Source: Betaproteobacteria bacterium RBG_16_66_20
GTDB taxonomy: Bacteria > Pseudomonadota > Gammaproteobacteria > Burkholderiales > SG8-39
Direction: 5' to 3'
DNA: 33,469 bases
NCBI GenBank assembly: GCA_001770285.1
Contig: MEQQ01000046.1
Coordinates: 1 to 33,469, forward strand
The notes beneath the pieces were generated by a model, which worked only from the letters and a program-made list of their open reading frames with translations, was not told the origin of the DNA and did no database searches. Both the position numbers and the translations under genes were made by a program. Of the stretch, positions 1 through 33,469 are shown piece by piece (positions within the stretch are counted from its first letter, which is position 1; each line of letters starts with the position of its first letter).

Positions 1-23
1 TCCTAGGTACACACGCGCAATGA

Positions 24-51
24 CAATAGGCTGCCCTAACGCGGCCTATTG
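24..51. terminator. 8-bp inverted repeat downstream of crotonase gene
   Basis: CAATAGGC (24-31) and GCCTATTG (44-51) are perfect reverse complements around a 12-base loop. The element lies just past the 3' end of the leftward crotonase gene. No clear T-run follows on the minus strand, and only a weak AATTATTT follows on the plus strand. It may be a terminator or another stem-loop; the call is tentative. Confidence 0.25.
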
Positions 52-96
52 AATTATTTGGTAGGCAGTGCCGGCTTTGAACCGAAAACCAATAGA

Positions 97-906
97 TCAA
101 AAGTCCTTCGGCTCGGGCGGGAAGGAGGGCTTTCTCTTCTCGCGCAGCGAGGCGATGCCTTCCTTCACCTCCGGGCCGGTGAAGCCGAGCATCTCGAGCG
201 CGAGCGAGGCATCGAACCCCGGACCGGCCATGCGCAGCCAGTTGTTGAGGCTGTACTTGGTCCAACGCAGCGCCGTCTGCGCACCCGCGTTCAATTTTCT
301 CGCCACTTCGAGCGCCTTCGCCTGCAGTTCCGCCTGCTCGCAGCAGAGCGACACCAGCCCGATCCTTTCGGCTTCCTCGCCCGAAACCTGCTCGCACAGC
401 AGCAGGTAGTACTTCGCCTTCGCCATGCCGCAGAGCAGCGGCCAGACGATCGCCGCATGGTCGCCCGCGGCGACACCGAGGCGCGTATGGCCGTCGATGA
501 TGCGGGCATCCCTCGCGGCGATCGAGATGTCCGCGAGCAGCCCGGCCACCAGCCCCGCGCCCACCGCAGGGCCGTGCATCGCCGAGACGATCATCTTCGA
601 GCAGTTGATCACGTTGTAGACCAGGTCGCGCGCCTCGCGCCAGACGCGCGCGCGCGCGTCGAAATCGCGCGTGACCTCCTCCACCATCGCGAGGTCGCCG
701 CCGGCGGAGAAACCCCTGCCCGCGCCGCGCAGGATCGCGACCCGGGTCTCCGGATCGCGGTCGACGTCGAGCCAGACGTCGGCCAGCTCCCGGTGCAGGC
801 GCGCGGTAGCGGTCGAGAGCTTGCCGCCCTCCTCGCCCATCACGATCTCGAGGATGCCGGGCTCGAGCCGGCGGATCTTCAGGTCTTCATATCTGGAGTA
901 GTCCAT
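97..906 (-). CDS. Enoyl-CoA hydratase/isomerase (crotonase) family protein
   Basis: 269 residues, the usual size for a crotonase acting on acyl-CoA thioesters in the cytoplasm. The two oxyanion-hole segments are visible: SAGGDL (67-72) and HGPAVGAG (111-118). The two catalytic glutamates of classical enoyl-CoA hydratase do not appear conserved: the region reads [13 protein letters not shown] (138-150) rather than the usual PE...GG pattern. The reaction may therefore be isomerisation, hydrolysis or decarboxylation rather than hydration; this is inference from motif comparison only. It is transcribed divergently from the PLP dehydratase, with only 22 bases between the start codons. The start is the ATG at 906, with no Shine-Dalgarno sequence but a TAGAAT exactly six bases upstream. 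The family is firm; the substrate is unknown. Confidence 0.9.
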
Positions 907-912
907 GGCTAC

Positions 913-918
913 ATTCTA
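913..918 (-). promoter_or_regulatory. -10 element TAGAAT, leaderless promoter of crotonase gene
   Basis: On the minus strand TAGAAT is followed by six bases (GTAGCC) and then the ATG at 906. At the usual -10 to start-site distance, transcription would begin at or next to the A of the ATG. No purine-rich ribosome-binding sequence is present. No good -35 is seen. Confidence 0.5.
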
Positions 919-922
919 CAAT
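917..922 (+). promoter_or_regulatory. -10 element TACAAT, leaderless promoter of dehydratase gene
   Basis: TACAAT is followed by CCGCCC and the ATG at 929, the same six-base spacing as the opposing promoter. The two hexamers overlap by two bases within ATTCTACAAT (913-922), so two polymerases could not occupy them together. No convincing -35 is seen. Confidence 0.5.
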
Positions 923-928
923 CCGCCC

Positions 929-1888
929 ATGCGCACATCCGATGCAGTAACCTTCGACGACGTCGCGCGAGCCCACCAGCGCATCGCCGGCCACGCGCGC
1001 CGCACGCCGGCACTGACCTCCGCCGCGGTGGACACGCTCACCGGCGCGAGCGTGTTCTTCAAGTGCGAGAACTTCCAGCGCATGGGCGCATTCAAGTTCC
1101 GCGGCGCCTACAACGCGCTGTCGCAGCTGTCGGCCGAAGAAAAGCGGCGCGGGGTGGTCGCATTCTCCTCGGGCAACCACGCGCAGGCCGTGGCGCTCGC
1201 CGGCAAGCTGCTCGGCGTGCCAAGAGTCATCGTGATGCCCGCCGACGCGCCCCGGGTGAAGGTTGAAGCGACCAGGGGTTACGGCGCTGAAATTGTCCTT
1301 TATGAAAAAAATCAGGATAGAGAAAAACTCGCCAACCGGATTTCATCCGAGCGCGGCCTGACGCTGATTCCACCCTACGACCACCCGCACATCATTGCCG
1401 GCCAGGGCACCGCGGCGAAGGAACTGATCGAAGACGTCGGTCCGCTCGAGCTGCTGCTCGCGCCCTGCGGCGGCGGCGGCCTGCTCTCGGGCTGCGCGGT
1501 GGCGGCGAAGCAGCTGAGCCCGGAATGCCGCGTCATCGGCGTCGAGCCCGCCGCCGGCGACGACGCCACGCGCTCGTTCAAGACCAGGACGCTGCAGACC
1601 GTGAAGGACCCGCAAACCATCGCCGACGGCGCACGCACGCCCTCGCTTGGCAACTTCACCTTCCCGCTCGTGATGCGCTACGTCGACGACATGCTCACGG
1701 TCGATGACGGCGAACTGCTCAAGTCGATGGTCTACATCTGGGAACGCATGAAGGTCGTGGTCGAGCCCACAGGCGCCCTCGGCGCCTGCGCCCTGCTCGA
1801 GAAAAAGCTCGACGCCAATGGCATGCGCGTAGGCGTCATCCTGTCGGGCGGCAACGTGGACCTGAGAGCCATCGCCGCTTTGTTATGA
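929..1888 (+). CDS. PLP-dependent serine/threonine dehydratase-like enzyme
   Basis: 319 residues from the ATG at 929 (an in-frame ATG at 905 would add eight residues and overlap the divergent gene's start). It belongs to fold-type II PLP enzymes. The PLP lysine lies in GAFKFRGA (K56), followed by the substrate loop SSGNHAQ and the phosphate-binding loop PCGGGGLLSG; a C-terminal SGGNVD contacts the PLP ring in this family. There is no ACT regulatory domain, so it is not the allosteric biosynthetic IlvA. Serine racemase, catabolic threonine dehydratase or 3-hydroxyaspartate ammonia-lyase are all possible. Codons around 1288-1348 are unusually AT-rich. The stop codon overlaps an in-frame upstream ATG of the next gene. 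Confidence 0.88.
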   Translation: MRTSDAVTFDDVARAHQRIAGHARRTPALTSAAVDTLTGASVFFKCENFQRMGAFKFRGAYNALSQLSAEEKRRGVVAFSSGNHAQAVALAGKLLGVPRVIVMPADAPRVKVEATRGYGAEIVLYEKNQDREKLANRISSERGLTLIPPYDHPHIIAGQGTAAKELIEDVGPLELLLAPCGGGGLLSGCAVAAKQLSPECRVIGVEPAAGDDATRSFKTRTLQTVKDPQTIADGARTPSLGNFTFPLVMRYVDDMLTVDDGELLKSMVYIWERMKVVVEPTGALGACALLEKKLDANGMRVGVILSGGNVDLRAIAALL

Positions 1889-1889
1889 T
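1884..1889 (+). promoter_or_regulatory. Possible -10 element TATGAT before quinone oxidoreductase
   Basis: TATGAT (5 of 6 to consensus) spans the stop codon of the dehydratase gene and lies ten bases before the ATG at 1900, which would give a leader of only a few bases. No -35 of quality is seen, and read-through from the upstream gene is equally likely. Confidence 0.25.
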
Positions 1890-1899
1890 TGCGCGCCTT

Positions 1900-2877
1900 A
1901 TGCGTTGCATTGAAATCAGCAAGCCCGGAGGTCCCGAGGTTCTCGTCCCGGCCGAGCGCCCTACGCCGGTACCCAAGGCAAACGAGATCCTGGTGAAAGT
2001 CGCCGCGGCCGGCGTCAATCGTCCCGACGTGCTGCAGCGCCTGGGCAGGTATCCGGTGCCGCCCGACGCCTCCGACCTTCCGGGCCTGGAGATCGCCGGT
2101 GAGGTTTTTGCTTTGGGTGGTTCGGCAAAAAAATTCAAAATAGGCGACCAAGTCTGCGCGCTGGTCTCGGGCGGCGGCTACGCCGAATATTGCGTCGCCC
2201 CCGAGGCGCAGGCGCTGCCGGTGCCGAAAGGCCTTTCGCCGGTGGAAGCGGCCTCGCTGCCGGAAACGTGTTTTACCGTCTGGTCCAATGTCTATGACCG
2301 CGGGCGCCTCGCGCCCGGCGAGACGCTGCTGGTGCAGGGCGGCAGCTCGGGCATCGGCGTCACCGCGATCCAGATGGCGAAGGCGATGGGCAACCGCGTG
2401 TTCGCGACCGCGGGCAGCGAGGAGAAGTGCGCCGCCTGCGTCCGGCTTGGCGCCGAGCGGGCGATCAACTACCGCACGCAGGACTTTTTCGAGGAGATCA
2501 AGGCCGCCACCGGCGGCAAGGGCGTGGATGTGATCCTCGACATGGTCGGTGGCGACTACGTGCCGAAAGAGTTGAAATGCCTCGCCGACGACGGCCGGCT
2601 GGTGTTCATCGCCTTCCTGCGCGGCCCGAAAACCGAGCTCGACATCAACGAGCTGATGCGCCGCCGCCTCACCATGACCGGCTCGACGCTCAGGCCGCGG
2701 CCGGTAGAGTTCAAGGGCGCGATCGCGAAAATCCTGCGAGAGAAAGTCTGGCCGCTGATCGAGGCCGGCAGGATCAAGCCCGAGATCTACAAGACCTTCC
2801 CGCTCGCGCAGGCGAGTGAAGCGCACAAGCTGATGGAATCTTCGCTGCATATCGGCAAGATCGTGCTCACGCTTTGA
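1900..2877 (+). CDS. NAD(P)H quinone oxidoreductase, PIG3/QOR family
   Basis: Medium-chain dehydrogenase/reductase of the zinc-free quinone oxidoreductase type, expected to reduce quinones or enones with NADPH in the cytoplasm. The N-terminal GroES-like half contains GVNRPDVLQRLGRYP and LPGLEIAGEV, typical of the PIG3 group. The Rossmann half carries the nucleotide motif QGGSSGIG. No structural-zinc cysteine cluster is present. Homologues start at a residue equal to the ATG at 1900 (MRCIEI); an in-frame ATG at 1885 overlaps the upstream stop as ATGA and would add five residues. A short AT-rich codon patch lies at 2101-2150. It probably forms a two-gene unit with the dehydratase, although no pathway links them clearly. 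Confidence 0.9.
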   Translation: MRCIEISKPGGPEVLVPAERPTPVPKANEILVKVAAAGVNRPDVLQRLGRYPVPPDASDLPGLEIAGEVFALGGSAKKFKIGDQVCALVSGGGYAEYCVAPEAQALPVPKGLSPVEAASLPETCFTVWSNVYDRGRLAPGETLLVQGGSSGIGVTAIQMAKAMGNRVFATAGSEEKCAACVRLGAERAINYRTQDFFEEIKAATGGKGVDVILDMVGGDYVPKELKCLADDGRLVFIAFLRGPKTELDINELMRRRLTMTGSTLRPRPVEFKGAIAKILREKVWPLIEAGRIKPEIYKTFPLAQASEAHKLMESSLHIGKIVLTL

Positions 2878-2885
2878 GCTTGAAA

Positions 2886-2894
2886 TGCTAGAAT
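2886..2894 (+). promoter_or_regulatory. Extended -10 promoter of toxin-antitoxin operon
   Basis: TGCTAGAAT is an extended -10 (TGn plus TAGAAT at 2889-2894). A -35 is not obvious, which is tolerated with an extended -10. The downstream palindromic operator overlaps its last three bases. Confidence 0.55.
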
Positions 2895-2914
2895 CTGTCC
2901 AGACTAGACAGATT
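2892..2914. promoter_or_regulatory. Palindromic operator of toxin-antitoxin operon
   Basis: AATCTGTC (2892-2899) and GACAGATT (2907-2914) form a perfect 8-bp inverted repeat around a 7-base centre. It overlaps the -10 and covers the expected start site, the standard place for autorepression by a Phd/YefM antitoxin or its complex with the toxin. Confidence 0.65.
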
Positions 2915-2926
2915 TAGGAGGCGAAG

Positions 2927-3187
2927 GTGTCCGCTCGCTGGCCACTGCAGAAGGCAAAGAACGAATTCAGCCGGGTCGTTGATCGCGCCTTGAGCGAGGG
3001 TCCGCAGACCGTGACGCGCCACGGCAAGCCCGTGGTGGTCGTGTCCGCGGTCCGCGGCGCACGAGGCCGGACGGAAAACCGCAAGGCGTCAAGAGCGCTG
3101 CTCGCGCTGTTGCGCAGCTGCCCTGTGGATCTCAGCCGGATAGTCACCCGCGATCGCTCGGTGCCTCGCACCGTCGATCTCGGATGA
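2927..3187 (+). CDS. Phd/YefM-family antitoxin
   Basis: 86 residues. The N-terminal part (WPLQKAKNEFSRVVDRA... then TVTRHGKPVVVVSA) matches the Phd/YefM DNA-binding fold, which dimerises and binds the operator. The C-terminal third is Arg-rich and would wrap the toxin. The start is GTG, supported by AGGAGG five bases upstream (2916-2921). Its stop overlaps the toxin start as ATGA, so translation is coupled. Expected role: neutralise the PIN-domain toxin and repress the operon. Confidence 0.88.
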   Translation: MSARWPLQKAKNEFSRVVDRALSEGPQTVTRHGKPVVVVSAVRGARGRTENRKASRALLALLRSCPVDLSRIVTRDRSVPRTVDLG

Positions 3188-3606
3188 GCTACCTGCTCGA
3201 CACCTGCGTCGTTTCGGAATTATCGAGGCCCCGGCCGAACCCGGGTGTCGTCACTTGGATGTCGGAGGCTGATGTCGCCTCATTGCACCTGTCGGCGATC
3301 ACAGTAGGAGAGGTGCGGCGCGGCGCGCTGCGCCTTCCCGTTGGGAAGCGCAGAACATCTCTTTTGGCCTGGAGCGAAAGGCTGAGACAGAGCTTTTCCG
3401 GGCGCACCCTCCCCATCGACGAGTCCGTTGCGCAGCGGTGGGCGGACATCGCGGCGCGCGCGGAGCAGTCGGGCCGCCCCGGATCCTTCGCGGACGGATT
3501 GATTGCCGCGACCGCGCTTGACCGTGGCCTGACGCTTGTCACGCGCAACGTCACCGACTTCGAGCCCTTCGGCGTCTCGCTCCTGAACCCCTGGACCGCA
3601 ACCTGA
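3184..3606 (+). CDS. vapC: VapC/FitB-type PIN-domain ribonuclease toxin
   Basis: 140 residues, a normal VapC length. The acidic PIN residues are in place: D6 in LLDTCVVSE, E43 in VGEVRRG, D104 in FADGLIAA and a C-terminal TRNVTDF (D125). Such toxins cleave tRNA or rRNA with Mg2+. It is translationally coupled to the Phd-type antitoxin. It resembles the FitB branch (LDTCVVSELSRPRPN). All catalytic acids are present, so the toxin should be active. The gene symbol is by family only. Confidence 0.9.
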   Translation: MSYLLDTCVVSELSRPRPNPGVVTWMSEADVASLHLSAITVGEVRRGALRLPVGKRRTSLLAWSERLRQSFSGRTLPIDESVAQRWADIAARAEQSGRPGSFADGLIAATALDRGLTLVTRNVTDFEPFGVSLLNPWTAT

Positions 3607-3619
3607 CGCAGGGCTTCGT

Positions 3620-4564
3620 TCAGCGGGGCTCCTTCTTCGCCTCCTCGCGCAGCCAGGCGACAAAGTCGGCCACTTCGGGCCGGCCCCCGGAATGCTTTGA
3701 CAGGATCACGTAGTAGGCGCGCGCCGGGTCGGCGCTGCGCTTGAACGGCGCCACCAGTTCGCCCGCGGCGATCGCCTCGCGCACCAGCGGGCTGCGGCCG
3801 AGCGCCACGCCGTGGCCGGCGATCGCGGCCGGGATGATCTGGTCGTAGCCCGAGAACACCAGGTTTCCCGCGGGCCGCAGGTCGACGAGGCGCTCGACCT
3901 CGAGCCAGGTCTTCCAGTGCATCCAGGGATGGCGGCCGTCGGGATCGTCGTATTGCAGCAGCACGTGATGGCGCAGGTCCTGCGGCGCGCGCAGCGGCCG
4001 CTTTGGATCCCGCATCAGCTTGGGGCTGCAGACCGGGAACACGCGCTCGCCGAACAGCCGCACCGCGTCCGCCCCCGCGAGCGATGGCGGACCGTGCCGG
4101 ATCGCGAGATCCAGGCCGTCGCGCTCCAGGTCCAGCACGCGCGTTTCGGCGCTGATGCGCACGTCCAGTTCCGGGTGCATGCGCGTAAAGCCGGACAGCC
4201 GCGGGATCAGCCAGAGCGCGGCGAACGATTGCGTGGTGGTCACCGCCAGCGTGCGCCGGCCGCGCGTGGCGCGCAGCCGGTCGGTGACCGCGCGCATGGT
4301 TGCGAGCACCTGCGCGGACGCGGCATGCAGCGCCTGGCCCGCCTCGGTCAGCGCGAGCGCGCGGTGCCGGCGCTGGAACAGCCGCACCCCGAGCTGGTCC
4401 TCCAGGTCCTGGATCTGGCGGCTCACCGCCGACTGGGACAGGTGCAGTTCCTCGCCCGCCTTGGTGAAGGACAGCAGGCGCGCCGACGCCTCGAAGCCCT
4501 TGAGCAGGTCGAGTGAGGGCAAGCGCGGTTGCGTGCGCGGCGCGGCAGGATTAGATTTTCGCAT
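3620..4564 (-). CDS. LysR-family transcriptional regulator, GcvA-like
   Basis: 314 residues from the ATG at 4564. The winged HTH occupies about residues 18-76, with the recognition helix in LSQSAVSRQIQDLEDQLG, followed by LysR substrate-binding lobes. The reading frame is open far upstream to 5041, but homology begins at PSLDLLKGFEAS, so the long version is rejected. The phrase SLDLLKGFEASARLLSFTKAGEELHLSQ is typical of the GcvA-like group. It is divergent from the DUF2917 gene, with 91 bases between, and probably regulates it. A weak AGGA lies upstream of the start. The effector is unknown. Confidence 0.92.
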   Translation of the reverse strand: MRKSNPAAPRTQPRLPSLDLLKGFEASARLLSFTKAGEELHLSQSAVSRQIQDLEDQLGVRLFQRRHRALALTEAGQALHAASAQVLATMRAVTDRLRATRGRRTLAVTTTQSFAALWLIPRLSGFTRMHPELDVRISAETRVLDLERDGLDLAIRHGPPSLAGADAVRLFGERVFPVCSPKLMRDPKRPLRAPQDLRHHVLLQYDDPDGRHPWMHWKTWLEVERLVDLRPAGNLVFSGYDQIIPAAIAGHGVALGRSPLVREAIAAGELVAPFKRSADPARAYYVILSKHSGGRPEVADFVAWLREEAKKEPR

Positions 4565-4572
4565 TCCCGTTT

Positions 4573-4629
4573 TGCATCCTGGACGTGCAGATTTACCGTT
4601 TGAGCCGGACGGCGCAAGGATGCATCCTT
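4573..4629. promoter_or_regulatory. Candidate LysR-regulator binding region
   Basis: The intergenic space holds a perfect 14-bp palindrome, AAGGATGCATCCTT (4616-4629). A direct copy of its right half, TGCATCCT, lies at 4573-4580. Paired full and half sites between a LysR gene and its divergent target are typical of LysR regulation, but the family's usual T-N11-A layout was not established here. Confidence 0.45.
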
Positions 4630-4655
4630 CGCATGCCAAACGCAAGGAGCATGAG

Positions 4656-4883
4656 ATGAAAATTGAACTCGAATCCGGTGCCCTGCAGCTCAGCCGCGGG
4701 CAGACCGTCAAATTGCAGGACGCCGTGGGCAGCACGATCTGCGCCCGCGAGGGCACCGTCTGGATCACCGAAGAGAACAGCCGCAAGGACGTGGTACTGG
4801 AGCCCGGCAACTGTTTCCGGATTGGCCGGCCCGGCCTCACCATCGTGCAGGCGTTCGCCGACGCCGCGGTCTCGCTCGCCTGA
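4656..4883 (+). CDS. DUF2917 domain protein
   Basis: 75 residues beginning MKIELESGAL, filling the DUF2917 length completely. The fold is expected to be a small beta-sandwich resembling cupins: LSRGQTVKLQD, ICAREGTVWIT and VVLEPGNCFRI are the characteristic segments. AAGGAG (4644-4649) lies six bases before the ATG. The function of the family is not known. In beta- and gammaproteobacteria such genes often sit next to a LysR regulator, as here. No signal peptide or membrane segment is seen. Confidence 0.85.
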   Translation: MKIELESGALQLSRGQTVKLQDAVGSTICAREGTVWITEENSRKDVVLEPGNCFRIGRPGLTIVQAFADAAVSLA

Positions 4884-4898
4884 GTCAACCGTAAAATA

Positions 4899-4923
4899 GG
4901 CGTTCTTCGCAAACAGGAACGCC
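4899..4923 (+). promoter_or_regulatory. Hairpin covering the ribosome-binding site of the NUDIX/MBL gene
   Basis: GGCGTTC (4899-4905) pairs perfectly with GAACGCC (4917-4923) around an 11-base loop. The right arm contains most of AGGAA (4915-4919), the only Shine-Dalgarno-like sequence for the inferred CTG start at 4926. A -10-like TAAAAT lies at 4892-4897. Folding would hide the ribosome site; the effect on expression is inference. Confidence 0.35.
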
Positions 4924-4925
4924 AT

Positions 4926-6614
4926 CTGAAAAAAGCCGCACCACGCCCGGCGGCCACGCTGCTGCTGCTGCGGGAAACAGCGCGAGAAGGACCGGCTGCG
5001 CCGGGGGCGCCGGAGGTATTCATGCTCCAGCGCACCAGCAAGGCGACATTCCTGCCGGGTGCGTTCGTGTTTCCCGGCGGCGCGCTCGATCCGGACGATG
5101 CCAGCGCGCGCGCTGCACAACGCGTGCTTGGGCTCGACGACGCGCGGGCGAGCCTGCGCCTCGGGCTCGAGGCCGGCGGCCTCGCCTACTGGGTTGCGGC
5201 GGCGCGCGAGTGCTTCGAGGAATCCGGAATCCTGCTCGCGGCGGACGAAAGCGGGCGCCCGGTGGAACCGGAGCGGGCCGCGGCGCTGGAGCAGTTGCGC
5301 GCGCCGCTGAACGCCGGAGCGCTGCTTTTCAGCGAGTTCCTGGAGCAGCAAGACCTGTTCATACCGGCGCAGGAGATCGCCTACTACAGCCACTGGATCA
5401 CGGCGCCGGGCCGGCCGCGGCGCTTCAGCACGCGCTTCTTCATCGCCTGCGCGCCCGCCGGGCAGCACGGCGCGCACGACAGGTCCGAGACCGTGCACAG
5501 CGTCTGGGTGAGCCCGCGCGAAGCGGTCGAGCGCGGCAGGCGCGGCGAGATCGAGCTGATTTTCCCCACCCGCAGCACGCTGACCGACCTGGCGCCTTTT
5601 CCCACGCCGCGCGCGGTGCTCGAGCATGCGAAGGGCCTGGGCGACATCGAGGTGAACGCGGCCTGCTGGGCGCTCGACCACGAGGGCTCGCAGCGCCTGT
5701 TCCGCCGCGCCGACCCGCCCTATTACGAGATCCACTGGAGCGATCCGGAAGAAAAGGGCGATACCTGCTTCGTGATCCAGCCCGGCGTTGCCAAGCGCCT
5801 CGACCGGTACGTGACGCGCATCACCGCGCCCAACCCCGGCGCGATGACGGGGCCCGGCACCAACACCTACCTGGTCGGCGAAGACGAATTGGCGGTGATC
5901 GACCCGGGGCCGTCGATCGATTCGCACATCGAGAAAATCCTCGCCGCCGGCGCCGGCCGCATCCGCTGGATACTCGCCACGCATACGCACGTCGATCATT
6001 CGCCCGCGGCCGCGCTCCTCAAGGCCGCGACCGGGGCGCAGATCCTCGGCCGGCCGCGGCCCGCGCACGGCAACCAGGACCACAGCTTCGCGCCCGACCG
6101 CGTGCTCGCCGATGGCGACAGGCTTGCCGTCGGAAATCTGAACCTGCGCGCAATCCATACCCCCGGCCACGCCTCGAACCACCTGTGCTACCTGCTGGAA
6201 GAAACCAGGCTGCTGTTCACGGGCGACCATGTGATGCAGGGTTCCACCGTGGTGATCAATCCGCCCGATGGCGACATGCGCGCCTACCTTGCGTCGCTTG
6301 ATCTGCTCCTCGCCGAGGAGATCGCGATCTTCGCGCCGGGGCACGGCTACCTGATCGGCGCGCCGCACAGGGAAGTGAGGCGGCTGGTAGCACACCGCCT
6401 CGCGCGCGAAGCAAAAGTTGCAGCTGCGCTCAAACGCCGGGGCGAGGCCACGCCGGAGGAGCTGGTGGGCGACGTCTATGACGATGTTTCACCGAGATTG
6501 CACCCGGTCGCGGCGCGCTCGCTCACCGCGCATCTGGACAAACTGGTGGCCGAAGGACGCGCCCGGCAGGCATCCGGACGCTATATACTACGCACTGAAA
6601 GGAGCGCGCCATGA
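4926..6614 (+). CDS. NUDIX hydrolase fused to LACTB2-like metallo-beta-lactamase
   Basis: 562 residues from an inferred CTG start. The N-terminal NUDIX half has FLPGAFVFPGG and, after an insertion, ARECFEESGI (93-102), a Nudix box interrupted as in the NUDT19 group. The C-terminal half is a metallo-beta-lactamase domain with the zinc motif HTHVDH (353-358), then TPGHASNH and FTGDHV, and ends in a winged-helix segment (about 500-557) as in LACTB2-type nucleases/hydrolases. The only conventional start, ATG 5022, has a strong GGAGG but would remove the first beta strand (RPAATLLLLRE and PEVFML). In-frame codons back to the stop at 4881 contain no ATG, GTG or TTG, so CTG 4926 behind AGGAA is preferred. 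Substrates are unknown; a CoA- or nucleotide-related pyrophosphatase is possible. Confidence 0.85.
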   Translation: MKKAAPRPAATLLLLRETAREGPAAPGAPEVFMLQRTSKATFLPGAFVFPGGALDPDDASARAAQRVLGLDDARASLRLGLEAGGLAYWVAAARECFEESGILLAADESGRPVEPERAAALEQLRAPLNAGALLFSEFLEQQDLFIPAQEIAYYSHWITAPGRPRRFSTRFFIACAPAGQHGAHDRSETVHSVWVSPREAVERGRRGEIELIFPTRSTLTDLAPFPTPRAVLEHAKGLGDIEVNAACWALDHEGSQRLFRRADPPYYEIHWSDPEEKGDTCFVIQPGVAKRLDRYVTRITAPNPGAMTGPGTNTYLVGEDELAVIDPGPSIDSHIEKILAAGAGRIRWILATHTHVDHSPAAALLKAATGAQILGRPRPAHGNQDHSFAPDRVLADGDRLAVGNLNLRAIHTPGHASNHLCYLLEETRLLFTGDHVMQGSTVVINPPDGDMRAYLASLDLLLAEEIAIFAPGHGYLIGAPHREVRRLVAHRLAREAKVAAALKRRGEATPEELVGDVYDDVSPRLHPVAARSLTAHLDKLVAEGRARQASGRYILRTERSAP

Positions 6615-6874
6615 GCCATGAGCCGACCATGAAACTGGTGACCAACCTCGACCGTGCAGCGATCGAGGCCAAGCTCCGCGAAGTGGGCGGCGACGCCGCG
6701 GCCGCAGGATTGACCGAACTCGCCAAGATGTTCATCGGCATCGAGGGGATGCCCAAGGCCCAGATCGAGCAGCGCGTCAACAACGCCATGAAATGGCTCG
6801 CGGACAAGCCGCAGCACATGAAGATGTCCGCGTTGCTCGACCTCGTCGGCATGAACCTGAAGAACCTGAAGTAG
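6611..6874 (+). CDS. Small protein of unknown function, 87 aa
   Basis: I do not recognise this family. It is a soluble, mostly helical-looking protein with no signal peptide and no cysteine. Its ATG overlaps the stop of the NUDIX/MBL gene (ATGA) and has AAGGAG six bases upstream, so it is very probably translated and coupled. An alternative ATG at 6629 would remove six residues. The segment AKMFIGIEGMPKAQIEQRVNNAMKWL suggests an amphipathic helix pair. It sits between the fusion hydrolase and glutathione reductase, which hints at a redox or detoxification context without proving it. Confidence 0.7.
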   Translation: MSHEPTMKLVTNLDRAAIEAKLREVGGDAAAAGLTELAKMFIGIEGMPKAQIEQRVNNAMKWLADKPQHMKMSALLDLVGMNLKNLK

Positions 6875-6910
6875 CGTGCGCGCAACGCATTCAGTTGTCC
6901 GCTTAGTTTC

Positions 6911-8260
6911 CTGAATTTCGACTACGATCTTTTCACCATCGGCGGCGGCTCGGGCGGGGTGCGCGCGAGCCGCGTCTCCGCCACCCTCGGCGCCCGCGTC
7001 GCGATCGCCGAATCCGGGCGCTTCGGCGGCACCTGCGTCAACCTCGGCTGCATCCCGAAGAAGCTGTTTTCCTACGCCGCGCACGTCCGCGACGAGCTGA
7101 AGGACGCCGCCGATTTCGGCTGGACTGTGGCGGAGCCGACCTTGGACTGGTCGAAACTCCTCGCCAACAAGGATCGCGAGATCGAACGCCTGAACGGCGT
7201 CTACGAGCGGCTGCTGGTGAACGCGGGGGTTTCGATATTTCGAGGAAAAGCCCTTATCCGCGGAAAAAATGAAATCGAGATAAACGGCAAAACCCTTGCC
7301 GCCAGACACATCCTGGTCGCCACCGGTTCCTGGCCGCAGAGGCCCGCCATACCCGGCGCCGAACTCGCGATCACCTCGAACGAGGCGTTTCACCTCGAAC
7401 GCCTGCCGGGGCGAGCGCTCATCGTCGGCGGCGGCTATATCGCGGTCGAGTTCGCCTCGATCTTCAACGGGCTGGGCGTCGCAACCACGCTCGCCTACCG
7501 CGGCGCCCGGCTGCTGCGCGGCTTCGATGCCGAGCTTGGCGCGAGGCTCGGGGAAGAGATGGGCAGGAAAGGGGTTGCCGTTGCTTTGAACTGCAATCCC
7601 GTTGCAATCACAAAGCAGGAAAATTCGATTCGAGTCGAATTCAACGACCACACCCGGAAATCGTTCGATCTGGTCATGTTCGCCACCGGGCGCAAGCCGA
7701 ACACCGCGGGCCTCGGGCTCGAAGCGGCGGGTGTCAAGCTGGGCGCCGACGGCGCGGTACTCGTGGACAACTACTCCAAGAGCTCGGTGGATTCGATCCA
7801 CGCCATCGGCGACGTCACCAACCGCCTGAACCTCACCCCGGTCGCCACTGCCGAGGGCATGGCGCTCGCGAGCACCCTGTTCGGCGGCAAGCCGACGCCG
7901 GTGGACCACGAAAACGTCCCTACCGCCGTATTCGCCAACCCCAACCTCGGCAGCGTGGGCCTGTCGGAAGAAAAGGCGCGCGAGCGCCTGGGCAAAGTGG
8001 ACATCTACAAGACCGCGTTCCGCTCGCTCAAGCACACGATGGGCGCAAGCGAGGAGAAGATCTTCATGAAGCTCGTGGTCGACGCCGCGAGCCAGCGCGT
8101 CGTCGGCGCGCACATGCTCGGCCCCGACGCGGGCGAAACCATCCAGGGCATCGCGATCGCGGTGAAGCTCGGCGCGACCAAGGCGCAGTTCGACGCCACC
8201 ATCGGCATCCACCCCACCGCCGCCGAGGAGTTCGTCACCATGCGGGAGAAGTCTGTCTAG
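6911..8260 (+). CDS. gor: Glutathione-disulfide reductase
   Basis: 449 residues from an inferred CTG start, the standard size for this FAD enzyme, which reduces GSSG with NADPH in the cytoplasm. FAD-binding TIGGGSGG (9-16) opens the protein; the redox disulfide is GGTCVNLGCIPKK (C42, C47); the NADPH domain has IVGGGYIAVE and an Arg-containing AYRGARLLRGFD; the C-terminus has IHPTAAEEF with H434 and E439 of the catalytic dyad. The first conventional start is GTG 6959, inside or after the FAD glycine motif, which cannot be right. No ATG, GTG or TTG lies between the stop at 6872 and that point; CTG 6911 (encoding MNFDYDLF...) fits homologues. No Shine-Dalgarno sequence is evident. AT-rich codon patches occur at 7228-7305 and 7565-7655. 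Confidence 0.92.
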   Translation: MNFDYDLFTIGGGSGGVRASRVSATLGARVAIAESGRFGGTCVNLGCIPKKLFSYAAHVRDELKDAADFGWTVAEPTLDWSKLLANKDREIERLNGVYERLLVNAGVSIFRGKALIRGKNEIEINGKTLAARHILVATGSWPQRPAIPGAELAITSNEAFHLERLPGRALIVGGGYIAVEFASIFNGLGVATTLAYRGARLLRGFDAELGARLGEEMGRKGVAVALNCNPVAITKQENSIRVEFNDHTRKSFDLVMFATGRKPNTAGLGLEAAGVKLGADGAVLVDNYSKSSVDSIHAIGDVTNRLNLTPVATAEGMALASTLFGGKPTPVDHENVPTAVFANPNLGSVGLSEEKARERLGKVDIYKTAFRSLKHTMGASEEKIFMKLVVDAASQRVVGAHMLGPDAGETIQGIAIAVKLGATKAQFDATIGIHPTAAEEFVTMREKSV

Positions 8261-8264
8261 CTGA

Positions 8265-8279
8265 CGGCGCTGCGCGCCG
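8265..8279. terminator. Short GC hairpin between convergent genes
   Basis: CGGCGC and GCGCCG flank a 3-base loop just after the gor stop codon and before the 3' end of the opposing ATPase gene. No T-run follows, so an intrinsic terminator is only a weak possibility. Confidence 0.2.
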
Positions 8280-8302
8280 CAACTGATTCCGGCGGGTGAT
8301 TT

Positions 8303-9481
8303 TCAGGGCCGGTGGCCGCCCCGAAGCGTCTCGAGCATGGGGCCAATCGCCATCGCTTGCGCGCCCTCGATGAGGGCTTTGCCGCTCGGTGCGCTCTTCG
8401 ACGCGGCATGGACCACGATGCACTCCGTGGTCGGCCGGCCGATGCTCCCGGCGAGGCTGAGCATGTTCCGCGCGGCCTCGGGATAGACCGTCTGGGACGC
8501 CTTCGCTTCCAGCAGAACGAGCCGCCGCGAGCCTGCCGGCACGACGAAATCAACCTCGAGACCCCGCTGGTCGCGAAAGAAGTACAGTTGGCGGCGTTGT
8601 CCCAGATTGATCTGCTGCTTGACGATCTCGGAGGCGACGAAACCCTCGAACACCGGCCCGGCGAAAGGCGATTGCGCCAGCGCGCGCGGCGTTTCCAGGC
8701 CGAGCAGATGGCAGGCGAGGCCCGAGTCCGTGAAATACAGCTTCGGCGACTTGACCAAGCGCTTGCCGAAGTTCTCGAAGTACGGCGCGACCAACACGAT
8801 CTGCCCCGTGGTTTCCAGTATGCCCACCCATTCGGCCACGGTCGGCACCGACACTCCCAGCGGCGCCGCGAGATCGGTCTTGTTGAGCAGTTGGCCGCCG
8901 CGGCTCGCGAGCAGCGCGAGAAAACGCCGGAACGTCGCGAGATCGCGCACCTGGCTGATCTGCCGCACATCGCGCTCAAGGTAGGTCTGAATGTAGGACG
9001 GGAACCACAGATCGGCGTCCTGCGGGCGCGCCAGCACTTCCGCATAGCCGCCCCGGAACGGCGTCACCTTCGCGGACTCGACGGTGGACAGAGGCAGCAG
9101 CTGCAGAACGGCGGCGCGGCCGGCCATGGACTCGGTGACGCCGCGCATCAACGCGAAGTCCTGTGAGCCGGTAAGCAGCCATTGGCCACGGCGCCGCGGA
9201 GCGAGGTCGATGCGCGCCCGGATGAAATTCAGCAGTTCCGGCGCATGCTGAATTTCATCGAGAATGACCGGCGGCTTGAGTCCGTCCAGGAACCCGCGGG
9301 GGTCGGCCCGTACTGCCGCGACGAGCGCCGGATCCTCGAGCAGGCGATAGCTCGCCGCAGGGAAAAGCCGGCGCAGGAGCGTCGTCTTGCCCGCGCGCCG
9401 CGGACCCGTCAGCACCACCGCCGGAAAAGCGCGCGCCGCCCGCGCAAGAGTCGCCGCAAGCTGCCGCTCGACGTGCCGCAT
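8303..9481 (-). CDS. AAA ATPase with DUF4143 domain
   Basis: 392 residues. The N-terminal P-loop domain has Walker A GPRRAGKTT (26-34), Walker B PPVILDEIQ (70-78) and a sensor-like LLTGSQDF (102-109). The middle resembles a winged helix (LLNKTDLAAPLGVSVPTVAEW). The C-terminal DUF4143 part contains VDFVVPAG...VLLEAKAS, the D...ExK spacing of the restriction-endonuclease-like fold. The family is widespread, patchily distributed and of unknown function. It stands alone, convergent with gor and behind its own palindromic promoter, which suggests an accessory gene. The ATG at 9481 has no Shine-Dalgarno sequence but a TAGAAT six bases upstream. Confidence 0.88.
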   Translation of the reverse strand: MRHVERQLAATLARAARAFPAVVLTGPRRAGKTTLLRRLFPAASYRLLEDPALVAAVRADPRGFLDGLKPPVILDEIQHAPELLNFIRARIDLAPRRRGQWLLTGSQDFALMRGVTESMAGRAAVLQLLPLSTVESAKVTPFRGGYAEVLARPQDADLWFPSYIQTYLERDVRQISQVRDLATFRRFLALLASRGGQLLNKTDLAAPLGVSVPTVAEWVGILETTGQIVLVAPYFENFGKRLVKSPKLYFTDSGLACHLLGLETPRALAQSPFAGPVFEGFVASEIVKQQINLGQRRQLYFFRDQRGLEVDFVVPAGSRRLVLLEAKASQTVYPEAARNMLSLAGSIGRPTTECIVVHAASKSAPSGKALIEGAQAMAIGPMLETLRGGHRP

Positions 9482-9487
9482 TGGTCA

Positions 9488-9509
9488 ATTCTAAGATGAA
9501 ATCTTAGAA
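9488..9509 (-). promoter_or_regulatory. Leaderless promoter overlapped by a 9-bp palindrome
   Basis: TTCTAAGAT (9489-9497) and ATCTTAGAA (9501-9509) are perfect inverted repeats around three bases. On the minus strand the repeat runs into TAGAAT (9493-9488), a -10 followed by six bases (TGACCA) and the ATPase ATG. A weak TTGGTG lies 18 bases upstream of the -10. The position suits a repressor operator. Confidence 0.5.
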
Positions 9510-9519
9510 AACACCAAGC

Positions 9520-10263
9520 CTAACCGAGCGCCCGGAGGATCAGCGAAGCACCGCTCGCAAGAAGCATCAAAGACACCGCGCGCATCAGGACTTCGCGGGA
9601 AATGCGCCGGAACAGGTGGCCCGCGGCCCAGATGCCCGCAAGCCCGGCCGGGACGATGAAAGCGGCATAGATCCAGACCCTGGGGTCGAGCAGGAAGCCG
9701 ATGGCGAAAAACGCGACGGTGCGCAGCGAAATGCTGGTGAGCGTCGCCAGGCCGAGCGTCGCCCGGTATTGCGCCTTGGAAAGGCCGCGGTGCGAAAGAT
9801 ACATCGCGTAGGGCGGGCCGCCGGCGCCGAACAGCGTGCTGGTGACGCCGCCGGCGAAGCCCGCGACGTAAGCCCAGCCGGTCGAAAGCACGCGGCGCGC
9901 GTCGCGATGCCGGGTAAGGCTGTAGATCGCGAAAGCGAACACGAATACGCCGAGCGCGAGCGTGGCCGTGCTGCGCGGCAGGTTCACGAGCAGCGTGAGG
10001 CCGGCGACGGTGCCGGCCAGGATGGCCGGCACGAGGCGCGTCCATTCGCTCTTCACCGCGTTCTTCGGGTTCTCGAAGCCGATGCGGAACGCGTTGGCGA
10101 GGTCCATCAGCACGTAGAGCGCGAGCGCGAACGGCAGCGGCACGAAATGCGTGGCAAACGGCACCGTGAGCAGCGCGGCGCCGAAACCGGTGACGCCGAA
10201 GATCACCGAGCCGGCGAATGCGGCCGCGGCCAGCGCCATGATCGCGGCCGGATCGATCGCCAT
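9520..10263 (-). CDS. TauE/SafE family sulfite/organosulfonate exporter-like permease
   Basis: 247 residues, strongly hydrophobic, with about seven or eight membrane segments. Two family glycine-rich signatures are visible: FGVTGFGAALLTVPF near the N-terminus and GGVTSTLFGAGGPPYAMYL in the second half, the internal duplication of this family. The family moves small anions such as sulfite, sulfoacetate or taurine across the inner membrane. It is the last gene of the leftward five-gene operon, one base behind the spermidine-synthase-like gene. The substrate cannot be read from sequence. Confidence 0.88.
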   Translation of the reverse strand: MAIDPAAIMALAAAAFAGSVIFGVTGFGAALLTVPFATHFVPLPFALALYVLMDLANAFRIGFENPKNAVKSEWTRLVPAILAGTVAGLTLLVNLPRSTATLALGVFVFAFAIYSLTRHRDARRVLSTGWAYVAGFAGGVTSTLFGAGGPPYAMYLSHRGLSKAQYRATLGLATLTSISLRTVAFFAIGFLLDPRVWIYAAFIVPAGLAGIWAAGHLFRRISREVLMRAVSLMLLASGASLILRALG

Positions 10264-10264
10264 C

Positions 10265-11044
10265 TCAGCCCCGATCCTCCGCCGGCACGATCAGGAGCGC
10301 GTCGGCGGTCCAGCGGTTCATCGCGCGCAGCCGCTCCACATAGCGCGCAAACGGCAGCCCGTATTCTTTCTCGAGCGCAGCGGCACGCGCGCGCAGGACG
10401 TTCCATTGCAGCGCCGCGGGAGCGCCCTTCAGGCCGATGACTACGATGTTCGGATCGCGCAGCGACTGGAACACGATCACGGCGCCGCCGAACGCGTGCT
10501 CGATGCGCTGCAGATTGCGGTCGAAGTCCGGATCGTCGTCCATGAAGTTCATCACCAGCGCGCCCGGCTCCTGCAGCGCGCACCACGCGGCGTCGAAAAA
10601 CGCCTGCGACACCAGCGCCGAGGGTGTCGCCTCGTCCTCGAAGCCGTCCACCACCAGCAGGTCGCAGCATTCCGGGGCCAGCGCATCGACGCCATCGCCG
10701 TGCTCGATGAAAAGGCGCGCGTCGTCCGGCGGCACGTGGAACAGGGCGCGCGCCGTGGCGATGACGCGCTCGTCGTACTCGAGCACGCGAGTGCGCAGCG
10801 CGGCAAGCCGGCGGTGGAAGAACTTGGCGAGCGATCCGCCGCCAAGGCCGATCATCAGCGCGCGCCGCGGCGCGGGATGAAACAGCAGGAACGCCATCAT
10901 GCAGCGCGTGTAGTCGAGCTCGAGCGCGAATGGATCGTCCAGCCGCATCGCGCTCTGAATCGCTTCGCCGCCGACGTGCAGGTGGCGCACGCCGCGCTCC
11001 TCGCTGACGACGAGGTCCGGGCGCTTGCGGGAGGCGCGCTTCAA
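10265..11044 (-). CDS. Spermidine-synthase-like methyltransferase-fold protein
   Basis: 259 residues from a TTG start whose TTGA overlaps the stop of the Rid gene. The SAM-binding core is clear: LMIGLGGGSLAKF (63-75), the acidic strand-2 end VLEYDERV (E89) and DLLVVDGF. The catalytic motif of true polyamine aminopropyltransferases (DxxDPxGP) is replaced by DGFEDEATPS, so aminopropyl transfer is doubtful. The N-terminal beta strands (RHLHVGGEAIQSAMRLDDP) match the SpeE fold. An open frame extends upstream to 11560, but that part overlaps the Rid gene in another frame and is not real. Function unknown; spermidine synthase is the nearest named relative. Confidence 0.78.
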   Translation of the reverse strand: MKRASRKRPDLVVSEERGVRHLHVGGEAIQSAMRLDDPFALELDYTRCMMAFLLFHPAPRRALMIGLGGGSLAKFFHRRLAALRTRVLEYDERVIATARALFHVPPDDARLFIEHGDGVDALAPECCDLLVVDGFEDEATPSALVSQAFFDAAWCALQEPGALVMNFMDDDPDFDRNLQRIEHAFGGAVIVFQSLRDPNIVVIGLKGAPAALQWNVLRARAAALEKEYGLPFARYVERLRAMNRWTADALLIVPAEDRG

Positions 11045-11478
11045 CGCTTCTTCTTCGCCTTTTTGGGCGACTCCTTCACCTCGACCGCGGCGATGGCCTC
11101 CACCTCGAGCAGCAGGTCTTCGTGCACCAGGCGTTTGACGCCGATCAGGGTGCTCGCCGGCATGCGCCTGGCATCGAGGTAGCGCGAACGCACCTCGCGG
11201 TACAGGTTCAGCGCGTCGGCGTTCATTTTGACCATGTAGCTGGTGAGCTTCACGACGTCGCTCCAGGTTGCGCCCGCCGCCTTCAGGTTGTGCGTCAGGC
11301 ACTTGAACACCTGCTCGGCCTGCGCGCGCATGTCGTCCTTGCCGATGACGAAGCCGTCGCGGTCGTAGCTCACCTGGCCGGACACGTACACGATCTTCGC
11401 CGTCCCGGAGACCGCCACCGTGTGGGTGAAGAACGGCGATTGAAAGATTTCCCTCGGATTCAGATACTGCTTGCGCAT
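11041..11478 (-). CDS. Rid (YjgF/YER057c/UK114) family protein lacking the catalytic arginine
   Basis: 145 residues. Family segments include VYVSGQVSYD, LKAAGATWSDVVKLTSYM and LLLEVEAIAAV. In RidA the imine-binding arginine lies in a PAR motif; here the position reads MPASTLIGV (S109), so enamine/imine deaminase activity is not expected, as in Rid subfamilies other than RidA. The C-terminus is a lysine-rich tail. An AGGGGG lies five bases before the ATG. It follows a PLP enzyme gene in the operon, a common context because PLP enzymes release reactive enamines. Confidence 0.88.
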   Translation of the reverse strand: MRKQYLNPREIFQSPFFTHTVAVSGTAKIVYVSGQVSYDRDGFVIGKDDMRAQAEQVFKCLTHNLKAAGATWSDVVKLTSYMVKMNADALNLYREVRSRYLDARRMPASTLIGVKRLVHEDLLLEVEAIAAVEVKESPKKAKKKR

Positions 11479-11496
11479 GATTCCCCCTGTTGCCCG

Positions 11497-12612
11497 TCAG
11501 TACACGGCACCGCGCGCGCTGATCGGCCAGAGCGCCTCGACCACGCCCGCCCGCACGCAAACATACCAGTCGTACAGATTGACCGTGGGATCGCAGTGCC
11601 CGGGGACCAGCAGGAGCTTATCTCCGAGTCCGGGCGCCGCCGCTCGCGGCGCGATCTCGACCCAGCCGTGCTCGTCGGAGGCGCGCGTGTAGACCAGCCC
11701 CGGCCGCTCCCAGACGCCCGGCATGCCGGAATCGACGCTGGACGCCTTCAGGCCCGCGTCCAGGATCGCGGTATCGGGGCCCGGCCGGCTCATCACCGTG
11801 GCGAGTACGAACAGCGAGTGCTCGAAGCGCGGCATCGGCGGCGCCCACTCGTTGCGCGCGTAGTCCCAGTCCATGAAGACGTAGGAACCGGGCTGGATCT
11901 CGTCCCACGCGCCCATTTCCACTTCGAACATGAAAGTGCCGCTGCCCGCACCGGTGACGATCGGGCAAGGGATGTTGCTCTTTTCCAGCAGGCCTTTGGT
12001 GCTTCTGACGGCGGCAGCCGCCGAGCGGATGACCGCACGCCTTTCATCGCTGGAGCGAATATGCTGCGCGCGGCCGTGATAGGCGTGGATGCCCGCGAAG
12101 CGCAGATCGGGCGAAGCCGCGATCGCGCGCGCCAGCGCTACCGCCGGCGCACCCGGCGCGACGCCGCAGCGGTGCATGCCGACCTCGAGCTCGATGTAGA
12201 CGTCGATGCGCGCTGAGGCCGCTTGCATCGCGGCCTGCAGTTCGCGCACGTTGTCCGCGTGGTCCACGCAGACGCCGAGTTGCGCGCGCCTGGCGAGCGC
12301 GGCAAGCCGCTCGAGCTTGCCCCTGCCGACCACCTCGTTCGAGACGAGCACGTCGGCAATGCCGCCCTCCACCATCGCCTCGGCCTCGGAAACCTTCTGG
12401 CAGCACACGCCCACCGCGCCGGCGGCGACCTGGCGCCGGGCGATCTCCGGGCATTTGTGGGTCTTGGCATGCGCGCGCACCCGCACCCGGCCGGACACTG
12501 CGTCCGACAGGCGCCTCAGGTTGGTCTCGAAGGCGCCCAGGTCCAGGATCAGCGCGGGCGTATCCACCTCTTCCAGGCGCATCCCCACCACCGCCGGGGC
12601 TCGCACGCTCAC
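11497..12612 (-). CDS. DSD1 / D-threonine aldolase family PLP enzyme
   Basis: 371 residues from a GTG that overlaps the MFS stop as GTGA; an in-frame ATG at 12582 (MRLEEVDTPALIL) matches many homologues and is an alternative. Fold-type III PLP enzyme with an alanine-racemase-like barrel; the PLP lysine is K50 in RAHAKTHK. The C-terminal metal site reads PGHCDPTVN, that is H339-x-D341. The His-x-Asp pair is found in D-threonine aldolase and D-3-hydroxyaspartate aldolase, whereas D-serine dehydratase has His-x-Cys. An aldolase splitting a D-beta-hydroxy amino acid to glycine and an aldehyde or glyoxylate is therefore favoured. The upstream MFS gene could import the substrate. Confidence 0.88.
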   Translation of the reverse strand: MSVRAPAVVGMRLEEVDTPALILDLGAFETNLRRLSDAVSGRVRVRAHAKTHKCPEIARRQVAAGAVGVCCQKVSEAEAMVEGGIADVLVSNEVVGRGKLERLAALARRAQLGVCVDHADNVRELQAAMQAASARIDVYIELEVGMHRCGVAPGAPAVALARAIAASPDLRFAGIHAYHGRAQHIRSSDERRAVIRSAAAAVRSTKGLLEKSNIPCPIVTGAGSGTFMFEVEMGAWDEIQPGSYVFMDWDYARNEWAPPMPRFEHSLFVLATVMSRPGPDTAILDAGLKASSVDSGMPGVWERPGLVYTRASDEHGWVEIAPRAAAPGLGDKLLLVPGHCDPTVNLYDWYVCVRAGVVEALWPISARGAVY

Positions 12613-13808
12613 GCTTTGGCTTCTTTATTCTTGAAAAAAAGATATACGAGCGCCATGATCACAACCGCAATCAACGGCGACGCAGCGTAGTTCACCTTTT
12701 CCCAGCCGGCGTTGGTGACGATCATTCCGGAAGCGAACGAGGATATCGTCATCATGGCGAAAATCGCGAACTCGTTGGCACCCTGTGCCTTGGCGCGCTC
12801 CTCGGGCCGGTAGGTTTCGGTGAGCAGCGTGGTCGCGCCGATGTAAAGGAAGTTCCAGCCCACGCCGAGCAACACCAGCGACCACCAGAAGTTCGCCACC
12901 GCCACGCCCGAGAGCGCGATGCCGATGCACACGGCGTTGAGCGCCGCGCCGGCAAGCATCACCGGGATCACGCCGAGCCGCCTGATCAACCCTCCGGTGA
13001 AGAACGAAGGCGCGAACATGGCCACCACGTGGGACGAAATCACGAATGCCGCGTCGCCGTAAGGATGCCCGCAGACCCCCATCGCGATCGGCGTCGAGGT
13101 CATGAGGAAATTCATCACCCCGTAGCTGATCGCGCCCGCCATCACGGCGACCGCGTATTTCGGTTGCGCGGCGATCTTCGAGAACGGCCGGCCGGTCGCC
13201 GCCTGCTCCGCGGCGCTCAGGTCCGGAATCCGGATCCGGCTGAGGAGCGCGATCGTGACCAGCACGAAAACGATCAGCGCGAGGTAGGCGCCCGTGAATT
13301 TCGGGCCGATGAGGTCCACCGTGATCCGGCTGGTCGTGGGCCCGAGGATTCCGCCGACCAGGCCGCCGGCGAGCACCAGCGACACCGCGGTGGCGCGGAA
13401 ATCCGGCGCCGCCACCTCCGCCGCAACGAAGCGGTAGTACTGGCCGAAGGCGTTGAAGGTGCCGAAGATGACCGCGCCGAAGCACAGCAGCCAGAAGCTT
13501 GCCTGCCAGACCGCCGCGGCGCAGATCAGCGCCCCGAGAACCCCGATCGAAGCGCCGCGGATCAGCCCCGACTTCCGGCCGACCCGCTTCATGTACTGGG
13601 ACGCGGACATGGTCGCGATGGCCCCGCCGACCACCCAGCAGGTCACCGGCAGCGTCGCCAACGAAGCGTTCGGCGCCAGCGCAAGCCCGGCCAGGCCGTT
13701 GATCGCGATCAGCGTGGCGTTGTTGGTGAACAGCATCGCCTGGCAGGCGGCGAGCAGTCCCACATTGACGTTGGCGACGCGCGCCGCCTTGCTTGCATTA
13801 CTGGACAT
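12609..13808 (-). CDS. MFS transporter
   Basis: 399 residues with about twelve hydrophobic segments. The loop SQYMKRVGRKSGL resembles the MFS motif A position between helices 2 and 3. A frame open to 14843 exists, but membrane homology begins at MSSNASKAARVANVN, so the ATG at 13808 is used. It is the first gene of the leftward operon and its TGA overlaps the start of the DSD1-like gene. This suggests import of the amino acid handled by that enzyme. The leader of about 20 bases has no Shine-Dalgarno sequence; it is C-rich instead. Confidence 0.9.
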   Translation of the reverse strand: MSSNASKAARVANVNVGLLAACQAMLFTNNATLIAINGLAGLALAPNASLATLPVTCWVVGGAIATMSASQYMKRVGRKSGLIRGASIGVLGALICAAAVWQASFWLLCFGAVIFGTFNAFGQYYRFVAAEVAAPDFRATAVSLVLAGGLVGGILGPTTSRITVDLIGPKFTGAYLALIVFVLVTIALLSRIRIPDLSAAEQAATGRPFSKIAAQPKYAVAVMAGAISYGVMNFLMTSTPIAMGVCGHPYGDAAFVISSHVVAMFAPSFFTGGLIRRLGVIPVMLAGAALNAVCIGIALSGVAVANFWWSLVLLGVGWNFLYIGATTLLTETYRPEERAKAQGANEFAIFAMMTISSFASGMIVTNAGWEKVNYAASPLIAVVIMALVYLFFKNKEAKA

Positions 13809-13834
13809 GTATACAGTACCGGGAGGGGAATGCA

Positions 13835-13840
13835 ATTCTA
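13835..13840 (-). promoter_or_regulatory. -10 element TAGAAT of the MFS operon
   Basis: On the minus strand TAGAAT lies 26 bases before the MFS ATG. It overlaps by two bases a plus-strand TAGATT (13839-13844) that may serve the divergent radical SAM gene. A GTATAC palindrome abuts the MFS start codon. Confidence 0.4.
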
Positions 13841-13847
13841 GATTGAA

Positions 13848-14930
13848 ATGACCAAGCTGAGAGGCGCGCGTTCGCAGATCCAGGGCCGCTTCGAGAGCGC
13901 GGCGCGCTCGCCTTTCGATGACGGCTGGGCGCGGGACGAACAAACGGATGCCCCGATCCGGACCACGGTAACCGAACAACGGGCCCGCTCGATCATTTCC
14001 CGGAACGATTCGCCCGACATTCCGTTCGAGCAGTCGATCAATCCGTACCGCGGATGCGAGCACGGCTGCATCTACTGCTATGCAAGGCCGAGCCATGCCT
14101 ATCTCGAACTTTCCCCGGGCCTGGATTTCGAGACCCGGCTGTTCGCCAAGACCAACGCCGTAGAGCTGCTGCGGGCAGAGCTCGCCAGGCCGGGCTACCG
14201 GGCGAAGCCGATCGCGTTCGGCACCAATACCGACTGCTACCAGCCGATCGAGCGCCGCTACAAGGTGATGCGCGGCATCCTCGAGCTGCTTTCGGCCTGC
14301 GAGCATCCGCTGACCATCGTCACCAAGTCGGCGCTCATCGAGCGCGACATCGACCTGCTCGCCGCGATGGCCGGGAAAAACCTGGTGAAGGCCTTCGTTT
14401 CGATCACCACGCTCGACCACCGCCTCGCCCGCACCATGGAGCCGCGCGCCGCGAGTCCCCGTCGGCGCGTGGATACGCTGCGCGCGCTCGCTGGCGCCGG
14501 TATCCCGTGCGGCGTGATGGTGGCGCCCTTGATTCCGGCGCTGACCGACAAGTCGCTGGAGGGCGTGCTGGAGGCCGGTGCCGGCGCGGGCGCGACCATG
14601 GCGGGCTGGATCCTGCTGCGGCTGCCGAACGAGGTGCGGCCGCTGTTCAAGGAATGGCTCGCCGCGCACTACCCGCAGCGCGCCGATCACGTGATCAGCA
14701 TCGTCAGGCAATCGCGCGGCGGCAGGGAAAACGACCCGAATTTCGGCACCCGCATGACGGGGTCGGGCAACTTCGTGGATCTGATCGGCAAACGCTTCGA
14801 CCTCGCATGCAGGCGGCTCGGCTTGAACAGCGAGGACAACCACATGGCCTCGCGCAACGCGCTCGACTGCGCGAGGTTCAGGCCGCCATCATCGAAGGAG
14901 AACCCGGCGGGGCAGATGGCGCTGTTCTGA
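13848..14930 (+). CDS. PA0069-family radical SAM protein
   Basis: 360 residues. The radical SAM cluster motif is CEHGCIYC (C70, C74, C77), the CxxxCxxC that binds the [4Fe-4S] cluster used to cleave S-adenosylmethionine. The N-terminal SQIQGRFES and the segment INPYRGCEHGC match the PA0069/SplB-like family of unknown substrate. The C-terminal region (RQSRGGRENDPNFG...) is also typical, and the C-terminus ends QMALF. The ATG at 13848 lacks a Shine-Dalgarno sequence. It is divergent from the MFS operon and convergent with the alpha/beta hydrolase. A nucleic-acid-related role has been suggested for relatives of spore photoproduct lyase; nothing here tests it. Confidence 0.92.
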   Translation: MTKLRGARSQIQGRFESAARSPFDDGWARDEQTDAPIRTTVTEQRARSIISRNDSPDIPFEQSINPYRGCEHGCIYCYARPSHAYLELSPGLDFETRLFAKTNAVELLRAELARPGYRAKPIAFGTNTDCYQPIERRYKVMRGILELLSACEHPLTIVTKSALIERDIDLLAAMAGKNLVKAFVSITTLDHRLARTMEPRAASPRRRVDTLRALAGAGIPCGVMVAPLIPALTDKSLEGVLEAGAGAGATMAGWILLRLPNEVRPLFKEWLAAHYPQRADHVISIVRQSRGGRENDPNFGTRMTGSGNFVDLIGKRFDLACRRLGLNSEDNHMASRNALDCARFRPPSSKENPAGQMALF

Positions 14931-14952
14931 GTTGGGTTCGGTGCGTGAGCGC

Positions 14953-15747
14953 TCAGTCGGCGAAAAACCCGATCAGCGCGTCGAGCGTTGCGTCGGGCGC
15001 CTCGGCCATCAGCGAGTGGCCGGATGAAGCGATCTGCACGCAGCGCGATTTTTCGATCCTGTTGATCAGGTCTTGCGCGCTCCGCGGAGGCGTCATCATG
15101 TCGCGTCCGCCGAGGATGAAAAGCGCGGGGCATTTCAGCTTCGCGGCGCTCTCGAATCCTTCCGCATAGGCATTGCAGGCCGCAAGGTCGGCATGCAGCA
15201 CGCCGGGCGCAAGGCGCGAGAGGCGCGCCAGCGTGTCGCCGTACATCCACATGCCCGGATTCGGGTTGCCGGAGAACGGCACCTGCGGCGCGTGCCCCCA
15301 GATCGTTTCCATGTCGTAGGCGGACGGGTCGTTGCGGCGCGCCGCATCCAGGAAGGCTTCGGACACCTTCATCGGATAAGCGGTGCCGATCAGCACGATC
15401 TTCTCGGCAAGCTGCGGGTGGCGCGCCGCGAATTCGAGCGCGACCAGCGAACCCATCGAATGACCGACGAGACTTATTTTTTCAATTTTCAGTTTTTCCG
15501 ACCAGGCGAAAACCCAATCCGTCATTTCCCCGACGCTCGCCAACGGCGGTCCCTCGGAGCGCCCATGCGCGGGCAGGTCCACCGCCAGCACGTTGAAGCC
15601 GTGGTAGCCGAAGTAGCGGCTCTGCAAGCCCCACCAGGAGTGGTCGAGCCCGGCGCCGTGCACGAACACGATGGTGCGCTGCGCGGGATCGATCTCGTGC
15701 GCCGCGGTATAGGCGAAAGCGGACCTGCCGTTGATCTGCAGCTGCAT
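14953..15747 (-). CDS. Alpha/beta hydrolase
   Basis: 264 residues with a full catalytic triad: S97 in GHSMG, D216 in LGGRDMM and H244 in SSGHSLM, plus the oxyanion loop VHGAGLDHSWW. No signal peptide, so cytoplasmic. The ATG overlaps the stop of the sulfhydrylase gene as TAATG, implying translational coupling. Esterase, lactonase or C-C hydrolase activity is possible; a link to homoserine thioester or ester chemistry is suggested only by the neighbour. An AT-rich codon patch lies at 15472-15512. Confidence 0.9.
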   Translation of the reverse strand: MQLQINGRSAFAYTAAHEIDPAQRTIVFVHGAGLDHSWWGLQSRYFGYHGFNVLAVDLPAHGRSEGPPLASVGEMTDWVFAWSEKLKIEKISLVGHSMGSLVALEFAARHPQLAEKIVLIGTAYPMKVSEAFLDAARRNDPSAYDMETIWGHAPQVPFSGNPNPGMWMYGDTLARLSRLAPGVLHADLAACNAYAEGFESAAKLKCPALFILGGRDMMTPPRSAQDLINRIEKSRCVQIASSGHSLMAEAPDATLDALIGFFAD

Positions 15748-17045
15748 TACTTCGGCTTCGAAGCAACAGCCAGGGCGCGGTCGAGGTCCTGGATGAGATC
15801 CTCGGGGTCCTCCAGGCCGATCGACAGTCGCACGGTGCCCGGCCCGATGCCGGCTGCTTTCAGGTCCTGGTCCGACATCCGGTAGTGCGTGGTGCTGGCG
15901 GGATGAATGACGAGCGACTTGGCGTCGCCGACATTCGCCAGGTGAGAGAACACGCGCAGCGATTCGATGAACCGCCGGCCCGCCTCGCGACCGCCTTTGA
16001 GGTCGAAGGAAAACACCGCGCCGCAGCCCCTGGGCAGAAGCCTCTTGGCCAGCGCGTGGTCCGGATGCGCCGGAATTTCCGGGTAAAGAATTTTTTCCAC
16101 GGAAGATTTCGAACTCAGGAACGCCACGATCTTCCTGGTGCTTTCCACGTGCCGCGGCATGCGCAGGTGCAGCGTCTCGATGCCCTGCAGGATCTGGAAC
16201 GCGGTCATCGGCGCCATGCAGGCGCCGAAATCGCGCAGGCCCTCGCGCCGCGCGCGCAACAGGAACGCGCGCGTGCCGGATTCCTCCTCGAAGTCCATGT
16301 TGTGGAACCCCGGGTACGGCGCGGTGAGCTGGGGGAACTTGCCGCTTTTCTCCCAGTCGAAGCGCCCCGCGTCGACCAGCACGCCGCCGATGGCGACGCC
16401 GTGCCCGCCGAGGAACTTGGTCGCCGAGTGGTACAGCAGGTCCGCGCCCAGCTCGAAGGGCTTCATCAGGTAAGGCGTGGTGAAGGTCGCATCCACCAGC
16501 AGCGGCAGGCCCGCCGCGTGGGCGATTGCCGAGACCGCCGGGATGTCGAGCACGTCCAGGCCGGGATTGCCGAGCGTCTCGCCAAAGAGAAGGCGGGTGT
16601 TTGGCTTTATCGCTTTGCGAAATTCCTCAAGGTTTCTGGGTGAAACAAAAGTCGTTTCAATTCCAAACCTTTTCAGCGTATAGCCGAGCAGGTTGTGCGA
16701 GCCGCCGTAGAGCGCAGCCGAGGCCACGATATGGCTGCCCGCGTCCATGAGCGTCGCGATCGCCAGGTGCAGCGCCGCCTGCCCGCTCGCGGTTGCGATC
16801 GCGCCTGCGCCGCCCTCCAGCGCGGCCACGCGTTCCTCGAGCACCGCGACCGTGGGGTTCGAGATGCGCGAATAGACGTGCCCCGCGCGCTCCATGTTGA
16901 ACAGCGAAGCGGCGTGCGCGGCGTCGCGAAACACGTACGAAGTGGTCTGGTAGATCGGCACCGCGCGGGCGCCGGTCGCCGGGTCAGGCGACTGCCCCGC
17001 GTGCAGCGCGAGGGTGTCAAAACCCGGATATTTTGGACCAGCCAA
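15747..17045 (-). CDS. metY: O-acetylhomoserine sulfhydrylase-like Cys/Met metabolism PLP enzyme
   Basis: 432 residues from an inferred TTG at 17045. Fold-type I PLP enzyme of the Cys/Met metabolism family, which forms homocysteine from O-acetyl-homoserine and sulfide. The PLP lysine is K210 in YHSATKFLGGHG; other signatures are AVPIYQTTSYVF, YSRISNPT and VDATFTTPYL. The open frame extends to 17417, but homologues begin at PKYPGFDTLALHAG; TTG 17045 is the nearest start codon, three bases past the upstream stop region, with CTG 17051 as alternative. No clear Shine-Dalgarno sequence, so coupling to the upstream gene is likely. AT-rich codon patches lie at 16078-16120 and 16590-16685. Cystathionine gamma-synthase or methionine gamma-lyase activity cannot be excluded. 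Confidence 0.9.
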   Translation of the reverse strand: MAGPKYPGFDTLALHAGQSPDPATGARAVPIYQTTSYVFRDAAHAASLFNMERAGHVYSRISNPTVAVLEERVAALEGGAGAIATASGQAALHLAIATLMDAGSHIVASAALYGGSHNLLGYTLKRFGIETTFVSPRNLEEFRKAIKPNTRLLFGETLGNPGLDVLDIPAVSAIAHAAGLPLLVDATFTTPYLMKPFELGADLLYHSATKFLGGHGVAIGGVLVDAGRFDWEKSGKFPQLTAPYPGFHNMDFEEESGTRAFLLRARREGLRDFGACMAPMTAFQILQGIETLHLRMPRHVESTRKIVAFLSSKSSVEKILYPEIPAHPDHALAKRLLPRGCGAVFSFDLKGGREAGRRFIESLRVFSHLANVGDAKSLVIHPASTTHYRMSDQDLKAAGIGPGTVRLSIGLEDPEDLIQDLDRALAVASKPK

Positions 17046-17047
17046 AC

Positions 17048-17602
17048 TCAGTGCAAATGCTTGCGGGAAGGCCGCGTCGCGGTTTCGAAGGCGCGCTCCG
17101 GTTTCCTTGCTTCGGTCGCGCGCTCCTTCCAGTCCTGCTCGAACAGCCCGTCCACCAGGGCGACGACTTCGGCGACGCGCTCCTTCGCGAACTGGCGCGC
17201 GAGCAGCGCCGAAACGTCCTCGACCATGCAGCGGCGCTGCGCCTCGTGGATCGCGTGGGCGGTCGGCCCGACGAACAGCAGCCGCGACTCCTGCTCGCCG
17301 TTGTCCAGGTAAAGCGTCAGTTCCACTTCGACCGCCTCGTAGCACAGGGGCCCGAGGCTCTCGAGCGCGGACTCGAGCGCCGCATGGAAACTGCGGCCGG
17401 TCTCGCCGGTCCAGCACATCAGGAGCATCAGCTCCTTTTCGTCGAAGCGCAACCCCGGCTCCTCGGGCTCGAGGCTCTTGACGTCGGCGAGCCCCTCGGC
17501 ATCGAGGTATTCAAGCAAAGGCGCGAGCGCATGCTCGACCTGCTTTTTCGACACGCCTTCGAGGATCGGGATGTCGGCGTGGAGGTGCACTTCCATTCGC
17601 AT
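17048..17602 (-). CDS. Hypothetical protein, possibly DUF6806-like
   Basis: 184 residues from the ATG at 17602, which has GGGAAAG about eight bases upstream. ATGs at 17632 and a TTG at 17647 are in frame, but the 17632 ATG lies within the likely -10 element, so they should not be translated. The sequence opens with MRMEVHLHADIP and ends in a basic, His-containing tail (RPSRKHLH). FDEKELMLLMCW and LLFVGPTAHAIHEAQR recall a small betaproteobacterial family (DUF6806), from memory and unverified. No membrane segment or known catalytic motif. It begins the leftward operon with the sulfhydrylase and the hydrolase. Confidence 0.72.
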   Translation of the reverse strand: MRMEVHLHADIPILEGVSKKQVEHALAPLLEYLDAEGLADVKSLEPEEPGLRFDEKELMLLMCWTGETGRSFHAALESALESLGPLCYEAVEVELTLYLDNGEQESRLLFVGPTAHAIHEAQRRCMVEDVSALLARQFAKERVAEVVALVDGLFEQDWKERATEARKPERAFETATRPSRKHLH

Positions 17603-17630
17603 GGCGGCTTTCCCGGGGATATGAAGGTGC

Positions 17631-17639
17631 ATTTTATCA
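17631..17639 (-). promoter_or_regulatory. Extended -10 promoter TGATAAAAT
   Basis: The minus strand reads TGATAAAAT, an extended -10 with one mismatch in the hexamer. Directly upstream is a GCGCC-AAA-GGCGC inverted repeat (17641-17653). Transcription would start near 17624, leaving a leader of about 20 bases with the GGGAAAG site before the ATG at 17602. Confidence 0.5.
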
Positions 17640-17747
17640 CGCGCCAAAGGCGCAAAACCGCCCGTCGGCGCGCGTCATCCGACCTGCGGCAAGGCGCGTT
17701 ACATCGAGAAGCGCACAATTCATTTGCACGCTGCCCTGGAGGTTGCC

Positions 17748-17984
17748 ATGAACGTCATGTACAACAGCGAGAACTACTACGTGGTCGAGTTTCTTCCAGG
17801 CCGCCGGGGCATCGAGCTGGTGGACAAGACCATGGGCCGGGCCGGGTTCCTCGAAGGCGCAGTCGAGCTGAAGTTCCGCGCCTCGATGGCCGACCTTGCC
17901 GCGGGCGAGCCGAGCGTTGAATCGGTGGACGAGTTTCTCGGCCATTACGACGCCCTGCTGACGAACTCCGTCGCGTTTCACTGA
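17748..17984 (+). CDS. DUF3567 protein
   Basis: 78 residues from the ATG at 17748, with GGAGG five bases upstream (17738-17742); an ATG 24 bases earlier is rejected because it precedes that site. MNVMYNSENYYVVEF, GIELVDK and ESVDEFLGHYDALL match DUF3567, a small family that I know only from Betaproteobacteria. No function is established. It is a useful taxonomic marker. Its neighbours on the same strand are a phosphatase-family gene and a hydrolase, separated by 22 bases. Confidence 0.88.
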   Translation: MNVMYNSENYYVVEFLPGRRGIELVDKTMGRAGFLEGAVELKFRASMADLAAGEPSVESVDEFLGHYDALLTNSVAFH

Positions 17985-17993
17985 ATTATTCGC

Positions 17994-17999
17994 TAGCAT
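17994..17999 (+). promoter_or_regulatory. Possible -10 TAGCAT before phosphatase-family gene
   Basis: TAGCAT lies seven bases before the ATG at 18007, close to the leaderless spacing seen elsewhere in this window. No Shine-Dalgarno sequence is present. The hexamer matches consensus at four of six positions, so this is weaker than the others. Confidence 0.25.
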
Positions 18000-18006
18000 C
18001 GGGCCG

Positions 18007-19155
18007 ATGTTCCGGCCCGCGCATTTTCCCGATTATTCAGGCAACGGATTTGTAAACCTTGTTGCCTCCCTGGTGGAGGCACGCGGCGGCGCGCCGCGCC
18101 ATCCGCCCCTCGCTTGCCTTCCGGTTTCAGAACTCCGGTCCGCCAGCAACATTGTGTTCGCGCTTGTGGACGGACTTGGCGACAATTACCTGCGGGCCAA
18201 CGGCGCCGGCGGGAACTTCGCGCGGCACCGGCGCGGCGCGATCAGCGCGGTATTTCCTTCCACCACCGCGAGCGCGATCACGACCTCGTACACCGGCGCG
18301 ACGCCGCTGGAGCACGGCCTCACCGGCTGGTTCACCTATTTTTCCGAAAGCGCCTGCGTCGCGGCGGCCCTGCCGTTCCAGAGACGGGGCGAGAAGACCT
18401 CCCTTGGCGTTGCGCCCGGAACGATCTTCGTCGAGCGATCCCTTTTTGACGGGCTGGATGCGCGCAGCCTGGTCGTTACCTACCGGCCGATCATCGACTC
18501 GCAGTACAACCTGCACCACTGCGGGCGCGCCGAACGACGCGGCTACGACAATCTGGAAGGCTTTCTCGAGGAGACCGTGAACGCGGTGAAGTCCGGTCCG
18601 GAGCGCAAGCTGGTTTACGCCTACTGGCCCGAGTTCGATGCGCTCGCGCACCGCCATGGCGTCGCGAGCACCGAAGCGTGCGCGCATTTCAACGCACTGG
18701 ATGCGGCGTTCGGCGAACTGCTGGCGCGCCTTGCGGGCAGCGACACGATCGTGGTTCTGAGCGCCGACCATGGCTTCATCGACTGCCCGCCCGAGGAAGC
18801 GCTCGAGCTGCCGCCCGCGCTCGTCGCCTTGCTGCGCTTCCCGCTGTGCGGTGAACGGCGCATCGCGTTCTGCCATGTACGTGAAGCGGAATATTTTCTT
18901 GAGAAGGCGAGAGAATTTCTCGGCGATCGTGCGCAGGTGCGGCCAAGCCGGGAGCTTGCGGACGAGGGCTGGTTCGGGACCGGACGCGCCCATCCGCGTT
19001 TCGCGGAGCGAATCGGCGACGTGGCGCTGGTCATGAAGGGCCGCGGCACGGTAAAAGACTGGGTGCGCGGCGAGCCGCGGCACCTGCACATCGGCAATCA
19101 CGGCGGCATGAGCGAGGACGAAATGAATATTCCACTGGTGGTGGCGCAGACATGA
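18007..19155 (+). CDS. Alkaline phosphatase superfamily protein (type I phosphodiesterase/nucleotide pyrophosphatase)
   Basis: 382 residues. The metal-site pattern of the nucleotide pyrophosphatase/phosphodiesterase group is present: D55 in FALVDGLGDN, the nucleophile region FPSTTAS (T86/T87), D211 and H215 in WPEFDALAHRHG, D254-H255 in LSADHGF and H364 in HIGNHGGMSEDE. Two zinc ions would hydrolyse a phosphodiester or pyrophosphate. No signal peptide is seen, which is unusual for this superfamily and suggests a cytoplasmic substrate. Its stop overlaps the next gene as ATGA. An AT-rich patch lies at 18885-18925. Confidence 0.88.
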   Translation: MFRPAHFPDYSGNGFVNLVASLVEARGGAPRHPPLACLPVSELRSASNIVFALVDGLGDNYLRANGAGGNFARHRRGAISAVFPSTTASAITTSYTGATPLEHGLTGWFTYFSESACVAAALPFQRRGEKTSLGVAPGTIFVERSLFDGLDARSLVVTYRPIIDSQYNLHHCGRAERRGYDNLEGFLEETVNAVKSGPERKLVYAYWPEFDALAHRHGVASTEACAHFNALDAAFGELLARLAGSDTIVVLSADHGFIDCPPEEALELPPALVALLRFPLCGERRIAFCHVREAEYFLEKAREFLGDRAQVRPSRELADEGWFGTGRAHPRFAERIGDVALVMKGRGTVKDWVRGEPRHLHIGNHGGMSEDEMNIPLVVAQT

Positions 19156-19940
19156 AAACACGCGCCAACGGCATCGAGGTCAACTATGAATTGCACGGCA
19201 AGGAAGGTGCGCCCTGGCTGGTGCTCGGCCATTCGCTCGCCTGCAGCGTGCGGATGTGGGACCCGCAGATTGCGGCGCTCAAGGACGGGTACCGGATCCT
19301 CGCCTACGACACGCGCGGCCATGGCGCAAGCGAAGCGACCAGGGGTGCATACACGCTGGAACTGCTGGCGGATGATCTTTTCTTTCTTCTCAGGGAATTG
19401 AAAATAGAAAAGGCCCATTACTGCGGGCTTTCGCTGGGCGGCATGATCGGCCAGACCTTCGCGCTCAAATACCCGGGCGTATTGCGGACCCTGGCGCTCG
19501 CCGATACGACCAGCCGATACCCGGAAGGCGCGGCGTCCCTCTGGGCGGAGAGGATCCGGACCGCGCAAGCAAAGGGCATGGAGCCGCTTGCGCAGCCGAC
19601 GCTGGAGCGCTGGTTCACCGAGCCGTTCCGCATCGGCAACCCCGCAGCCGTGGATGCGATCCGCAAGCTGATCCTGGCGACGCCGGTGGCGGGCTATGTC
19701 GGCTGCAGCCACGCGATCCCGAAGATCAACCTCACCGCGCGGCTGAAGGAGATCAGCTGCCCGATCCTGGTGATCGTCGGCGAACAGGATCCCGGCACGC
19801 CGCCGGCAATGGCGCGCGAAATCCACGACCATGCCCCCGGGTCGAAGCTGGTGGTGCTGCCGCAGGCCGCGCACCTCGCCAACTTCGAGCAGCCCGAGGC
19901 CTTCAGCCGCGCGCTGCGCGCTTTCCTCAGCTCGAACTGA
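19152..19940 (+). CDS. Alpha/beta hydrolase, 3-oxoadipate enol-lactonase-like
   Basis: 262 residues. The triad is S94 in CGLSLGG, D213 in GEQDPGTPP and H241 in AAHLANFEQP. The order and wording (LAYDTRGHGAS, YCGLSLGGMIGQ, AHLANFEQPE) are those of PcaD-type lactonases, which open beta-ketoadipate enol-lactone in aromatic degradation. No other pca gene is nearby, so a different lactone or ester is plausible. It is coupled to the phosphatase-family gene by an ATGA overlap. Its 3' end overlaps the convergent peptidase gene by 14 bases. AT-rich codons occur at 19370-19425. Confidence 0.88.
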   Translation: MKTRANGIEVNYELHGKEGAPWLVLGHSLACSVRMWDPQIAALKDGYRILAYDTRGHGASEATRGAYTLELLADDLFFLLRELKIEKAHYCGLSLGGMIGQTFALKYPGVLRTLALADTTSRYPEGAASLWAERIRTAQAKGMEPLAQPTLERWFTEPFRIGNPAAVDAIRKLILATPVAGYVGCSHAIPKINLTARLKEISCPILVIVGEQDPGTPPAMAREIHDHAPGSKLVVLPQAAHLANFEQPEAFSRALRAFLSSN

Positions 19941-21012
19941 TTCCCGCGACGCCGCGGTCGATGATCTCGCGCGACTGCTCGAGCACCGCCCTGCGCCATT
20001 CCGGGTCGGCCGGATAGAAGGCCGCCTCGTATTCGCGCCGCACCTTGGCGGCGAGCACCGGATCGCGTGGACCCTCGAAGCGCATCCAGCGCTGCGCGAG
20101 GCTGGCGCGCTGCATCTCGCGGCGCGGCAGCGTGCCGTACTCGATCACGACGCTGGTGACCTCGGCCCCGGGCAGCATCCCGGCGAAAGCGTCGATGATG
20201 GTGCCGTTGTAGGTCGCGAGCTTGGCGTGCGTCACGCCCTGCAGGTTTACGGCGCGCTCGCCCCACCAGGCGCGCGCCCGCGCGCGCGCGGGCGACCCTT
20301 CGGGGTGGAAGCACAGGTAGACATGCTCGCACCAGGGGCCGATGCCGGTATGCAGGTCGAGGAAGGCGACGCGCTGCGCACGACCGAGATGGGTTTCCAC
20401 CGCCGCACGCAACGCGCTGTTGGCCCACTGCGGCCGCGCGCCGCCATAGAAAATGCCGTCCGGGTGCGAATACTGCCCGCCGTTGAACGCGTCCGAGAAC
20501 GCCTTCTCGCCGACGCGCTCGCGGTACGCGTCCAGCCGGCGGAAGATTTCCTCGATCGCCTCGTCGTCCCAGCGCTGCGTGGCGATCAGCGGATGCAGCT
20601 CCAGGTAGCCCGGATTCGCCGGCAAGGGCCTCGCGAAGTCGATGAAATTGCGGTTCAGGTCGACGTTCTCCTCGGTGGTGCGCGTCTTGTGCGCGAAGCC
20701 CCAGGGGTTCTGCGCGTGGAAAAAGGCGACCGCGGTGTTCTTCGGCAGGCGTGGCCGGCCGCGCAACCAGGCGCGCTGTGCCGCGGATCCGGAATAGCCC
20801 TCGATGCCGTGCGTGCCGCTGCCGACGACGAACACCTGCGCCGCGTCCCCCGGGCCGAGGACCGACACGTCCAGATACAGCGCCTCGCCGCCAGGCCCTC
20901 GCTCGGAGGGATGCTTGTAGCTGGCGAGCTTGGCCCCGGCGCGCCGCGCGGCTTCGACGAATTTGCGGCGCGCTTCGGCGTAGGAATCGGAAAATGCCTC
21001 GAGTTCAGCCAT
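19927..21012 (-). CDS. DUF2817 / M14-like zinc carboxypeptidase
   Basis: 361 residues. It carries zinc-carboxypeptidase landmarks: the HxxE pair H68 and E71 in GTHGIEG, the substrate-binding NVDLNRNF (116-123), the third zinc ligand H221 in FLDLHTGIG and the general-base-like E291 in VVIEYGTL. These match DUF2817, a branch of M14. No signal peptide is seen, so the peptide or amide substrate is probably cytoplasmic. It is convergent with, and overlaps by 14 bases, the PcaD-like gene. No Shine-Dalgarno sequence is evident before the ATG. Confidence 0.88.
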   Translation of the reverse strand: MAELEAFSDSYAEARRKFVEAARRAGAKLASYKHPSERGPGGEALYLDVSVLGPGDAAQVFVVGSGTHGIEGYSGSAAQRAWLRGRPRLPKNTAVAFFHAQNPWGFAHKTRTTEENVDLNRNFIDFARPLPANPGYLELHPLIATQRWDDEAIEEIFRRLDAYRERVGEKAFSDAFNGGQYSHPDGIFYGGARPQWANSALRAAVETHLGRAQRVAFLDLHTGIGPWCEHVYLCFHPEGSPARARARAWWGERAVNLQGVTHAKLATYNGTIIDAFAGMLPGAEVTSVVIEYGTLPRREMQRASLAQRWMRFEGPRDPVLAAKVRREYEAAFYPADPEWRRAVLEQSREIIDRGVAGISSS

Positions 21013-21074
21013 CCGGGCGCAGCCGGCGCCTGAGCTTTTTCGTTTGCATGCGCATCCTTCCTAGCCTACCTGAT

Positions 21075-21080
21075 TACAAT
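21075..21080 (+). promoter_or_regulatory. Possible -10 TACAAT upstream of proline-rich gene
   Basis: TACAAT (5 of 6) lies 61 bases before the ATG at 21142. A 13-codon open frame starts at 21093 and ends at 21134, just before the gene. No good -35 is seen. The start codon itself lacks a Shine-Dalgarno sequence. Confidence 0.3.
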
Positions 21081-21141
21081 AGGCGCACCAAAATGATGCG
21101 GCCGCGGCTACTGCTACTCCGGTGGTATCGTTGATTCCCCT

Positions 21142-22131
21142 ATGGCAAGACATGTCCTCGTGAAGCGTTCCGCGGCCTGCGTGGCAATGCTCGCCCTGAT
21201 GCTTGCCATGAGCGCCGCCGAAGCGCAGCGCAGGCGGATGCCGATACGCACCGAGCCGATCCCGGATACCGAGTCGGGCCGGCCGGCGGGCTCGGCGGAG
21301 CCTGCCAATCCCAGCATGATGATTTACGGACCCCCGGTGCCGCCGCTCGGCGCGCCGCCCGCTCCTCCTGCAGCGGCGCCGGTTCCCGAACCCGCCGCCA
21401 AACCCGCGCCTGTGATTGCGCCGCCCGCTGCACCGGTCGCCGCGCCGCAACCTGCGCCGGTCGTCACGCCGACACCACCGCCACCGGCGCCGCTTGCGGT
21501 ACCGATTCCCGCGCCTGCACCAGCGCCGCCGCCTCCGGTTGCAGCACCCGCGCCGCCCCCTGCACCGCCGCCACCTCCGGTTGCAGCACCCGCGCCGCCC
21601 CCTGCACCGCCGCCACCTCCGGTCGCAGCACCCGCGCCACCCCCTGCACCGCCGCCACCTCCGGTCGCAGCACCCGCGCCGCCGCCACCGCCGGTGGCAA
21701 AACCGGCATCGGTACCGGCACCGTCCCCGCCGCCGATCGCCAGGCCCGCGCCCCTTCCCGAAAAACGGGAGATCGCCGCCATCGCGCCCGCGCCCTTCGC
21801 CGCGCCCAAGCTGGACGGAAAACTGGTGGAGCAGATTGTTTCCTGCCTCGCGCCCGGCTTGCCGCCGGACTGGAAGCGGACCTGGGTCGTGATCACCGAC
21901 CTCGAGGCCGACAGCGCCAAGGGGAGCCGCTACGAAGCCAAGTTCTACGCCACGAACTCGCTCGGCGATGATGAGGGCGAACCGCTCGTGCCCTGCGATG
22001 CACAGGAGATTTCGCGCCGCATCACCGGCCTCAGCGATGGGCTGCCGCCCGATCGCCGCCGCTGGAAGACCGCGCGGCTCGTGATCGACAGCGAAGGCGA
22101 GTTCGAGCTGAAGTACGACTACGCGAAGTAA
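21142..22131 (+). CDS. Exported proline-rich repeat protein with a C-terminal globular domain
   Basis: 329 residues. A signal peptide is clear: basic MARHVLVKR, a hydrophobic stretch and a likely cleavage after AEA (residue 28). Residues about 60-210 are Pro/Ala-rich, with three perfect or near-perfect copies of a 14-residue unit (PPVAAPAPPPAPPP) and a partial fourth. The last 105 residues form a compact domain (LVEQIVSCLAPGLPPDWKRTWVV ... WKTARLVIDSEGEFELKYDY) with two cysteines. Its end resembles the pattern of YezG/DUF600-type immunity proteins, a weak impression only. A periplasmic anchor or spacer with a terminal binding domain is likely. Confidence 0.75.
   Translation: MARHVLVKRSAACVAMLALMLAMSAAEAQRRRMPIRTEPIPDTESGRPAGSAEPANPSMMIYGPPVPPLGAPPAPPAAAPVPEPAAKPAPVIAPPAAPVAAPQPAPVVTPTPPPPAPLAVPIPAPAPAPPPPVAAPAPPPAPPPPPVAAPAPPPAPPPPPVAAPAPPPAPPPPPVAAPAPPPPPVAKPASVPAPSPPPIARPAPLPEKREIAAIAPAPFAAPKLDGKLVEQIVSCLAPGLPPDWKRTWVVITDLEADSAKGSRYEAKFYATNSLGDDEGEPLVPCDAQEISRRITGLSDGLPPDRRRWKTARLVIDSEGEFELKYDYAK
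21532..21683 (+). repeat. 42-bp tandem repeat, three full copies and one partial
   Basis: Copies begin at 21532, 21574 and 21616, with a 26-base partial copy at 21658. Copies 1 and 2 are identical; copy 3 differs at two third-codon positions, so divergence is synonymous. Each unit encodes 14 residues in frame, so copy-number change would alter only spacer length. Confidence 0.9.
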
Positions 22132-22133
22132 CG

Positions 22134-22158
22134 CGACCGCTCCTACGTTGCGCGGTCG
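22134..22158. terminator. Candidate bidirectional terminator hairpin
   Basis: CGACCGC (22134-22140) pairs with GCGGTCG (22152-22158) across an 11-base loop. It fills the 27-base gap between two convergent genes. No T-run follows on either side, so termination is inferred from position. Confidence 0.35.
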
Positions 22159-23862
22159 TCAGGCCTTTCGCAGGAAATCGAAATCGCAGCCGTGCTCGGC
22201 CTGCAGCACGTGGTCCATGTAGAGTCTTGCGTAACCTCGCGCGGGCGGCAGCGCGGGTGGTTTCCAGGCAATTTTTCTGTTTGACAGTTCATTTTCGGAA
22301 ACAAGCAAATCAATCCTCCGTTGCCTGACTGAAAGCCTGATCCGGTCACCGTTGCGCGCGAGCGCGAGCGGCCCCCCGGCGGCGGCCTCGGGCGACACGT
22401 GCAGCACGATGGTGCCGTAGGCAGTGCCGCTCATCCTGGCGTCGGAGATCCGCACCATGTCCTTCAATCCGGCGCGCGCGAGCTTCGCCGGAATCGGCAG
22501 GTAGCCCGCTTCGGGCATCGCGTAGCCGGATTTCGGCCCGGCGTTCTGCAGCACCATGAAGTCCTGCGGCGTAATGTCGAGCGCAGGATCGTCGACGCGT
22601 GCGGCGAGATCGTCGAGCGAAGTGAACACGACCGCCCGGCCTTCGCGCTCGAACAGGCTCGCATCGGCGGCCGAGCGCTTGAGGATGGCGCCGTTGGGCG
22701 CGAGCGAGCCGAACAGCGCCACCAAGCCGCCCACCGGCGCGAGCGGCTCGGACAGCGGGCGCACGACCGCACGGTCCACCCAGCCGCCGGCTTCGTGCGC
22801 CAGGCGCTCGCCGAGCGTCCCGCCGGTCACGGTCATGCACTCAAGATGCAGCAGCGGCTTGAGTTCCCTCAGCACCGCGCCCACGCCGCCCGCGGCGTAG
22901 AGGTCCGACATGTAGAACTGGCCGGTCGGCTTCAGGTCCACCAGCACCGGCGTCGAGTCGGACAGTTGGTTCAGGCGGTTCAGATCGACCTTTACCCCGA
23001 CGCGTCCGGCGATTGCCGTAAGGTGAACGATGGCATTGGTCGAGCCGCCAATGGCCAGCAATACGCGCAACGCGTTTTCCACCGACTGTCGCGTGATGAT
23101 TTCCGACGGTCGGATGGGTTTCAGCGTCAGCTCCGTTGCGCGGCGGCCGCTCGCTTCGGCGGCGCGCAGCCGGTCGGCGTGCACCGCGGGAATCGCCGCG
23201 CTGCCCGGCAGCGCCATGCCGAGCGCTTCGGCAATCGCGGCCATGCTGGAGGCCGTGCCCATGACTGCACAGGTTCCCGCGGTCGTTGCCAGATTGCCCT
23301 CGATCGATTCGATTTCGGAAGCGGTTACTTTTCCCGCCCGATGCTGGGCCCAGAACCGCCGGCAATCGGTGCAGGCCCCGAGACGTTCGCCGCGGTACGA
23401 GGTCGGCATCATCGGCCCGGCGAGCAGCTGCACCGCGGGAATGTCGGCGCTCGCCGCACCCATCAATTGCGCCGGCACCGTCTTGTCGCAGCCGCCGACC
23501 AGCACTACCGCGTCCATCGGCTGCGCGCGCACCATCTCCTCGACGTCCATCGCCATCAGGTTGCGGAACATCATCGAGGTCGGGCTGAGGAACACCTCGC
23601 CAAGGGAGGTCGTCGGGAATTCGACCGGCAGCCCGCCCGCGGCCAGCACGCCGCGCTTCACGGCTTCGATCAGTTCCGGGAAATGGCGGTGGCAGTTGTT
23701 GAAGCCGCTGCGCGAATCGGCGATGCCGACCACGGGGCGCGCCAGCATCTCGCCCGAATAGCCCATGCTCTTGGCGAACGAGCGCCTCAGATACAAGGAA
23801 AACGCCGGATCGCCGTAATTGGTCAGCCCCTTCGCGAGGCCATGCTTCGGATCGTTCGCCAT
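22159..23862 (-). CDS. IlvD/Edd family dehydratase, sugar-acid type
   Basis: 567 residues, normal for the family. Iron-sulfur ligands are C57 in NNCHRHF, C125 in GGCDKTVPA and C198 in AGTCAVMGTAS, and the catalytic serine lies in DARMSGTAYGT. Dihydroxy-acid dehydratase and pentonate/hexonate dehydratases share these. The wording around C57 (NNCHRHFPEL) and VRISDARMSGTAYG is nearer to L-arabinonate/D-xylonate-type dehydratases than to classical IlvD. It stands alone; no sugar-acid gene flanks it. Start ATG 23862 has no Shine-Dalgarno sequence but TAGAAT six bases upstream. A rare-codon patch lies near the 3' end (22258-22335). Confidence 0.9.
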   Translation of the reverse strand: MANDPKHGLAKGLTNYGDPAFSLYLRRSFAKSMGYSGEMLARPVVGIADSRSGFNNCHRHFPELIEAVKRGVLAAGGLPVEFPTTSLGEVFLSPTSMMFRNLMAMDVEEMVRAQPMDAVVLVGGCDKTVPAQLMGAASADIPAVQLLAGPMMPTSYRGERLGACTDCRRFWAQHRAGKVTASEIESIEGNLATTAGTCAVMGTASSMAAIAEALGMALPGSAAIPAVHADRLRAAEASGRRATELTLKPIRPSEIITRQSVENALRVLLAIGGSTNAIVHLTAIAGRVGVKVDLNRLNQLSDSTPVLVDLKPTGQFYMSDLYAAGGVGAVLRELKPLLHLECMTVTGGTLGERLAHEAGGWVDRAVVRPLSEPLAPVGGLVALFGSLAPNGAILKRSAADASLFEREGRAVVFTSLDDLAARVDDPALDITPQDFMVLQNAGPKSGYAMPEAGYLPIPAKLARAGLKDMVRISDARMSGTAYGTIVLHVSPEAAAGGPLALARNGDRIRLSVRQRRIDLLVSENELSNRKIAWKPPALPPARGYARLYMDHVLQAEHGCDFDFLRKA

Positions 23863-23868
23863 GCGGAA

Positions 23869-23874
23869 ATTCTA
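23869..23874 (-). promoter_or_regulatory. -10 element TAGAAT, leaderless promoter of IlvD/Edd gene
   Basis: The minus strand reads TAGAAT, six bases (TTCCGC), then ATG, the same arrangement as at 906 and 9481. No ribosome-binding sequence is present. Confidence 0.5.
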
Positions 23875-23934
23875 ACCGAGGGCGGGAACAGGATGCGGTA
23901 AGCCTTTGATTCCGAGAGGTGGGCAGCCTCCCAC

Positions 23935-23985
23935 TACAATTTCTGGCGGGGTTGTGGTTGCTTTCCCACTCCTCATTACGTAATG
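23935..23985 (+). promoter_or_regulatory. Promoter and palindrome upstream of HTH-methyltransferase gene
   Basis: A -10-like TACAAT lies at 23935-23940, just after a GTGGG...CCCAC inverted repeat. Downstream, CATTACGTAATG (23974-23985) is a perfect 12-bp palindrome, about 30 bases past the predicted start site and 23 bases before the ATG. It is a candidate operator. Confidence 0.45.
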
Positions 23986-24008
23986 TCGGCGAAGGAAGGA
24001 GCGGCTGC

Positions 24009-25442
24009 ATGGAAGCGCTTGCGGAGCAGGGCGTCAGCCTGCTGGACAGCATCTCGGATTTCTGCCGCCACAGCGGCATCGCGGAGTCCACGTTCGGCCG
24101 CCGCGCGGTCAACGACGGCAAGTTCGTCGCCCGGCTGCGCGACGGCGCGCGCATCACCCCTGAAACGCTCGATCGCGTCACCATGTTCCTCGAACGCCAC
24201 GGCGCGAGCGCGCCCGCCGCACCGCCCGAGTTGCGCCGGTTGATCCGCGTCGCCGAACGCGCCACAACCTACGGCGCCGCGCGCGTACCGGCCGAGGGCG
24301 CGCCCCAGCGCGATGGCGCTCCTTCCCGCAATTTCCGCTTCTTCGACAACCGGCAGAAATACCTGCTGTTCGTCAACACCTGCGGCGAGAAGGAAATGGT
24401 GGCGCGGCGCGTCGGCATGGAACTCGCGCACATCCACCCGCGCCCGCCCGCGGTCCGCGTGTTCGACGCCGGCATGGGCGACGGCACCGTGCTGACGCGC
24501 GTGATGCGCGAGATGCACCGGCGCTTCCCCACCCGGCCGTTCTACTTCGTCGGCAAGGAAATCAGCCTCGAGGACGTGCGCCTGTCGCTCGACAAGATAC
24601 CCGACCGCTTCCACGAGCACCCGGCCACCGTGATGGTCGTCACCAACATGTATTACACCGAAGCGCCGTGGCTGACGCCCCGGGCACTCACCGCGGCGAC
24701 CTCGCTGGTGTGGCATGAAGTCGCCCTCACCGGCACCACCGCGCACGAGTTCGGCGAGCAGATCGCGGCACTGGAGCCGTTCCTGGCCAAAAACTGGCAG
24801 GCGCGCCACAGCGCGAAGACCGGCAACCCGGTCTACGAGCGGCCGGTCGCGCTGGTGATCTACCGCGACGATTTCCGTTTCATGCTCGATGAAGCGATCC
24901 CGCGCCAGGGCAAGGTGCGCGCGGGCTACGACCTGGTGATCGCCTCGCAACCCTACCGCGCCCGCGTCGCGGTGGAATTCAAGGCCTCCAAGGTCATCGG
25001 GCCGCTGGCGCGCGCGCTCGGGCCGGGCGGCAGGCTGCTCGGCATCCATTCCTGCGGCCGCGATCCGGGCCTGGAGATCGTGCGCAAGATCTGGCCGGAC
25101 GAAAATCCATTCACCGCCGGCCGGCACGACCTGCTGCGCGCGGTGCGCACCGATCTCGGCAAGGAAGCGAAGCATTTCAATTTCAACGCCTACTCGGATG
25201 CGCGCGCGGTATTCCGCTACGACATGCATACGCTGCCGACCGAAATCGCGGACAGCATCGGCACCTCGACGTTATTCGCGGCCTGGAACGCGGCGGTATA
25301 CGTGGCGCAGATCGACGACGAGCGCCTGGGGCGCGTCGTGGGCGAGCGCAAATACCTCGACGCCACGCGCGACGTGCTGCAGGCGCACGGCGGCCTGTGG
25401 TTCCTGGATGAATCCTATGTCGTCTCTCGAAAACGCAGCTGA
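24009..25442 (+). CDS. SAM-dependent methyltransferase with N-terminal HTH-like domain
   Basis: 477 residues from the ATG at 24009, with AAGGAG seven bases upstream; a longer frame from 23919 lacks support. Residues about 14-65 (SISDFCRHSGIAESTFGRRAVNDGKF ... ITPETLDRVTMFLE) look like a helix-turn-helix of the lambda-repressor type. A class I methyltransferase domain follows, with motif I VFDAGMGDGT (151-160) and an acidic strand 2 (FVGKEIS). Long charged helices and a beta-rich C-terminus complete it. The substrate is unknown. It overlaps the MetF-like gene by 26 bases, implying coupled expression. Confidence 0.82.
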   Translation: MEALAEQGVSLLDSISDFCRHSGIAESTFGRRAVNDGKFVARLRDGARITPETLDRVTMFLERHGASAPAAPPELRRLIRVAERATTYGAARVPAEGAPQRDGAPSRNFRFFDNRQKYLLFVNTCGEKEMVARRVGMELAHIHPRPPAVRVFDAGMGDGTVLTRVMREMHRRFPTRPFYFVGKEISLEDVRLSLDKIPDRFHEHPATVMVVTNMYYTEAPWLTPRALTAATSLVWHEVALTGTTAHEFGEQIAALEPFLAKNWQARHSAKTGNPVYERPVALVIYRDDFRFMLDEAIPRQGKVRAGYDLVIASQPYRARVAVEFKASKVIGPLARALGPGGRLLGIHSCGRDPGLEIVRKIWPDENPFTAGRHDLLRAVRTDLGKEAKHFNFNAYSDARAVFRYDMHTLPTEIADSIGTSTLFAAWNAAVYVAQIDDERLGRVVGERKYLDATRDVLQAHGGLWFLDESYVVSRKRS

Positions 25443-26322
25443 GCGTCTGGCGGCCGAGCGCCCGGCGAGCGTCGCCGCGGAACTCGTTTCCGGCGGCTCG
25501 CTCGAGATGGGCGCGCACCGGCCGCAGGACGCGCGCGATATCGCCGCGCTGCTGCCGGCGGGCACCCCGGTCTATGTCAACCACCTGCCGCGCCACCGGC
25601 TGCTCGATACCGTCCCGACCCTGGTTGCGGTGCGCGAGGCGGGCCTCGAACCGGTGCCGCACATTGCCGCGCGCCGCGTCAGGGACCGTGCCGAACTCCA
25701 GACCTTCCTCGCGCGCGCGGTCGGCGACGCGGGCGTACGCAAGGCATTGATCATCGGCGGCGACGAGCCCGACGCGGCCGGCCCTTACGCCGACGGCGCG
25801 GCGCTGATCCGGGAAGGCCTGCTCGCAAGCGCCGGGCTGCGCGAGATCGGCCTGCCAGGCTATCCGGAAGGCCATCCGCGCATTCCGCGCGCGGTCCTCG
25901 AGCGCGCCATTGCCGAGAAAATGTCGCTCGCCGCGGGACAGGGCCTGGGCACCTACATCGTCACCCAATTCTCTTTCTCCCCGGCACGCGTGATCGAGTA
26001 CTGCGCCGGTCTCGCCCGCGCCGCGCCCAGCGTCCCGGTCTACGTCGGCCTCGCCGGACCGACCGATCCGCTCGCGCTGCTGCGCTACGCGCAGCGCTGC
26101 GGCGTGAGCGCCTCCCTGCGAGCGCTGCGCGCGCAGGGCCTGGACGCAGTGCGCCTCGTCACCCACACCGACCCTGCCGAACAGCTGGCGACACTGGCCC
26201 GCTACTGCGCCTCGCACGCGGACTGCAACGTAGTCGGGATACACCTGTTCACGTTCGGCGGCGTGACCGCGGCCGCCGCCTGGATGAACCGCTACATCGC
26301 CTCGCGAGGAAGTTCGGCCTGA
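25417..26322 (+). CDS. Methylenetetrahydrofolate reductase-like flavoprotein
   Basis: 301 residues, close to bacterial MetF. The ATG at 25417 lies inside the end of the methyltransferase gene. The FAD-binding GGDEP (114-118) aligns with the RGD motif of MetF, and PHIAARR (81-87) with PHL...; the N-terminal catalytic FEFFPP motif is degenerate here (VAAELVSGG, E22). It should bind FAD and a folate, but may catalyse a different one-carbon step from MetF. A housekeeping metF would be expected elsewhere in the genome. Pairing with a methyltransferase suggests they share a methyl group carrier. Confidence 0.8.
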   Translation: MSSLENAAERLAAERPASVAAELVSGGSLEMGAHRPQDARDIAALLPAGTPVYVNHLPRHRLLDTVPTLVAVREAGLEPVPHIAARRVRDRAELQTFLARAVGDAGVRKALIIGGDEPDAAGPYADGAALIREGLLASAGLREIGLPGYPEGHPRIPRAVLERAIAEKMSLAAGQGLGTYIVTQFSFSPARVIEYCAGLARAAPSVPVYVGLAGPTDPLALLRYAQRCGVSASLRALRAQGLDAVRLVTHTDPAEQLATLARYCASHADCNVVGIHLFTFGGVTAAAAWMNRYIASRGSSA

Positions 26323-26331
26323 ACGTTCAGT

Positions 26332-27579
26332 TCAAATTACGGCCGCGGCGACCGCGCCCGCGACGAACAGCATCCCGGAGATCGGCAGCGTGAGGCGCCG
26401 CAGCTCGGGCGAGCCCAGGCCCGCCGCGAGCGCGCTCTTCACCAGCGTATTGGCCAGCGCGGCGATGACGATGGCGCGCGCCGCGACATTCAGGTTCTGC
26501 GCGTCGCTGCGCGCCAGGTCCGCCATCGCGAGCGTGATCGCGTCGACGTCGCTCAGGCCCGCGATCCCGGCGGCAAGGTAAAGGCCCGCGTCACCCAGGT
26601 AGACCTGCGCCGCCTTGGCGACGAATACGACGACGCCAAACAGCAGCCCGAACTTGATTGCCTCGTCCAGTTCGAACGGGTTCTGCCCGGGCTTGACCTC
26701 TCCCCGTTCCTGCGCCCGGCGCCGGCGCCACAACCAGTAGCAGGCGCCGAGGCTGACCACGCACAGCGCGCCCATCGCCACCGCAAGGCGCAATCCGAGC
26801 TGGCCGCTGATCAGCGCCGTCATCACGACGACGCGGAAGAACATCACCGTCCAGGCGAGCAGGATGCCCAGGGCCAGCGCCGAGGCATCCGCGCCGGGCT
26901 GCCGGCTGCGCTGCGAGAAACCGAGCGTCACCGCGGTGCTCGAGGCGAGGCCGCCGAGCAGGCCGGCAATGCCGATGCCGTGCTCGGCGCCGACGATCTT
27001 GATCAGCAGGTAGCTCGCGAAATTGAGCCCTGAAATCAGCACTACCATGAGCCATACCTTGTACGGATTCAGCACGTCGAGCGGCGCGGGACCGTAGTTC
27101 TGGTCGGGCACCAGCGGCAGGATGATGAGCGTGACGATCGCGAACTTGAGCGTCGCTTCGACGTCGGAGCTGTCGATCTTTCGCGCCAGGCGGTGCAGCC
27201 AGTCCTTGAGCGCGAGCATCAGCGCCATCGCCACCGCCACCCACGCCGCGAGCTGCAGCTGCCCGTGCGCGCACAGCAGGCCGAGCAGAAAAGCGAGCAG
27301 CGCCGAGATCTCGGTCGTAATGCCGGTATCGCCGCGCAGGGAAGTCAGCACGTAGGAACTGATCAGGAGCGCGCCGACCGCGATGAAAATCGCGAGTCCG
27401 AGCCAGCCCAGCCCGAGGTTCTGATCCAGATATCCCGCGATCGCGCCGGCGAGCGCGATCAGCGCGAAGGTGCGCACGCCCGCGCCGCCTTCGGCGCCCT
27501 TGGCGCGCTCGCGCTCCAGCCCGATCAGGATGCCCAGGCCCAGCGCGACCGCGAAACGCAGGGCAAGAGGCTCATCCAT
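26332..27579 (-). CDS. MgtC/SapB-like membrane protein with DUF4010 domain
   Basis: 415 residues and about a dozen hydrophobic segments. The N-terminal part has the MgtC signature FAVALGLGILIGLERER and GVRTFALIALAGA; the C-terminal part is DUF4010 (GLSDVDAITLAMADLAR). This two-part architecture is common in proteobacteria. MgtC-type proteins affect ATP synthase and phosphate or magnesium homeostasis in pathogens, but the role of DUF4010 fusions is undefined. It lies 47 bases downstream of, and on the same strand as, the polyphosphate kinase gene, giving a possible phosphate theme. Confidence 0.88.
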   Translation of the reverse strand: MDEPLALRFAVALGLGILIGLERERAKGAEGGAGVRTFALIALAGAIAGYLDQNLGLGWLGLAIFIAVGALLISSYVLTSLRGDTGITTEISALLAFLLGLLCAHGQLQLAAWVAVAMALMLALKDWLHRLARKIDSSDVEATLKFAIVTLIILPLVPDQNYGPAPLDVLNPYKVWLMVVLISGLNFASYLLIKIVGAEHGIGIAGLLGGLASSTAVTLGFSQRSRQPGADASALALGILLAWTVMFFRVVVMTALISGQLGLRLAVAMGALCVVSLGACYWLWRRRRAQERGEVKPGQNPFELDEAIKFGLLFGVVVFVAKAAQVYLGDAGLYLAAGIAGLSDVDAITLAMADLARSDAQNLNVAARAIVIAALANTLVKSALAAGLGSPELRRLTLPISGMLFVAGAVAAAVI

Positions 27580-27626
27580 GTTGCGCGAAACTCCAGGCGT
27601 CGCTCAGAAATTGGTCTTGATCACGC

Positions 27627-28676
27627 TCAAGGATTCGCCTGCCGTTGCGCGATCAGCATTTGCTTCTCGATCTGCGGGAGCACGTGCTCGGCCTCCTCGA
27701 TGACCTTGGAGGCGGGACCGACCAGCAGCGGATCGGGGGCGCAAGCGACCTCGGGGACCTTGTCCGGGTATTCCAGCAGCGAAAGGAAATGGCGCAGGCA
27801 GTTGATGCGCGCCCGCTTCTTGTCGTCGGACTTGATCACCACCCACGGCGCATCGCTCGTGTCGGTGTGGGAGAACATCGCCGTCTTGGCCTTGCTGTAA
27901 TCGTCCCAGCGGTCCAGCGACCGGATATCGAGCGGCGAGAGCTTCCACTGCTTGAGCGGATCGTCGCGCCGCGAGATGAAGCGCCGCATCTGCTCCTGCC
28001 GGCTGACCGAGAACCAGTACTTGACCAGCCGTACGCCGCTGTTGACCAGCATGCGCTCGAATTCCGGGCACTGGCGCAGGAACTCGACGTACTCCCCCGC
28101 AGTGCAGAACCCCATGACCCGCTCGACGCCGGCGCGGTTGTACCAGGAACGGTCGAAGAACACCATCTCGCCGTGGGTCGGGAAATGCTGAATGTAGCGC
28201 TGGAAGTACCACTGTCCACGCTCGGCATCCGAGGGCTTGTCGAGGGCAATGACGCGGGCGAGGCGGGGGTTGAGGTGCTCCATGTAGCGCTTGATCGTGC
28301 CGCCCTTGCCGGCGGCGTCGCGCCCTTCGAACAGCGTGACGATGCGGTGGCCCGATTCCTTGACCCACTTCTGCACCTTGAGGAGCTCGATCTGCAGGGC
28401 GCTCTTGAGCGTTTCGTACTCGCGCGCCCGCATCCGCACGGGGTAGGGATAGTCCGCGGGCAGCGGCGCGCGCGTGCTGTCCTCGTGGCTGCCATGGCGC
28501 GCCAGCGCCACCTGCACCGCCGCCGGCGCGTTGCTGATCGCGAGGACCGTCGCGGCCGCCGCGCGCTGCACCTTCGCGCGCGGCCGCTTTCCCGCAGTCT
28601 TGGCTGCGGCCTGTGGCGGCACCGGGCTGGCCGGGCTATCAGCCGCGTCGTCTCGATCCGGCATGATCTTGCTCAT
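27627..28676 (-). CDS. ppk2: Polyphosphate kinase 2 (PPK2)
   Basis: 349 residues. PPK2 transfers phosphate between polyphosphate and nucleoside di- or monophosphates. Walker A is FEGRDAAGKGG (116-126); Walker B-like MVFFDRSWYNRAGVERVMGF and the lid region SRRDDPLKQWKLSPLD follow. A single PPK2 domain begins near residue 75, after an Ala/Pro-rich and basic 60-residue N-terminal extension. No Shine-Dalgarno sequence precedes the ATG at 28676; a five-codon mini-frame (starting ATG GCA) overlaps the start region. It is divergent from nfnA, sharing a 113-base intergenic region with an FNR-like site. Confidence 0.93.
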   Translation of the reverse strand: MSKIMPDRDDAADSPASPVPPQAAAKTAGKRPRAKVQRAAAATVLAISNAPAAVQVALARHGSHEDSTRAPLPADYPYPVRMRAREYETLKSALQIELLKVQKWVKESGHRIVTLFEGRDAAGKGGTIKRYMEHLNPRLARVIALDKPSDAERGQWYFQRYIQHFPTHGEMVFFDRSWYNRAGVERVMGFCTAGEYVEFLRQCPEFERMLVNSGVRLVKYWFSVSRQEQMRRFISRRDDPLKQWKLSPLDIRSLDRWDDYSKAKTAMFSHTDTSDAPWVVIKSDDKKRARINCLRHFLSLLEYPDKVPEVACAPDPLLVGPASKVIEEAEHVLPQIEKQMLIAQRQANP

Positions 28677-28712
28677 CCAGTTGCCATGCTGTCGGATTGA
28701 ATTTCCCTTCGT

Positions 28713-28726
28713 TTGCGTTAGATCAA
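28713..28726 (+). promoter_or_regulatory. Candidate FNR/Anr-type binding site
   Basis: TTGCGTTAGATCAA has the FNR spacing: right half ATCAA perfect, left half TTGCG three of five to TTGAT. With the site centred at -41.5, transcription toward nfnA would begin near 28761, and a weak TAGGTT lies at 28748-28753 where a -10 is needed. The consensus is established knowledge; function here is inference. Confidence 0.45.
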
Positions 28727-28789
28727 ACCCTGCACCGCAGCATGGAATAGGTTCGCATCACCGGATTTGAGCGCGTGGAGGCGTGGAGC

Positions 28790-29722
28790 ATGTCCAATTT
28801 CGAAATCGTGGCGCGCGAGGACTTCTCGGACGTCACTTATCTGCTGGAAGTGCGCCATCCATTGATGGCCAAGGCCGCGCGGCCCGGCCAGTTCGTGATC
28901 GTCATGTCCCATCCGCACGGCGAGCGCATCCCGCTCACCATCGCCGATTTCGACCGCGCCAAGGGCACCATCACCCTGGTCATCCAGGCCGTGGGCAAGA
29001 CCACCAAGGAGATGCAGCAGAGCTGCGTGGTCGGCAGCAGCCTATACGGCGTCACCGGGCCGATGGGCATTCCCAGCCACATCGGCAAGGTGAAGAAAGT
29101 GGCCTGCGTCGGCGGCGGGCTCGGCGTGGCGCCGATCTTCCCGCACGCGCGCGCGTTCAAGGACAACGGCGCCTACGTCATCGGCATTGTCGGCTTCCGC
29201 ACCAAGGAGCTGATGTTCTGGGAGGACAAGTTCAGGGCCTGCTGCGACCAGTTCATCGTCTGCACCGATGACGGCTCCGCCGGGATCAAGGGAAACGTCA
29301 CCGCAGGAATCAAGAAAGCGCTGCGCGACCATCCGGACATCGATGAATTCGTCGCCATCGGCCCGCCGATCATGATGAAAGGCTGCGCCGAGGCGACGCG
29401 GGCGCACAAGATCAAGACCATGGTCAGTCTCAACCCGCTGATGGTGGACGGCACGGGGATGTGCGGCGGCTGCCGCGTGAAGATCGGCGGCGAGGTGAAA
29501 TTCGCCTGCGTGGATGGCCCGGATTTCGACGGCCATCAGGTCGATTTCGACGATTTGATGACGCGCCTGCGGCGCTTTACCGAGCAGGAAAGGACCGCCG
29601 TCGAACGCTGGTCGGAAAACTGCCGCATGACAAACCCGCTGCAGACCCTGAAGACCCGGATCCCGGCGACCACCGAGGAAGCGGAGTTCCCCGACCCGTT
29701 CGACGAAGTAAGGGGCGGTTAA
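28790..29722 (+). CDS. NfnA/SudB-type FAD/NAD-binding ferredoxin oxidoreductase subunit
   Basis: 310 residues from the ATG at 28790 behind GGAGG (28777-28781); a GTG at 28775 is less likely. Ferredoxin-reductase fold: FAD motif RIPLTIAD (46-53), NAD(P) motif GGGLGVAPIFP (108-118) and a [2Fe-2S] cluster site D220, C225, C228, C240 in VDGTGMCGGCRV...FACVDGP. This Asp-Cys3 set is the hallmark of NfnA, the small subunit of NADH-dependent ferredoxin:NADP oxidoreductase. The gene for the large subunit follows after four bases, so a complex is expected. Confidence 0.93.
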   Translation: MSNFEIVAREDFSDVTYLLEVRHPLMAKAARPGQFVIVMSHPHGERIPLTIADFDRAKGTITLVIQAVGKTTKEMQQSCVVGSSLYGVTGPMGIPSHIGKVKKVACVGGGLGVAPIFPHARAFKDNGAYVIGIVGFRTKELMFWEDKFRACCDQFIVCTDDGSAGIKGNVTAGIKKALRDHPDIDEFVAIGPPIMMKGCAEATRAHKIKTMVSLNPLMVDGTGMCGGCRVKIGGEVKFACVDGPDFDGHQVDFDDLMTRLRRFTEQERTAVERWSENCRMTNPLQTLKTRIPATTEEAEFPDPFDEVRGG

Positions 29723-29726
29723 TCAA

Positions 29727-31232
29727 ATGGCGAAAAAAAAGACGATCCGGACCATTCCCCAGGAGCGCACGCCGATGCGCGAGCAGCCCGCCGCGGAGCG
29801 GGTGAAGAACTTCACCGAAGTCGCCTGCGGCTACAGTCCGGACGATGCGCTCAGGGAAGCCGAACGCTGCCTGCTCTGCCCGGAGCAACCGTGCGTGGCT
29901 GGCTGCCCGGTCGGCATCGACATTCCCGGCTTCATCCGCAAGCTCGGCCAGAAGGATTTTCGCGGCGCCTATGATGTCCTCACCGACACCAACCTGCTGC
30001 CGGCCATCTGCGGCCGCGTCTGCCCGCAGGAAAACCAGTGCGAAGGGGTGTGCATCGTAGGTGAAACGCTCGAACCGGTCGCCATCGGGCGCCTGGAGCG
30101 CTGGGTCGGCGACCAGGCGATCGCCGAGGGCTGGGCGAGCATCCCGTACATCGAGCCGGCCCCCTACCGGATCGGCATCGTAGGTTCAGGCCCCGCCGGC
30201 GTCGCCTGCGCAGCCGACATGGCCAAGGCCGGATGCGACGTGACCGTCTACGAAGCGTTTCACCTGCCGGGCGGCGTGCTGCGCTACGGGATCCCGGATT
30301 TCCGGCTGCCGAACGAAGTCATCGACGCGGAAATCGGCAGGCTCGAAAAGCTGGGCGTGAAATTCGAATGCAACACCCTGGTGGGTCGCCTGTTCACCAT
30401 CGAGCAGATGGTGGATGAGCTGGGGTTCCACGCGGTGTTCGTCGGCACCGGCGCCGGCTACCCGACCATGCTCGGCATCCCCGGCGATTCGCTGAACGGC
30501 GTGCTGTCGGCGAACGAGCTGCTGACGCGCTGCAACCTGATGCGCGCGAAGGAGTTCCCGGACTACGACACGCCGCTGCCGCTCGGGCAGCGGGTGGCAG
30601 TGGTGGGCGCCGGCAACACCGCGATGGATGCAATGCGCGTATGCAAGCGGCTGGGCGCGGAGAAGGTCTACTGCATCTATCGCCGCTCGCGTACCGAGGC
30701 CCCGGCGCGCGCGGAAGAAGTGCATCACGCGGAGGAAGAAGGCATCGAGTTTCACTGGCTGACCGCCCCGGCGGCAATTCTCGACGACGGCAAGGGCGGC
30801 GTGCGCGGCATGCGCTGCATCCGCATGGAGCTCGGCGAGCCGGACGCTTCGGGCCGGCGCCGCCCGGTCCCGGTGCCGGGCAGCGAGCACGATTTCGAGA
30901 CCGACCTGGTGGTGTTCGCGATCGGCACCAACGCCAATCCGATCATGGGCCAGACCTCGACGCTGCGGCTGAACAAGCGCGGCTATATCGAGACCGACGC
31001 CGAACTGGCGACTTCGGTGGCCGGCGTCTACGCCGGCGGCGATATCGTGACCGGCGCCGCGACCGTCATCGAAGCCATGGGCGCGGGCCGCAAGGCCGCG
31101 CGCAGCATGAAGGCTTACCTGGGCATCCGGGATTCCGACCAGCCGTACGTGATCGACGGCCGGGGAAGCGGCAACAGGATGTTCGGCATCGACCCGCAAG
31201 AGCGCAATTTCGCGCGCATCCGCATTGCTTGA
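29727..31232 (+). CDS. NfnB-type / glutamate synthase small-subunit-like flavoprotein
   Basis: 501 residues. The N-terminal domain holds two [4Fe-4S] sites: C48, C51, C56, C60 and C95, C99, C105, C109. An FAD motif (GIVGSGPAG, 150-158) and an NAD(P) motif (VAVVGAGNTAMD) follow, as in glutamate synthase beta subunit and NfnB. No glutamate synthase large subunit is present; the partner is the NfnA gene directly upstream. This supports an Nfn-type enzyme that moves electrons among NADH, NADPH and ferredoxin. It is followed after 28 bases by the 2-oxoacid oxidoreductase genes, which would supply or use the ferredoxin. Confidence 0.93.
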   Translation: MAKKKTIRTIPQERTPMREQPAAERVKNFTEVACGYSPDDALREAERCLLCPEQPCVAGCPVGIDIPGFIRKLGQKDFRGAYDVLTDTNLLPAICGRVCPQENQCEGVCIVGETLEPVAIGRLERWVGDQAIAEGWASIPYIEPAPYRIGIVGSGPAGVACAADMAKAGCDVTVYEAFHLPGGVLRYGIPDFRLPNEVIDAEIGRLEKLGVKFECNTLVGRLFTIEQMVDELGFHAVFVGTGAGYPTMLGIPGDSLNGVLSANELLTRCNLMRAKEFPDYDTPLPLGQRVAVVGAGNTAMDAMRVCKRLGAEKVYCIYRRSRTEAPARAEEVHHAEEEGIEFHWLTAPAAILDDGKGGVRGMRCIRMELGEPDASGRRRPVPVPGSEHDFETDLVVFAIGTNANPIMGQTSTLRLNKRGYIETDAELATSVAGVYAGGDIVTGAATVIEAMGAGRKAARSMKAYLGIRDSDQPYVIDGRGSGNRMFGIDPQERNFARIRIA

Positions 31233-31260
31233 CGCTGAAACCCAAGACTAATTCACCACC

Positions 31261-33174
31261 ATGAACCATACGACGACGCTCGAAGCGATCAGGCAGGCGC
31301 CACGCAACAAGCCGGTTGTCACCCTGAAAGAGCACATCGTGGAGATCATCAGCGACTCCGGCGAAGGCGCGCAGCGCTGCGGACAGTCGCTGGGCTCGAT
31401 CGCCGCCAAGATGGGCAACGGCATCTGGACGGTGGAGATCATACCCGCGGAAATCAGGCCGCCGGCGCGCAGCGTCGCCGGTGCGAGCGGCAACCGCATC
31501 CGCATCGGCGCGGGGCGCATCACCAACGGCGGCGACGAGACCGACCTGGTGATCGCGTTCAACGAGCAGGTGCTCCTGGGCCGCGTGCGCGACGACGAAC
31601 TCAAGCGCGGTTGCACCATTTTGCTCGAGAGCATGTGGCGCACGAACAAGGACCATCAGATCGCCGCCTCGTACGCGGAAGCCTACGACAAGCTCGTCGC
31701 GGCCGGATACAAGGTCGTCGAGGTGCCGATGGAGCGCGAATGCCTAAAGCTGGTCAACGATGCGCGGCGCGGCAAGAACATGTTCGCCCTCGGCATGCTG
31801 TGCAGCATCTACAGCCTGGAGCTGGACCTCGCGCGCGAGCAGATCGCGCTCACCTTCGGCAAGAAGGAACAAAGCGTCATCGACGCCAACGTCCGGCTGC
31901 TGGACGCGGGCCACGACTGGGCGGAGGCAAACCTGGATTTCAAGTACCGCATCCCCGCCACCCGCTCCACGGTGCCGCAGATCGTGGTCAACGGCAACAC
32001 CGCGCTCGCGCTCGGCGTGCTCGCCTCGGGAATGGAGATCTGCGCGATGTATCCGATCACGCCCGCGACATCGGCATCGCACTACCTGAGCGACGTGTTC
32101 GAGAAGCTGGGCGGAATGGTGCATCAGGCCGAAGACGAGATCGCCGCCTGCGCATTCGCCATCGGCGCTTCCTACGCGGGCAAGTGCGCGCTGACGATCA
32201 CCTCCGGCCCGGGCTACTCGCTCAAGCAGGAGGGCATCGGCCTCGCGGTGATGGGGGAAATCCCGCTGGTGGTCGTCAACGTGCAGCGCGGCGGACCGAG
32301 CACCGGCCAGCCGACCAAGGCGGAACAGGGCGACCTGCTGACCGCGATATTCGGCAGCCACGGTGACGCGCCCAAGGTGGTCATGGCGGCGAGCACCATC
32401 GAGGACTGCTTCTACTCGATCATCACCGCGCGCAAGATCGCCGAAACCTTCAACATGGTGGTGGTGGTGCTCACCGACGCCGGGCTCGCCACCTCGCAGC
32501 AGCCGTTCCCGCGGCCGCAGTTCAGCGAAGACTGGCTGGCGCCGCCCATCGACCAGACGCCGGTGCCGACGGGGGTCAAACCCTATGACTGGGACAAGAC
32601 CACCGGCCTTGCACAGCGCTTCGTCCCGGGCCAGCCCGGCGGCATGCACACCCTGACCGGCCTCGCCCACGACCGTTATGGCCACGTTGCCTATGATCCC
32701 TACACCAACGAGGAAGGACTGAGGATGCGCAGCCTCAAGCTGGCCGCACTGCAGAAGACGCTGAAGGCGCCGCCGGTATTCGGCAAGGAAAGCGGCGAGC
32801 TCCTCGTGATCGGCTGGGGCAGCACCCAGGGCGCGATCGAGGAGGCGGTCACGATCCTCAACGCGGAGGGCCTCAAGGTCTCCTCCATGCACCTGCGCTT
32901 CCTGCAACCGCTGCCGCCCGGCATCAAGCAAGCGATGCAGCGTTTCAAGCAGGTGATGACGATCGAGAGCAACTGGAGCGACAGCCTTCGGGCCGACGTC
33001 ATCGACGAAGACAATCGACGCTATGCGGCGCTCGCCATGCTGTTGCGCGCGCGCTACCTCGTCGACGTCGATTGCTGGAGCGAGGTGCGCGGCCAGCCGA
33101 TCAAGCCCGGCACCATGTGCCGCGTGATCCGCGAAAAACTGAATCTCAAGAAGCGCAAGGCGGCCAAATCATGA
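31261..33174 (+). CDS. korA: 2-oxoacid:ferredoxin oxidoreductase, fused gamma-alpha subunit
   Basis: 637 residues. Residues about 25-215 are the gamma domain (ISDSGEGAQRCGQSLGSIAAK, PAEIRPPARS); residues about 240-630 are the alpha domain with the TPP-pyrimidine segment MYPITPATSASHYLSD, then TSGPGYSLKQEGIGLA and NVQRGGPSTGQPTKAEQGDL. This KorA layout catalyses CoA-dependent oxidative decarboxylation of 2-oxoglutarate or a related acid with ferredoxin as acceptor. The beta subunit gene overlaps its stop as ATGA. The exact oxoacid cannot be told. The symbol is by family. Confidence 0.93.
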   Translation: MNHTTTLEAIRQAPRNKPVVTLKEHIVEIISDSGEGAQRCGQSLGSIAAKMGNGIWTVEIIPAEIRPPARSVAGASGNRIRIGAGRITNGGDETDLVIAFNEQVLLGRVRDDELKRGCTILLESMWRTNKDHQIAASYAEAYDKLVAAGYKVVEVPMERECLKLVNDARRGKNMFALGMLCSIYSLELDLAREQIALTFGKKEQSVIDANVRLLDAGHDWAEANLDFKYRIPATRSTVPQIVVNGNTALALGVLASGMEICAMYPITPATSASHYLSDVFEKLGGMVHQAEDEIAACAFAIGASYAGKCALTITSGPGYSLKQEGIGLAVMGEIPLVVVNVQRGGPSTGQPTKAEQGDLLTAIFGSHGDAPKVVMAASTIEDCFYSIITARKIAETFNMVVVVLTDAGLATSQQPFPRPQFSEDWLAPPIDQTPVPTGVKPYDWDKTTGLAQRFVPGQPGGMHTLTGLAHDRYGHVAYDPYTNEEGLRMRSLKLAALQKTLKAPPVFGKESGELLVIGWGSTQGAIEEAVTILNAEGLKVSSMHLRFLQPLPPGIKQAMQRFKQVMTIESNWSDSLRADVIDEDNRRYAALAMLLRARYLVDVDCWSEVRGQPIKPGTMCRVIREKLNLKKRKAAKS

Positions 33175-33469
33175 ATACCGCGACCGAATGCCTGCTGCGG
33201 ATGGTGGAGGAGCATCACGACCTCGAGGATTACCAGGGCGGCGTGCCGCGCTGGTGCACCGGCTGCGGTGACAACGCCATCCTGACCGCGGTGCAGCGCC
33301 TGTGCCGCGATGAAAACCTGCGCCCCGAAAAGACCGCGTTCATCTCGGGCATCGGCTGCTCGAGCCGCTTTCCGCATTACATGCGGACCTACGGCTTCCA
33401 CGGCATCCATGGCCGCGCGCTGCCGGTCGCCGAAGGCGTGAAGATGGCGCGTCCGGACCTGAACGTGTT
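33171..33469 (+). CDS. korB: 2-oxoacid:ferredoxin oxidoreductase beta subunit (partial)
   Basis: Only the first 99 codons are in the window; the gene runs off the right edge. The start ATG overlaps the korA stop. PRWCTGCGDNAIL (C29, C32) supplies the first cysteines of the [4Fe-4S] cluster, and SGIGCSSRFPHYM with GFHGIHGRALPVAEG is the TPP-binding signature of the beta subunit. Together with the fused gamma-alpha subunit it completes the minimal Kor enzyme. Confidence 0.93.
   Translation, partial: MNTATECLLRMVEEHHDLEDYQGGVPRWCTGCGDNAILTAVQRLCRDENLRPEKTAFISGIGCSSRFPHYMRTYGFHGIHGRALPVAEGVKMARPDLNV

Follow-up and report, generated by a model that had tools for sequence, protein, structure and literature searches.

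We identified a two-gene locus in which a gene for a predicted HTH-methyltransferase fusion (gene 1) precedes and overlaps a gene for a divergent, MetF-like MTHFR (gene 2). We consider it somewhat probable that gene 1 encodes a SAM-binding methyltransferase that controls its own expression and heads a methyl-cycle operon with the MetF-like gene. The evidence was obtained computationally and comprises the fusion, the fold of its product, the coupling of the two genes, an operator candidate that is both conserved and locally unique, the methyl-cycle context, and the presence of LigM in the genome.

Location and distribution of the gene pair

The window, by which we mean the whole stretch of 33,469 nucleotides that was analyzed, is one contig (C46) of a 2.94 Mb genome that is in 155 contigs and 87.7% complete. 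Gene 1 (24009 to 25442, forward strand, 477 aa) was defined from its ORF, its homologues and an AlphaFold model, and gene 2 (25417 to 26322, forward strand, 301 aa) from its ORF, its Pfam and PDB matches and its relatives. Gene 1 starts with the ATG at 24009, with AGGAGC six bases upstream, and ends with the stop codon at 25440-25442. The ATG of gene 2 is at 25417, giving the 26-base overlap reported in a preliminary description of this DNA. A divergent gene for an IlvD/Edd-family dehydratase (22159 to 23862) lies upstream of the pair, and a convergent gene for an MgtC/DUF4010 protein lies downstream. Elsewhere in the window, we noted by eye genes resembling those for a Phd/YefM antitoxin and, after it, a PIN/VapC toxin (2927 to 3606). 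There is also a series of genes between 28775 and 33174 for a sulfide/dihydroorotate dehydrogenase-like FAD/NAD subunit, a glutamate-synthase-like flavoprotein, and a pyruvate:ferredoxin-oxidoreductase-like protein.

The loci of relatives used below are the best 80 of at least 560 related stretches, and every count out of 80 rests on these; there is some overlap between the 80 named loci and the further relatives (L032 and L003 are the same match). Among these best 80, the nearest relatives that have names are MAGs whose titles read Betaproteobacteria or Burkholderiales, and many of the others have Alphaproteobacteria titles. Homologues of gene 1 are common to many alpha- and betaproteobacteria, many of them soil or water bacteria. 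A match was present in 37 of 101 close relatives, and none was found in a search of plasmids. Two environmental MAG contigs with gene 1 (L060 and L091) are titled Klebsiella pneumoniae and Bordetella parapertussis; these titles seem misassigned.

Gene 1 is predicted to join an HTH to a class I methyltransferase

Sequence searches with gene 1 alone recovered little: nothing in Pfam or NCBIfam matched at E ≤ 0.1, nor did any PDB sequence at E ≤ 1. We worked with a set of 76 homologues made up of 61 loci, 14 further regions and the window. (Of the best 80 of at least 560 loci, 62 passed an 88% identity filter and L035 was omitted; L178 and L181 were omitted from the 16 further regions, L170-L185.) Compared with Pfam at E ≤ 1, these homologues gave weak matches, such as Methyltransf_12 in four members (best E 0.12). 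A profile of full-length gene 1 gave a single match in the PDB (E 0.97), which we took as chance.

AlphaFold with the 76 homologues gave a model of gene 1 with a mean pLDDT of 89.7 and a pTM of 0.76. This model superseded one made with 18 sequences, which had a mean pLDDT of 54.2 and, in a structure search that we disregarded, Z scores under 5 throughout. In the later model, the HTH region (residues 9-65; 24033 to 24203, forward strand) has predicted helices at residues 11-22, 26-34, 39-44 and 51-63. It is followed by a linker that is predicted to be disordered (residues 79-106; 24243 to 24326, forward strand; pLDDT under 50) and by the methyltransferase domain (residues 111-477; 24339 to 25439, forward strand), which was assigned from the model, fold matches and conservation. 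Profile support for the HTH is weak, with HTH_26 matching 3 of 19 segments (best E 0.075 in a scan at E ≤ 5). The top matches of an HTH profile in the PDB were polyubiquitin repeats, which we also took as chance.

Residues 108-474 of the model matched histamine N-methyltransferase (2aou_B) with a Z score of 18.4, an rmsd of 4.0 over 264 aligned residues, and 11% identity, and many other class I methyltransferases matched as well. The domain has the features of class I, namely a Rossmann-like methyltransferase fold, a glycine-rich motif I and an acidic motif II. Residues D153, G155, G157, D158 and E184 were unchanged in all 76 sequences, and many polar and aromatic residues outside the SAM motifs were also invariant. 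In the model, gene 1 connects a four-helix predicted HTH through a disordered linker to a class I methyltransferase. The preliminary description had proposed such a fusion and had allowed that the HTH segment might instead fold as part of the methyltransferase. Because the HTH, linker and methyltransferase are separate in the confident two-domain model, the N-terminal helices are not folded into the methyltransferase, and the proposed fusion is borne out.

A conserved operator candidate upstream of gene 1

There is an array of GTGGG and CCCAC half-sites between positions 23919 and 23969, with half-sites 10-12 bp apart. Box 1 (23919 to 23934; GTGGG-N6-CCCAC) is a candidate binding site recognized from its uniqueness in the genome and from the counts in upstream regions given below. 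Box 2 (23952 to 23969; TTGTGGTTGCTTTCCCAC, or GTGGT-N6-CCCAC) overlaps a putative -35 element at 23958-23963. The putative promoter (TTGCTT, 17 bases, TAATGT; 23958 to 23986, forward strand) was assigned by eye from aligned promoters. A scan of 23850-24050 with the sigma-70 consensus gave no promoter at threshold, which counts against this -35/-10 reading.

We compared 81 upstream regions, those of the best 80 of at least 560 loci and that of the window, with shuffled sequences obtained by first-order resampling (five rounds for the boxes and one for the palindrome described below). GTGGG-N6-CCCAC was present exactly in 20 of the 81 regions and with at most one mismatch in 47 (shuffle means 0.0 and 0.8). 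The inverse arrangement, CCCAC-N7-GTGGG, was present exactly in 19 and with at most one mismatch in 32 (shuffle means 0.0 and 1.0). Each of the remaining spacers from 0 to 15 gave at most 3 exact matches and at most 6 within one mismatch in the same 81 regions. At least one correctly spaced pair within one mismatch was found in 62 regions and neither pair in 19, some of which have TGCCCA boxes and TTGTGGTTGAC by eye; because the upstream regions share ancestry, these counts are not independent tests.

The half-sites are also regularly placed. In the 53 of 81 regions that have the anchor TTGTGGTTG within one mismatch, TGGG peaked at positions -44, -32 and -9 from the anchor, and CCCA at -34, -22 and +13. 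The window has TGGG at -32, CCCA at -22, TGGT at +3 and CCCA at +13, so that box 2 falls on the lattice at +3/+13. The lattice spacing is approximately one helical turn, and this pattern in the DNA would fit several copies of a protein bound along one face.

These patterns are rare elsewhere. There was a single exact GTGGG-N6-CCCAC in the window's own genome, compared to 6 matches per strand for the reversed control. TGTGGTTGNNNTCCCAC was found exactly once in that genome, at box 2, with 8 more places at 2 mismatches. Among 20 genomes that hold gene 1, CCCA-N8-CCCA-N9-TGGG gave 13 matches in 12 genomes, compared to 2 for the reversed control, and 8 genomes had no exact match. By their coordinates, 12 of the 13 matches were within approximately 150 bases upstream of gene 1. 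Because the pattern was derived from such promoters, its presence there is expected, and the result is its near absence elsewhere.

A different site had been proposed in the preliminary description, the palindrome CATTACGTAATG, 23 bases before the start of gene 1. It is indeed present at 23974-23985, once in the window, where it overlaps the putative -10 element. Over the 81 upstream regions its best mismatches were at the level of the shuffled sequences, and it occurred with 0 mismatches in the window only. By these comparisons the palindrome is a chance occurrence. The idea of autoregulation is thus strengthened by GTGGG/CCCAC boxes that are conserved and nearly unique to gene 1, whereas the site first suggested for it is not retained.

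Gene 2 and the one-carbon genes of the genome

Gene 2 is a divergent member of its family. It was narrowly above the cut-off for Pfam MTHFR (PF02219; 27.2 bits, cut-off 24, residues 71-232) and far below that for the canonical MetF equivalog TIGR00676 (31.9 bits, cut-off 293.7). The best PDB sequence match was 7xg9 (E 4e-43), which we take to be S6MTHFR, the SYK-6 enzyme, and the next was 1v93 (E 2e-07). The N-terminal motif of canonical MetF is SFEFFPP. Gene 2 has SLE at this place, aligned to an SLE in 7xg9, and its motif had been described as degenerate. All 54 MetF-like relatives have E30, D116 and Q184, presumably the catalytic Glu, Asp and Gln by comparison to E. coli MetF, as does the other MetF encoded in this genome, so the description of the motif as degenerate is wrong.

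That other MetF, on contig C65, had a stronger match to Pfam MTHFR (129.7 bits). Gene 2 is therefore not the sole MetF of the genome, as the preliminary description had allowed it might be. The C65 MetF was itself below the NCBIfam equivalog cut-offs and has a corrinoid-like neighbor, and it may therefore not be the biosynthetic enzyme. In this region (L001, 771-2895), the MetF is a 479-aa frame with an additional cysteine-containing N-terminal part, and the gene after it resembles, by eye, one for a corrinoid protein; the region has the look of another cluster for methyl transfer.

The genome also encodes LigM (NF047885, 751.4 bits, cut-off 580; PDB 5x1i, E 1.5e-195), on a contig other than that of gene 1, as well as MetE-like genes and gcvT followed by a gcvP-like frame. 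Judging from these frames, glycine cleavage genes seem to be present. In SYK-6, LigM makes 5-methyl-THF, which S6MTHFR oxidizes to 5,10-methylene-THF, and glycine cleavage is absent (PMC12585457).

Methyl-cycle genes are found next to gene 1 in relatives

We counted neighboring genes by tblastn, defining the downstream gene as one on the same strand within 500 bp. These counts replaced those of a home-made gene caller, which missed genes (it placed the MetF-like gene at +1 in 49 loci). PcaGH, PcaF, MetK and AhcY were named by eye from cluster sequences. In the best 80 of at least 560 loci, the gene directly after gene 1 was MetF-like in 66, confirming that the pair is conserved, and metK, for SAM synthetase, in 5; neither was next in 9, including L034, L089 and L110, which have less than 700 bp left. 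In the 16 further regions, metK was next in 8, the MetF-like gene in 3, and neither in 5 (L170-L174). Within 6 kb downstream, ahcY, for SAH hydrolase, was found in 4 of the best 80 loci and in 8 of the 16 further regions. Gene 1, metK, ahcY and the MetF-like gene form one row in L081, L100 and L175.

Other neighbors in these best 80 of at least 560 loci included pcaGH-like genes upstream in 11, MetE-like genes downstream in 18 and upstream in 5, and LigM in 3, downstream on the opposite strand. In seven loci (L078, L085, L087, L096, L097, L101 and L102), there are two to four tandem MetE-like genes (~370-450 aa) after gene 1 and the MetF-like gene, and these arrays sit behind pcaF/pcaGH-like genes. 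The tandem genes may be methyl-transfer enzymes tied to aromatic catabolism.

Copies of gene 1 without the HTH

The two modules of gene 1 can occur apart. A gene 1-type match was found in 29 of 398 genomes sampled across the phylum, which we divided by our own grouping of the matches. The HTH and methyltransferase are together in 13, counting the window's own genome. In 4 (G136, G246, G300 and G325) the methyltransferase part has no attached HTH, and in 12 there is only the HTH part, several of these interrupted by stop codons. G340 has an HTH-less copy in addition to a full one. The five regions above with neither MetF-like gene nor metK next include all four HTH-less copies outside G340.

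The five HTH-less copies match the full-length proteins at most conserved positions of the methyltransferase; among the positions that differ are Y316, where each of the five has F or W, and C125, I346, G340 (here a residue) and Q116. That they retain the methyltransferase signature points to an enzyme rather than to a sensor alone, and suggests that methyl transfer itself matters, beyond sensing. One HTH-less copy, L175, heads a metK-ahcY-MetF-like row.

Proposed mechanism and alternatives

In the mechanism that we favor, gene 1 and gene 2 would form one operon under autogenous control. Gene 1 would be a class I SAM-dependent methyltransferase that acts on a small molecule and to which the HTH is tethered by a flexible linker. 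The helically phased GTGGG/CCCAC array over the promoter would be occupied by several copies of the protein, repressing transcription, and SAM, SAH or a methyl acceptor in the methyltransferase pocket would alter this repression. The MetF-like enzyme would interconvert 5-methyl-THF and 5,10-methylene-THF, here most likely oxidizing the 5-methyl-THF made by LigM from methoxylated aromatics. DNA binding, repression, the effector, catalysis by gene 1 and the direction of the MetF-like reaction are the parts that we infer. Several results weigh against this reading. Neither spaced pair is present in 19 of the 81 upstream regions, the HTH is weakly recognized by profiles, and the sigma-70 scan gave no promoter. 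LigM is on another contig here and adjoins gene 1 in no more than 3 of the best 80 of at least 560 loci, and glycine cleavage genes, missing in SYK-6, are seemingly present here. The 5 of 16 further regions without a MetF-like gene or metK next also count against it. More broadly, and tentatively, gene 1 could stand for a class of moonlighting methyltransferases that is widespread but has no name. In this class, the catalytic site would sense the status of the methyl cycle and the appended HTH would autogenously control MetF-like and metK-ahcY operons, tying methyl groups derived from aromatics to SAM homeostasis.

Three alternatives bear on different parts of this mechanism. It is somewhat unlikely, though the likeliest of the three, that gene 2 has the usual biosynthetic role of an MTHFR, reducing methylene-THF so that methionine can be made, in an operon supplying methionine and SAM. 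Its catalytic residues are intact, elsewhere the MetF-like gene accompanies metK-ahcY or adjoins MetE-like genes, and the doubt about a biosynthetic role for the C65 MetF leaves room for one here; the score far below the TIGR00676 cut-off, the solved enzyme nearest to gene 2 (7xg9, which we take to be that of SYK-6) and the presence of LigM argue against this alternative. We think it unlikely that gene 1 is purely a sensor, with a non-catalytic methyltransferase domain that reads SAM or SAH in the manner of a SahR-type methyl-cycle repressor. A local regulator of this kind would fit the metK/ahcY operons and an operator found almost only beside gene 1, but would not account for HTH-less copies in which the SAM site is kept along with many further conserved residues, one of these copies (L175) still at the head of metK-ahcY-MetF-like, nor for the many invariant polar and aromatic residues beyond the SAM motifs.

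The remaining alternative, which seems improbable, is that the GTGGG/CCCAC boxes are an RNA element or the site of another regulator, and that gene 1 is a plain enzyme with N-terminal helices that do not bind DNA. GTGGG-N6-CCCAC could form a short hairpin, the profile support for the HTH is weak, and binding by gene 1 is a prediction. Against this, the window and seven loci, searched with Rfam for a riboswitch, had no hit that reached a gathering score. The boxes overlap the putative -35 element or precede it, and they are spaced by roughly one helical turn. Conservation of the boxes is highest at gene 1 itself, and the tested pattern was found almost nowhere else.

Comparison to known systems

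The closest precedent is ArsR-M of Brevundimonas sp. M20, which is a regulator-methyltransferase fusion encoded by the first gene of a metF operon and is reported to bind its own promoter (PMC10190100). Gene 1 is likewise a predicted regulator-methyltransferase fusion heading a metF-type operon. It differs in its operator candidate and in having no match to an ArsR-type Pfam domain, whereas ArsR-M has an ArsR-type domain and a different palindrome (PMC10190100). There was no ArsR-type model among the Pfam families matched by the 76 members (E ≤ 1) or the 19 HTH segments (E ≤ 5). By analogy, our best reading is that gene 1 works like the ArsR-methyltransferase regulators without the ArsR-type sequence. 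SahR and SamR regulate methyl-cycle genes such as ahcY, metH, metF and metK, a kind of gene that gene 1 would also control; they use 20- and 24-bp palindromes and have wider regulons, whereas the operator pattern of gene 1 is found almost only at gene 1 (PMC4239095).

Gene 2 resembles S6MTHFR of Sphingobium lignivorans SYK-6 in being an MTHFR homologue in a LigM genome, with 7xg9 as its best PDB match, and differs in being led by gene 1 and in the apparent presence of glycine cleavage genes, which SYK-6 lacks (PMC12585457). Histamine N-methyltransferase (2aou) shares the fold of residues 108-474 of gene 1, to which gene 1 adds an HTH. Methyltransferases of M.SsoII-type restriction-modification systems have an N-terminal HTH and repress their own promoter. 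M.SsoII is a DNA methyltransferase, whereas gene 1 has a fold of the small-molecule type and no restriction gene was seen adjoining it.

The preliminary description had considered the system as possibly undescribed. The type of MetF-like enzyme is already known, being related to the solved 7xg9, and so is a regulator-methyltransferase fusion at the head of a metF operon (ArsR-M; PMC10190100); gene 1 has no ArsR-type match and a different operator candidate. The HTH-methyltransferase family of gene 1 and its operator were not found in the open-licence literature searched. The operator candidate is defined, the model is confident and the operon is conserved, so that effector and substrate can be tested directly. 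Knowing them would reveal how incoming methyl groups are balanced in bacteria that demethylate aromatics from plants.

A related HTH fused to CysD

In two loci, L188 (2560-3672, by NCBIfam) and L189 (2398-3567, from the translation, by eye), CysD, a sulfur enzyme, carries a fused N-terminal HTH that resembles the one in gene 1. A cysN-like gene lies behind each of these fusions, which perhaps represent another enzyme that controls its own operon.
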